A DNA stretch of 44,714 bases from a virus: IMG/VR virus record IMGVR_UViG_3300043395_002030, positions 1 to 44,714 of that record. The stretch is one strand, 5' to 3'. The notes below the pieces were generated by a model. That model made no database searches. It saw only the letters and a program-made list of their open reading frames with translations, and was not told where the DNA came from. The position numbers and the translations under genes are program-made. Below are positions 1 through 44,714 of this stretch, in pieces (the first letter of the stretch is position 1; every line of letters begins with the position of its first letter).

Positions 1-3000
1 ATAGAAAATATTTTGTTCACATTAAAGATAAGGTATTTTCTAAAGAACGTCAATTAATGTTGATTTCGGTTCTCCACGATGGATCCAATATATTCTCGAA
101 TCAATATGCAAAAGTCAATACTTATAGAGATCTTGGGTCTTTTGATTTTAAAATTTCTGGATTAGATTTACAATTGCTTTATTATCCAATTGATTTTGAA
201 GTAAATGATTATAATGTTTCTCACGTTTCTTACGGATTAGAAGATACATTCTCTGGTATTGGAACAGTTTCTCTAGGAGATTCTGTAAACATTGTAACTG
301 ATAGTATAGAAATTCAGTCTGGAATAACCACAACTGTTGTTGGAATTGCATCAACATATAGGTCTTCTAAGATTTTAGTTCTTGTAAATGATGTAAATAA
401 CAGTCTTTATCAATCAAATGAACTTAGTGTTCTTTTTGATGGTACTGATGTTAACCTGTTGGAGTATGGTCAACTTTCTAATGACAATCTGACCTCATTT
501 GGATCCCCTGGTATAGGAACCTATGTGGTTTATTATGATGCACCTTCATCATCAATTAATGTTGATTTTGTCCCAAGAGTTGGATTGGGTGTATCTTTGA
601 TAGCAAACACTGTTTGCGTATCAATATCAAACACATCTTCAGTTGGAGTTGGAACAACAGTTTTACAAACTGGTGATCTCAATTCTACAGTTACTTCAAT
701 AGCTTCTACTACGGCTCCAGTTCAAGTTCAAATTTCTCAGTTCCAATCTCCACACGAATCTTCATATTGTATTGTAAGTATTGAAGATCTTACAAATAAC
801 CAATATAGAATGTCGGAGGTTGTTTCAATAACTGATGATGATAATGCATATTTTGTTGAATATGGAATTATTGAAACTGGAAGTGGAATTGGAACGATTG
901 GAATAGGCACAACTACTTCAAATAAAGTAAATCTTTATTTTACTCCTAATGCAAATACAGAGACTCAAGTTAGAGTTTTCCAAAATTCTCTCAGTCTTCA
1001 AGATGATGAAATTGAATTTGCATTAATAGACCTTAATAATGGTGAAATTGAGTCTGGTTATGGAGAGTATACTGGTACTGAAAAATCAGTCAGAAAAGAT
1101 TTCAATTTAACCCATAAAGGAAATCAAATTTTTGAGCGTTCATTTGTTGGTAGTAGTTCAACAACAGTTGATGTTGCTACAAACACTATTTTGATTCCAA
1201 ATCACTTCTTTGTAACTGGGGAAAAACTAACTTATACACCACCATCTTCAAATGTAGAAAATGCTATCGGAATTGCATCAACATCTTTTGCTGGAATTGG
1301 AACTACTTCCCTTCTTCCATCTACAGTTTATGCTATTAAAGTTGATGAGGCAAAGATTAAACTTGCCAGATCAGCACAAGATGCTTTATCTGAAGTAGCA
1401 ATACCACTTAATTTCACAAGTGTTGGAATAGGAAGTAATCATATACTTACTTCATCCAATCAAAACTCTAGAGTATTAATTAGTATTGATAATTTCATTC
1501 AATCCCCTATAGTATCAACAGCAGTTACTACAAGTTTGGCATCAACTATTACAAGTTTTGATGCTAGATTGAATTTTGCTGGAATCACTTCATTCTATGG
1601 TGGTGATTTAATCAAGATTGGTAATGAAATAATGAAAATCAACACCGTTGGTTTTGGTTCTACAACAGTTGTATTGGTAGATAGACCTTGGATGGGAACT
1701 GTATCAGCAGCACACTCATCTGGATCTTTGATCACAAAAGTTAATGGTAACTACAATATTGTTAATAATAAGATTTATTTTGTAGACGCCCCTGAAGGAA
1801 ACACTCCGATAGGTTCTACAACAAATCCACCAAATGAGAGAGACTGGACTGGAATAACGACAAGTTCAAAATTCCATGGAAGATCTTTTATAAGGTCTGG
1901 AACTATAAATTCAACGGTTGATACTTATTCGACTAACTACATTTTTGATGATATTTCTCATCAATTTATTGGAACGGTGGATGATTTTGATCTTAAGGTA
2001 AATTCGCAAAATGTTACGGGAATTGCTACAGATAATGCTATTGTTCTGATAAACGGAATATTCCAAGAACCACAAGGTGATCAAATAGCAACCAAAGACT
2101 ATATTATTCAGGAAACTGCAGGAATTACTAGTATAACATTTACAGGTTCTCCAGCATCTGTCCTTTCAGATCCAAACAGTGCTAGTGTACCTATCGGAGG
2201 TGTTATCATTGCTGTAGGGTCTACAGGAGGTCTTGGATATCAACCTCTAGTATCTGCAGGAGCTACTGCAATAGTATCTGGATTGGGCACTATCAGTTCC
2301 TTCGGAATTGGTACTATAGGTTCTGGATACAGAGGTTCATCATCATACGAAATTGAAACTGTAGTAAACCATCCAATCGGAATTGGAAGCACTGTACTTT
2401 ACATCGCAAACCAAAATGGAGTTTTTGGAAAACTTAATTTCTCAACATCAAATTCAATTAGTGTCGGAGACATTAAGGCTGCAAACATTGTAAGTATTGG
2501 CAACACTTTTGTAAGAATCAATGTAGCATCTGCTTCTACTGTAGGAGTTGGAACTTCCAATACCGCAGTTGTACGGTTAAATTCCCCAACATCTGGTATT
2601 GTAAACATTGGCGTTCAAACTTCATATGGAAATAAAAATTATGAGACGTTTATTGGATTTACCACTGTAACAAATGGGCATATTTCAACTAGTATTGTAA
2701 TTACAAATCCAGGAACAGGATTTACATCATCTCAACCTCCTATTGTTCTCATTGATTCACCATTACCTTATTCAAATATTCCACTGATTTATAGTTCGTC
2801 TTCACCTGGAAATGGAATTGGATCTGAAGCTAAGGTTGATATTATTGTAGGTCAGGGTTCTAGTGTAATTAATTTTGAAATTACAAATACTGGTTATGCA
2901 TATGGAAATACAGAACTTCTTACTGTTCCCGTTGGTGGATTAACAGGAATTCCTACAAATCCAAGCATTCCTTTCTCAGAATTTAGATTGAATATAGAAA

Positions 3001-4577
3001 GAGTTTTCTATGATGAGTTTGCTGGTTGGAACGTTGGCCAACTTCAAGTATTAGATAGTTTTGAAAGATTCTTTGATGGAACCAGAAAAGTGTTCCAGTT
3101 GAGATTAAATAACAGTCCAGTTACCATACGAGCTAAAAAAGGATCTAATATTAGCGTAAGAGACACATTACTCATCTTTATTAATGATATTTTACAGGTT
3201 CCTGGCGAATCTTATCAATTCAATGGAGGTAGTTTTATTACCTTTACTGAGGCTCCAAAAGGACCTGTTGAAAATATTCCAAATTCTGGTGACAAGTGCA
3301 AGGTAGTTTTCTATAGAGGAACATCGCAGGTTGACGTTGTTGACGTTGATATAGTTGAAACTATAAAAGAAGGTGATGATTTAACTATTGTTAAAAATAA
3401 AAATACCTGTGCAAATTCCACAACTCAGGAGGAAAGAGTAGTAACTCTTGTTGAATCTACAGATTCTGTTTACACTACTCCATATAATGGTGTTGGAATA
3501 TCAAATGATCCAAATTGCTTAAGACCAGTTACTTGGTGTAAGCAAACTAGTGATTTAATTATTAATGGAAAAGTAGTAAGTAAGGCAAGATCTTTATATG
3601 AACCTCTTGTAAATCCAACCACAAATATCATTCAATCAGTTGGTTCAGCATCAACTCAAATATTTGTAGAGAGTGTAAAAACTTTCTTTGATCCAAATAA
3701 TGAAGTTCCAGGAAACGTTAAACAAAAAACTATAGAACTTATATCTCAAGAAGATTTGGTCGGAGCTGCTGCAACTGCTTCAGTTTCTATTGCTGGAACT
3801 ATAACTAACATTTATATTTCGAATGGTGGTGTAGGATATAGCACATCTCCAGATGTTGTTATTTCTTCACCAATAGGAATTGGAACTACAGCAATCGTAA
3901 CCTCAGTTATAAGTGGAGGATCAGTAACCTCAATTTCTATTGTTAATGCTGGAACGGGGTATTCTTCAATTGATCCCCCATCAATTTTAATTGCTCCACC
4001 AACCATAAAACTAGAAAAGAATGTCGTTTCAAGTTATGAAGGTGATTTTGGTGTTATAGTTGGCGTAACAACAACATCTGTAGGAGTTGCTTCAACTGGA
4101 TTAGTTTTTGATCTGTTCATACCTTTAAATTCCTATATCAGAAATTCTACAGTGACTGGATCAGGATCTACAAATATCAGTGGAATACAGACTGGATTCT
4201 ACTTTACAGTTCATAACTCTAATATAGGAAGTGGATTCACCTCTCTCTATCAAAATGGTTCCGTTCTTGGAATTGGAACTCAATGCTTAGATAATGTTTA
4301 TGAGGTTGCCGCATCATCAATTGAGCAGAGAAACATCCAGGGAATAGGTTTAACAAATGTTAGAAGGGTCACTGTTAGTGTCTCATCTTTTGATTCCTTT
4401 GTCGGTTCATCTCTAACAAGTTTTTATGGAGAATATTCCTGGGGTAGAATCAACCTTGGTTCAAGATCTGATACCTTGGAATTTAATGCATATACCACAA
4501 ATGGTTCTACTGGAATAAGTACATCTGCAATTGTTAGAAGAGTATTCCCGCTCAAGTCTTCTGATTATAACCCATAA
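1..4577 (+). CDS. Giant beta-rich virion protein at the gene 7 position (5' partial)
   Basis: The frame is open from base 3 with no stop before the first ATG at base 57, so the true start lies outside the window and at least 1524 residues are visible. The protein is low-complexity and beta-rich, with many short Gly-Ile-Gly-Thr-type turns. Recognisable pieces are an 'IGNEIMKI...VDRPW...HSSGS' module (about bases 1610-1740), paired GxGY repeats (GVGY at 3828, GTGY at 3951), and two segments of the type 'INGIFQEP' (about 2050) and 'FINDILQVPG' (about 3178-3207), which are common in cyanophage fibre and baseplate proteins. It lies directly before gene 8, where T4 has gene 7, the baseplate wedge initiator, so a wedge or peripheral baseplate role is inferred from position. 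I see no clear sequence likeness to T4 gp7 itself. Confidence 0.8.
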   Translation, partial: RKYFVHIKDKVFSKERQLMLISVLHDGSNIFSNQYAKVNTYRDLGSFDFKISGLDLQLLYYPIDFEVNDYNVSHVSYGLEDTFSGIGTVSLGDSVNIVTDSIEIQSGITTTVVGIASTYRSSKILVLVNDVNNSLYQSNELSVLFDGTDVNLLEYGQLSNDNLTSFGSPGIGTYVVYYDAPSSSINVDFVPRVGLGVSLIANTVCVSISNTSSVGVGTTVLQTGDLNSTVTSIASTTAPVQVQISQFQSPHESSYCIVSIEDLTNNQYRMSEVVSITDDDNAYFVEYGIIETGSGIGTIGIGTTTSNKVNLYFTPNANTETQVRVFQNSLSLQDDEIEFALIDLNNGEIESGYGEYTGTEKSVRKDFNLTHKGNQIFERSFVGSSSTTVDVATNTILIPNHFFVTGEKLTYTPPSSNVENAIGIASTSFAGIGTTSLLPSTVYAIKVDEAKIKLARSAQDALSEVAIPLNFTSVGIGSNHILTSSNQNSRVLISIDNFIQSPIVSTAVTTSLASTITSFDARLNFAGITSFYGGDLIKIGNEIMKINTVGFGSTTVVLVDRPWMGTVSAAHSSGSLITKVNGNYNIVNNKIYFVDAPEGNTPIGSTTNPPNERDWTGITTSSKFHGRSFIRSGTINSTVDTYSTNYIFDDISHQFIGTVDDFDLKVNSQNVTGIATDNAIVLINGIFQEPQGDQIATKDYIIQETAGITSITFTGSPASVLSDPNSASVPIGGVIIAVGSTGGLGYQPLVSAGATAIVSGLGTISSFGIGTIGSGYRGSSSYEIETVVNHPIGIGSTVLYIANQNGVFGKLNFSTSNSISVGDIKAANIVSIGNTFVRINVASASTVGVGTSNTAVVRLNSPTSGIVNIGVQTSYGNKNYETFIGFTTVTNGHISTSIVITNPGTGFTSSQPPIVLIDSPLPYSNIPLIYSSSSPGNGIGSEAKVDIIVGQGSSVINFEITNTGYAYGNTELLTVPVGGLTGIPTNPSIPFSEFRLNIERVFYDEFAGWNVGQLQVLDSFERFFDGTRKVFQLRLNNSPVTIRAKKGSNISVRDTLLIFINDILQVPGESYQFNGGSFITFTEAPKGPVENIPNSGDKCKVVFYRGTSQVDVVDVDIVETIKEGDDLTIVKNKNTCANSTTQEERVVTLVESTDSVYTTPYNGVGISNDPNCLRPVTWCKQTSDLIINGKVVSKARSLYEPLVNPTTNIIQSVGSASTQIFVESVKTFFDPNNEVPGNVKQKTIELISQEDLVGAAATASVSIAGTITNIYISNGGVGYSTSPDVVISSPIGIGTTAIVTSVISGGSVTSISIVNAGTGYSSIDPPSILIAPPTIKLEKNVVSSYEGDFGVIVGVTTTSVGVASTGLVFDLFIPLNSYIRNSTVTGSGSTNISGIQTGFYFTVHNSNIGSGFTSLYQNGSVLGIGTQCLDNVYEVAASSIEQRNIQGIGLTNVRRVTVSVSSFDSFVGSSLTSFYGEYSWGRINLGSRSDTLEFNAYTTNGSTGISTSAIVRRVFPLKSSDYNP

Positions 4578-4581
4578 ATAA
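4573..4581 (+). promoter_or_regulatory. Candidate T4-type late promoter before gene 8
   Basis: CATAAATAA matches the core ATAAATA of the late promoter read by gp55. It is built on the TAA stop codon (4575-4577) of the upstream gene and sits about 16 bases before the ATG of gene 8. Confidence 0.5.
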
Positions 4582-4596
4582 AGAAAAAAACAAAAA

Positions 4597-6156
4597 ATGT
4601 CCGCTATAATCACTGACCAAATTCGTATATTAAATGCTAAAAATTTTGTAGCTGGAGTTGGATCAGTTTCTAACTCCTACTACACTTTTATTGGACTTCC
4701 AAATCCAACTGATATTGATACAGAATGGAATGTGACGCCTCCATCTCCAATTGATAATGTTAATCAATTGAACGAATATTGGGACACTATGATCGGATTG
4801 AAAAGAGTAACTGAAGGCGATGTTACTCAAGTAGTTAGAAAAAATGTTTGGACTTCTGGACAAACATATAGTATGTACAGACACGATATCAGTGCGTTGA
4901 ATCCAAATCCAACTGATAATGAAACAAATCTGTATAATAGTAACTATTATGTTCTGAATAGTGATTATAGAGTTTATGTTTGCATTCATAATGGAGCATC
5001 CCCAGAAAACAATTTTGAGGGAAATCCATCTTTAGATGAACCAACTTTTACCGATCTAGAACCAAGATCTGCTGGTTCTAGTGGTGATGGTTATTTGTGG
5101 AAATACTTGTACACTATTAAACCTAGTGATCTGATTAAATTTGAATCCACAAATTATATGCCTGTTCCCAAAGATTGGGAAACAAATAATTTATATGCAA
5201 CAGTAAGAGATAATGCATCAACTAGTGGACAACTCAAGGCAGTTATCATTCAAAATAGAGGAGTTGGTTTAGGAACAGCAAACGTATATACAAACGTTCC
5301 AATCAATGGTGATGGAAATGGTGCCACCGCTACAGTTGTAATTAATAATGAGGAAAAAGTAGAGTCTGTTACCATATCCAATGGAGGATCTGGATACACC
5401 TTTGGTACTCTAGATTTAGCATCTGGTAATGTTCCAACTGGATCAACATCTCCCGTTTTCAATATAATTATTCCTCCTCCAGGAGGCCACGGAAAGGATG
5501 TTTATAAAGAACTTGGAGCTTACAATGTTCTGATTTATTCAAGAATTTCTAATAATACTCAGAATCCAGATTTTATAACTGGCAATGAAGTTGCTAGAAT
5601 TGGAATTATAGAAAATCCAAAGTCTTATGGAAGTACAGAAGAACTTTTGAGTAGTGATCAGGCAAGTGCTGTTTATGCTTTAAGATTATCTGGTATTGGA
5701 TATAGTTTTGCTAATTTTATTGCAGATACTGAAATAACTCAAACTATTGGACTTGGTTCTACTGCTGTTGGTAGGGTAATTTCATATGATCAGTCTACAG
5801 GAGTATTGAAATATTGGCAAGATAGGAATCTTGCTGGATTTAACACAAATGGAACAAGAAACACTACTCCAAAATATGGATTTAAACTTCATAGATTTAC
5901 CGCAACTCCAGGAACTGGAGGTTCTCTAACAATTGTTGGGGGAGACACAAGTGGTTTATCCATTACAACTTCTTATACTGGCTTTACAACGGTAATAAAT
6001 AATAGGACATATAATCTTGGGCAGTCTTTTGACAAGGGTGTATCAAATCCAGAGGTTCAAAAGTACACTGGAAACATAATTTATGTAGATAACAGACCTG
6101 CCATAACTAGATCATCAAATCAAAAAGAAGATATTAAAGTCATTTTGCAATTCTAA
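4597..6156 (+). CDS. gp8: Baseplate wedge subunit gp8
   Basis: The N-terminal half has the pattern of T4 gp8. It has a start like 'YYTFIGLPNPT', then 'TPPSPIDNVNQLNEYWDTM', then 'SGDGYLWKYLYTIKPSD', which matches the T4 gp8 'GDGYVWEYLFEIPP' region, followed by the 'MPVPKDW' segment. gp8 is a component of the six baseplate wedges. At 519 residues it is longer than T4 gp8 (334 residues). The extra length lies in the C-terminal half and includes a GxGY beta repeat (GSGY at residue 264) and a 'STAVGRVISYD' module also seen in gp14. The gene follows its upstream neighbour by 19 bases and precedes the DUF4815 gene by 6, so it is in a late structural operon. The family call is firm; the function of the inserted beta modules is unknown. 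Confidence 0.88.
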   Translation: MSAIITDQIRILNAKNFVAGVGSVSNSYYTFIGLPNPTDIDTEWNVTPPSPIDNVNQLNEYWDTMIGLKRVTEGDVTQVVRKNVWTSGQTYSMYRHDISALNPNPTDNETNLYNSNYYVLNSDYRVYVCIHNGASPENNFEGNPSLDEPTFTDLEPRSAGSSGDGYLWKYLYTIKPSDLIKFESTNYMPVPKDWETNNLYATVRDNASTSGQLKAVIIQNRGVGLGTANVYTNVPINGDGNGATATVVINNEEKVESVTISNGGSGYTFGTLDLASGNVPTGSTSPVFNIIIPPPGGHGKDVYKELGAYNVLIYSRISNNTQNPDFITGNEVARIGIIENPKSYGSTEELLSSDQASAVYALRLSGIGYSFANFIADTEITQTIGLGSTAVGRVISYDQSTGVLKYWQDRNLAGFNTNGTRNTTPKYGFKLHRFTATPGTGGSLTIVGGDTSGLSITTSYTGFTTVINNRTYNLGQSFDKGVSNPEVQKYTGNIIYVDNRPAITRSSNQKEDIKVILQF

Positions 6157-6162
6157 AGAATT

Positions 6163-9100
6163 ATGCCTCAACAAACTAATCTTAACGTCTCTCCATATTT
6201 TGATGACTTTCATCAACCAGATATTGGAGGAAAAGACAAGGGTTACTATAAGGTTTTATTCAAGCCAGGGTATCCTATTCAGGCAAGAGAATTAACGACT
6301 TTACAATCTTTAATTCAAAATCAAATTGAAAGATTTGGTGACCATATTTTTAAAGAAGGTGCCAAGGTAATTCCTGGTCAAACAACTTATATTGGCCAGT
6401 ACAATGCCGTAGAAATCAATAATACATTTTTGGGGACTGAAGTATCTTCTTATATCTCATCTTTGGTTGGAAAGAGAGTTCGTGGAGAAACATCTGGAGT
6501 AAGAGCTCAAGTAGAAAACTATTTGACTTCTGTAGATTCTGAAAGAGGAAATGCAACTCTGTATGTAAGTTATCTGAATTCTGGAACATCAGATAATGCA
6601 GTTTCATCTTTTGTAGATGGTGAAAATTTAATTCTTGAGGAGACTATTTCTCTCTCAAATATAATTTTACTGGAAAATGAACCCTTTGCGTCTACAATCC
6701 CTACTAATTCAACATCACTAGGATCTGCCTTTAAAGTTTCTGAAGGTGTTTATTACCTTAGAGGTTATTTTGTTGCTGTTGATACACAAACTATCATACT
6801 AGATCAGTATACCAATGAACCTGATTATAGAATTGGTTTTACTGTTTTAGAAGAAATTGTAACATCTGATGTAGATGAATATCTAACTGATAATGCACAG
6901 GGATTTAATAACTATGCAGCGCCTGGAGCAGATAGACTAAAAATAACAGCTGTATTAGACAAGAAAGGTTTAGACGAATTAAACGTAGATAATTTTATAG
7001 AAATTGCTCAGATTCAAAGAGGTGTCGTTAGGAATGTACCTAATGATACTCAATATAACCTTATTAACGATAAGTTTGCAAAGAGAACTTTTGAAGAATC
7101 TGGTGATTATTATGTTCAAAGATTTGATGTTACCTGCACAGAGTCGTTAGATGATGGTCTTGGAAATAATGGAATTTATAAAGAAGGATCTTTAACGTAT
7201 CAAGGAAATGTACCTTCGGAAGATCTTTTAGTATATAAAGTATCCCCAGGAAAAGCATATATTAGGGGATATGAAGTTGAAGTTCAAGCTCCAACATTTT
7301 TAGATGCTCCAAAACCAAGAACTAAAAAGAGTTCAGGAACTCAATCTTTACAATATTCAACTGGACCAACTTTAAAGTTAAACAAAGTTTTTGGTGGTCC
7401 AACTATTGGTGTCGGAAATACTTATTTTGTAGAATTGAGAAGTGATAGAATAGGAGTTGATTCATCAGTAGGTGCTGGTGATACCATTGGAATCGCAAGA
7501 GTTTTTGATTATGCGTTGGAAAGTGGATCTTATAATGCTTCAAACTTAGCATTAAACGAGTGGGAAATTTCTCTATATGATATCCAATCATTCACAAAAG
7601 TCACTCTGAATGAGCCAATCACCTTAAGCGTTCCAACTTATGTTGAAGGAAAGGCAAGTGGCGCTGTTGGTTATCTATATCAGAGTGTATCAAACTCAAA
7701 ATCTTTAAATCTATACAATGTTAATGGTGAATTTTTCGATAATGAGAGTTTTAGATTCAATGGAATAGAAAAATCTCATATTTCTGTTGCAACTACTTCT
7801 TATGGACTGAAAGACGTTAGATCAATTCGTGGTGTAAATTCATCAGGAAAAGTTTTTAGCGGTGACTGCATCCCATCAGATTTTCTTGTTGTCGGTATTG
7901 CTTCAATTAGTGCAGCAACTCCAGCAGGAATCAGTACAGTTACAATTCCAAGTCTAAATTATGTCAATAGTTTCCAAGTCGGAAATTATGTGAAATTCAC
8001 AAATACTAGTAATACAAGAGGATTACCCAACTTTGCAAAAGTTGCTAGTATAATTAGCGATACGCAAGCAACTAAATTAACTATTTCTGGAATAACAACT
8101 GTAACAGGAGTATGTGAAGGATTTCCTCCAACATCAAATATATCCGTTTCAGATTTTACTCTGATTGGAACAAAATTAGATGCTTCATCTGATAATAGTT
8201 TATTTACGGTACTATCAAATCAAAATGTTTCTAACGTTGATTTAACAGAGTCAAATCTAGTAATTAGAAAAAATCAAACTGTCAATATTACAAGCAATTC
8301 TACTGATATTTTAACTGCAGGAACAAATGAAACATTCTTACCTTTTGATGAGGAAAGATATTCTTTAGTTAGATCAGATGGTATTATTGAACCACTTGGA
8401 GCAGAAAAATTTGAAAGATCTGCAGATGGAAAGACTATTAAATTCTATAATTTATCAGTTGCATCAGATACAGGGGCTAATTTAATTACTACTCTGAAGA
8501 AAATAAATGTAACTTCAAAAATTAAGAGAAAAAATAGAGTTAATACTCTAATTGTAAGTAAATCAAATCTAAGTTCTTCTGGAATTGGAACTACAACCAG
8601 AAATGACGGTCTTGATTATGGATCAGGATTATATCCATACGGAACAAGAGTTCAAGACAAAGAGATTTGTTTGAATGTTCCAGATATTATCAGAGTTTAT
8701 GGTATCTTCGAATCCTATGATACTTCCGATCCATCAGCACCGAGGGTTGTTCTTTCATCTCTAACAACACCTTCCACAAAGAATACAGAACTCATTATTG
8801 GCGAAAAATTTGTTGGACAAACAAGCGGTGCTCAAGCTGTTTGTGCAGAAAAAATTACAGGAAGTGACAATGAAATATCTTTTGTTTACCTGAACGATCT
8901 TTCATTTATTCCGGATGAAGTAGTTAAATTTGAAGAATCTGGTTATGATGGTGTAGTATCATCTATTAATATTTCCAGCAAAAATATAACAAAATCATAT
9001 ACATTTAATAATGGTCAAAAAGAAACATTCTATGATTATGGAAAAATTATCAGAACTGAAGATTCTTTAGAACCACAAAAGAAAATAAAAGTATATTTTG

Positions 9101-12100
9101 AAAATGCATATTTTGATACTCAAGACACTGGTGATATCACTACAGCAAATTCATACGAACTGTTTGATTATCGCACAGAAGTTCCATATTTTAATGGAAT
9201 CAGAAGCACTGACATTCTTGACATAAGACCAAGAGTTTCTGATTATACGGTTTCCTCTGGGGCAAGATCGCCATTTGAGTTTAATGGTAGAGTATTTACA
9301 CAAACAGGTAATAGCTCGACAAATATCCTTGCTTCCGACGAAGACATTACTTTATCTTATGAATATTATCTACCAAGAATAGATAGAATTTTCCTATCAA
9401 GAGACGGCAAATTCAGTATTCAACAAGGAATTCCCGACGATATTCCAAATTCTCCTCAATCAGTTGATGAATCATTAGAAATTGCAAAGATTGCACTCCC
9501 ACCATTCTTATACGAGACTAAAAAAGCAACTGTTACATCTTTCTCATACAAGAGATATCAGATGTCTGATATCGCAAAACTTGAGACAAGAATTAAAAAT
9601 CTTGAGTATTACTCGACTCTTTCTTTACTAGAAACTGATACCTCTAACTTGTTTATTTCTGATGCAAATGGTCTGAATAGATTTAAATCTGGATTCTTTG
9701 TTGACAATTTCTCATCTCTTGCGACTCAAGAAACGAGAATAGGAATTAGAAATTCTATTGATCCTTTCAGAGGAGAATTGAGACCCTCTCACTATACAAA
9801 TGCTATTGATCTTTTAATTGGAACTAAAGGTACAGTAGGTTTAGGTGTTACTTCAAATGAAGATTTTGTAAATCTTAGAAAAGAAGATATCCAAGGAACT
9901 AATATAACAAAAGTTGGAGATATTATTTGTTTAGATTATTCTGAAGTTGAATGGTTGAATCAACCATATGCAACTAGAGTTGAAAACGTAACTCCATATA
10001 TTATTTCTTTCTGGGAAGGAACAATTGAATTAAATCCATCTTCAGATATTTGGATTGATACTGTAAGAATTGAACCAAAGACGATTCAAATTGAAGGTGA
10101 CTACTTAGCTACACTAAACCAACTTTCTCAGACAGCGGGAGTAAACCCACAAACAGGTATTGGACCTGTAATTTGGGGTTCTTGGACTACCTTAGGATTT
10201 GGTCAACCACGTTGGGTTGATGCTCGTCCGGCTTCTCAAGGAGGAACTCCAGAATCAATAGCAACAACTACTAGATTTGGTAGTTGGAATGCGGGTGTTG
10301 GACCTGGAGGAACTTTGTTAGGTCCAAAACAGTGGATTGGTACAAGTGCAGAACCATTTGCAAATGGGACTATTCCAACTACGGGATTGTATGTTCAAGT
10401 TGTTGATGCAATCAGACAGAGAGTTGGAACACAAACTATAGTAAGAGAAGTTTTTGAATCAAAATCTCTTGGTGATGCTGTAGTTTCTGTTGATCTCATT
10501 CCATATATGAGATCGAGAAATGTCCAATTTACCGCAAAGAGATTTAGACCAAATTCTCGTGTTTATGCATTCTTTGACGGTAGAGACGTAAACGATCTTT
10601 GTTTCTCCAAACTTCTACAAATTACAATGTCATCTGGAACTTTCCAGATTGGAGAAACTGTAGTTGCTTATCCCGCTAATGCAAATCTAAACACACAACC
10701 ATCTACTAATCCTGAGATTAGATTTAGAGTAGCAAAATCAAATCACAAGTACGGCCCCTTCAATGATCCATCTGACATATACACAACAAATCCATACAAT
10801 ACAAATCAAACAATACCTGCGACATATTCTTCAACTTCAACAATTTTAAACATTGATACCGCTTCTCTAGCAACACAATCACAAGGTCAATACTTTGGAA
10901 TCGTAAAGACTGGATATAAGTTAAAAGGTCTCACTAGTGGTGCAACAGCAACAGTTGTAAATACTCAACTAGTGACTGACAATATTGGAACAATTATTGG
11001 TTCTTTCTTCATTCCAAATCCAAATACTACATCAAATCCAAAATTTGATGTAGGACTAAAAACCTTCAAACTTACAAGTATTGCAAACAATAATCCAATA
11101 CCAGGAGAAGCACTCAGTAGTGGTGAAGAGAAGTTCTTATCCACAGGAACTGTCCAAACTGTACAAGAAAAAATTGTTTCAGTAAGAAATGCTAGAGTTG
11201 AAACAACCACAACAACTCAAACTGAGACTTCGGAGGCATTTACTGGTCTATACATTGACCCACTAGCGCAATCATTTGCTTGTGATGATGTAACTGGTGT
11301 TTTCTTAACCAAAGTAGATGTTTACTTTAAAACAAAAGATTCTCAGTTACCAGTAACTTGCCAAATTAGAACTATGGAGCTAGGAACTCCAACAAGAACA
11401 GTTCTACCATTCAGTGAAGTTGTTTTAGAACCTGACAAAGTTAATTTATCTAATGATGGTTCTGTTGCAACAACATTTACCTTTGAGTCGCCCGTTTACT
11501 TGGAAGGAAGACAAGAATACGCAATTGTTCTTCTTTCAAACTCAACTTCATATACTGTTTGGATTTCTAGACTTGGAGAAGTTGATATTAGAACTGCCAA
11601 CGGTCCAGAATCATCTCAAGTAATTGTATCAACACAACCTACTCTTGGATCTCTATTTAAATCACAAAACGCATCTACCTGGACTCCAAGCCAGTTTGAA
11701 GATCTGAAGTTTAAACTATACAGAGCTGAATTTGTAACTACTCCAGGAACAGTTAATTTCTATAATCCAATTCTAAATGAAGGAAATGCACAAATTCCTA
11801 CATTAACTAGAAATCCACTAGATTTAATTTCTTGTAAGGTTAGAGTCGGATTGGGATCAACGGTTCAAGATTCTACTCTAACTGTTGGAAATAGAATTCT
11901 ACAATCAAGCACTAATGCTACTGGTGTTTATGTCGGTGCTGTTGGTCTTGCCACCGATCTTTCTATTATCAATGCAGGTGTTGGATATACTCCCGCAACT
12001 GGTGGAACAACTTATACTAATGCTTCTCTAACGTCTGTAACTGGTAGTGGAAGAAACGCTACGGCCAATATTACCATTGTAAATGGTGTTGCAGTAGCAG

Positions 12101-13755
12101 CAACTATAAACAGCAGTGGTAGTGGATATCAAGTTGGTGATGTTCTTACTGTAAATCAATTGGGCATAACTTCACTAGGAAAGAATCTAAGACTTTCTGT
12201 TGGTGCAGTAAACGCCTTCAATGAACTTATTATTGATCAAGTTCAAGGAACATTTGCCACAGGAACTGGTGTTGGTAATACTATCAAGTATTATAATAAT
12301 TCTGGTTCTCTAGTTGAACTGAATGCTTCAGTGGGAGGAAATGTTACTCTTACTTCTCCAGTAGTAACTGTAGATGATGGATTACATTTCAGAGTGAAAC
12401 ATCTCAATCACGGAATGCACTCCTCATTAAACTATGTTACTTTATCAAACATTCTTCCAGATTCTTCACCAACAACATCAACGGCAGATATTTCCGCAAC
12501 ATTCACTGGACCATTGCAGATAACAAGTTCTGCAAACTTTACAACTTTTGAAGGTGTTGGTGTAGGAACAACAAATCCTGGATATGCTCTTATTGGTAAT
12601 GAAATTGTAAAGTATACCTCAGTAACAGGAAACACCATTAACGTTGTTTCTAGAGGAATTGATTCTACGACGACTGAAGAGCATCTAAGTGGTAGTTTTG
12701 TTTATAAGTATGAACTCAATGGAGTTTCTCTACTAAGAATTAACAAAACTCACAGACTTCAAGATGCAACCATATCTGTTCCTGTTGGATTAGATTATTA
12801 TTCACTTAGAATAGACAATACTGGTTCAACACAAGGTGCGAAAGTTATTACTAATAGAAGTGGAAGTGGTGCTAATGATATTAGCCCAGTTCTTAGATTT
12901 GCTATAACTAAGTCCGATGGTGGAACAAACGTAAAAGCAACTCAAAATATGCCTTTTGAAGTTCTTACTCCAATTGTTCAGACATTTGTTCCTAATCAAA
13001 CAAATATTGATGCTAGAGTAAGAACTGTATCTGGAAAGAGTATTTCTGGTTCAGAAATCTCATTTGTAGATGAAGGTTATCAACAGGTTTCTCTAAGTGG
13101 TTTAAATTATTTTGATTCACCTAGAATTATTTGTTCCAAAGTTAATGAGGATAATCTTCTTGGACTTCTCCCAGGAAACAAGTCCTTCAATATGATTTTA
13201 TCTTTAAGAACTTTTGACCCAAGACTATCACCAATTATCGATACTACAAGAGTAAGTGTAATCACCACCTCCAACAGAATTAACCAGATTGTTGCTGACG
13301 ATGAATATAATACTGATGGAAGAATTAATTCATTAACAACTGATCCATCAGCGTTCTTATATGTTTCCAAACCAATTAGATTGGAAACACCTGCAACATC
13401 TATAAAACTATATGTAAATGCTGATGTTAATGTTTACTCTGATATAAGAGCACTTTATTCTATAGACTCTGAGGAAAATCCAAATCCAATCTTTATACCT
13501 TTCCCTGGATATAATAATTTGAATAACCTTTTAGAGACTCTTGATCCTTCTCAAAGTGATGGAAGACCAGACACCTTTGTCTCAAAGAATAGCAGTCTTC
13601 TTTTTGAAACTCCCATCGAAGGATACAGAGAGTATGAGTTCACTGTAAATAATCTTCCTGGATTTAGATACTATAGAATTAAACTGATTATGACTTCAAC
13701 AAATCAGGCATACGTTCCAAAAGTTAAAGACATAAGAGCCATTGCTCTGGCATAA
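6163..13755 (+). CDS. DUF4815 giant virion structural protein (2530 aa), gene 9/10 position
   Basis: The N-terminus ('NVSPYFDDF', 'KVLFKPGYPIQARELT', 'IQNQIERFGDHIF') is characteristic of DUF4815, found at the head of large cyanophage tail or fibre proteins. The rest is a chain of beta modules. Several 'GxTSGAxAxV' modules occur (about bases 6481, 8815 and 10925). Near residue 1700 there is a 'DPLAQSF...GVFLTKVDVYF' domain. Two GxGY repeats follow at residues 1939 and 1986, and then an 'IGNEIVKY...SRG...HLSGS' module (about 12590-12700). The C-terminus ends in a discoidin-like 'YEFTVNNLPGFRYYRIKL' segment. It fills the place of T4 genes 9-12, so a baseplate-peripheral or fibre role is inferred. 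Chain length and lack of T4 likeness prevent an exact assignment. Start is the ATG 6 bases after gene 8. Confidence 0.85.
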   Translation: MPQQTNLNVSPYFDDFHQPDIGGKDKGYYKVLFKPGYPIQARELTTLQSLIQNQIERFGDHIFKEGAKVIPGQTTYIGQYNAVEINNTFLGTEVSSYISSLVGKRVRGETSGVRAQVENYLTSVDSERGNATLYVSYLNSGTSDNAVSSFVDGENLILEETISLSNIILLENEPFASTIPTNSTSLGSAFKVSEGVYYLRGYFVAVDTQTIILDQYTNEPDYRIGFTVLEEIVTSDVDEYLTDNAQGFNNYAAPGADRLKITAVLDKKGLDELNVDNFIEIAQIQRGVVRNVPNDTQYNLINDKFAKRTFEESGDYYVQRFDVTCTESLDDGLGNNGIYKEGSLTYQGNVPSEDLLVYKVSPGKAYIRGYEVEVQAPTFLDAPKPRTKKSSGTQSLQYSTGPTLKLNKVFGGPTIGVGNTYFVELRSDRIGVDSSVGAGDTIGIARVFDYALESGSYNASNLALNEWEISLYDIQSFTKVTLNEPITLSVPTYVEGKASGAVGYLYQSVSNSKSLNLYNVNGEFFDNESFRFNGIEKSHISVATTSYGLKDVRSIRGVNSSGKVFSGDCIPSDFLVVGIASISAATPAGISTVTIPSLNYVNSFQVGNYVKFTNTSNTRGLPNFAKVASIISDTQATKLTISGITTVTGVCEGFPPTSNISVSDFTLIGTKLDASSDNSLFTVLSNQNVSNVDLTESNLVIRKNQTVNITSNSTDILTAGTNETFLPFDEERYSLVRSDGIIEPLGAEKFERSADGKTIKFYNLSVASDTGANLITTLKKINVTSKIKRKNRVNTLIVSKSNLSSSGIGTTTRNDGLDYGSGLYPYGTRVQDKEICLNVPDIIRVYGIFESYDTSDPSAPRVVLSSLTTPSTKNTELIIGEKFVGQTSGAQAVCAEKITGSDNEISFVYLNDLSFIPDEVVKFEESGYDGVVSSINISSKNITKSYTFNNGQKETFYDYGKIIRTEDSLEPQKKIKVYFENAYFDTQDTGDITTANSYELFDYRTEVPYFNGIRSTDILDIRPRVSDYTVSSGARSPFEFNGRVFTQTGNSSTNILASDEDITLSYEYYLPRIDRIFLSRDGKFSIQQGIPDDIPNSPQSVDESLEIAKIALPPFLYETKKATVTSFSYKRYQMSDIAKLETRIKNLEYYSTLSLLETDTSNLFISDANGLNRFKSGFFVDNFSSLATQETRIGIRNSIDPFRGELRPSHYTNAIDLLIGTKGTVGLGVTSNEDFVNLRKEDIQGTNITKVGDIICLDYSEVEWLNQPYATRVENVTPYIISFWEGTIELNPSSDIWIDTVRIEPKTIQIEGDYLATLNQLSQTAGVNPQTGIGPVIWGSWTTLGFGQPRWVDARPASQGGTPESIATTTRFGSWNAGVGPGGTLLGPKQWIGTSAEPFANGTIPTTGLYVQVVDAIRQRVGTQTIVREVFESKSLGDAVVSVDLIPYMRSRNVQFTAKRFRPNSRVYAFFDGRDVNDLCFSKLLQITMSSGTFQIGETVVAYPANANLNTQPSTNPEIRFRVAKSNHKYGPFNDPSDIYTTNPYNTNQTIPATYSSTSTILNIDTASLATQSQGQYFGIVKTGYKLKGLTSGATATVVNTQLVTDNIGTIIGSFFIPNPNTTSNPKFDVGLKTFKLTSIANNNPIPGEALSSGEEKFLSTGTVQTVQEKIVSVRNARVETTTTTQTETSEAFTGLYIDPLAQSFACDDVTGVFLTKVDVYFKTKDSQLPVTCQIRTMELGTPTRTVLPFSEVVLEPDKVNLSNDGSVATTFTFESPVYLEGRQEYAIVLLSNSTSYTVWISRLGEVDIRTANGPESSQVIVSTQPTLGSLFKSQNASTWTPSQFEDLKFKLYRAEFVTTPGTVNFYNPILNEGNAQIPTLTRNPLDLISCKVRVGLGSTVQDSTLTVGNRILQSSTNATGVYVGAVGLATDLSIINAGVGYTPATGGTTYTNASLTSVTGSGRNATANITIVNGVAVAATINSSGSGYQVGDVLTVNQLGITSLGKNLRLSVGAVNAFNELIIDQVQGTFATGTGVGNTIKYYNNSGSLVELNASVGGNVTLTSPVVTVDDGLHFRVKHLNHGMHSSLNYVTLSNILPDSSPTTSTADISATFTGPLQITSSANFTTFEGVGVGTTNPGYALIGNEIVKYTSVTGNTINVVSRGIDSTTTEEHLSGSFVYKYELNGVSLLRINKTHRLQDATISVPVGLDYYSLRIDNTGSTQGAKVITNRSGSGANDISPVLRFAITKSDGGTNVKATQNMPFEVLTPIVQTFVPNQTNIDARVRTVSGKSISGSEISFVDEGYQQVSLSGLNYFDSPRIICSKVNEDNLLGLLPGNKSFNMILSLRTFDPRLSPIIDTTRVSVITTSNRINQIVADDEYNTDGRINSLTTDPSAFLYVSKPIRLETPATSIKLYVNADVNVYSDIRALYSIDSEENPNPIFIPFPGYNNLNNLLETLDPSQSDGRPDTFVSKNSSLLFETPIEGYREYEFTVNNLPGFRYYRIKLIMTSTNQAYVPKVKDIRAIALA

Positions 13756-13759
13756 GACT

Positions 13760-13981
13760 ATGAATAACTACATTCCACTAAAAGAGAATTCAAATCTTTT
13801 AAGAGATCCTGAAACAAATGCTATTTTGAATACAAACAAAACTGAATATAACAATTATATTGCTATGAAAAATCGAAAGAATGAACAGAATGAAAAAATG
13901 GTTGAAATGGAACGAGAAATGATTAATATTAAAAATGATTTGAATGAAATAAAAGACTTATTGAGGAAGATAGCACAATGA
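13760..13981 (+). CDS. Small coiled-coil protein between fibre and neck genes
   Basis: This 73-residue protein starts at ATG 13760, just after the DUF4815 stop; an upstream TTG in frame is less likely. The N-terminus carries a 'LRDPETNAILNTNKTEYNNY' motif, which I recall from short proteins in the same place in other T4-like phages. The C-terminal half is a charged, heptad-like helix (roughly residues 42-72) suited to a coiled coil. The stop overlaps the next start (ATGA). The position between distal tail genes and the neck suggests a small virion or chaperone-like component, but function is unknown. Confidence 0.75.
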   Translation: MNNYIPLKENSNLLRDPETNAILNTNKTEYNNYIAMKNRKNEQNEKMVEMEREMINIKNDLNEIKDLLRKIAQ

Positions 13982-14142
13982 ACCCAGATGACATAGATCT
14001 TGAAAACATTACAAAAATGTTTGAATATGAAAAACACGCTAGGGATATAGATAGTATAGATGATATTGAAGTACTAAGAAATTTTTCTAAAATGTACATT
14101 AAATTATACCTAAAACAACAAGAAACTATATCTAAACTCTAA
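13978..14142 (+). CDS. Small hypothetical protein, 54 aa
   Basis: A short frame begins at the ATG that overlaps the previous stop (ATGA) and ends in a TAA whose last base is the first base of the gene 13 ATG. This double coupling supports it being a real gene. The product is acidic at the N-terminus (MNPDDIDLENITKMFEYE) and looks all-helical, with an alternating charged and hydrophobic C-terminal half. No family is recognised. It is probably co-translated with gene 13. Confidence 0.7.
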   Translation: MNPDDIDLENITKMFEYEKHARDIDSIDDIEVLRNFSKMYIKLYLKQQETISKL

Positions 14143-14972
14143 TGGCACAACCATCTACAAGACAAGAATTAATTGACTATTGTTTAAGAAAACTGGGAGC
14201 TCCAGTTTTAGAAATAAATGTCGCTGATGAACAGATTGATGATCTTGTAGATGATGCCATTCAATTTTTCCAAGAAAGGCATTTTGATGGTGTTTATCAA
14301 ACATACTTAAAGTATCAAATAACCCAAGAAGACATCGATAGAGGGCGTGCTAAGGGCATCTCTGGCGTCGGAGTTGCCTCTACTTCCGCTACTGCAGGAA
14401 TAGGAACTTTCAGTTACTATGAAAATAGTAATTACTTACAAGTTCCTCCTCACGTAATTGGAGTAAATAAAATTTATTCTTTTGAAGGATCCAACTCAAT
14501 TTCGAGTGGAATGTTCAGCATTAAGTATCAGTTATTCCTGAACGATATTTACTACTGGGGATCTACTGAACTTTTAACGTATTCTATGGTTAAAAGATAT
14601 CTTGAAGATATTGATTTCCTTTTAACCACTCAAAAGCAAATTAGATTTAATAAGAGACAGGACAGACTTTACCTCGATATTGATTGGGCAAGTCTTGCTG
14701 TTGGACAATATATTGTTATTGATTGTTATAGAATGTTGGATCCGAGCGATTATTCAAGAGTTTGGAATGATTCTTTCTTAAAACCTTATCTCACTTCATT
14801 AATTAAGAGACAATGGGGTCAGAATTTAATCAAATTCCAAGGCGTTAAACTTCCAGGTGGCGTTGAATTGAATGGAAGACAATTATTTGATGATGCACAA
14901 AGAGAAATTGATACTCTGATGGAGAAAATGTCTTCTACTTACGAACTTCCACCTCTGGATATGATCGGATAA
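14142..14972 (+). CDS. gp13: Neck protein gp13
   Basis: The opening 'RQELIDYCLRKLGAPVLEIN' and the acidic 'DEQIDDLVDDAIQFFQERH' are hallmarks of gp13 in T4-like phages. gp13 forms, with gp14, the neck that seals the portal and accepts the tail. At 276 residues it is somewhat shorter than T4 gp13 (309). A small Gly/Ser/Thr insertion near residues 67-90 ('GISGVGVASTSATAGIGTF') has the same composition as the beta turns of the baseplate proteins and interrupts an otherwise helical domain. It is followed by gene 14 after 4 bases, as in T4. Confidence 0.93.
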   Translation: MAQPSTRQELIDYCLRKLGAPVLEINVADEQIDDLVDDAIQFFQERHFDGVYQTYLKYQITQEDIDRGRAKGISGVGVASTSATAGIGTFSYYENSNYLQVPPHVIGVNKIYSFEGSNSISSGMFSIKYQLFLNDIYYWGSTELLTYSMVKRYLEDIDFLLTTQKQIRFNKRQDRLYLDIDWASLAVGQYIVIDCYRMLDPSDYSRVWNDSFLKPYLTSLIKRQWGQNLIKFQGVKLPGGVELNGRQLFDDAQREIDTLMEKMSSTYELPPLDMIG

Positions 14973-14976
14973 ACAT

Positions 14977-16404
14977 ATGTTAAATCCATTTTTTCTCCAA
15001 GGTTCAGGTTCAGAACAAGGTCTAATCCAAGATCTTATAAATGAACATCTCAAAATTTATGGTGTTGATGTCTATTATCTTCCAAGACAATACGCAACTG
15101 AAAAAAAAGTTATTGAAGAGGTAATAGAGTCTCAGTTTAGTTTTGCATATCCAATTGAGGCGTATGTCGATTCATATGAGGGATATAGTGGCCAAGGAAC
15201 AATATTATCAAAGTTTGGTATTCAAGAACTTGATGATCTCACATTGATTCTTTCAAAAGAAAGATTTGAAAATTATATATCGGTTTTGATTAAAAATCTT
15301 CCCGATGCAAAACTAACCACTAGACCAAAAGAAGGAGATCTAATTTATTTTCCTCTAGGAAATAAAATATTTGAAATTAAATATGTTGAGCACGAAAAAC
15401 CATTTTACCAACTGAAGAAAAACTATGTTTATGAATTGACCTGTGAACTCTTTAGATATGAAGATGAAGTCATTGATACTGGTGTTGACTTTATTGATAA
15501 TCCTAATGCTGTAGGAGATGGTGATGGAAGCGGAGATAATTTTGGAGACAGAGGTCAGTTTGCTAATCTACAAATTCTACAACTGGTTGGTATTGGAACA
15601 ACTGCAACTGCAACATCTGCCATCGTAAATGGTGGTGTTAGATTTGTAAATATCACTAATAGAGGATCTGGTTATACAACTCCACCAAGAGTTGCTTTCT
15701 CGTCTGCACCAAGTGGAGGAGTTACTGCTGTTGGAATTGCAACTCTACTTACAGGTATTGTGGACTTGTGTGAGGGAGATCAAAATCTGGGTAGGGTACA
15801 AGGAGTTCAGTTGATAAATGCTGGAGCAGGTTATACTGTTGCACCTAGAGTTACATTTATTGGTGGCGGTGGATCAGGCGCAGCTGCTACAACAGTAATT
15901 GGAAATGGCATTGTAGGAATTATTACAGTAACAAACGGAGGGTCTGGATATTTGGTTCCTCCAACAGTTACTGTTACTGGAATTTCTTCAATTCAAGCGA
16001 CTGCTGTTGCATCAATCAGTGGTGCTGGAATAGTAACCTCTATTAGAATTACAAATTCCGGTTTGGGATATACTACTACACCAACTATTACAATGTCTTC
16101 TCCAAACGTCGTCGTTGGTTATGGTACATATATTTACAATGAAGTGGTGGTAGGAAGTTCCAGTAGTGTTACTGGTAGAGTTAAATCTTGGAACTCTACT
16201 ACAAAAATTCTGGAAGTTTCTACAATCTCTGGTTCATTTGCAGCTGGAGAAAATATAACTGGACAAGACTCTGGCGCGGTTTATAGTCTGAGAAGTATAA
16301 ATACGTACAACGTTGAGGACAAGTTCGCTCAAAACAGCGACATAGAAACGATAGGTGATAGTATAATGGACTTTACAGAGTCCAATCCTTTCGGAAATCC
16401 TTAA
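14977..16404 (+). CDS. gp14: Neck protein gp14 with inserted GxGY beta-repeat domain
   Basis: Residues 1-175 are a standard gp14 core ('LINEHLKIYGVDVYYLPRQY', 'IGLxxF/KFGI', 'FEIKYVEHEKPFYQLKKNYVYEL'), and the last ~30 residues ('VEDKFAQNSDIETIG...') are the conserved gp14 tail. Between them lies an insertion of roughly 240 residues, giving 475 residues against about 256 in T4. The insertion has four GxGY repeats (residues 230, 283, 322, 362; spacing about 40 to 53) and then a 'SSSVTGRVKSW...GENITGQDSGA' module (about 395-434). gp14 forms part of the neck connecting head and tail. The repeats could form a projection or collar on the neck, which T4 instead makes from fibritin (wac); that is inference. 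Confidence 0.93.
   Translation: MLNPFFLQGSGSEQGLIQDLINEHLKIYGVDVYYLPRQYATEKKVIEEVIESQFSFAYPIEAYVDSYEGYSGQGTILSKFGIQELDDLTLILSKERFENYISVLIKNLPDAKLTTRPKEGDLIYFPLGNKIFEIKYVEHEKPFYQLKKNYVYELTCELFRYEDEVIDTGVDFIDNPNAVGDGDGSGDNFGDRGQFANLQILQLVGIGTTATATSAIVNGGVRFVNITNRGSGYTTPPRVAFSSAPSGGVTAVGIATLLTGIVDLCEGDQNLGRVQGVQLINAGAGYTVAPRVTFIGGGGSGAAATTVIGNGIVGIITVTNGGSGYLVPPTVTVTGISSIQATAVASISGAGIVTSIRITNSGLGYTTTPTITMSSPNVVVGYGTYIYNEVVVGSSSSVTGRVKSWNSTTKILEVSTISGSFAAGENITGQDSGAVYSLRSINTYNVEDKFAQNSDIETIGDSIMDFTESNPFGNP
16296..16304 (+). promoter_or_regulatory. Candidate late promoter for gene 15, inside gene 14
   Basis: TATAAATAC is an exact match to the T4 late promoter box. It lies in the 3' coding end of gene 14, 133 bases before the ATG of gene 15. 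It also encodes residues of gp14, so chance cannot be excluded. Confidence 0.4.
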
Positions 16405-16437
16405 GTTGTTAAATAGTATACATCGTTTAGTGTAAAA

Positions 16438-17442
16438 ATGTTTGAATATTTTTATCACGAGATATTAAGAAAAACTATAATATCATTTGGAAATCTTTTC
16501 AATGATATCTCGATTAAAAAGAAAAATGATAATAACGATGTATTTTCTGTAATCAAGGTTCCTCTTGCATACGGACCTACTCAAAAGTTTCTTGCAAGAC
16601 TTGAGCAACAACCTGAATTAAATAAACCAATTCAAATAACTCTACCAAGAATGTCATTTGAGTTTGTTGGTTTAACATATGATCCTACTAGAAAAGTAAC
16701 AACAACTCAAACTTTTTTATCAAAGTCTGTCACTGACTCTACAGACGTAAGAAAAACATATATGCCAGTTCCATATAATATGGAATTTGAACTGAGCATT
16801 ATGTGTAAAATTAATGATGATATGTTGCAAATTATAGAGCAAATAGTTCCATATTTTCAACCATCTTACAACTTAACTGTTAACTTAATTGAGTCTATTG
16901 GAGAAAAAAGAGACATACCTGTAGTGCTTGATAACATCTCAATGCAAGATGATTATGAAGGAAATTTTACAACTAGAAGAGCACTCATTTATACATTAAG
17001 ATTTACTGCAAAGACATATCTTTTTGGACCCGTATCTTCCAGCGTATCTACAGATATTATCAAAAAGGTTTCTCTTGGATTTGTTTCTGGAGATTCTCAA
17101 TCAACAGCGAGAGATCTTACATATTCACAAGAACCAGTTGCATCAAAGAGTTATACTAATAACGTCGTAACTACTTTGACCGCTGACGTTTTAGTTGCAG
17201 ATGGAACAATTTCTGTACAAAACTCTTCATCAATTTCGGTTAATTCTCATATTACTTTAGATAATGAAACTCTTAAAGTAACCAATAAAAATGGAAATAT
17301 ATTAACAGTTGAGAGGGGTTCTTATAGTACCAATATATCAGATCACGTTTCCGGAACTCAGGTTATGTTAATAACAAGTGCGGACACCGATCTAATAGAA
17401 TTAGGGGACGATTTTGGATTTAGTGGAATTTCTTTTGAGTGA
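16438..17442 (+). CDS. gp15: Tail sheath stabiliser / tail terminator gp15
   Basis: The N-terminal part ('FEYFYHEILRKTIISFGNLF', 'VIKVPLAYGPTQKFLARLEQ', 'PRMSFEFVGLTYDPTRK') is typical of gp15, the hexameric tail terminator that caps the contractile tail and binds the neck. The family core ends near residue 215 ('LRFTAKTYLFGPV'). The protein then continues to 334 residues, against 272 in T4. The added C-terminal part holds an 'LDNETLKV...VERG...HVSGT' module (about bases 17253-17370) shared with the baseplate proteins in this window. It is followed by gene 16 after 6 bases. Confidence 0.93.
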   Translation: MFEYFYHEILRKTIISFGNLFNDISIKKKNDNNDVFSVIKVPLAYGPTQKFLARLEQQPELNKPIQITLPRMSFEFVGLTYDPTRKVTTTQTFLSKSVTDSTDVRKTYMPVPYNMEFELSIMCKINDDMLQIIEQIVPYFQPSYNLTVNLIESIGEKRDIPVVLDNISMQDDYEGNFTTRRALIYTLRFTAKTYLFGPVSSSVSTDIIKKVSLGFVSGDSQSTARDLTYSQEPVASKSYTNNVVTTLTADVLVADGTISVQNSSSISVNSHITLDNETLKVTNKNGNILTVERGSYSTNISDHVSGTQVMLITSADTDLIELGDDFGFSGISFE

Positions 17443-17448
17443 TAATTT

Positions 17449-17892
17449 ATGTCTAAAAATTTTGATAAGTTAAATGAGGTTTTCAACGTTGAAACCGAGA
17501 TTATAGAATCTAATATTGATCTTGTTAAGAAGGAAGATCAACCACAAAACATCAATGGTGTTACTAGTGATATAAAAAAGGATTATGAATACACTAGAGG
17601 AAATCTATATTCAATTATAGAAAAAGGTCAAGAAGCAATAAATGGTATTTTAGAACTTGCACAAGAAACTGAGCAAGCAAGGGCTTATGAAGTTGCTGGT
17701 CAATTGATTAAAAATGTTGCTGATGCAACAGAAAAGTTAATGGATCTTCAAAAGAAACTAAAGGATATTGAAGAGGTTAAACAAGTTAGTGGTCCAACAA
17801 ACGTCACTAATGCTCTTTTTGTAGGTTCAACCGCAGAATTATCTAAATTATTAAAAGCCCAAAAAGGAAATGTGAAAAATGAAAACGTTTAG
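17449..17892 (+). CDS. gp16: Terminase small subunit gp16
   Basis: This 147-residue, highly helical protein has the pattern 'DYEYTRGNLYSIIEKGQEAI' followed by 'ARAYEVAGQLIKNVADATEKL', the central coiled-coil region conserved in gp16 of T4-like phages (T4: 164 residues). gp16 forms an oligomeric ring that regulates gp17 during DNA packaging. It lies between gene 15 and the 51-residue gene, whose start overlaps its 3' end by 14 bases. Gene 17 follows after two accessory genes, whereas in T4 gene 17 follows 16 directly. Confidence 0.92.
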   Translation: MSKNFDKLNEVFNVETEIIESNIDLVKKEDQPQNINGVTSDIKKDYEYTRGNLYSIIEKGQEAINGILELAQETEQARAYEVAGQLIKNVADATEKLMDLQKKLKDIEEVKQVSGPTNVTNALFVGSTAELSKLLKAQKGNVKNENV

Positions 17893-18034
17893 GCAATTTC
17901 AAGAAGATTGGAGTAATAAATATAAAAAGAGTATTGATTGCTCCAATCCTAAAGGGTTTTCCCAACGCGCTCATTGTGCGGCAAGAAAAAAGAGAGCAAA
18001 GGGTGAAGAAACTAAGTCAAAACCAGTTGAATGA
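17879..18034 (+). CDS. Small basic protein with 'CSNPKGFSQRAHC' motif and capsid-targeting-like N-terminus
   Basis: This 51-residue gene starts inside the end of gene 16 and its stop overlaps the next start (ATGA at 18031), which supports translation. The core 'SIDCSNPKGFSQRAHCAARK' recurs in small cyanophage proteins of unknown function; the two Cys and one His could bind a metal ion. The N-terminus MKTFRQFQED resembles the capsid-targeting sequence of T4 internal proteins (such as IPIII, beginning MKTYQEF). With its basic tail and placement beside terminase genes, a packaged DNA-associated protein is plausible but unproven. Confidence 0.78.
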   Translation: MKTFRQFQEDWSNKYKKSIDCSNPKGFSQRAHCAARKKRAKGEETKSKPVE

Positions 18035-19749
18035 ACGAACAATTTAAGCCATTTAAAACAGTTGAAGAAATTGCTAAGAAGCATCGCCTAGATGTTTCTT
18101 TCATTGAGAAGCAACTCAAAATGGGTGAACCTATTGAGCACGAGCATACAAAAGATCACAAATTGGCAAGAGAAATTGCTCTTCAACATTTGGATGAAAT
18201 ACCAGATTATTATACAAGATTAAAAAAAATGGAAGCGGATGCTAAAAAGCATCACAAAAAATTTAAGGATGTTAAAGTCAATGAAGACTTAAGAGACTGG
18301 TTTTCAAAATCTCACCCCGAGGGAAATTGGAGAAGGTTTAATTCAAAAGGTGAAGCAATTGGACCTTGTGCCCGTGAACCTGGAGAATCAAAACCAAAGT
18401 GTTTATCAAATGAAAAGGCTGCAAAGATGTCAAAAAGTCAAATTGCTTCCGCTGTAAGAAGAAAAAGAGAAGAAGACCCCGTAGCAGACCGTAAAGGAAA
18501 AGGAGGAAAACCAAAAATGGTTTCTAATAAAATTTCTGAAGAACATAATCACGAGGAAGAAAGATATTGTCCTCTATGCGATAAAAGGGAAACAAGATCT
18601 CAGTGTTCTTATGGTGAAAAAACTTGGGATAAAATTTCTGTAAAAGATGAAGAGTACTCTATGGTAAGAGGAGAACTCAAAACTCTTATGGATGCTGCTA
18701 AGAGAATAGATTCTAGAGTTTCTAAAGGTGAAGGTAATTTAGAAGCCTGGGTACAATCAAAAATTACGAAAGCAACAGATTATCTTGACACTGCCGCAGA
18801 TTATCTCAACAGCGGAGAAGCAGAATTCCAGGAAGCTTGTTGGGTAGGATATAAGCAAGTTGGAATGAAAAAGAAAGGTAAGAGAGTTGTTCCAAACTGT
18901 GTGAAAGAGGAAGATATTCCATTAGCAGAGAAGATTCTTCTTGAGATTGAAGCAGAATCTCTGAGTGAAGAGAACAAACCAACTAATCCTGCATTATGGT
19001 CAAGAGCAAAATCTCTTGCAAAGAAAAAGTTTGATGTTTATCCAAGTGCATATGCCAATGGATGGGCTTCAAAGTGGTATAAGTCGAAAGGTGGCGGTTG
19101 GAAATCTGCAAATGAAAGTGTAACCATTGAAGATGCAAATGGAAATACTTTTGCAGAAATCATTGATATCATTAAACCAGAACCTCTTGTTGCAGAAGCA
19201 ACCAGACTTCAAGCACAGACTGGAAATGTTATTGCCGTAACTCTTCAATGGAGAGGAAAGTACTACGCTCTTCGTATGTTCTTCCCTCAAGCAAAACTTC
19301 CATCTAGAAAAGAAGTTACTGATGAGTTACAAAAGGTCTATCCAGGTTCTGTGGTTGTTCATCACTCAGTATCAGAACTCACTCAGGGACAACCACTAAT
19401 TCAAGTTGGACCACAAGGTGGAAGTTTTGCAAAACCAGGACCAAATAAGAATTATGTAAAACCAATGGGTGAAGAGGTTGAAATTCAAGAGGACTGGCAA
19501 TCAGTAAATCGTAAAGATAAAACTGATGGTCTCAGTCAGAAAGCTGTAAATTCTTATCGTCGTGAGAATCCAGGTTCAAAACTTCAGACTGCAGTAACTG
19601 AAAAAAAGCCTACGGGCAAAAGGGCTGAACGTCGCAAGTCCTTTTGCCGCAGAATGAAAGGGATGAAAAAGAGACTAACTTCTGCTGAAACTGCAAGAGA
19701 TCCGGATTCAAGAATCAATAAAGCTTTACGTCGTTGGAATTGTAATTAA
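18031..19749 (+). CDS. Composite basic multidomain protein between terminase genes
   Basis: This 572-residue protein appears to be a string of small cyanophage domains. In order: a DUF5661-like helical domain (about 1-70, 'IEHEHTKDHKLAREIALQHL'); a basic 'HPEGNWRRFNSKGEAIGPCA' unit (about 89-165, DUF6321-like); a Cys/His cluster (C180, C183, C192) like a zinc ribbon; a helical 'EYSMVRGELKTL' segment (208-262); a 'CWVGYKQVGMKKKGKRVVPNC' type unit (270-291); a 'NPALWSRAKSLAKKKF' unit (319-358, DUF5872-like); a 'YPGS' mini-domain (about 395-452) also found at 26221 and 43695; and a very basic Cys-containing tail (about 505-572). Domain names are from memory. The charge suggests nucleic-acid contact, perhaps in packaging or as an internal protein. 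Function is unknown. Confidence 0.85.
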   Translation: MNEQFKPFKTVEEIAKKHRLDVSFIEKQLKMGEPIEHEHTKDHKLAREIALQHLDEIPDYYTRLKKMEADAKKHHKKFKDVKVNEDLRDWFSKSHPEGNWRRFNSKGEAIGPCAREPGESKPKCLSNEKAAKMSKSQIASAVRRKREEDPVADRKGKGGKPKMVSNKISEEHNHEEERYCPLCDKRETRSQCSYGEKTWDKISVKDEEYSMVRGELKTLMDAAKRIDSRVSKGEGNLEAWVQSKITKATDYLDTAADYLNSGEAEFQEACWVGYKQVGMKKKGKRVVPNCVKEEDIPLAEKILLEIEAESLSEENKPTNPALWSRAKSLAKKKFDVYPSAYANGWASKWYKSKGGGWKSANESVTIEDANGNTFAEIIDIIKPEPLVAEATRLQAQTGNVIAVTLQWRGKYYALRMFFPQAKLPSRKEVTDELQKVYPGSVVVHHSVSELTQGQPLIQVGPQGGSFAKPGPNKNYVKPMGEEVEIQEDWQSVNRKDKTDGLSQKAVNSYRRENPGSKLQTAVTEKKPTGKRAERRKSFCRRMKGMKKRLTSAETARDPDSRINKALRRWNCN

Positions 19750-19765
19750 TTTTTAGGTCTTTATT

Positions 19766-21409
19766 ATGGCTGATCATTATCTTGGTAATCCCCTTCTTAA
19801 GAAGGCAAATACTGTTGTTGAATTTACTGAAGAACAGGTCCTAGAGTTTGCTAGGTGCCAAGAAGATCCGATTTACTTTGCAAAAAATTATATTCAAATC
19901 GTTACTTTGGATTATGGTTTGCAACCATTTAAACCATATCCTTTTCAGGAAACGATGATTGAACGTTTTCACAATCATAGATTTAATGTTTGCAAACTTC
20001 CAAGACAGTCTGGAAAGTCAACCATTGTTGTTTCTTATCTTTTACATTACGCAATTTTTAATGATAATGTAAATATTGCAATTCTTGCTAACAAAGCATC
20101 GACTGCAAAAGATCTACTAGATAGATTGCAAACAGCATATGAAAATTTACCCAAGTGGTTACAGCAAGGTGTGATGACTTGGAACAAGGCTTCTTTGGAG
20201 TTGGAAAATGGGTCAAAAATTATTGCTGCTTCTACTAGCGCCTCTGCGGTACGCGGTGGCTCTTATAATATTATATTCCTGGACGAATTTGCGTTTATTC
20301 CTAACCACATTGCTGATCAGTTTTTCAGTTCTGTTTATCCTACTATTTCATCTGGTAAAAACACTAAGGTAATTATTGTTTCTACCCCTCACGGGATGAA
20401 TCATTTTTACAAAATTTGGCACGATGCCGAAAGAAGTAAAAATGAGTATATTCCAACAGATGTTCATTGGTCTGAGGTTCCTGGTAGGGATGAAAAGTGG
20501 AAAGCACAAACTATTGCAAACACATCAGAACAACAATTTAAGGTTGAGTTTGAATGTGAATTCTTAGGATCTGTTGATACTTTGATTGCTCCTAGCAAAT
20601 TGAGAAATCTTGTTTATGAGAATCCAAAGGCAAGAAATGCTGGATTAGATGTTTTCGATGATCCTATTGAGGAACACGATTATGTCATTACCGTTGACGT
20701 TGCAAGAGGTGTTGGTAATGATTACTCAGCATTTGTTGTAATAGACATAACAAAATATCCACACGAAATAGTAGCAAAGTATAGAAATAATGAAATAAAA
20801 CCGATGCTTTTTCCAAGTATCATTCACGATATAGCAAAAAGTTATAATAATGCATATATTTTATGTGAGGTAAATGATATTGGAGATCAAGTTGCAAGTA
20901 TTATTCAATATGATTTGGAATATAATAATTTATTGATGTGCTCAATGAGAGGTAGAGCAGGTCAGATTGTTGGTCAAGGATTTTCTGGAAAGAAAACTCA
21001 ACTTGGCGTAAAAATGTCCAAGACTGTCAAAAAAGTTGGATGTTTAAACCTAAAAACTTTAATTGAAGAGGAAAAGTTACTGTTTAAAGACTATGATATT
21101 ATAAGTGAACTTACAACTTTTATTCAAAAAAATAATTCCTTTGAGGCAGAGGATGGATGTAATGACGACCTTGCAATGTGCTTGGTCATATATTCTTGGT
21201 TAGTAGTTCAAGATTATTTTAAGGAACTTACTGATCAGGATGTAAGAAAAAGATTATATGAGGAACAAAAAAATCAAATTGAGCAAGATATGGCTCCATT
21301 TGGATTTGTGGTAGATGGTACTGAAGATAGTAGTTTTATAGATGAAAACGGTGAAAGATGGTTCACTGACGAGTATGGGGATATGTCTTATATGTGGGAT
21401 TACGTCTAA
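19766..21409 (+). CDS. gp17: Terminase large subunit gp17
   Basis: gp17 is the packaging motor: it cuts concatemeric DNA and pumps it into the prohead through the portal. The ATPase domain has a Walker A-type loop (CKLPRQSGKST, residues 76-86) and a Walker B (IIFLDEF, D173 E174). The RNase H-like nuclease domain shows its first acidic residue in 'VITVDVARG' (D311), a second in 'ILCEVNDIGDQ' and a third in 'DGCNDDLAM', matching the D/E/D triad of T4 gp17. At 547 residues it is slightly shorter than T4 (610). It is complete, with no inserted intron or intein. Confidence 0.96.
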   Translation: MADHYLGNPLLKKANTVVEFTEEQVLEFARCQEDPIYFAKNYIQIVTLDYGLQPFKPYPFQETMIERFHNHRFNVCKLPRQSGKSTIVVSYLLHYAIFNDNVNIAILANKASTAKDLLDRLQTAYENLPKWLQQGVMTWNKASLELENGSKIIAASTSASAVRGGSYNIIFLDEFAFIPNHIADQFFSSVYPTISSGKNTKVIIVSTPHGMNHFYKIWHDAERSKNEYIPTDVHWSEVPGRDEKWKAQTIANTSEQQFKVEFECEFLGSVDTLIAPSKLRNLVYENPKARNAGLDVFDDPIEEHDYVITVDVARGVGNDYSAFVVIDITKYPHEIVAKYRNNEIKPMLFPSIIHDIAKSYNNAYILCEVNDIGDQVASIIQYDLEYNNLLMCSMRGRAGQIVGQGFSGKKTQLGVKMSKTVKKVGCLNLKTLIEEEKLLFKDYDIISELTTFIQKNNSFEAEDGCNDDLAMCLVIYSWLVVQDYFKELTDQDVRKRLYEEQKNQIEQDMAPFGFVVDGTEDSSFIDENGERWFTDEYGDMSYMWDYV

Positions 21410-21420
21410 ATTAAGATTTA

Positions 21421-21429
21421 CATAAATAT
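21421..21429 (+). promoter_or_regulatory. Late promoter for gene 18
   Basis: CATAAATAT lies in the 52-base gap between genes 17 and 18, 32 bases before the sheath ATG and upstream of a strong ribosome site (AGGAG at 21450-21454). Location, spacing and the expected late expression agree. Confidence 0.65.
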
Positions 21430-21461
21430 TTTTTAGATAAACTGAGATTAGGAGAAATTAA

Positions 21462-23660
21462 ATGGCGACTCCTCAATTGTCTCCCGGCGTACTTATCCGT
21501 GAGGTTGATTTAACAGTAGGAAGAGCTGATAATGTACTGGATAATATCGGTGCAATTGCTGGACCTTTTGCAATTGGACCAGTAGACGAACCAATCGACA
21601 TTACTACAGAGAACGAGCTCATTAACGTTTTTGGTAAGCCTCTATCAACCGATGCTCAATATGAGTACTGGATGAGTGCATCTTCATTCCTCTCATATGG
21701 TGGAGTGCTTAAGGTTGTAAGAACTAATGGTGATAATCTAGTTAACGCTAATGCTATTCGCAACGCAGCAGGCGTTTCAACTGCTGGAGAACCATCATTA
21801 AAGATCAAAAACTTTGATGATTATGAAGCAAACTATGCTGATGATATTGCAAACTATATTTTTGCAGCAAAAACCCCAGGTGCTTGGTCAAATAACCTTA
21901 AAGTTTGTGTAATTGACGACAAGGCAGACCAAATTCTTCACGTTGGTGCTGCTGCAACCGCAATGGCACAAGTTGGTTTTGCAGTAACAACAGCATTGAC
22001 TAATGTAGTTTCAACAGGAATTGGAACCACATCTCTCTTTAATGGATATTTAAAGGGAATCATCACAGGTGTTGGTGCTAGCACTCTTGATGTTAAGATC
22101 GATTCCTTAGTTTCTTCCGATGGAACAGTAACTAAGGTTTCATACGCACCTAAAACTCAGTTGCAGTCATTCAAACCAGCAACCGCTGGTGGAACTTTAA
22201 CTGTAAGTGTTGTTACCAACGCTGGAGTAGGAACTACAACAGCAAGTATTAACACCGGTTCTAACCCAATTTTAGACTGGTATGATAACCAAGTCTTACA
22301 ACTAGAGAACACAGCAATTTACTGGAAGTCTATTGCTCCAAAACCAGGAACTTCTGCTTACGCTACAGAAAGAAACGGTAAGAGCGATGAAATCCACGTT
22401 GCAATCGTTGATGATCTGGGAACAGTAACAGGTATTCAAGGAAACCTTGTAGAAAAGCATATCGGTCTTTCAAAGGCTCTAGATGCAGTTTCTGCAGTTA
22501 ACTCACCACAGAAGATTTGGTGGAAGAACTACCTTGCACTATATTCAAACTATGTTTATGTTGGTGACAACCCTTCAGATGATCTAAATGTAAATGAAGA
22601 TGTTGTTCCTACTGGATTCAGCACTGCATTTACCGCATATACCACAACTCAAGGTTTGTGGAATGAGGTTGCACAAGACAAAGTTTACAGTGCATTAGGT
22701 AACGTAACCTATAAACTAACTGGAGGAAAAGACTATTCCGATCAAGGCGGAATGGCAGCTACTCTTGGTGATCTAATCACTTCATACAACCTATTCTCAA
22801 ATAGAGATGAAGTACCTCTAGATTACCTGATTATGGGTCCTGGATTAACTAATAAGTTTGAATCACAAGCGAAAGCAAATCAACTTATTTCTATTGCAAA
22901 TTCAAGAAAAGACTGTGTAGCAGTAATTTCTCCACACAGAGCTGACGTTGTTGACGTTACTAACTCTGACACACAAACTGATAACATTCTTGAGTTCTTC
23001 TCACCACTTTCATCAACATCATATGCTATCTTTGATAGTGGTTATAAGTACACCTACGATAGGTTTAATAACAAGTTCCGTTATATTCCTTGCAATGCGG
23101 ACGTTGCTGGTCTTTGTGTAAGAACTTCCATCTTTGCATATCCTTGGTTCTCACCTGCAGGACAGCAAAGAGGAATCTTAAACAATGCAATCAAACTTGC
23201 ATACAATCCAAATAAGGCACAGAGAGATCAACTCTATCCACAGAGAGTTAATGCTATCGTGAACCAACCTGGAATTGGTATTCTTCTCTTTGGAGATAAG
23301 ACTGCTCTGGGTTACGCTTCTGCTTTCGATAGAATTAATGTTCGCCGCCTGTTCCTCACTGTTGAGCAAGCACTTGAAAGATCTGCACAAGCACAACTCT
23401 TTGAACTCAACGATGCAATTACAAGAGCAAACTTTGTAAACATTGTTGAACCATACCTCCGTGATGTTCAGGCAAAGAGAGGACTTTATGGATTCCTTGT
23501 AAAGTGCGACGAGACCAACAACACTCCTGATGTAATTGATAACAATGAATTTAGGGCTGATATCTATCTGAAACCAGCCAAATCAATTAACTATGTAACC
23601 CTGACCTTTGTAGCAACTAGAACAGGAGTAAGTTTTGATGAAGTTGCTGGCACCGTTTGA
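21462..23660 (+). CDS. gp18: Tail sheath protein gp18
   Basis: The contractile sheath protein polymerises around the tail tube. The opening 'QLSPGVLIREVDLT' is the standard start of myovirus sheath proteins. The conserved C-terminal domain is clear: 'YPWFSPAGQQRGILNNAIKL', then 'GIGILLFGDKTAL', then 'AFDRINVRRLFLTVEQALE', ending with 'YLKPAKSINYVTLTFVATRTG'. At 732 residues it is close to T4 gp18 (659), with a few Gly/Thr-rich loops added in the middle. Codon choice leans towards that of strongly expressed genes. A late promoter and strong ribosome site precede it. Confidence 0.96.
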   Translation: MATPQLSPGVLIREVDLTVGRADNVLDNIGAIAGPFAIGPVDEPIDITTENELINVFGKPLSTDAQYEYWMSASSFLSYGGVLKVVRTNGDNLVNANAIRNAAGVSTAGEPSLKIKNFDDYEANYADDIANYIFAAKTPGAWSNNLKVCVIDDKADQILHVGAAATAMAQVGFAVTTALTNVVSTGIGTTSLFNGYLKGIITGVGASTLDVKIDSLVSSDGTVTKVSYAPKTQLQSFKPATAGGTLTVSVVTNAGVGTTTASINTGSNPILDWYDNQVLQLENTAIYWKSIAPKPGTSAYATERNGKSDEIHVAIVDDLGTVTGIQGNLVEKHIGLSKALDAVSAVNSPQKIWWKNYLALYSNYVYVGDNPSDDLNVNEDVVPTGFSTAFTAYTTTQGLWNEVAQDKVYSALGNVTYKLTGGKDYSDQGGMAATLGDLITSYNLFSNRDEVPLDYLIMGPGLTNKFESQAKANQLISIANSRKDCVAVISPHRADVVDVTNSDTQTDNILEFFSPLSSTSYAIFDSGYKYTYDRFNNKFRYIPCNADVAGLCVRTSIFAYPWFSPAGQQRGILNNAIKLAYNPNKAQRDQLYPQRVNAIVNQPGIGILLFGDKTALGYASAFDRINVRRLFLTVEQALERSAQAQLFELNDAITRANFVNIVEPYLRDVQAKRGLYGFLVKCDETNNTPDVIDNNEFRADIYLKPAKSINYVTLTFVATRTGVSFDEVAGTV

Positions 23661-23696
23661 TTTTAATATAACTAATTACAAAGGAGGAATTTAAAA

Positions 23697-24296
23697 ATGG
23701 CTCACACTATTTCCGATTTCAGAAAAGCACTTTCTAGAGGTGGAGCAAGACCTAACCTTTTTGAAGTTGCTATCCCTACCCTTCCAGCAGGAATTGATTT
23801 TGGCGGTTCTGACGGTCAGGACAGTTTCAGTATGCTTTGTAAGGCAGCTGCACTGCCAGCATCAAACATTGCACCAATCGACGTACCTTTTAGAGGTCGT
23901 ATCCTGAAGGTTGCTGGCGATAGAACTTATGATACTTGGACAATCACTGTTATTAACGATGAGAACTTCGCAATTAGAAATGCGATGGAGCAGTGGATGC
24001 AACTCATCGGACAGTATGGAGATGCTAGCGGTCTCGTAAGCGTTACTGAGGGTGACGGTTATATGGTTGATGCTTATGTGAAGCAACTCAAGAGATCTCC
24101 TTCTAACACTGGATTTGGTGTTGCAGAAGGTCAAGGTCTAACTGCTGCTGCACTTTATAAGTTCTACGGCATTTTCCCAACCAACATTTCTCAGATTGAC
24201 CTTTCATATGATACTTCTGATACTATTGAAGAGTTTACTGTAGAGTTCCAAGTTCAATACTGGACACCTCAGGGACCTCAGGAAAATTATCAATAA
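23697..24296 (+). CDS. gp19: Tail tube protein gp19
   Basis: The 199-residue protein begins 'TISDFRKALSRGGARPNLFEV', the usual start of gp19, and continues with 'LCKAAALPASNIAPIDVPFRGR' and 'FAIRNAMEQWMQLI', then a C-terminal 'FTVEFQVQYWTP'. gp19 hexamers stack into the inner tube through which DNA passes. T4 gp19 is 163 residues. A strong ribosome site (AAAGGAGGAATTT) precedes the ATG. The gap from gene 18 has no ATAAATA box, so the gene probably shares the gene 18 transcript. Confidence 0.95.
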   Translation: MAHTISDFRKALSRGGARPNLFEVAIPTLPAGIDFGGSDGQDSFSMLCKAAALPASNIAPIDVPFRGRILKVAGDRTYDTWTITVINDENFAIRNAMEQWMQLIGQYGDASGLVSVTEGDGYMVDAYVKQLKRSPSNTGFGVAEGQGLTAAALYKFYGIFPTNISQIDLSYDTSDTIEEFTVEFQVQYWTPQGPQENYQ

Positions 24297-24300
24297 ATAG
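24292..24300 (+). promoter_or_regulatory. Candidate late promoter before gene 20
   Basis: AATAAATAG overlaps the TAA stop of gene 19 (24294-24296) and lies 28 bases before the portal ATG. Confidence 0.5.
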
Positions 24301-24328
24301 TAGAATAAGTTAGAAGTAAACTTTAATA

Positions 24329-26020
24329 ATGGCGAAATTATTTGGATTTTCTATTGAAGGGCAAGAACCCTTATCACCTAATGCAGTATCCCCCGTTCCT
24401 CAAAATAATGAGGACGGGGTTGACCATTATTTAACGTCTGGATTTTTTGGTTCATATGTAGATATTGAAGGTGTTTATAGAACTGAATTTGATTTGATAA
24501 AAAGATATCGTGAAATGGCTCTTCACCCAGAAGTTGATAGCGCCATTGAAGATATTATTAGTGAGGCTATCGTATCAGATACTTATGATAGTCCTGTTGA
24601 AATTGAACTTTCAAATTTGAATGCAAGTGATGGTATCAAAAGAAAGATTAGAGAAGAATTTAAGCATATCTTAGATTTATTAGATTTTGACAAGAAAGCA
24701 CACGAGATCTATAGAAATTGGTACATTGATGGTAGATTGTATTATCATAAAGTAATCGATCTCAAAAATCCCCAAGAGGGAATCCAAGAACTTCGATACA
24801 TCGACGCATTAAAGATGCGTTATGTACGTCAGCAAAAAAAGAATTCGAAAGAAAATAATTCAATTAAAATTGGAGGAATTGGAGTTCAAAATCCAGAGGA
24901 CTATATGTTCCCTGAGATTGAAGAGTATTTTCAATACAATCCAAAACTTGCAACAACAGCTGGCGCGACAGGTATGTCAAATCAGTCTGTTGGTGGCGGA
25001 ATCAAAATTGCAAAAGACGCAATTACATATTGCACTTCAGGTTTGGTAGATAGAAATAAAGGGACAGTTCTTTCATATCTCCATAAAGCAATTAAGTCTC
25101 TCAATCAACTTCGTATGATTGAAGATTCTTTAGTCATCTATCGTTTGTCAAGGGCTCCAGAAAGAAGAATTTTCTATATTGATGTAGGTAATCTTCCAAA
25201 AGTAAAGGCGGAACAATATCTACGTGATGTTATGATGCGTTATCGTAACAAACTAGTTTATGATGCATCAACTGGTGAGATTAGAGACGATAAGAAATTT
25301 ATGAGTATGCTTGAAGATTTCTGGTTGCCTCGCCGTGAAGGTGGTAGAGGAACTGAAATCTCAACTTTACCTGGTGGACAAAATCTTGGTGAAATTACTG
25401 ACATTAATTATTTCCAGAAAAAATTATACAAGTCTCTGAATGTACCTTCATCTAGAATTGAAGGTGAAGGTGGATTTAACCTAGGAAGATCTTCAGAAAT
25501 TCTACGTGATGAACTTAAGTTTACTAAATTTGTAGGACGCTTGAGAAAGCGTTTTGCAAATATGTTTAATGATATGTTGAGAACACAGTTGCTTCTCAAA
25601 AATATTATTACCCCAGAAGATTGGGAAAAAATGAGTGAGCATATTCAATATGATTTCTTATACGACAATCATTTCTCTGAACTAAAGGATGCAGAACTCC
25701 TAACGGAAAGACTAAATCTGGTAGCAACTGCAGAGCCTTACGTTGGTAAGTACTATTCTCAAGATTATATCAGACGTAAAATTCTACGTCAGACTGATCA
25801 AGAAATTGTTGAACAAGATATGCTCATTCAAAAAGAGATTGATGATGGTGTAATTCCAGATCCAAACGCTCCTATTGATCCAGCAACAGGACAACCAATG
25901 GAACCTGGAATGGATTTGGGGCAACCAGTTGTCGAACCAGATTTAGAATCACAAGGTAATGCAACGGTTGCTGATGGTAAATCTGCAGAAATGAAAACAC
26001 CTAAGGGTGGAGAGATATAA
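24329..26020 (+). CDS. gp20: Portal vertex protein gp20
   Basis: gp20 forms the dodecameric portal ring at one capsid vertex, nucleates prohead assembly and docks the terminase. Recognisable stretches are 'YREMALHPEVDSAIEDIISEA', 'RNWYIDGRLYYHKVID', 'LRYIDALKMRYVR', 'RLSRAPERRIFYIDVGNLPK', and 'FNLGRSSEILRDELKF', all typical of this widely used marker gene. At 563 residues it is slightly longer than T4 gp20 (524). The acidic, Pro-rich C-terminal tail is probably flexible. The stop codon is embedded in the late promoter for gene 67. Confidence 0.96.
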   Translation: MAKLFGFSIEGQEPLSPNAVSPVPQNNEDGVDHYLTSGFFGSYVDIEGVYRTEFDLIKRYREMALHPEVDSAIEDIISEAIVSDTYDSPVEIELSNLNASDGIKRKIREEFKHILDLLDFDKKAHEIYRNWYIDGRLYYHKVIDLKNPQEGIQELRYIDALKMRYVRQQKKNSKENNSIKIGGIGVQNPEDYMFPEIEEYFQYNPKLATTAGATGMSNQSVGGGIKIAKDAITYCTSGLVDRNKGTVLSYLHKAIKSLNQLRMIEDSLVIYRLSRAPERRIFYIDVGNLPKVKAEQYLRDVMMRYRNKLVYDASTGEIRDDKKFMSMLEDFWLPRREGGRGTEISTLPGGQNLGEITDINYFQKKLYKSLNVPSSRIEGEGGFNLGRSSEILRDELKFTKFVGRLRKRFANMFNDMLRTQLLLKNIITPEDWEKMSEHIQYDFLYDNHFSELKDAELLTERLNLVATAEPYVGKYYSQDYIRRKILRQTDQEIVEQDMLIQKEIDDGVIPDPNAPIDPATGQPMEPGMDLGQPVVEPDLESQGNATVADGKSAEMKTPKGGEI

Positions 26021-26024
26021 ATAG
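26016..26024 (+). promoter_or_regulatory. Late promoter before gene 67
   Basis: TATAAATAG is a near-exact late box, overlapping the gene 20 stop (26018-26020), 26 bases before the ATG of the gene 67-like frame. Confidence 0.6.
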
Positions 26025-26050
26025 CAGAAGATTTTCAATCTACAATTACT

Positions 26051-26218
26051 ATGGACGAATTAATGGATATGATTGTGGCTGATGAGTCACCATCACAAAT
26101 TAGCGATAAAATCAAAGATCTTCTATTTTCAAAAGCCGCAGAAAAGGTTGATTCCTTCAGACCAGCCGTTGCAGCGACTCTATTTGGTGAAGAGGAAGAA
26201 GAAACCGAAGAGGAATAA
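26051..26218 (+). CDS. gp67: Prohead core protein, gp67-like
   Basis: This 55-residue frame lies directly after the portal gene, where T4 has gene 67. Its layout is that of gp67: a short amphipathic N-terminal region (MDELMDMIVADESPSQISDK), a basic-hydrophobic helix containing 'AAEKVDSFRPAVA', and an acidic tail rich in Glu (from residue 47). gp67 is a minor scaffold component removed or trimmed by the gp21 protease. Start ATG at 26051; stop at 26216-26218, two bases before the next gene. The assignment rests on position and composition, since the protein is much shorter than T4 gp67 (80 residues). Confidence 0.82.
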   Translation: MDELMDMIVADESPSQISDKIKDLLFSKAAEKVDSFRPAVAATLFGEEEEETEEE

Positions 26219-26220
26219 AA

Positions 26221-26541
26221 ATGAAATCCTTCAAACAATTCATCTCAGAATCAGTAAACATTTCCGGAGATTTTAACGGAAATCTTTATATCAACTCTAA
26301 TCAACAAGAACCACAAGAAGTTGGTGAAGAGTATGTTGCAGATGTTTTGTGGAATGGAAGTCTCTATAGGATGGAATTAACCACTAATAATGGAATTCCA
26401 TCTAAACAGTCTTTAGGTGAACAATTGCAATCAGAGTATCCAGGAGCGGTTGTCCATCAAATTTATCCAGTTCTAGAAAAAAATTATAATATTAAAAACG
26501 CAAAAAGATACCACCCATCAAAATTAGAATGGATTGATTGA
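26221..26541 (+). CDS. Gene 68-position protein with capsid-targeting-like N-terminus
   Basis: This 106-residue protein lies between the gene 67-like frame and the head accessory genes, the position of T4 gene 68. The N-terminus MKSFKQFISES resembles the T4 capsid-targeting sequence, and 'FISE/S' fits the gp21 cleavage preference (hydrophobic-x-Glu before a small residue). The body (about residues 38-90) is a compact beta-beta-alpha-beta type unit with 'W-x-G-x-x-Y' and 'SEYPGAVV'. It can be aligned by eye with residues 395-452 of the 572-residue protein at 18031. A prohead core or internal role is inferred. Sequence likeness to T4 gp68 is not evident. Confidence 0.8.
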   Translation: MKSFKQFISESVNISGDFNGNLYINSNQQEPQEVGEEYVADVLWNGSLYRMELTTNNGIPSKQSLGEQLQSEYPGAVVHQIYPVLEKNYNIKNAKRYHPSKLEWID

Positions 26542-26544
26542 TAA

Positions 26545-27975
26545 ATGGCTCAGTGGAATATACAAATTCAAGATTATTTAAATCAGGAAAGATCCTTATT
26601 TGAAGTTGTTGGTGTTGCCTCTAGTGATGGTCAAGTAATAAGTCTTCAAAATCCATTTCCAGTGACTGGAACTATTGGAATACAAACTGGAACTGGAATA
26701 GTTATTAATTCGGATACTACTGCATATGATGCTTTTGGTAGACAAAGAGTTTCTGAACCATTTACCCTTGGTGACTATAAGCATCTCTATGCTATTGATA
26801 CTAATTTTATAGAAAGTTATTCTGGAGCAGGATCTACCGTAACTTTCGCATCAAACCAAGCAGCAGCAAGATTGCAAACAGGTATTGGAAGTACAGCATT
26901 TTGTATCCATCAAACAAAGTTCTACCATCATTATCAACCAGGAAAATCGCAATTAATTTTTAGTTCTTTTAATTTCTATGCACCTCAGCAGAATGTAACC
27001 AAAAGAACTGGATATTTTGATGATAGAGACGGAATTTTCTTAGAACAAGTAGGTCTTAGTACATCTGATGGTATTAATGCTGGTATAGGAACTTATAATT
27101 GGGTCATCAGAACTTTTACAAGTGGTATTGCAACTGAAACAAGAATTCCACAATCAGAATGGAATAAGGATAAGTGTGATGGAACTGGTGATTCTGGTTT
27201 TAATGCAGATTTCACAAAAACTCAACTTGCATTTATTGACTTCCAGTGGTTAGGTGTGGGTAGAGTTCGTTGTGGTTTTGCTCATGATGGTAAACTAATT
27301 ACAGCACACGAATTTTATCACTCAAATAATAATCCTAAAGTTTATATTTCAAACCCAAATCTGCCAGTTCGTTGCGAAATAAGAAATACTGCTGTTGGTG
27401 TTGGAGCATCATTTGACCAGATTTGTTCAACTGTTGCGAGTGAAGGTGGTTATGTTGAAAGTGGTATCGACTTTGCATATACAATGACTACAACAAGAAC
27501 TACACCAACTCCAGCAGGAACAGAATTTCCATTAGTTGCAATTCGTCTTAAAAATACTTTCCAAGGATATCCAAATAGAATATCTGTAAGATTAAATAAT
27601 ATTTCTATTCACTGTGAAACTAATAGTATCATTTATAAAATTATAAAACTTCCAAGTTCTGCGTATATTGGTAATGCAGGAACCCTTACTTGGACTTCTG
27701 CTTCTAATAATAGTGGAGTTGAAGTTTGTGTAGATGCAACAACTTATAGTGACGGAGACGTATTTGCATCTGGTTATGTTCCTTCTGGTGCATCACAAAA
27801 CTCATTATCTCCAGTTGCATCTGGAGAACTTACATCAGCAAAGAAAAATATCATAGTCCAAAATATTGATTCAACAAATTCAGAAATTTATGCAGTTATT
27901 GCAAGAACAATTACTGAAACTGGTAATGCAACTGCTCAAGTAGCAGCAGCTATTCAGTGGAGAGAAATTTATTAA
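26545..27975 (+). CDS. Predicted virion accessory protein with 'AFGRxRVSEP' motif
   Basis: This 476-residue protein is inserted between the prohead core genes and protease gene 21, where T4 has none. It carries 'YDAFGRQRVSEPFTLGD' (residues 61-77), a motif I associate with large phage virion proteins of several groups, followed by an 'FASNQAAARLQTG' segment. The remainder is beta-rich with 'QLAFIDFQWLGVGRVRCGF', resembling lectin- or decoration-like folds. The N-terminus (about 1-55) has the Gly/Thr-rich turns of the tail proteins. Genome position suggests a head-associated decoration or fibre protein. There is no catalytic motif that I recognise. Confidence 0.78.
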   Translation: MAQWNIQIQDYLNQERSLFEVVGVASSDGQVISLQNPFPVTGTIGIQTGTGIVINSDTTAYDAFGRQRVSEPFTLGDYKHLYAIDTNFIESYSGAGSTVTFASNQAAARLQTGIGSTAFCIHQTKFYHHYQPGKSQLIFSSFNFYAPQQNVTKRTGYFDDRDGIFLEQVGLSTSDGINAGIGTYNWVIRTFTSGIATETRIPQSEWNKDKCDGTGDSGFNADFTKTQLAFIDFQWLGVGRVRCGFAHDGKLITAHEFYHSNNNPKVYISNPNLPVRCEIRNTAVGVGASFDQICSTVASEGGYVESGIDFAYTMTTTRTTPTPAGTEFPLVAIRLKNTFQGYPNRISVRLNNISIHCETNSIIYKIIKLPSSAYIGNAGTLTWTSASNNSGVEVCVDATTYSDGDVFASGYVPSGASQNSLSPVASGELTSAKKNIIVQNIDSTNSEIYAVIARTITETGNATAQVAAAIQWREIY

Positions 27976-27982
27976 TAAATAA
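27974..27982 (+). promoter_or_regulatory. Candidate late promoter before the 88-aa virion gene
   Basis: AATAAATAA begins within the stop (27973-27975) of the upstream gene and lies 23 bases before the next ATG, leaving a short leader. Confidence 0.45.
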
Positions 27983-28005
27983 CTTATAAGGTCTTTATTA
28001 TACCA

Positions 28006-28272
28006 ATGCAAAGAACAAAAATAATTGATACCGAAGTTGCTACAAGCACAACAGCGGGAACCGCAACTAGTATTAGTAGTGCTAGTTGTGTGAGACTTCA
28101 TAATAATACTGCAGGTATAGTTACTGTTGGTGTTTCAACTGTAGTTGGAGCAGCATCTACTAATTATTTTTCTATGCCTTCATACTCAGTTGAATTTTTA
28201 GAAAAACTTCCATCTGATGTTATTTGGACATCTTCAGCAATTAAAGCAGCAAAAGTAGGACTTACCAACTAA
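28006..28272 (+). CDS. Small beta-rich protein, putative head accessory
   Basis: This 88-residue protein is Thr/Ser/Val-rich and shows alternating beta-strand patterns ('CVRLHNNTAGIVTVGVST', then 'FSMPSYSVEFLEKLPSD'). Similar short proteins in other cyanophages are, from memory, annotated only as hypothetical. It follows the 476-residue accessory gene by 30 bases and precedes the protease gene by 4. It probably forms a pair with that accessory protein, and a single beta-sandwich capsid- or fibre-binding domain is a reasonable inference. No enzyme motif is visible. Confidence 0.75.
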   Translation: MQRTKIIDTEVATSTTAGTATSISSASCVRLHNNTAGIVTVGVSTVVGAASTNYFSMPSYSVEFLEKLPSDVIWTSSAIKAAKVGLTN

Positions 28273-28276
28273 AACA

Positions 28277-28927
28277 ATGAAACTAATCAGAGAAGAAATC
28301 GAAAAAGTAGAGGTTCTTACTGAGGAATCTGATGGTAAAAAATCTCTTTTTATCAAAGGAATTTTTCTTCAGGCAGAGCAGGTAAACAGAAACGGTAGAG
28401 TATACCGTATGCCTGTAATGGAAAGAGAAGTTAACCGATACAATGAGCAGTATGTTCAAAAAGGTCGTGCTCTAGGAGAACTTGGTCACCCAGATGGCCC
28501 AACAGTTAACTTGGATAGAGTTTCTCACAAGATTGTAGAACTTCAACGTGAAGGTAATAACTTTATTGGTAAGGCTCAAATCCTATCAACTCCAATGGGA
28601 AAGATTGCAGAATCTCTTTTAAGTGATGGAGTAACTCTTGGTGTTTCTTCTCGTGGCATTGGTTCATTGAAAGAAACTAGAGAAGGTTATAAAGAAGTTG
28701 GTGAAGATTTTATGCTAGCAACCGCTGCTGATATTGTCGCTGATCCTTCTGCTCCTGATGCTTTTGTTCAAGGAATTATGGAAGGAAAGGAATGGATTTG
28801 GGATGGTGGTGTTCTACGTGAAAAACTTGCTGAGAGCACTAGAAGAAGAATTAACACTTTAGTAGATCAAAGAAAACTTGAAGAGCATAAAATTAAACTC
28901 TTCAACGATTTCTTAAATTCACTATAA
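28277..28927 (+). CDS. gp21: Prohead core protease gp21
   Basis: gp21 is the serine protease that degrades the scaffold and trims capsid proteins during head maturation. The chain (216 residues; T4: 212) shows 'QAEQVNRNGRVYRMPVMERE', then 'GELGHPDGPTVNLDRVSH' with the probable catalytic His (H71), then 'GVTLGVSSRGIGSL' with the probable nucleophile Ser (S124 or S125), the herpesvirus-assemblin-like signature of this family. The order portal - core - protease - scaffold - capsid is as in T4. Confidence 0.95.
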   Translation: MKLIREEIEKVEVLTEESDGKKSLFIKGIFLQAEQVNRNGRVYRMPVMEREVNRYNEQYVQKGRALGELGHPDGPTVNLDRVSHKIVELQREGNNFIGKAQILSTPMGKIAESLLSDGVTLGVSSRGIGSLKETREGYKEVGEDFMLATAADIVADPSAPDAFVQGIMEGKEWIWDGGVLREKLAESTRRRINTLVDQRKLEEHKIKLFNDFLNSL

Positions 28928-28946
28928 TTAGTGTAATTTATCATAT

Positions 28947-28959
28947 TATAAATAAATAT
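28947..28959 (+). promoter_or_regulatory. Tandem late promoter boxes before gene 22
   Basis: Two overlapping boxes, TATAAATAA (28947-28955) and AATAAATAT (28951-28959), lie in the 63-base gap between genes 21 and 22, 31 bases before the ATG. This is the clearest intergenic late promoter of the head block and could also supply gene 23, which has no box of its own. Confidence 0.65.
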
Positions 28960-28990
28960 AGATTTAATAAAGGTAAATCGGAGAGTTCAA

Positions 28991-30199
28991 ATGTCTCGTG
29001 GTACACAATTACAAGAAATGGAAGTAGGCACAAAGCAATCCAAAACTGCCGTTAATGCTAATGCTAAGGCAGCAGATCCAATGCCTAAAGCAGGAAGCAA
29101 TGCTTCTAATGTAATGGTTGATGGTCAAACTGGCAGTTGGGAAGATCTTGGAGGTCCTACTCCAGACAACTACAGACCAGATGATGAGTCTGCTCACCTT
29201 AAGACACCTGGCGCATCTCTTAAGCAAGTTAAGAATGTTGTCAATAAGGGCGCTAAGGCAGCAGATGCGATGGGTCACTTAAAGCCTGGCGCTGTTAAGG
29301 AAGAAGAAGATTATGAGGATGAGGATCTTGTTGATGAAGAAGAACTCGAAGATGAAGAGGTAGTTTCCGAAGCCGAGGAAAAGGAAGAGGAAGAAAAGGG
29401 TAAGAAGAAAGGTAAGAAAGAAGAAGAGGACGAAGAAGAGGACGAGGATGAAGATGAAATGAAGGAAGAGTTTGACATTAAAGAAGATGTCAATGCACTT
29501 CTTGCTGGTGAGGAACTTTCTGAAGAGTTCCAAGAAAAAGCAAAAATTATTTTCGAAGCTGCTCTCAGAAGCAAGGTTTCGGATATTAAAGAGTCACTAG
29601 AGGCTCAATATGAAGAGCGCCTTGTTGAAGAGGTTGCTGAAATTAAGACCGTTCTTGAAGAGCGTGTCGATGCATACCTAGAGTATGTTGCTGATGAATG
29701 GATGGCCGAGAATCAACTAGCAGTTGAGCAAGGTCTGAAGGAAGAACTCTCTGAGTCATTCCTTTCAGGTCTGAAAGGTCTTTTTGAAGAACATTATGTA
29801 ACAATCCCTGAAGAGAAATATGATGTACTCCATAGCATGGTAGAAAAACTTGATGAAATGGAAGAAAAACTCAACGAGCAAATTGAGAAAAATATCCATC
29901 TGAACAAGCGTCTCGCAGAGTCGGTTGCAGAAGGAATCTTTGATGAGATTTCTGAGGGTCTAGCACTTTCTCAGAAAGATAAGCTCGCTTCACTTGCCGA
30001 AAGTGTTGAGTTTGAAAGTGAGGCACAATATCGTGAAAAACTGGAAACTCTGAAGGAATCATATTTTCCTTCAAAGGCAGTTTCTCCAAAGGCAAAAACT
30101 GAAACTCTTTCTGAAGGAGTAGACGTTGCTCCTGAGTATTACTCAGATTCAATGAATGCTTATCTAAAAGCTCTTTCAGTTACATCGCCCAAAAACTGA
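28991..30199 (+). CDS. gp22: Prohead scaffold core protein gp22
   Basis: The 402-residue protein lies between the protease and capsid genes, as T4 gene 22 does. It has a flexible Ala/Gly/Pro-rich N-terminus, a highly acidic Glu/Asp/Lys tract (about residues 103-158) and a long helical, coiled-coil-rich C-terminal part ('VEKLDEMEEKLNEQIEK'). Several 'LSE/LAE' sites suit cleavage by gp21. gp22 forms the internal scaffold that determines capsid shape and is digested on maturation. T4 gp22 is 269 residues; the extra length is mainly the N-terminal part and acidic tract. Confidence 0.92.
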   Translation: MSRGTQLQEMEVGTKQSKTAVNANAKAADPMPKAGSNASNVMVDGQTGSWEDLGGPTPDNYRPDDESAHLKTPGASLKQVKNVVNKGAKAADAMGHLKPGAVKEEEDYEDEDLVDEEELEDEEVVSEAEEKEEEEKGKKKGKKEEEDEEEDEDEDEMKEEFDIKEDVNALLAGEELSEEFQEKAKIIFEAALRSKVSDIKESLEAQYEERLVEEVAEIKTVLEERVDAYLEYVADEWMAENQLAVEQGLKEELSESFLSGLKGLFEEHYVTIPEEKYDVLHSMVEKLDEMEEKLNEQIEKNIHLNKRLAESVAEGIFDEISEGLALSQKDKLASLAESVEFESEAQYREKLETLKESYFPSKAVSPKAKTETLSEGVDVAPEYYSDSMNAYLKALSVTSPKN

Positions 30200-30242
30200 A
30201 ATTAACATTAAACAAACACACTTTTTAAAGAGGTAAACGCAA

Positions 30243-31658
30243 ATGTTCAATAACGAGCATCTGCAGGAAAAGTGGGCTCCCCTTCTGAACTATGAGGGTC
30301 TTGATCCTATCAAAGATTCACACAGAAGAGCTGTAACCGCTGTCCTGCTCGAAAACCAAGAGAAATTCCTTAGAGAGGAGCAATCCTTTGCACAGTCAGG
30401 TTCATTCCTGACCGAAGCTCCAACCAACTCTGCTAACGGCACTGGTGCTGGTGGTGGTTTTGGTGGTGGTGCAACCCCTGGCGGTCCTGTAGCAGGTTTC
30501 GACCCTGTTCTGATCTCTCTGATCCGCCGTGCAATGCCTAACCTGGTCGCATATGACCTGGCTGGCGTTCAACCAATGAACGGTCCTACTGGACTGATCT
30601 TCGCAATGCGTTCACGCTACACCAACCAGTCTGGCGCTGAAGCACTGTTCAACGAAGCAGATACTCGCTTCTCTGCACAGAACGCAACTAACACCCTGAC
30701 TCAGGGTAGCGACTACGCTGGTGGTGCTGGTATCGGTACTACCGCTGCTCAGAGCGGAACCAACCCTGGTCTGCTGAATGCTTCACCTGCAACTCCATAC
30801 ACCCTGAGTGGTGGTATGTACACCGGTGACGCTGAGAACCTCGGTTCCAGTGTTGCATTCAACGAGATGGCATTCTCAATCGAGAAAGTCACCGTTACTG
30901 CAAAGTCACGCGCTCTGAAGGCTGAGTACTCACTTGAGCTCGCTCAAGACCTCAAGGCGATCCACGGTCTGAATGCTGAGGCAGAACTTGCCAACATTCT
31001 TTCAACCGAGATCCTCGCTGAAATCAACCGCGAAGTTATCCGTACCATCTATAACGTTGCTGAAGCTGGTGCTCAGGCAAACGTTGCTACTGCTGGTACT
31101 TTTGACCTCGACGTTGATTCAAACGGTCGTTGGTCTGTTGAGAAGTTCAAGGGTCTTCTGTTCCAAATCGAGCGTGATGCTAACGCAATCGCACAAAGAA
31201 CTCGTAGAGGAAAGGGTAACATCATCCTGTGCTCCGCTGACGTTGCTTCAGCACTGAGCATGGCTGGTGTTCTTGATTACACCCCCGCACTCAACGCTAA
31301 CCTGAACGTTGATGACACTGGTAACACCTTCGCAGGTACTCTGCTTGGTAAGTTCCGCGTCTACATCGACCCATATGCTGCAAACGTAGATTCTAACCAG
31401 TACTACGTTGTTGGTTATAAGGGTTCTTCACCTTATGACGCAGGTCTGTTCTATTGCCCATACGTTCCTCTCCAAATGGTTCGTGCCGTTGGCGAGAACA
31501 CCTTCCAGCCAAAAATCGGCTTTAAGACTCGTTATGGCATTGTTGCTAACCCATTCGCTGAAGGCGGTCTCTCCTCTGGAGCAGCTACCTCACTGGGTAA
31601 ACTCAATGCAAGTGCAAACCGTTACTACAGAAGAGTTCTCGTTAAGAACCTTATGTGA
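30243..31658 (+). CDS. gp23: Major capsid protein gp23
   Basis: The capsid shell protein (471 residues; T4: 521) has the HK97-like gp23 hallmarks 'RRAMPNLVAYDLAGVQPMNGPTG' split across residues ~98-120, 'GLIFAMRSRY', 'ALKAEYSLELAQDLKAIHGL' and the C-terminal 'YYRRVLVKNLM'. The N-terminal 'SFLTE/AP' (after E58) is the expected gp21 cleavage site, leaving about 413 residues in the mature shell. Base composition is strikingly richer in G and C than its neighbours (32 of 60 bases in 30541-30600, against 22 of 60 in 4681-4740), with heavy use of CTG, GGT, GCT, ACC and AAC, as expected for the most strongly expressed gene. Ribosome site AGAGG precedes the ATG. Confidence 0.97.
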   Translation: MFNNEHLQEKWAPLLNYEGLDPIKDSHRRAVTAVLLENQEKFLREEQSFAQSGSFLTEAPTNSANGTGAGGGFGGGATPGGPVAGFDPVLISLIRRAMPNLVAYDLAGVQPMNGPTGLIFAMRSRYTNQSGAEALFNEADTRFSAQNATNTLTQGSDYAGGAGIGTTAAQSGTNPGLLNASPATPYTLSGGMYTGDAENLGSSVAFNEMAFSIEKVTVTAKSRALKAEYSLELAQDLKAIHGLNAEAELANILSTEILAEINREVIRTIYNVAEAGAQANVATAGTFDLDVDSNGRWSVEKFKGLLFQIERDANAIAQRTRRGKGNIILCSADVASALSMAGVLDYTPALNANLNVDDTGNTFAGTLLGKFRVYIDPYAANVDSNQYYVVGYKGSSPYDAGLFYCPYVPLQMVRAVGENTFQPKIGFKTRYGIVANPFAEGGLSSGAATSLGKLNASANRYYRRVLVKNLM

Positions 31659-31678
31659 TCACGGTTCACATTTTTCTG

Positions 31679-31702
31679 GGGGTCCGAAAGGACCCCTTTT
31701 TT
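31679..31702 (+). terminator. Strong intrinsic terminator after gene 23
   Basis: A 7-base-pair stem GGGGTCC / GGACCCC with a GAAA tetraloop is followed by six T. It closes the late head operon 20 bases after the capsid stop. Confidence 0.92.
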
Positions 31703-31721
31703 ATTCTAAATAGTTAAAAAA

Positions 31722-32282
31722 ATGTCTGGTACTTACGGCGGCAACCAAATAGGTAATAGAAACTTTTTATCCACAGTTGGATTTAAGTTTACTTTAAACA
31801 GAGCACCAAAAGTTGCTTTTTTAACTAATACTGCAAATATTCCAGGTTTGACTTTGGGAGTTGCAACACAACCAAACTATTTGAATGACATTCCCGTTCC
31901 TGGTGATAAAATTCAATTTGATGATTTTTCATTAAGATTTTTGGTTGATGAGAATCTTGAAAATTATATGGAAATTCAAAATTGGATCAGAGGTCTTGGA
32001 TTCCCAGAGAGCCTCCAACAGATTTATGATTGGCAAAATACTAATGATAAATTTGAGCAACCATATAAGTCCGATATGAACTTATATTCTGATGGAACCT
32101 TGATCGCTTTAAATAGCACACAAAACTTCAACTTTAAGGTTGTGTTTAAATCAATGTTTCCATACATGTTGTCTCCACTGGAGTTTGATGCTACCAATAC
32201 TGATAACCAGTATTTTACGGCAGATGTAACATTCAAGTATATGGTGTATAATATAGTAGATGCAAACGGAAATAATTTATGA
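31722..32282 (+). CDS. Tail-tube-fold protein at the gene 3 position (tail completion)
   Basis: This 186-residue protein follows the capsid terminator and precedes uvsY, where cyanophage maps place gene 3 (tail completion and sheath stabilising). The sequence 'ANIPGLTLG...PNYLNDIPVPGDKIQFDDFSLRFLVDENLENYMEIQNWI' is typical of the tail-tube fold shared by gp19, gp48 and gp54: a conserved loop, then paired strands, then the 'F-x-V-D-E-x-x-x-N-Y-x-E' helix. It therefore could be a tube terminator (gp3) or a tube initiator (gp54-like). Fold resemblance is visible; the precise gene number is inferred from synteny. Its stop overlaps the uvsY start (ATGA). Confidence 0.75.
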   Translation: MSGTYGGNQIGNRNFLSTVGFKFTLNRAPKVAFLTNTANIPGLTLGVATQPNYLNDIPVPGDKIQFDDFSLRFLVDENLENYMEIQNWIRGLGFPESLQQIYDWQNTNDKFEQPYKSDMNLYSDGTLIALNSTQNFNFKVVFKSMFPYMLSPLEFDATNTDNQYFTADVTFKYMVYNIVDANGNNL

Positions 32283-32716
32283 ATATTGATTTGGATGCTA
32301 TCCAAAAAATGTGGGAAAAAGATTCCAAAATGGATATAGATAATTTGCATACAGAATCTTTGAATATTCCAATCTTACACTCAAAATATTATGAGTTATA
32401 TAATAACATTCTTCTTTTGAGAAAAAGAGCCGAACAACAAAAAAGAAATGTACGGCACGAAAGATATGAATATTATTCGGGAAAGGCAGATCCAGAAGTA
32501 TATCAAGAAGATCCTTTTCCCAAAAAAATCAGAGACAAAGATACTCTTCAAAAATATCTAGATGCTGACAATAAACTTTCTCAGATATCTTTAAAGGTTG
32601 AATATTATGATGTAATGCTTTCGTATATTGAAAGTATTTTAAAGATGATTGCTAATAGAACTTATCAAGTTAAAAATGCAATTGAGTATATGAGATTTCA
32701 GTCTGGTCTAGGGTAA
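32279..32716 (+). CDS. uvsY: Recombination mediator UvsY
   Basis: UvsY loads the UvsX recombinase onto gp32-coated single-stranded DNA. The N-terminus 'LDAIQKMWEKDSKMDIDNLH' and 'IPILHSKYYELYNN' are the conserved UvsY signature, followed by a basic helix-rich region with 'RHERYEYYSGKADPEVY'. Its length (145 residues) fits T4 UvsY (137). It overlaps the upstream gene by 4 bases and lies before uvsW, an order also found in other cyanophages. No uvsX is in this window. Confidence 0.93.
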   Translation: MNIDLDAIQKMWEKDSKMDIDNLHTESLNIPILHSKYYELYNNILLLRKRAEQQKRNVRHERYEYYSGKADPEVYQEDPFPKKIRDKDTLQKYLDADNKLSQISLKVEYYDVMLSYIESILKMIANRTYQVKNAIEYMRFQSGLG

Positions 32717-32724
32717 ATAAATAC
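32716..32724 (+). promoter_or_regulatory. Candidate late promoter for uvsW
   Basis: AATAAATAC begins at the last base of the uvsY stop and lies 21 bases before the uvsW ATG. T4 uvsW is a late gene, so a late box here fits known biology. Confidence 0.6.
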
Positions 32725-32745
32725 TCATAGCAATTATTATTGTTT

Positions 32746-34209
32746 ATGAGTGACGTAACAATTCATAAGAAAAATGAGGTTTACATCAAGTTAGAATGTG
32801 AACCTCATATTTTATATGAACTTCAACAGTATTTTACATTTGAAGTTCCAGGTTCCAAGTTTATGTCCCAATATCGCAACAAACATTGGGATGGACAAAT
32901 AAGATTGCTATCGGTTCATACGGGAGAAATCTATGCTGGTCTCCTCGATAAAGTAGTTTCAAAGTTAAAAATACACGGATATACCTATCAGTTTAAAGAT
33001 AATAAGTATTACGGCCTTCCATTTGAAGTTAATGAAGAAATATCATTTGAAGGCGTAAAAGATTATATGTCTTCTATTTGTACTCATTCTCCTCGGCAGT
33101 ATCAAATAGAGGGAGTACACGATGCTCTAAAACATAATCGAAAACTATTGATAAGTCCCACTGCATCAGGCAAAAGTCTGATGATTTATTCGCTCGTAAG
33201 GTATTACGTTGATAAGCAGAAAAAAATACTTTTAGTTGTTCCAACGACATCTCTCGTAGAACAAATGTATAAGGACTTTTGTGATTACGGATGGGATGCT
33301 GACTCATATTGCTATAAAATATATGGGGGAAGAGAAAGAAACAACACCCACCCAGTAACTATTACTACTTGGCAATCTATCTATACTCAAGATAAGTCAT
33401 TTTTTGAAGACTATGAAGTAATTATTGGTGATGAAGCGCACCTTTTTAAAAGTAAGTCTTTGATATCAATTATGACTAAGCTTCATCACGCAAAATATCG
33501 TTTTGGATTTACAGGTACATTAGATGGAACTCAGACTCACAAATGGGTTCTAGAGGGAGTATTTGGACCATCATATAAAGTTACAAGAACTGCAGAATTG
33601 ATGGAACAAGGCCACGTATCTAAGTTGAACATACGTTGTTTAGTCTTAAAGCACAAACCTCAAAAGTTTGAAACGTTTGAAGATGAAGTTCAATTCATTA
33701 TAGGAAATGAAAAAAGGAACAAGTTTATAAAAAATCTTGTATTAGATCTAAAAGGAAATACTTTAGTTCTTTTTTCTAGGATCGAAGCTCACGGTCAACC
33801 TTTATATGAATTAATAAATAACAGTGTTGGTGAAAATAGAAAAGTATTTTTTGTTCACGGTGGTGTAGATACAGTTGAGAGAGAAGAGATTAGAGAAATT
33901 ACTGAACGTGAAACGGATGCAATTATCGTTGCTTCATACGGAGTATTTTCGACAGGAATCAACATTCGAAATTTACATAATGTCGTTTTTGCTTCTCCAA
34001 GCAAATCTAGAATACGTAATTTACAGTCAATTGGAAGAGTCCTAAGAAAAGGAAAAGATAAGAGTAAAGCAATGTTGTATGATATATCTGATGATTGTAC
34101 TTACAACTCAAGAAAAAATTATACACTTAATCACTTTATAGAAAGAATTAAAATTTATAATGAAGAGCAATTCAACTATGAAATAATTACTGTAAATTTA
34201 AAAGTATGA
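32746..34209 (+). CDS. uvsW: RNA-DNA and DNA helicase UvsW
   Basis: UvsW is a superfamily 2 helicase that unwinds R-loops and branched DNA, turning off origin-initiated replication and aiding fork rescue. The N-terminal DNA-binding domain ('MSQYRNKHWDGQIRLL') is followed by a Walker A (SPTASGKS), a DEAH-type box (GDEAH), 'FGFTGTLDG' (motif III), and 'QSIGRVLRKGK' (motif VI). The ATG at 32746 gives 487 residues (T4: 503); an in-frame TTG two codons earlier is less likely. The stop overlaps the next start (ATGA at 34206). Confidence 0.95.
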   Translation: MSDVTIHKKNEVYIKLECEPHILYELQQYFTFEVPGSKFMSQYRNKHWDGQIRLLSVHTGEIYAGLLDKVVSKLKIHGYTYQFKDNKYYGLPFEVNEEISFEGVKDYMSSICTHSPRQYQIEGVHDALKHNRKLLISPTASGKSLMIYSLVRYYVDKQKKILLVVPTTSLVEQMYKDFCDYGWDADSYCYKIYGGRERNNTHPVTITTWQSIYTQDKSFFEDYEVIIGDEAHLFKSKSLISIMTKLHHAKYRFGFTGTLDGTQTHKWVLEGVFGPSYKVTRTAELMEQGHVSKLNIRCLVLKHKPQKFETFEDEVQFIIGNEKRNKFIKNLVLDLKGNTLVLFSRIEAHGQPLYELINNSVGENRKVFFVHGGVDTVEREEIREITERETDAIIVASYGVFSTGINIRNLHNVVFASPSKSRIRNLQSIGRVLRKGKDKSKAMLYDISDDCTYNSRKNYTLNHFIERIKIYNEEQFNYEIITVNLKV

Positions 34210-34601
34210 TCGAAGAAGAATTTTATGCAACAATCAAATTAAAAACAGGTGAAGAAATCTTCTGCAAAGCAATGCCAACAGAAGAAGAAAATGAACTTTT
34301 ATTGCTTGTGGTGAATCCTGTTATTATTGGTGAAATTAAGAATCGTTCTGGAGATGTTATGGGCTATAAAATAGAACCTTGGTTAAAGACCACTACAGAG
34401 GATCTTTTTATAGTTAATATGAACGATGTTTTAACAATGGCAGAATCAAATGACGTTGAAATGATCTCAGTTTATCAGTCATTTGTTCGTAAGAACAGTA
34501 ACGTTAAACATAATAAACCAACTTTATCTCGTAAGATGGGATATCTTGCAAACGTTAATGATGCTAAAGAGCTCTTAGAAAAGATCTTTAAAAATAGCTA
34601 A
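34206..34601 (+). CDS. Conserved small protein with Sm-like start, between uvsW and gene 55
   Basis: The 131-residue protein overlaps the end of uvsW by 4 bases. Its first half, with strands 'FYATIKLKTGEEIFCKAM', 'LLLLVVNPVIIGEI' and a 'YKIEPWLK' segment, has the layout of an LSm-type small barrel (a bent beta-sheet with a Gly-Glu loop). The C-terminal part is helical. I cannot name a specific family with confidence; the fold suggestion is inference. If correct, an RNA-binding or ring-forming role near the transcription switch genes would be interesting. Confidence 0.75.
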   Translation: MIEEEFYATIKLKTGEEIFCKAMPTEEENELLLLVVNPVIIGEIKNRSGDVMGYKIEPWLKTTTEDLFIVNMNDVLTMAESNDVEMISVYQSFVRKNSNVKHNKPTLSRKMGYLANVNDAKELLEKIFKNS

Positions 34602-34663
34602 GGCCTATCCTTCAAACCTGACAAGGCAGATTATAACAATAATTACAGGGCTATGTCAAGTAC

Positions 34664-34692
34664 TTGTAGTTTGAAACCTAAAATGGTATAAT
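34664..34692 (+). promoter_or_regulatory. Sigma70-type promoter for gene 55
   Basis: TTGTAG (34664-34669), a 17-base spacer and a perfect TATAAT (34687-34692) lie in the only gap over 100 bases. The predicted start is near 34699, giving a leader of about 20 bases to the gene 55 ATG. This would let the host polymerase express the late sigma factor early. Confidence 0.72.
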
Positions 34693-34718
34693 CTATACAT
34701 AATAAATTAGGTATTCTT

Positions 34719-35216
34719 ATGATAACTACAACGGTAATGACAAAAAGAAAAAGGTCAGAGCACTATGTCAACAACAAAGAGTTTCTTGCAGCACTGATTG
34801 AGTATAAAAAGAACGTTGCTCTTGCAGCTGAAAAGGGAGAACCAAAACCAAGAATTACAAATTATCTTGGTGAGTGTTTTCTTAAGATCGCAACTCACTT
34901 ATCTTATAAGACCAATTTCATCAATTATATTTTTATTGATGATATGATTTCTGACGGTATTGAAAACTGTGTCCAGTACATTCACAACTTTAATCCTGAG
35001 AAGTCCCAGAATCCTTTTGCATACTTTACTCAAATCATTCACTACGCTTTCCTTCGCCGCATTCAAAGAGAAAAGCGTCAATTAGAAATTAAAAATAAAA
35101 TTCTAGAGAGAACTGGGTTTGATGAGGTTTTTGTTGATGACAACACTATTGACGGCGGCAACTATTCGGACTATAATTCTATTAAGGAGAATGTCCACAT
35201 CAAGCTTCGTTATTGA
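34719..35216 (+). CDS. gp55: Late-transcription sigma factor gp55
   Basis: gp55 is the small sigma-family factor that redirects host RNA polymerase to ATAAATA late promoters, working with the clamp gp45. The region-2-like core is visible: 'YIFIDDMISDGIENCVQYIHNFNPEKS' (split here for length) then 'NPFAYFTQIIHYAFLRRIQREKR'. The 165 residues compare with 185 in T4; there is no sigma region 4, as expected. Two starts are possible, ATG 34719 or ATG 34737 (MTKRKRSEHYVNNKEF); the first has an AGG upstream and the second has a more typical N-terminus. The gene abuts gene 47 (TGA then ATG). Confidence 0.93.
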   Translation: MITTTVMTKRKRSEHYVNNKEFLAALIEYKKNVALAAEKGEPKPRITNYLGECFLKIATHLSYKTNFINYIFIDDMISDGIENCVQYIHNFNPEKSQNPFAYFTQIIHYAFLRRIQREKRQLEIKNKILERTGFDEVFVDDNTIDGGNYSDYNSIKENVHIKLRY

Positions 35217-36257
35217 ATGAAAGTTGCAATTATTACTGACCAACACTTTGGTGCCAGAAAAAATTCTAAACTTTTTCACGATTATTTTTTGAAATTCTAC
35301 AATGACATTTTTTTCCCGACGCTGGAGCAGTACGGGATTACAACTGTTATTGATATGGGTGATACATTTGATAGTCGTAAAGGAATTGATTTTTCGGCAC
35401 TTTCTTGGGCAAAGAATAATTATTACGACCGTTTGAAAGAACTTGGTTGTAATGTTATTACTGTTGTAGGAAATCATACTGCATATTATAAGAATACCAA
35501 TCAAATTAATGCTGTTGATTTGCTTCTACGTGAATACAATAACGTAAAAGTTATTTCTGATCCAGAAGAAGTTGTTGTTGGTAATACAAAGATTCTTTTT
35601 CTTCCTTGGATTAACTCTGAGAATGAAGAAAAGTCTTTCAAGATGATTAAAAATACCAAAGCAAAAGTTGCAATGGGTCATCTTGAACTATCTGGGTTTT
35701 CTCCATATCCAGGTCTAGTTATGGAACACGGAATGGAGGGTAATGTTTTTGATAAATTTGATAGAGTTTTTTCTGGACATTATCACACTCGTTCTAATAA
35801 TGGAAAAATTTTCTATCTAGGAAATCCTTATGAAATTTATTGGAATGACGTAAATGATAAGCGAGGATTTACCATTTTTGATACTGAAACATTAGAACAC
35901 ACTCCAGTAGACAATCCATATCAAATGTTTCATATCATTTATTATAATGATACTCCATATCAAACATTTGATACTAGACAATACAAAGAAAAAATTGTAA
36001 AGGTTGTAGTAAGAAAAAAATCAGATATTAAAGATTTTGAAAAATTCATTGATAAACTGTATTCTGAAAATATTGCAGAACTCAAAATTGTAGAAAATTT
36101 TCAAATTGAAGATCCAGAAAACTTTGAGGTGTTTGAGTCTGAAAATACATTATCTATTTTGAATAGATATATTCAGGATGCAGAAATTGATATGGATAAA
36201 TCCATCGTTCAAAAAATGATTAGCGATATTTACCAGGAAGCTTGCGAAATGGTATAG
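35217..36257 (+). CDS. gp47: Recombination nuclease subunit gp47 (Mre11-like)
   Basis: gp47 is the nuclease half of the gp46/47 complex, which resects DNA ends for recombination-dependent replication. The calcineurin-like metallophosphatase motifs are in order: 'IITDQHFG' (D8, H10), 'VIDMGDTFDSR', 'ITVVGNHTAYY', 'AMGHLELSG' and 'FSGHYHTRS', providing the two-metal site. The length of 346 residues fits T4 gp47 (339). It precedes the DUF3110 gene, which separates it from its partner gene 46. Confidence 0.96.
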   Translation: MKVAIITDQHFGARKNSKLFHDYFLKFYNDIFFPTLEQYGITTVIDMGDTFDSRKGIDFSALSWAKNNYYDRLKELGCNVITVVGNHTAYYKNTNQINAVDLLLREYNNVKVISDPEEVVVGNTKILFLPWINSENEEKSFKMIKNTKAKVAMGHLELSGFSPYPGLVMEHGMEGNVFDKFDRVFSGHYHTRSNNGKIFYLGNPYEIYWNDVNDKRGFTIFDTETLEHTPVDNPYQMFHIIYYNDTPYQTFDTRQYKEKIVKVVVRKKSDIKDFEKFIDKLYSENIAELKIVENFQIEDPENFEVFESENTLSILNRYIQDAEIDMDKSIVQKMISDIYQEACEMV

Positions 36258-36259
36258 TA

Positions 36260-36538
36260 ATGTATATAATCACATTAGATGGTAGGGAAGAGGAAGGTGC
36301 TTATTCCGTAAAAAACGAAGATGGAGAACAAGTTCTCTATATTTGGGAACACGAGGATGATGCAACAAGATTTGCTATGATGCTTGAAGACCGAGACTAT
36401 CCTGATATGAATGTGATGGAAATTGATGACGAACTAATCATCAAAGCTTGCGAACTTCACGATTATCAATATATTGTCTTTACACCTGATGATATTGTAA
36501 TTCCACCTGATCAAAATATTAAAAATGATTTTATTTGA
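36260..36538 (+). CDS. DUF3110 family protein
   Basis: The ATG at 36260 (two bases after the gene 47 stop) gives 92 residues; an upstream TTG in frame is unlikely. The pattern 'YIITLDG...EGAYSVKN...VLYIWEHEDDATRFAMMLED' followed by 'YPDMNVMEID' is characteristic of DUF3110, a small family found mainly in cyanobacteria, chloroplast lineages and their phages. Function is unknown. Its presence is a strong pointer to a cyanobacterial host and to gene exchange with it. The 3' end overlaps the start of gene 46 by 14 bases. Confidence 0.88.
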   Translation: MYIITLDGREEEGAYSVKNEDGEQVLYIWEHEDDATRFAMMLEDRDYPDMNVMEIDDELIIKACELHDYQYIVFTPDDIVIPPDQNIKNDFI

Positions 36539-38237
36539 AAAAATTCGTTGGAAAAACTTCCTTTCAACAGGAAATCAATTTTCAGAAGTTGACTTTCAAA
36601 AGTCAGCAACAACATTAATTATTGGTACGAATGGTGCAGGAAAGAGTACTGTTCTTGATGCCATGACTTTTGTGTTGTTTGGTAAATCATTTCGTGGAAT
36701 TAACAAACCTCAACTTATCAACTCTACAAATGATAAAGATTGTTTGGTTGAGATTGAGTTCACTGTAGGAAAAACTTCCTTTAAAGTTCGTCGTGGAATC
36801 AAACCAAGTATTTTTGAAATCTATAGAAACGATTCCCTCATTGATCAAAGCTCTTCTGTAGTTGATCAACAGAAGTGGTTTGAACAAACAATACTAAAAA
36901 TGAATTATAAATCTTTCACTCAGATTGTGATTCTAGGTAGTAGTAATTTTGTTCCATTTATGCAACTATCTCCTTCTCATAGGAGAGAGGTAATTGAGGA
37001 TCTCTTGGATATTAAGATATTCTCTTCTATGAATAATATCATTAAAGATAAGTTAAGATCTCTTAAAGAAAATATTAGAACTCTTGAACTTAAAAAGGAG
37101 TCTCTGGACGATAAAGTTAAAATGCAAAAAAACTTTATTGAAGAACTTGAAAATAGAGGAAAGGAAAATATTAAAAAAAGTCAGAGTATAATTTCTTCTC
37201 TAGATGTAGAAATTGAAACCTTTATGAAAGAGAATGCTCTACTTGAAGAGGATATTTTTGTAAAGCAAAAAAATCTTGAAGATTATGTTGGGTCTTCGGA
37301 TAAACTCAGTAAGCTTAATAATCTTAAGGGTAAGATATCACAAAAAGTATCTACGATAGTAAAAGAGCACAAGTTCTTTAGTGGCAATACGGTATGCCCC
37401 ACTTGCACACAATCGATCGATGAGTCCTTTAGACTAAATAAAATTGCAGACGCTCAAAATAAGACGAATGAGTTGCAATCTGGCTACAAAGAACTAGAGG
37501 AGGCAATTAAAGAGGAAGAGGATCGTGAGCGTCAATTTACAATTCTCTCGAAAGAGGTTACAAACCTAACGCATGGCATTTCTCAAAATAATATTAAGAT
37601 CTCTGGATGTCAACGACAAATCAGAAATCTTGAATCGGAAATTCAAAGAATTACCGAACAACTTGAAAATCGAAATACTGAACATGAAAAGTTAGAGTTG
37701 TTTAAGAAAGAACTTCAATCTACATTTGATGATCTTTCTACTCAAAAAGAAACAATTAAATATTACGATTTTTCATATAGTCTTCTAAAAGACGGTGGTG
37801 TAAAAACTAAAATCATTAAAAAGTATCTGCCATTAATTAATCAGCAGGTGAACAGATACCTACAAATGATGGACTTTTACATCAATTTTACTCTAGACGA
37901 AGAGTTTAACGAAACAATTCAGTCTCCAATTCACGAAGATTTTTCATATAGTTCATTTAGTGAAGGTGAGAAATCTCGTATCAATCTTTCATTGACATTT
38001 GCTTGGAGAGAAGTTGCTAAACTCAAAAACTCAGCCAATGTCAATGTGATTTTCTTTGATGAAGTATTTGATTCATCACTCGATGGATTTGGAACTGACG
38101 ACTTTCTAAAAATTATTAGATATGTCATTAAAGATACTAATGTATTCGTAATCTCTCATAAGAATGGTTTAGAGGACAAATTTGAAAGTGTCATAAAGTT
38201 TGAGAAGGTTAAAGGTTTTTCTCGTATGGTGGCCTGA
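36525..38237 (+). CDS. gp46: Recombination ATPase subunit gp46 (Rad50-like)
   Basis: gp46 is the SMC-like ATPase of the end-resection complex. Walker A is GTNGAGKST (residues 34-42), the Q-loop region follows, and two long coiled coils flank a zinc-hook CPTC motif (C291, C294). The ABC signature 'SFSEGEKSRINLSL' and Walker B 'VIFFDEVFDSSLD' lie near the C-terminus. The length of 570 residues matches T4 gp46 (560). The gene overlaps DUF3110 and presumably shares a transcript with gene 47 from the gene 55 promoter. Confidence 0.96.
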   Translation: MILFEKIRWKNFLSTGNQFSEVDFQKSATTLIIGTNGAGKSTVLDAMTFVLFGKSFRGINKPQLINSTNDKDCLVEIEFTVGKTSFKVRRGIKPSIFEIYRNDSLIDQSSSVVDQQKWFEQTILKMNYKSFTQIVILGSSNFVPFMQLSPSHRREVIEDLLDIKIFSSMNNIIKDKLRSLKENIRTLELKKESLDDKVKMQKNFIEELENRGKENIKKSQSIISSLDVEIETFMKENALLEEDIFVKQKNLEDYVGSSDKLSKLNNLKGKISQKVSTIVKEHKFFSGNTVCPTCTQSIDESFRLNKIADAQNKTNELQSGYKELEEAIKEEEDRERQFTILSKEVTNLTHGISQNNIKISGCQRQIRNLESEIQRITEQLENRNTEHEKLELFKKELQSTFDDLSTQKETIKYYDFSYSLLKDGGVKTKIIKKYLPLINQQVNRYLQMMDFYINFTLDEEFNETIQSPIHEDFSYSSFSEGEKSRINLSLTFAWREVAKLKNSANVNVIFFDEVFDSSLDGFGTDDFLKIIRYVIKDTNVFVISHKNGLEDKFESVIKFEKVKGFSRMVA

Positions 38238-38251
38238 ACCACCTAAGAACA

Positions 38252-38473
38252 ATGCAAGTCCCAAACTGGAAGCACCATTCTAGAAAAGAACAAAAACGAA
38301 AATTAAAACCGCAAGCACTGAGGCAAGCAAAAGCAAGACTAGCCCAGTTCAAAAAGCGTCATATGGGTCGTCCAAAGGGCGACCTTTCGTTTTATGATGG
38401 TCTCATACGAAACGAATCAAATGTCTGTTCGCCACGAAATCAAATCTCAACTTGCGAAACTTCTTGCCACTGA
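38252..38473 (+). CDS. Small basic protein after gene 46
   Basis: This frame of 73 residues begins 14 bases after gene 46. The first 45 residues are very basic and helical ('WKHHSRKEQKRKLKPQALRQ', then 'AKARLAQFKKRHMG'), a pattern I recall in short cyanophage proteins after gene 46. The rest of the frame runs through a strong terminator hairpin (38366-38393) and about 50 bases into the next gene, so the C-terminal 25 residues look like chance extension or a recent loss of the original stop. Function unknown; nucleic-acid binding is possible from charge. Confidence 0.6.
   Translation: MQVPNWKHHSRKEQKRKLKPQALRQAKARLAQFKKRHMGRPKGDLSFYDGLIRNESNVCSPRNQISTCETSCH
38366..38393 (+). terminator. Intrinsic terminator after the 47/46 block
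   Basis: An 8-base-pair stem GGTCGTCC / GGGCGACC (one G-T pair) with an AAA loop is followed by TTTCGTTTT. It lies inside the 3' part of the preceding small gene and before the VWA gene. Confidence 0.78.
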
Positions 38474-40604
38474 AGATTTGGTGGTGGAACATAAGAAAGT
38501 TTCTACTGCTTGTTTTAATGTTCATACTCGTGTGTTGACTCTTCCCCTTTGGGAGAAAGCAAGTAACCTTGTCTATGATCTTCTTGTGGGGCACGAAGTT
38601 GGCCACGCTCTCTTTACTCCTGATGAAGACTGGATTCAAGAACATAAGATTCCTCCTCAATTTGTGAATGTGGTTGAGGATGCTCGCATTGAGAAACTGA
38701 TGAAGCGCAAGTATGCTGGACTTGCTAAGACTTTCTTCAATGGATATAAGGAACTAAACGAAGAAGATTTCTTCCAAGTTTCTGATGAAGATATTTCCAC
38801 TTTTAATCTTGCTGACCGAGCAAACCTTTACTTCAAGATTGGTAACTTCATCACTCTTGATTTTAAACCTGAAGAAAAGGAAATCATCAATTTGATTGGT
38901 GCGTGTGAAAGTTTTGCAGACGCACTGATTGCAGCAGAAGAACTTTACAAATACTGCAAGAAGGAAAAGGAGCAACAACAAAAGGTTGCTGACTTTGATT
39001 CTCACGAAACTCAAGGGAATTCGCAGTCTCCTGCAAGTGATTTTGTGGAGAGTAATGACTCCTCTTCTGAGCAAGAAAGTGAGAGTGATAACTCCTCCGA
39101 AAAAGAGTCTGAAGAGTCTTATGGCGGAACTGCTCAAGGTGATCAAACACCACTAAGTTCTTCTAATGAGGATGAACCCGAAGTTCGTACAGCTGATTCT
39201 CTAGAGGATAAGATTCGTGATCTAGTAAATGATAATGGTTATGAGAATGTCTATGTTGAAATTCCTCAAGTAAATCTTGACACTGTGATTGGTAAAAACT
39301 CTGAGGTTCACAAAGATATTGATGATTCATTTACCCATCAACAGAAAATTCACAATGAACACGCTGAGAGGCAAAATTATACTCCAGTAAATCTTTACAA
39401 AGAATCTGATCTTGACTTTAAGAAGTTTAAGTCTTCTGCTCAGAAAGAAGTAAATTATCTTGTGAAAGAGTTTGAGTGTCGTAAGGCAGCAGATCAGTAT
39501 GCTCGTGCATCAACTGCTCGTACAGGTGTTCTTGATACTACTCGTCTTCATACCTACAAATACAATGAAGATCTGTTCAAGAAAGTTTCTGTAATCCCTG
39601 ATGGTAAGAATCATGGTTTGGTATTTGTGCTGGACTGGAGTGGTTCTATGTGTGATGTGATGCTTGATACTTGCAAACAACTCTTCAACCTTGTTTGGTT
39701 CTGTAAGAAAGTCTCTATTCCTTTTGAGGTTTATGCTTTCACCAATGAGTGGAGACGTGGTGAGTATGATTATGAGAATGATCGTTATCTTGCAGCTGAT
39801 CGAACTCCTCACTATCAAAAGAAAGAAAGTTTGATTTGTATTGATGAGACATTTTCTATGATGAATATTCTTACCAGTAAAGTTTCTGGTAAAGAACTTG
39901 AACATCAAATGTTGAATATCTGGCGTCTTGCTTATTGTTTTGGTAGAACATACACTTCCCCATATACCTATTCCAGTCGTCTTTCACTTTCTGGAACTCC
40001 CTTGAATGAAGCTTTAATTGCTCTACATCAAATTCTTCCCAAGTTTCAAAAAGAAAATAAACTGCAGAAGGTGCAGTGTATTGTCCTAACTGATGGAGAA
40101 GCAAATCAACTTGTCTATCATAGGGAGGTAAATCGTCGTTGGGAAAATGGACCAACTCTTGGTACTGGGTATATTAATCCTGTGACTACATTTCTTCGTG
40201 ATCGAAAACTTGGAACTACTTATATGTTTGGTTATGGTTATCACGAATTTACTGATGTCCTTCTCAATAATTTGAAGGATAAGTTTTCTTCCACAAACTT
40301 TATTGGTATTCGTGTTCTTGAAAGTCGCAATGCGAATAGGTTTATTCAACTTTATCATTCTCATAGTGATAAAGAGTATGAAAAAATTCAAAGTGACTGG
40401 AAGAAACTAAAGAGTTTTACTATTACTAAGTCTGGTTATGATGCATATTTTGCAATGTCTGCAACTGCACTTTCTCAGGATACTGAGTTTGAAGTTGAAG
40501 AGTGTGCAACTAAGTCGCAAATCAAATCTGCATTTGTGAAGTCTCTTAAAACCAAAAAACTAAATAAAAAAGTTCTAGGCGAGTTCATTTCTTTGGTGGC
40601 ATAA
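38421..40604 (+). CDS. CobT-like VWA protein with HExxH metallopeptidase-type motif
   Basis: The 727-residue protein (ATG 38421, 'MSVRHEIKSQLAKLLATEDL') has three parts. The N-terminal domain has HEVGH (H58, E59, H62) followed by 'VVEDARIEKLM' (E86), the layout of a zinc site and shared with CobT/NorD-type VWA proteins. The middle (about 190-245) is an acidic Ser/Glu tract. The C-terminal VWA domain has the MIDAS 'VLDWSGSM' (D405, S407, S409) and 'LTDGEAN' (D558). In cobaltochelatase and MoxR systems a VWA subunit works with an AAA+ ATPase, and a CobS-like gene lies 0.9 kb downstream. Cobalt chelation, proteolysis and protein remodelling are all possible; none is shown. An upstream ATG at 38394 is also in frame. 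Confidence 0.88.
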   Translation: MSVRHEIKSQLAKLLATEDLVVEHKKVSTACFNVHTRVLTLPLWEKASNLVYDLLVGHEVGHALFTPDEDWIQEHKIPPQFVNVVEDARIEKLMKRKYAGLAKTFFNGYKELNEEDFFQVSDEDISTFNLADRANLYFKIGNFITLDFKPEEKEIINLIGACESFADALIAAEELYKYCKKEKEQQQKVADFDSHETQGNSQSPASDFVESNDSSSEQESESDNSSEKESEESYGGTAQGDQTPLSSSNEDEPEVRTADSLEDKIRDLVNDNGYENVYVEIPQVNLDTVIGKNSEVHKDIDDSFTHQQKIHNEHAERQNYTPVNLYKESDLDFKKFKSSAQKEVNYLVKEFECRKAADQYARASTARTGVLDTTRLHTYKYNEDLFKKVSVIPDGKNHGLVFVLDWSGSMCDVMLDTCKQLFNLVWFCKKVSIPFEVYAFTNEWRRGEYDYENDRYLAADRTPHYQKKESLICIDETFSMMNILTSKVSGKELEHQMLNIWRLAYCFGRTYTSPYTYSSRLSLSGTPLNEALIALHQILPKFQKENKLQKVQCIVLTDGEANQLVYHREVNRRWENGPTLGTGYINPVTTFLRDRKLGTTYMFGYGYHEFTDVLLNNLKDKFSSTNFIGIRVLESRNANRFIQLYHSHSDKEYEKIQSDWKKLKSFTITKSGYDAYFAMSATALSQDTEFEVEECATKSQIKSAFVKSLKTKKLNKKVLGEFISLVA

Positions 40605-40608
40605 ATAC
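40600..40608 (+). promoter_or_regulatory. Late promoter before the 215-aa basic protein
   Basis: CATAAATAC contains the stop (40602-40604) of the VWA gene and is 21 bases before the next ATG. A late box here implies that the downstream gene is made with the virion proteins although it lies among replication genes. Confidence 0.6.
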
Positions 40609-40629
40609 CTAAAAAGTATTTTTTGAAAA

Positions 40630-41277
40630 ATGCAGTTCCAGGAAGAATATCTTGACGAAAGGACATTAATGAAAATGAAAAAGTCTGGGAAATCTGGCAC
40701 TATGCCCATTCCTGGTTCTGAAGGTGCTGCTAGAAAAGATGTTGCTCGTGCTGGATTTAGAAAAAAAGGTCCAGTAAGAGAACCTGAAGTTGAAAAAAGT
40801 GGAAAAGATGTTCCTGTTTGGGTAAGAACTCATAAGTCTCCTGCAGAGTATGCTGCCCATACTGCTAAGAAACAACATAAAGAAGGAGATAAACCACAAA
40901 GTAAAGAGTTGAAAAAACAGTTTCATAAGACTGGAGCCAAAAAAGATTCTCCAGTTCATGATATAACTGTTGGTTCTCCAAAAAAATCAATCAAAGATCC
41001 TGGCCAAAAAGCAAGGGCATTTGTGAGTGCTTTGAAAACCACAAAAGAAAAAATGAAAGAAAAGAAAGGAGTTGCAACCAATACTCCCACTGCTATTCAT
41101 TCTACTGGTAAAAAAAGAAAAAGAAGTGATGAGGAAGGTGCCGAGCAGCGAGGTAGAATATATGGTAAACTTGGTATGGGAGAAAGAAATCCTAAAACAG
41201 GAGTTCAGATGGCTAAACTTAAAGAAGGAAAGACCTTTGCACAATTTATGAGTGAATGTAAGAAATATGAAAACTAA
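40630..41277 (+). CDS. Late-type basic protein with C-terminal capsid-targeting-like motif
   Basis: This 215-residue protein is strongly basic, Lys/Gly/Pro-rich, with little predicted hydrophobic core, so it is probably extended. It contains 'GSEGAARKDVARAGFRKKGP', 'PVWVRTHKSPAEYAAHTAKK' and 'AEQRGRIYGKLGMGERNPKT'. The C-terminus 'GKTFAQFMSECKKYEN' resembles the T4 capsid-targeting and gp21-cleavage motif, which normally lies at the N-terminus. Together with the late promoter this suggests a DNA-associated internal head protein, which is inference. No family is recognised. It lies between the VWA and AAA+ genes; the next gene overlaps its end by 11 bases. Confidence 0.78.
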   Translation: MQFQEEYLDERTLMKMKKSGKSGTMPIPGSEGAARKDVARAGFRKKGPVREPEVEKSGKDVPVWVRTHKSPAEYAAHTAKKQHKEGDKPQSKELKKQFHKTGAKKDSPVHDITVGSPKKSIKDPGQKARAFVSALKTTKEKMKEKKGVATNTPTAIHSTGKKRKRSDEEGAEQRGRIYGKLGMGERNPKTGVQMAKLKEGKTFAQFMSECKKYEN

Positions 41278-41452
41278 GTTTCCGTTTGAGCACGTAATAA
41301 AATATGATACTAAAGAGATATGGATCAAATGTAATAGCAGCACAACTGCTATGGGCATTCCTGCTTTAGTCAATAAATTTTATCCAGGATATATTGGTCA
41401 TATTGCTAGTGAAGAGTATTTAAAGAAACTCAAGAACCAGTTGGCAAACTGA
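41267..41452 (+). CDS. Small hypothetical protein, 61 aa
   Basis: The ATG at 41267 overlaps the end of the preceding gene; a GTG five codons earlier is the only alternative. The 61 residues start 'MKTKFPFEHVIKYDTKEIW' and contain 'MGIPALVNKFYPGYIG', a mix of beta strand and helix with a Lys-rich end. No family is recognised. It is the last gene before a terminator and shares the late transcript of the 215-residue gene. Confidence 0.65.
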   Translation: MKTKFPFEHVIKYDTKEIWIKCNSSTTAMGIPALVNKFYPGYIGHIASEEYLKKLKNQLAN

Positions 41453-41458
41453 CCACAG

Positions 41459-41480
41459 GGGTTCCAAGAGGACCCTTTTT
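41459..41480 (+). terminator. Intrinsic terminator before the CobS-like gene
   Basis: The stem GGGT(T)CC / GGACCC has one bulged T, an AAGA loop and a run of five T. It resembles in sequence the terminator after gene 23. Confidence 0.78.
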
Positions 41481-41485
41481 CAGTC

Positions 41486-41491
41486 TATAAT
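41486..41491 (+). promoter_or_regulatory. Possible -10 box (TATAAT) for the CobS-like gene
   Basis: A perfect TATAAT lies 5 bases after the terminator T-run and 25 bases before the ATG at 41517. No good -35 box is seen (TTCCAA at 41462-41467, 18-base spacing, is weak). Confidence 0.4.
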
Positions 41492-41516
41492 GACTAGGTT
41501 GAAACAAAGCAAACGA

Positions 41517-42635
41517 ATGGCACTCTCCTCCGACTACATCCGCACTTCTCTTCAGAACCTTTATGGCAACAGTGTCACTGGTGCTGATATTCGTGCCTGG
41601 TGTAATCTGAACGATGCTAACTATCAAACTGTTACTAAAAAACTTGAACAATTCAAAATTGGCCGTGGTAAGTGGAATCTTGAAGTGACTCAACAAAAAT
41701 TAGAAGAAATCGAACGTACTTTCCAAGCACCCTCTGTGGTTCCTCCTATCGAACAAAATCTTATTCCTCAAAAAGATGATACCTTCGTCCGCTTTGGTAA
41801 CTTCGCTGATATTAAAAAAATTATTCAGTCCCGTCTTTTTTATCCGACGTTCATTACGGGTCTTTCGGGTAATGGTAAAACGTTCTCTGTGGAGCAAGCT
41901 TGTGCTCAACTGAAGCGTGAATTGATTCGTGTGAACATCACCATCGAAACTGATGAAGATGATCTGATTGGTGGTTTCCGCTTGGTTGATGGGAATACTG
42001 CTTGGCACAACGGTCCCGTCATTGAGGCACTGGAGCGAGGGGCAATCCTGCTTCTTGACGAAATCGACCTCGCTAGCAACAAAATTCTGTGCCTACAATC
42101 CATCCTTGAAGGTAAAGGTGTCTTCCTGAAAAAGATTGGCCGCTGGGTGAAACCTGCATCAGGATTTAATGTGATTGCTACTGCTAACACTAAAGGAAAA
42201 GGTTCTGATGACGGCCGCTTCATTGGCACTAATGTTCTGAATGAAGCATTCCTTGAGCGTTTCCCTGTGACCTTTGAGCAGTCCTATCCTGCTCCTGCAA
42301 CTGAACAGAAGATCCTGGAAGGTATCGCTCTGGATCTACAGGTAGAGGATCGTGACTTCTGCAAGCGTCTTGTGGACTGGGCAGACATCATCCGTAAGAC
42401 CTTCTACGATGGTGGTATTGAGGAAATCATCAGCACACGTCGTCTGGTTCACATCATCCGTGCCTATAGTATCTTCCAAGACAAGGCAAAGGCAATCCAA
42501 GTGTGTGTGAATCGCTTTGATGATGAGACCAAGCAAGCATTCCTTGAACTCTATGACAAGGTTGACGCTGACTTCCAAATGCCTACCGAACAAGTGGATT
42601 ACAATCCCAACATTGACCAACCAACTCCTTTCTGA
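41517..42635 (+). CDS. cobS: MoxR/CobS-like AAA+ ATPase
   Basis: The preferred ATG at 41517 gives 372 residues; the ATG at 41490 would overlap the TATAAT box. The N-terminal ~90 residues form a small helical domain ('SSDYIRTSLQNLYGNSVTGA'). The AAA+ core has Walker A GLSGNGKT (residues 115-122), 'VNITIETDEDDLIGGFRLVDG' (MoxR-type insert, split for length), Walker B ILLLDEID (177-184), sensor 'NVIATANTKGKGSDDGRF' and the arginine-finger region 'LNEAFLERFPVTF'. Cyanophage homologues are called CobS, after the cobaltochelatase ATPase, but MoxR-type chaperones share the same features. It is likely to partner the VWA protein at 38421. Base use is richer in G/C than its neighbours. Confidence 0.9.
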   Translation: MALSSDYIRTSLQNLYGNSVTGADIRAWCNLNDANYQTVTKKLEQFKIGRGKWNLEVTQQKLEEIERTFQAPSVVPPIEQNLIPQKDDTFVRFGNFADIKKIIQSRLFYPTFITGLSGNGKTFSVEQACAQLKRELIRVNITIETDEDDLIGGFRLVDGNTAWHNGPVIEALERGAILLLDEIDLASNKILCLQSILEGKGVFLKKIGRWVKPASGFNVIATANTKGKGSDDGRFIGTNVLNEAFLERFPVTFEQSYPAPATEQKILEGIALDLQVEDRDFCKRLVDWADIIRKTFYDGGIEEIISTRRLVHIIRAYSIFQDKAKAIQVCVNRFDDETKQAFLELYDKVDADFQMPTEQVDYNPNIDQPTPF

Positions 42636-42641
42636 TATAAT
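42613..42641 (+). promoter_or_regulatory. Sigma70-type promoter before the DUF3310-like gene
   Basis: TTGACC (42613-42618), a 17-base spacer and a perfect TATAAT (42636-42641) form the best host-type promoter in the window. The -35 lies in the coding end of the CobS-like gene, and the predicted start (near 42648) falls in the terminator stem that follows. Confidence 0.72.
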
Positions 42642-42643
42642 TG

Positions 42644-42673
42644 GGGAAGGTAAATGTGCCTTCCCTCTTTTTT
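42644..42673 (+). terminator. Intrinsic terminator after the CobS-like gene
   Basis: The 7-base-pair stem GGGAAGG / CCTTCCC with an 8-base loop is followed by TCTTTTTT. It ends 1 base before the next ATG and overlaps the promoter start site. Confidence 0.85.
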
Positions 42674-43027
42674 ATGATTGAATCAACCTTTACTATTACT
42701 ATGCCTGAAACAAAAAATCATCTTTGGAAATACAACGAAGATAAAATTCTGAAAGATGTTGAAGATTATGTGACCAGCACTTACGGAAGTCATTACTGTG
42801 GTCACGAACAAGATTATAAGGATGTACAAACAATTGATCTAATGGCAGCAAAAGAACTTGCTGCTGGGTTCTGTCAAGCAAACATCATTAAGTATGGTAG
42901 TCGCTATGGCGACAAAGATGGTCGCAATAAGCGTGATTTGCTTAAAGTAATTCACTATGCTATGCTTCTTCTCCACTTTGATGGACACTACACCCGCAAA
43001 GATAACGGTCTCTCTGAATTTCGCTGA
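42674..43027 (+). CDS. DUF3310-like small protein
   Basis: The ATG at 42674 follows the terminator T-run and gives 117 residues; a second ATG at 42701 is possible. The C-terminal half 'AGFCQANIIKYGSRYGDKDG' followed by 'RNKRDLLKVIHYAMLLLHFD' is the helical pattern of DUF3310, a phage family with an 'xxAxKYxxRxxxK...DLxKAxxY' motif often linked to nucleotide metabolism. The exact function is unknown. The N-terminal half is acidic and contains 'YGSHYCGHEQDY'. It is the first gene of the sliding clamp transcript. Confidence 0.75.
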   Translation: MIESTFTITMPETKNHLWKYNEDKILKDVEDYVTSTYGSHYCGHEQDYKDVQTIDLMAAKELAAGFCQANIIKYGSRYGDKDGRNKRDLLKVIHYAMLLLHFDGHYTRKDNGLSEFR

Positions 43028-43032
43028 TTATT

Positions 43033-43698
43033 ATGAAACTCTCTGACAAAACTCTGACTCTGCTGAAGAACTTCTCTTCTATCAATCAGTCTATCCTCTT
43101 CAAAGAAGGTAGTTCTCTTCGCACTATTTCTGTGATGAAGAACATCCTTGCAGAAGCAACAATTGAAGAAGAACTTCCTAAAGACTTTGGAATCTATGAC
43201 CTTAACCAGTTCTTGAACGGCCTTAATCTGCATCAAAATGCAGAACTAGATTTTCAAAATGATGGATATGTTGTTATCAAGGAAGGTAAGTCACGCTCCA
43301 AATATTTCTTTGCAGATCCTAACGTAATTATCACTCCTCCGGATAAAGATATTGTTCTGCCGAGTGAAGATGTTTGTTTCCTTCTTGATACCAAAGAGCT
43401 TGATAAACTCCTTAAAGCTGCTGCTGTGTATCAACTTCCTGACCTGTCTGTGGTTGGTGAAGCAGGTGTGGTGAAACTGGTTGTTCGTGATAAGAAGAAT
43501 GACACATCCAACGATTTCTCTGTGGTCGTTGGTGAAACCGATGAAACTTTCTCTTTCAACTTCAAGGTAGAAAACATCAAGATTATTCCTGGCAATTATG
43601 AAGTTGTTATTTCCAGCAAACTTCTGTCACGTTTCAAGAACACTGGATTTGATGTGACTTATCATATCGCCCTTGAACCTGATTCTACTTTTGGATGA
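43033..43698 (+). CDS. gp45: DNA polymerase sliding clamp gp45
   Basis: gp45 is the trimeric ring that holds the DNA polymerase and, with gp55, activates late promoters. The N-terminus 'KLSDKTLTLLKNFSSINQS' and 'ILFKEGSSLRTISVMKNIL' match gp45 of T4-like phages, and the second domain has the same fold ('KELDKLLKAAAVYQLPDL'). The length of 221 residues is close to T4 (228). The stop overlaps the next start (ATGA). In T4 gene 44 follows directly; here two small genes lie between. Confidence 0.95.
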   Translation: MKLSDKTLTLLKNFSSINQSILFKEGSSLRTISVMKNILAEATIEEELPKDFGIYDLNQFLNGLNLHQNAELDFQNDGYVVIKEGKSRSKYFFADPNVIITPPDKDIVLPSEDVCFLLDTKELDKLLKAAAVYQLPDLSVVGEAGVVKLVVRDKKNDTSNDFSVVVGETDETFSFNFKVENIKIIPGNYEVVISSKLLSRFKNTGFDVTYHIALEPDSTFG

Positions 43699-43841
43699 AA
43701 TATTCTGTAAAGTATAAAATCCCTGGAGATGGCAGATATCTGGAACTTGTGGTCGAAGCAACAAGTCAATCACAAGCAAAAAAGATTGCTCAAGCACAAG
43801 TTCCCTCTGCTATAATTATTGGTGGTCCGCAACCTTTATAA
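43695..43841 (+). CDS. Small 'PSA'-type beta-alpha-beta protein, 48 aa
   Basis: The 48-residue frame starts in the gene 45 stop (ATGA) and its TAA shares its last base with the next ATG, so it is translationally coupled on both sides. The chain 'YSVKYKIPGDGRYLELVVEA' then 'SQSQAKKIAQAQVPSAIIIG' reads as two strands, a helix and a strand. It resembles, in layout, the mini-domain at 26221 and in the 572-residue protein. Function unknown. Confidence 0.72.
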   Translation: MKYSVKYKIPGDGRYLELVVEATSQSQAKKIAQAQVPSAIIIGGPQPL

Positions 43842-44353
43842 TGAACATTTTTGTGACTTCTCCTTGGCCTGCTGAGAGTGCTATTTGTCTTCCTGACAAA
43901 CACATTGTTAAAATGCCGTTAGAGTGTTGTCAGATGCTTTCCATTGTTGCTTCTGAAAAGTGGGGACACGGATATGGCCCTTTATATAAGACTGATAACA
44001 CTCCTTACAAAACCGAAAAAGGTGCCTTTCGCAATCATCCTTGTACCAAATGGGCAATGGAAAATATCCACAATGCTTATTGGTTAATTAAACACGGACT
44101 TAATTTGTGTGATGAGTACACTTTGAGGTATAATAAAACTCATTCGTGTTATAAAACACTTGTGGATGCTTATTATTTGTTTCCCAAGGGGAAGATTACT
44201 GATGTAACTTCATTTGCACGAGCAATGCCAGATGAATTTAAATTTGACACAAGCATTGACACTTTTACTGCTTACAAGATGTATATTGCATCCAAACCTT
44301 GGGTTGCATCTAATTATCTTCGTATGCCAGAACGTAAACCTGATTGGATTTGA
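43841..44353 (+). CDS. Conserved phage protein of unknown function, between genes 45 and 44
   Basis: This 170-residue protein starts at the last base of the previous stop. Conserved-looking features are 'LPDKHIVKMPLECCQMLSI', 'FRNHPCTKWAMENI', 'WLIKHGLNLCDEYTLRY' with 'NKTH', and a C-terminal 'YIASKPWVASNY...PDWI'. I recall related phage proteins with the same D-K-x-x-V-K-M and H-P-C-x-x-W-A motifs, but not an experimentally assigned activity. The invariant His, Cys, Lys and Trp positions suggest an enzyme acting on nucleotides or DNA; this is inference only. Neighbours are clamp and clamp loader. Confidence 0.8.
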   Translation: MNIFVTSPWPAESAICLPDKHIVKMPLECCQMLSIVASEKWGHGYGPLYKTDNTPYKTEKGAFRNHPCTKWAMENIHNAYWLIKHGLNLCDEYTLRYNKTHSCYKTLVDAYYLFPKGKITDVTSFARAMPDEFKFDTSIDTFTAYKMYIASKPWVASNYLRMPERKPDWI

Positions 44354-44355
44354 TT

Positions 44356-44714
44356 ATGAGTAGTGACTTTCTTTTCGTGGAACGATACCGTCCTCAAGTC
44401 ATTGATGACTGTATTCTTCCCGATGAAACTAAAAAAACATTTAAGGAGTTTGTAGCAAAGGGGGAGATTCCCAATCTTCTTCTTGCAGGACCTCCTGGTA
44501 TTGGTAAGACCACCATTGCAAAAGCATTATGTAATGAATTAGGGGCAGATTATTATGTCATCAATGGATCCGACGAAGGACGTTTCCTGGATACTGTACG
44601 GAACCAAGCAAAGAACTTTGCTTCGACCGTCTCACTTACGGGATCTTCTAAACACAAAGTCATCATCATCGATGAGGCGGATAACACAGGAAACGACGTA
44701 CAACTCCTACTACG
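44356..44714 (+). CDS. gp44: Clamp loader large subunit gp44 (3' partial)
   Basis: The frame starts at ATG 44356, two bases after the previous stop, and runs off the window end; 119 complete codons are visible. 'FVERYRPQVIDDCILPDE' is the standard clamp-loader opening, followed by Walker A GPPGIGKTT and Walker B VIIIDEAD. gp44 with gp62 loads the gp45 ring onto DNA. Gene 62 would be expected further downstream, outside the window. Confidence 0.95.
   Translation, partial: MSSDFLFVERYRPQVIDDCILPDETKKTFKEFVAKGEIPNLLLAGPPGIGKTTIAKALCNELGADYYVINGSDEGRFLDTVRNQAKNFASTVSLTGSSKHKVIIIDEADNTGNDVQLLL

Follow-up and report, generated by a model that had tools for sequence, protein, structure and literature searches.

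The internal proteins of phage T4 bear a 10-residue N-terminal sequence that directs them into the prohead core and is later removed by gp21. Targeting depends on residues 4 and 7 of this sequence and processing on residues 8 and 10, and an Asp at position 10 blocks processing while targeting is kept (PMC9026906). Both IPII and IPIII begin with MKTYQEFIAEA, as read from the T4 record. The defence-against-restriction head proteins, DarB of phage P1 among them, are accessory proteins that are loaded through an N-terminal signal and are thought to enter the cell (PMC9024508). A further class, the polyvalent proteins encoded by phages and conjugative elements, has a large enzymatic share and often includes a processing metallopeptidase (PMC5512222, whose main text contains neither "cyanophage" nor "Synechococcus").

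Among T4-like cyanophages, the interval between gp16 and gp17 is listed in the 2010 cyanomyovirus comparison (PMC3037559) as a hot spot of Synechococcus-phage-enriched genes, an observation that goes back to Millard et al. 2009. Separation of the two terminase genes is therefore not new. The protein family T4-GC119 (phrog_727) is also already known. Its cluster records include members from S-SM2, S-SM1 and S-P4 (2010 cyanomyovirus comparison), and the family label is "DUF6321 domain-containing protein", with one record carrying the product name "structural protein". No description of the function or modular anatomy of T4-GC119 was found in the literature searched.

We analyzed a window of 44,714 bases (the whole stretch of DNA under study), which is an uncultivated viral contig whose DNA-level kin are T4-like cyanophages, P-TIM68 and S-SM2 among them. 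It encodes a 572-residue protein that compares in different ways with the systems above. The protein shares with T4 IPI, IPII, IPIII and Alt a basic character, variability between phages and a probable place in the virion, and stand-alone module proteins linked to it carry the T4 type of 10-residue tag, whereas the protein itself is tagless and multi-module. The searches that were run found no sequence similarity between it and the T4 internal proteins. Like polyvalent proteins, it has many domains per chain, lies near virion genes and has relatives with effector-like domains, but its modules are much smaller and, by Pfam, include no enzyme domain or metallopeptidase (PMC5512222). The likeness to P1 DarB, compared by description, is to the class of accessory head-loaded proteins, whereas DarB is one protein of 250 kDa. 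Accessory virion cargo of T4-like phages is known, and the 572-residue protein would be a modular form of it.

A modular gene between the terminase genes

The open reading frame (18031 to 19749, plus strand) begins with ATG and contains zero internal stops. Upstream lies gp16, the terminase small subunit (17449 to 17892, plus strand; PF11053, phrog_445), and downstream lies gp17, the large subunit (19766 to 21409, plus strand; PF03237, PF17289). These Pfam profiles confirm the location between the terminase genes that a first-pass annotation of this DNA had proposed. That annotation was also correct that a small basic gene separates gp16 from the longer one: positions 17879 to 18034 (plus strand) encode a 51-residue basic protein (MKTFRQFQEDWSNKYKKSIDCSNPKGFSQRAHC...) with a Cys-pair module after its N-terminus. 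The gene row is tight, with an overlap of 14 bases between gp16 and the 51-residue reading frame, a second overlap of 4 bases into the 572-residue reading frame, and 16 bases from the end of the latter to gp17. The long protein is very basic, as had been noted, with a pI of 9.38 and a net charge of +25 (K+R-D-E), and it contains 9 Cys and 12 His. It matches the phrog_727 profile over residues 39 to 571 (E=3.5e-70), and it shares with this family, which is its own, a C-terminal DUF6321 domain and the gp16-gp17 slot, whereas it differs from other members in module content and order.

Pfam recognizes two families in the whole protein, DUF5661 (residues 12 to 68, E=8.7e-15) and DUF6321 (PF19846; residues 495 to 569, E=1.3e-15, 58.2 bits versus a cut-off of 28.5), and leaves about six further modules without a family. 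The remaining sequence was split into six segments, B to G, for which profiles were made by iterative search. Matches of a segment profile to itself are no proof of modularity; recurrence elsewhere is. All modules are on the plus strand. Module A (18043 to 18246, residues 5 to 72 by module HMM) is the helical DUF5661 domain (PF18905). Module B (18280 to 18525, residues 84 to 165) has the pattern LRDWF...PCA..PG..PKC with one Cys pair and occurs as its own gene in pelagiphage-like loci. Module C (18550 to 18639, residues 174 to 203; YCPLC...C) is the sole segment with a CxxC metal-type pattern and is folded in the AF2 model, and it is followed by the two long helices of module D (18637 to 18816, residues 203 to 262). 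Module E (18826 to 18909, residues 266 to 293; CWxGY...NCV) has one Cys pair and is found as a stand-alone protein with a tag-like start in two other loci (L148 and L199). Module F (18970 to 19104, residues 314 to 358) contains YPSAYANGWA. Module G (19183 to 19389, residues 385 to 453) has a beta-beta-alpha-beta fold and a tagged stand-alone form of ~106 residues, and the C-terminal module H (19474 to 19746, residues 482 to 572) is the basic, helical DUF6321 domain with an invariant Cys pair. Module F had been expected to represent Pfam DUF5872, a name that was abandoned when the Pfam search gave no such match.

The earlier proposal that several segments resemble separate DUF families holds for DUF5661 and DUF6321 but not for the others, which have no Pfam family. 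A Cys/His cluster was likewise proposed, and its metal-like part is confined to residues 180 to 192, where CPLC...C and a nearby His could form a putative zinc site. Outside this segment, cysteines come as one pair to a module (113/124, 270/290 and 539/571), and the argument for function from metal-binding residues applies to that one segment and not to the rest of the protein.

At full length, AF2 gave a poor model (pLDDT 48.7) of folded islands and disordered linkers, which served for a beads-on-a-string picture only. With a deeper alignment, AF2 predicts G as beta-beta-alpha-beta and H as helical at a pLDDT of about 80 to 90. Neither the whole protein nor a G-H profile matched any PDB sequence, and a Foldseek search of the G-H model against the PDB gave no significant match (best E 0.84). 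In BFVD, the structure search matched relatives of DUF6321 together with phage proteins that are uncharacterised, headed by one named "Virion protein" of S-SCSM1. The top, non-significant Foldseek rows for the G-H model (E about 1) include YkzG and T7 Gp2, which are small RNA-polymerase-binding folds.

The segments turn up rearranged in other proteins and also as genes of their own, which chance would not produce, and we therefore regard them as real modules. Together with the intact reading frame, this bears out the mosaic described in the first-pass annotation. There are 39 module orders among the multi-module proteins of the fetched loci, including the inversions A-D/D-A, B-C/C-B and B-E/E-B, while DUF6321 is the final module in 96 of 98 such proteins and ends there at most one residue from the C-terminus. 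Modules are also fused to HicA-, DUF192- and cytidylyltransferase-like domains in relatives. The S-SM2 family member (L001, 3204 to 5330) contains a folded DUF192 domain inside the mosaic (E=3.6e-24). Another contig encodes a 629-residue protein (L147, 3091 to 4980, plus strand) that starts MKFLDFIDE, has cytidylyltransferase-like and Zeta-toxin/kinase-like matches together with module B, and is encoded immediately before a stand-alone DUF6321 gene that bears a tag.

Elsewhere, the same modules are separate genes beside head genes. T7-like cyanophage P-SCSP1g has an 84-residue DUF6321 gene directly 3′ of its major capsid gene, and in pelagiphage HTVC023P the separate H, F and B genes all follow the capsid gene at a distance of no more than about 7 kb. 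At least 10 viral contigs from a podophage-like group encode F, B and H in three small neighboring genes, and several of these contigs have a capsid gene of the pelagiphage type near the triplet. Because modules that are fused in one genome are adjacent in another, they likely work together.

Relatives in virions and putative capsid targeting tags

Homologues have been detected in virions of one cyanophage and labelled as virion proteins in another, which supports a virion role. S-CREM2 has two slot genes, gp136 and gp137. Mass spectrometry of its virions recovered 8 unique peptides of gp136 and 4 of gp137 (4.1% coverage for gp137), along with 7 peptides of gp160 (PMC10665884). The gp137 protein ends with modules G and H, and gp160, encoded about 20 kb away, has modules B and E with a module-F-like stretch at its end. 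Peptide support for these relatives is thin, and the S-CREM2 authors caution that co-purification is possible. The slot protein of S-SCSM1, gp029, comprises modules B, E, C, G and H, and its record gives it the label "virion protein". We counted 47 such labels versus 45 detected proteins in the S-SCSM1 paper, and the label therefore probably reflects detection. These detections and labels concern presence in the virion, not position within the particle. We had also considered whether S-SM1 proteomics showed T4-GC119 to be structural, which that phage's own annotation does not support: its member is a "hypothetical protein", though the S-SM1 virion proteome was analyzed and other genes are labelled structural. 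The Syn9 member, gp114, has no structural label either.

Candidate targeting tags were sought with the pattern M.{1,3}[FYLW]..[FWY][LIMVFQ].E, starting within the first 13 residues. An initial pattern, with T or S at position 3, was too narrow and was loosened after the S-CREM2 proteins had been viewed. The tests on S-SCSM1, viral contigs and NMNAT proteins came after this loosening and included a minor widening (one extra residue, start within the first 13). Contrary to expectation, the N-terminus of the 572-residue protein (MNEQFKPFKTVEEIAKK) has no tag of the internal-protein type ending in Glu, and among multi-module H proteins the rate is 1 of 72. Its neighbors differ in this respect. A stand-alone module-G protein of 106 residues (26221 to 26541, plus strand; phrog_1742), encoded two genes past the portal gene, starts with MKSFKQFISE, a close match to MKTYQEFIAE of T4. 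The 51-residue protein starts with the variant MKTFRQFQED, which has E at position 9 and D at position 10, and its homologues of like length all start with MKTF[KR][QE]F[QKR]E.

Small prohead core proteins of T4 are encoded right after the portal gene. In the window, the gene directly 3′ of the portal gene encodes an acidic 55-residue protein (26051 to 26218, plus strand; pI 4.05, phrog_14164), which might be a partner of the tagged proteins in the core.

In viral contigs, 25 of 27 stand-alone G proteins carry the tag; among H proteins that stand alone the count is 4 of 48 (MKTFIQFIEE in L147 and MLTFQEFITE in L153, for instance), and among other reading frames 18 of 3201. The majority of stand-alone H proteins, many of which come from podophage-like loci, are tagless. 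The stand-alone form of module E has the tag-like start M[VI]TFKEFITEKGRCWTGYKP. A 208-residue protein (L175, 4638 to 5264, plus strand) with the tag MKTFKAFISE joins a HicA toxin domain (PF07927, E=1.1e-12) to module E and DUF6321. On a DUF6321-bearing contig, a 635-residue protein (L142, 6763 to 8670, plus strand) begins with the tag-like MRLREFIVE and matches an amidoligase family (PF12224, E=1.1e-8).

The pattern also occurs on virion-detected enzymes. In S-CREM2 it is present in 5 of 52 detected versus 2 of 167 undetected proteins (p=0.009), a count that is weak alone because the pattern was loosened after inspection of the same proteins. The five are a SAM hydrolase, gp13, an APH kinase, a cytidylyltransferase and gp136. 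Within one part of the S-CREM2 genome (OR473000; L122, 3837 to 12846, minus strand), the virion-detected proteins gp6 (SAM hydrolase), gp13 and gp14 (APH kinase) start with MKDFDSFLEE, MKDLHSFLTE and MKRFDAFLTE, and the virion-detected cytidylyltransferase gp154 (L124, 26109 to 26969) starts with MKNFSSFLTE. Cas9 of the same phage (gp12) has RFASFMAE near its N-terminus. Such tags may explain how these enzymes are loaded. The tests made after the loosening are stronger. In S-SCSM1, two genes only have the tag at the annotated start, those for gp030, which is a G protein, and for gp281, the virion NMNAT. Non-redundant NMNAT relatives of gp281 have it in 22 of 22 cases versus 3 of 635 other nearby reading frames, the 22 being homologous and hence non-independent.

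Two further proteins of the window contain related strings. The major capsid protein contains SGSFLTEAP in its N-terminal region and shares the string FLTE with the gp154 tag. A basic 215-residue protein (40630 to 41277, plus strand; pI 10.0), which has no match in Pfam and PHROG searches, ends with a targeting-like motif (GKTFAQFMSECKKYEN). In T4, Alt is a protein that is cut at its C-terminus.

No description of capsid targeting sequences in cyanophages was found in the searchable, non-subscription literature. The new element is a putative targeting tag, recognized by sequence pattern, on stand-alone modules, on neighbors and on virion-detected cyanophage enzymes.

A candidate head cargo protein and its alternatives

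We propose, with a probability of roughly 0.6, that the reading frame encodes a virion-associated, multi-module cargo protein of T4-like cyanophages, probably internal to the head and ejected. Several small, mostly basic modules would be strung on flexible linkers, with the conserved DUF6321 module closing the chain. Small folded modules and a positive net charge would fit co-packaging alongside DNA, and the variable make-up and the HicA-, DUF192- and cytidylyltransferase-like fusions would fit action in a new host. The long form would reside inside the head, where basic modules may touch DNA, and would enter the cell with the genome. There, by analogy with T4 IPI, the cargo could act against host defences, for example. 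Ejection is favored indirectly, by the predicted capsid-targeting tags on the stand-alone module proteins. The weak point of the cargo reading is the loading step: the 572-residue protein has no N-terminal tag and would therefore require another contact, which might be the core, the portal, terminase or a tagged partner.

Sites of the type [ILMF]xE are cut by gp21 in T4. They precede module E in 46 of 68 cases, H in 50 of 70 and B in 16 of 38, versus shuffled means of 18.6, 24.7 and 5.2, an enrichment inflated by relatedness of the sequences. A few relatives have internal tag-like strings (TFQQFQEKCW in Syn9, SFQDFQEKA in S-SM1). These junctions and strings suggest that long forms arose when small proteins with tags were fused, and that cleavage may still take place. 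A stronger form of this idea, which we consider unlikely, is a polyprotein of head cargo in which the prohead protease would cut at [ILMF]xE junctions and free small, Cys-paired basic effectors for ejection with the genome; recombination of modules into the slot would swap effectors, and other phages would tag the same modules separately.

A packaging accessory that binds both DNA and gp16/gp17, regulates terminase or headful packaging and leaves traces in virions would be consistent with the short gene junctions, the basic charge and the few peptides in S-CREM2. It would also fit the finding that in 70 of 70 loci with both terminase genes the interval separating them (1.0 to 5.5 kb) contains a gene with module G or H, a sample picked by likeness to gp17, the 572-residue protein or DUF6321, and thus biased and no census. 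However, the gap elsewhere also houses fibre-like and metabolic genes, and because the region is variable in general, a place next to terminase is not very informative; the packaging role suggested in the first-pass annotation is unsupported on this ground. Moreover, modules of other phages adjoin capsid rather than terminase genes, module content seems too variable for a motor partner, and the S-CREM2 modules are split across two distant loci whose products are both in virions. We judge this reading rather improbable. Slightly harder to sustain is genome condensation only, in which basic modules neutralize packaged DNA and do no more. The lysines of T4 internal proteins do touch packaged DNA (PMC3012670), and the pI of 9.4 and the charges of modules H (+13), B (+8) and F (+8) are in keeping with such a role, but modules A, C, D and G have little or no charge or are folded, apparent abundance is low in S-CREM2, and neither module shuffling nor the fusions to HicA-, DUF192- and cytidylyltransferase-like domains are accounted for.

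The variable virion-gene slot also encodes fibre or structural proteins (S-SM2_107, S-SCSM1 gp026-028), as would suit a neck, tail or fibre-associated structural protein, yet fibre- or tail-like folds and repeats are absent, the significant structure matches lead to DUF6321 relatives and uncharacterised phage proteins, and the linked G, E and H modules bear head-targeting tags, not tail features. This makes a role in the neck, tail or fibres very unlikely. Equally remote, in our estimate, is a non-virion late regulatory protein whose detection reflects contamination of virion preparations; the low peptide numbers, the co-purification caution and the unlabelled S-SM1 and Syn9 members would agree with it, whereas the evidence from two independent phages and the detection of the separate, module-bearing gp160 argue against it.

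The cargo reading bears on a wider pattern. Cyanophage virions repeatedly hold host-acting proteins (SAM hydrolase, kinase, NMNAT and Cas9) whose loading route is not known, and contamination as their source is something that the authors of those studies were unable to exclude. A T4-type tag common to such enzymes and to stand-alone modules would provide a simple, testable rule for head loading. If the proposal is true, a highly variable virion-gene slot of marine T4-like phages would join the injected-cargo systems, and DUF6321, which pelagiphages share with T4-like and T7-like cyanophages, would gain a likely setting in the phage head.
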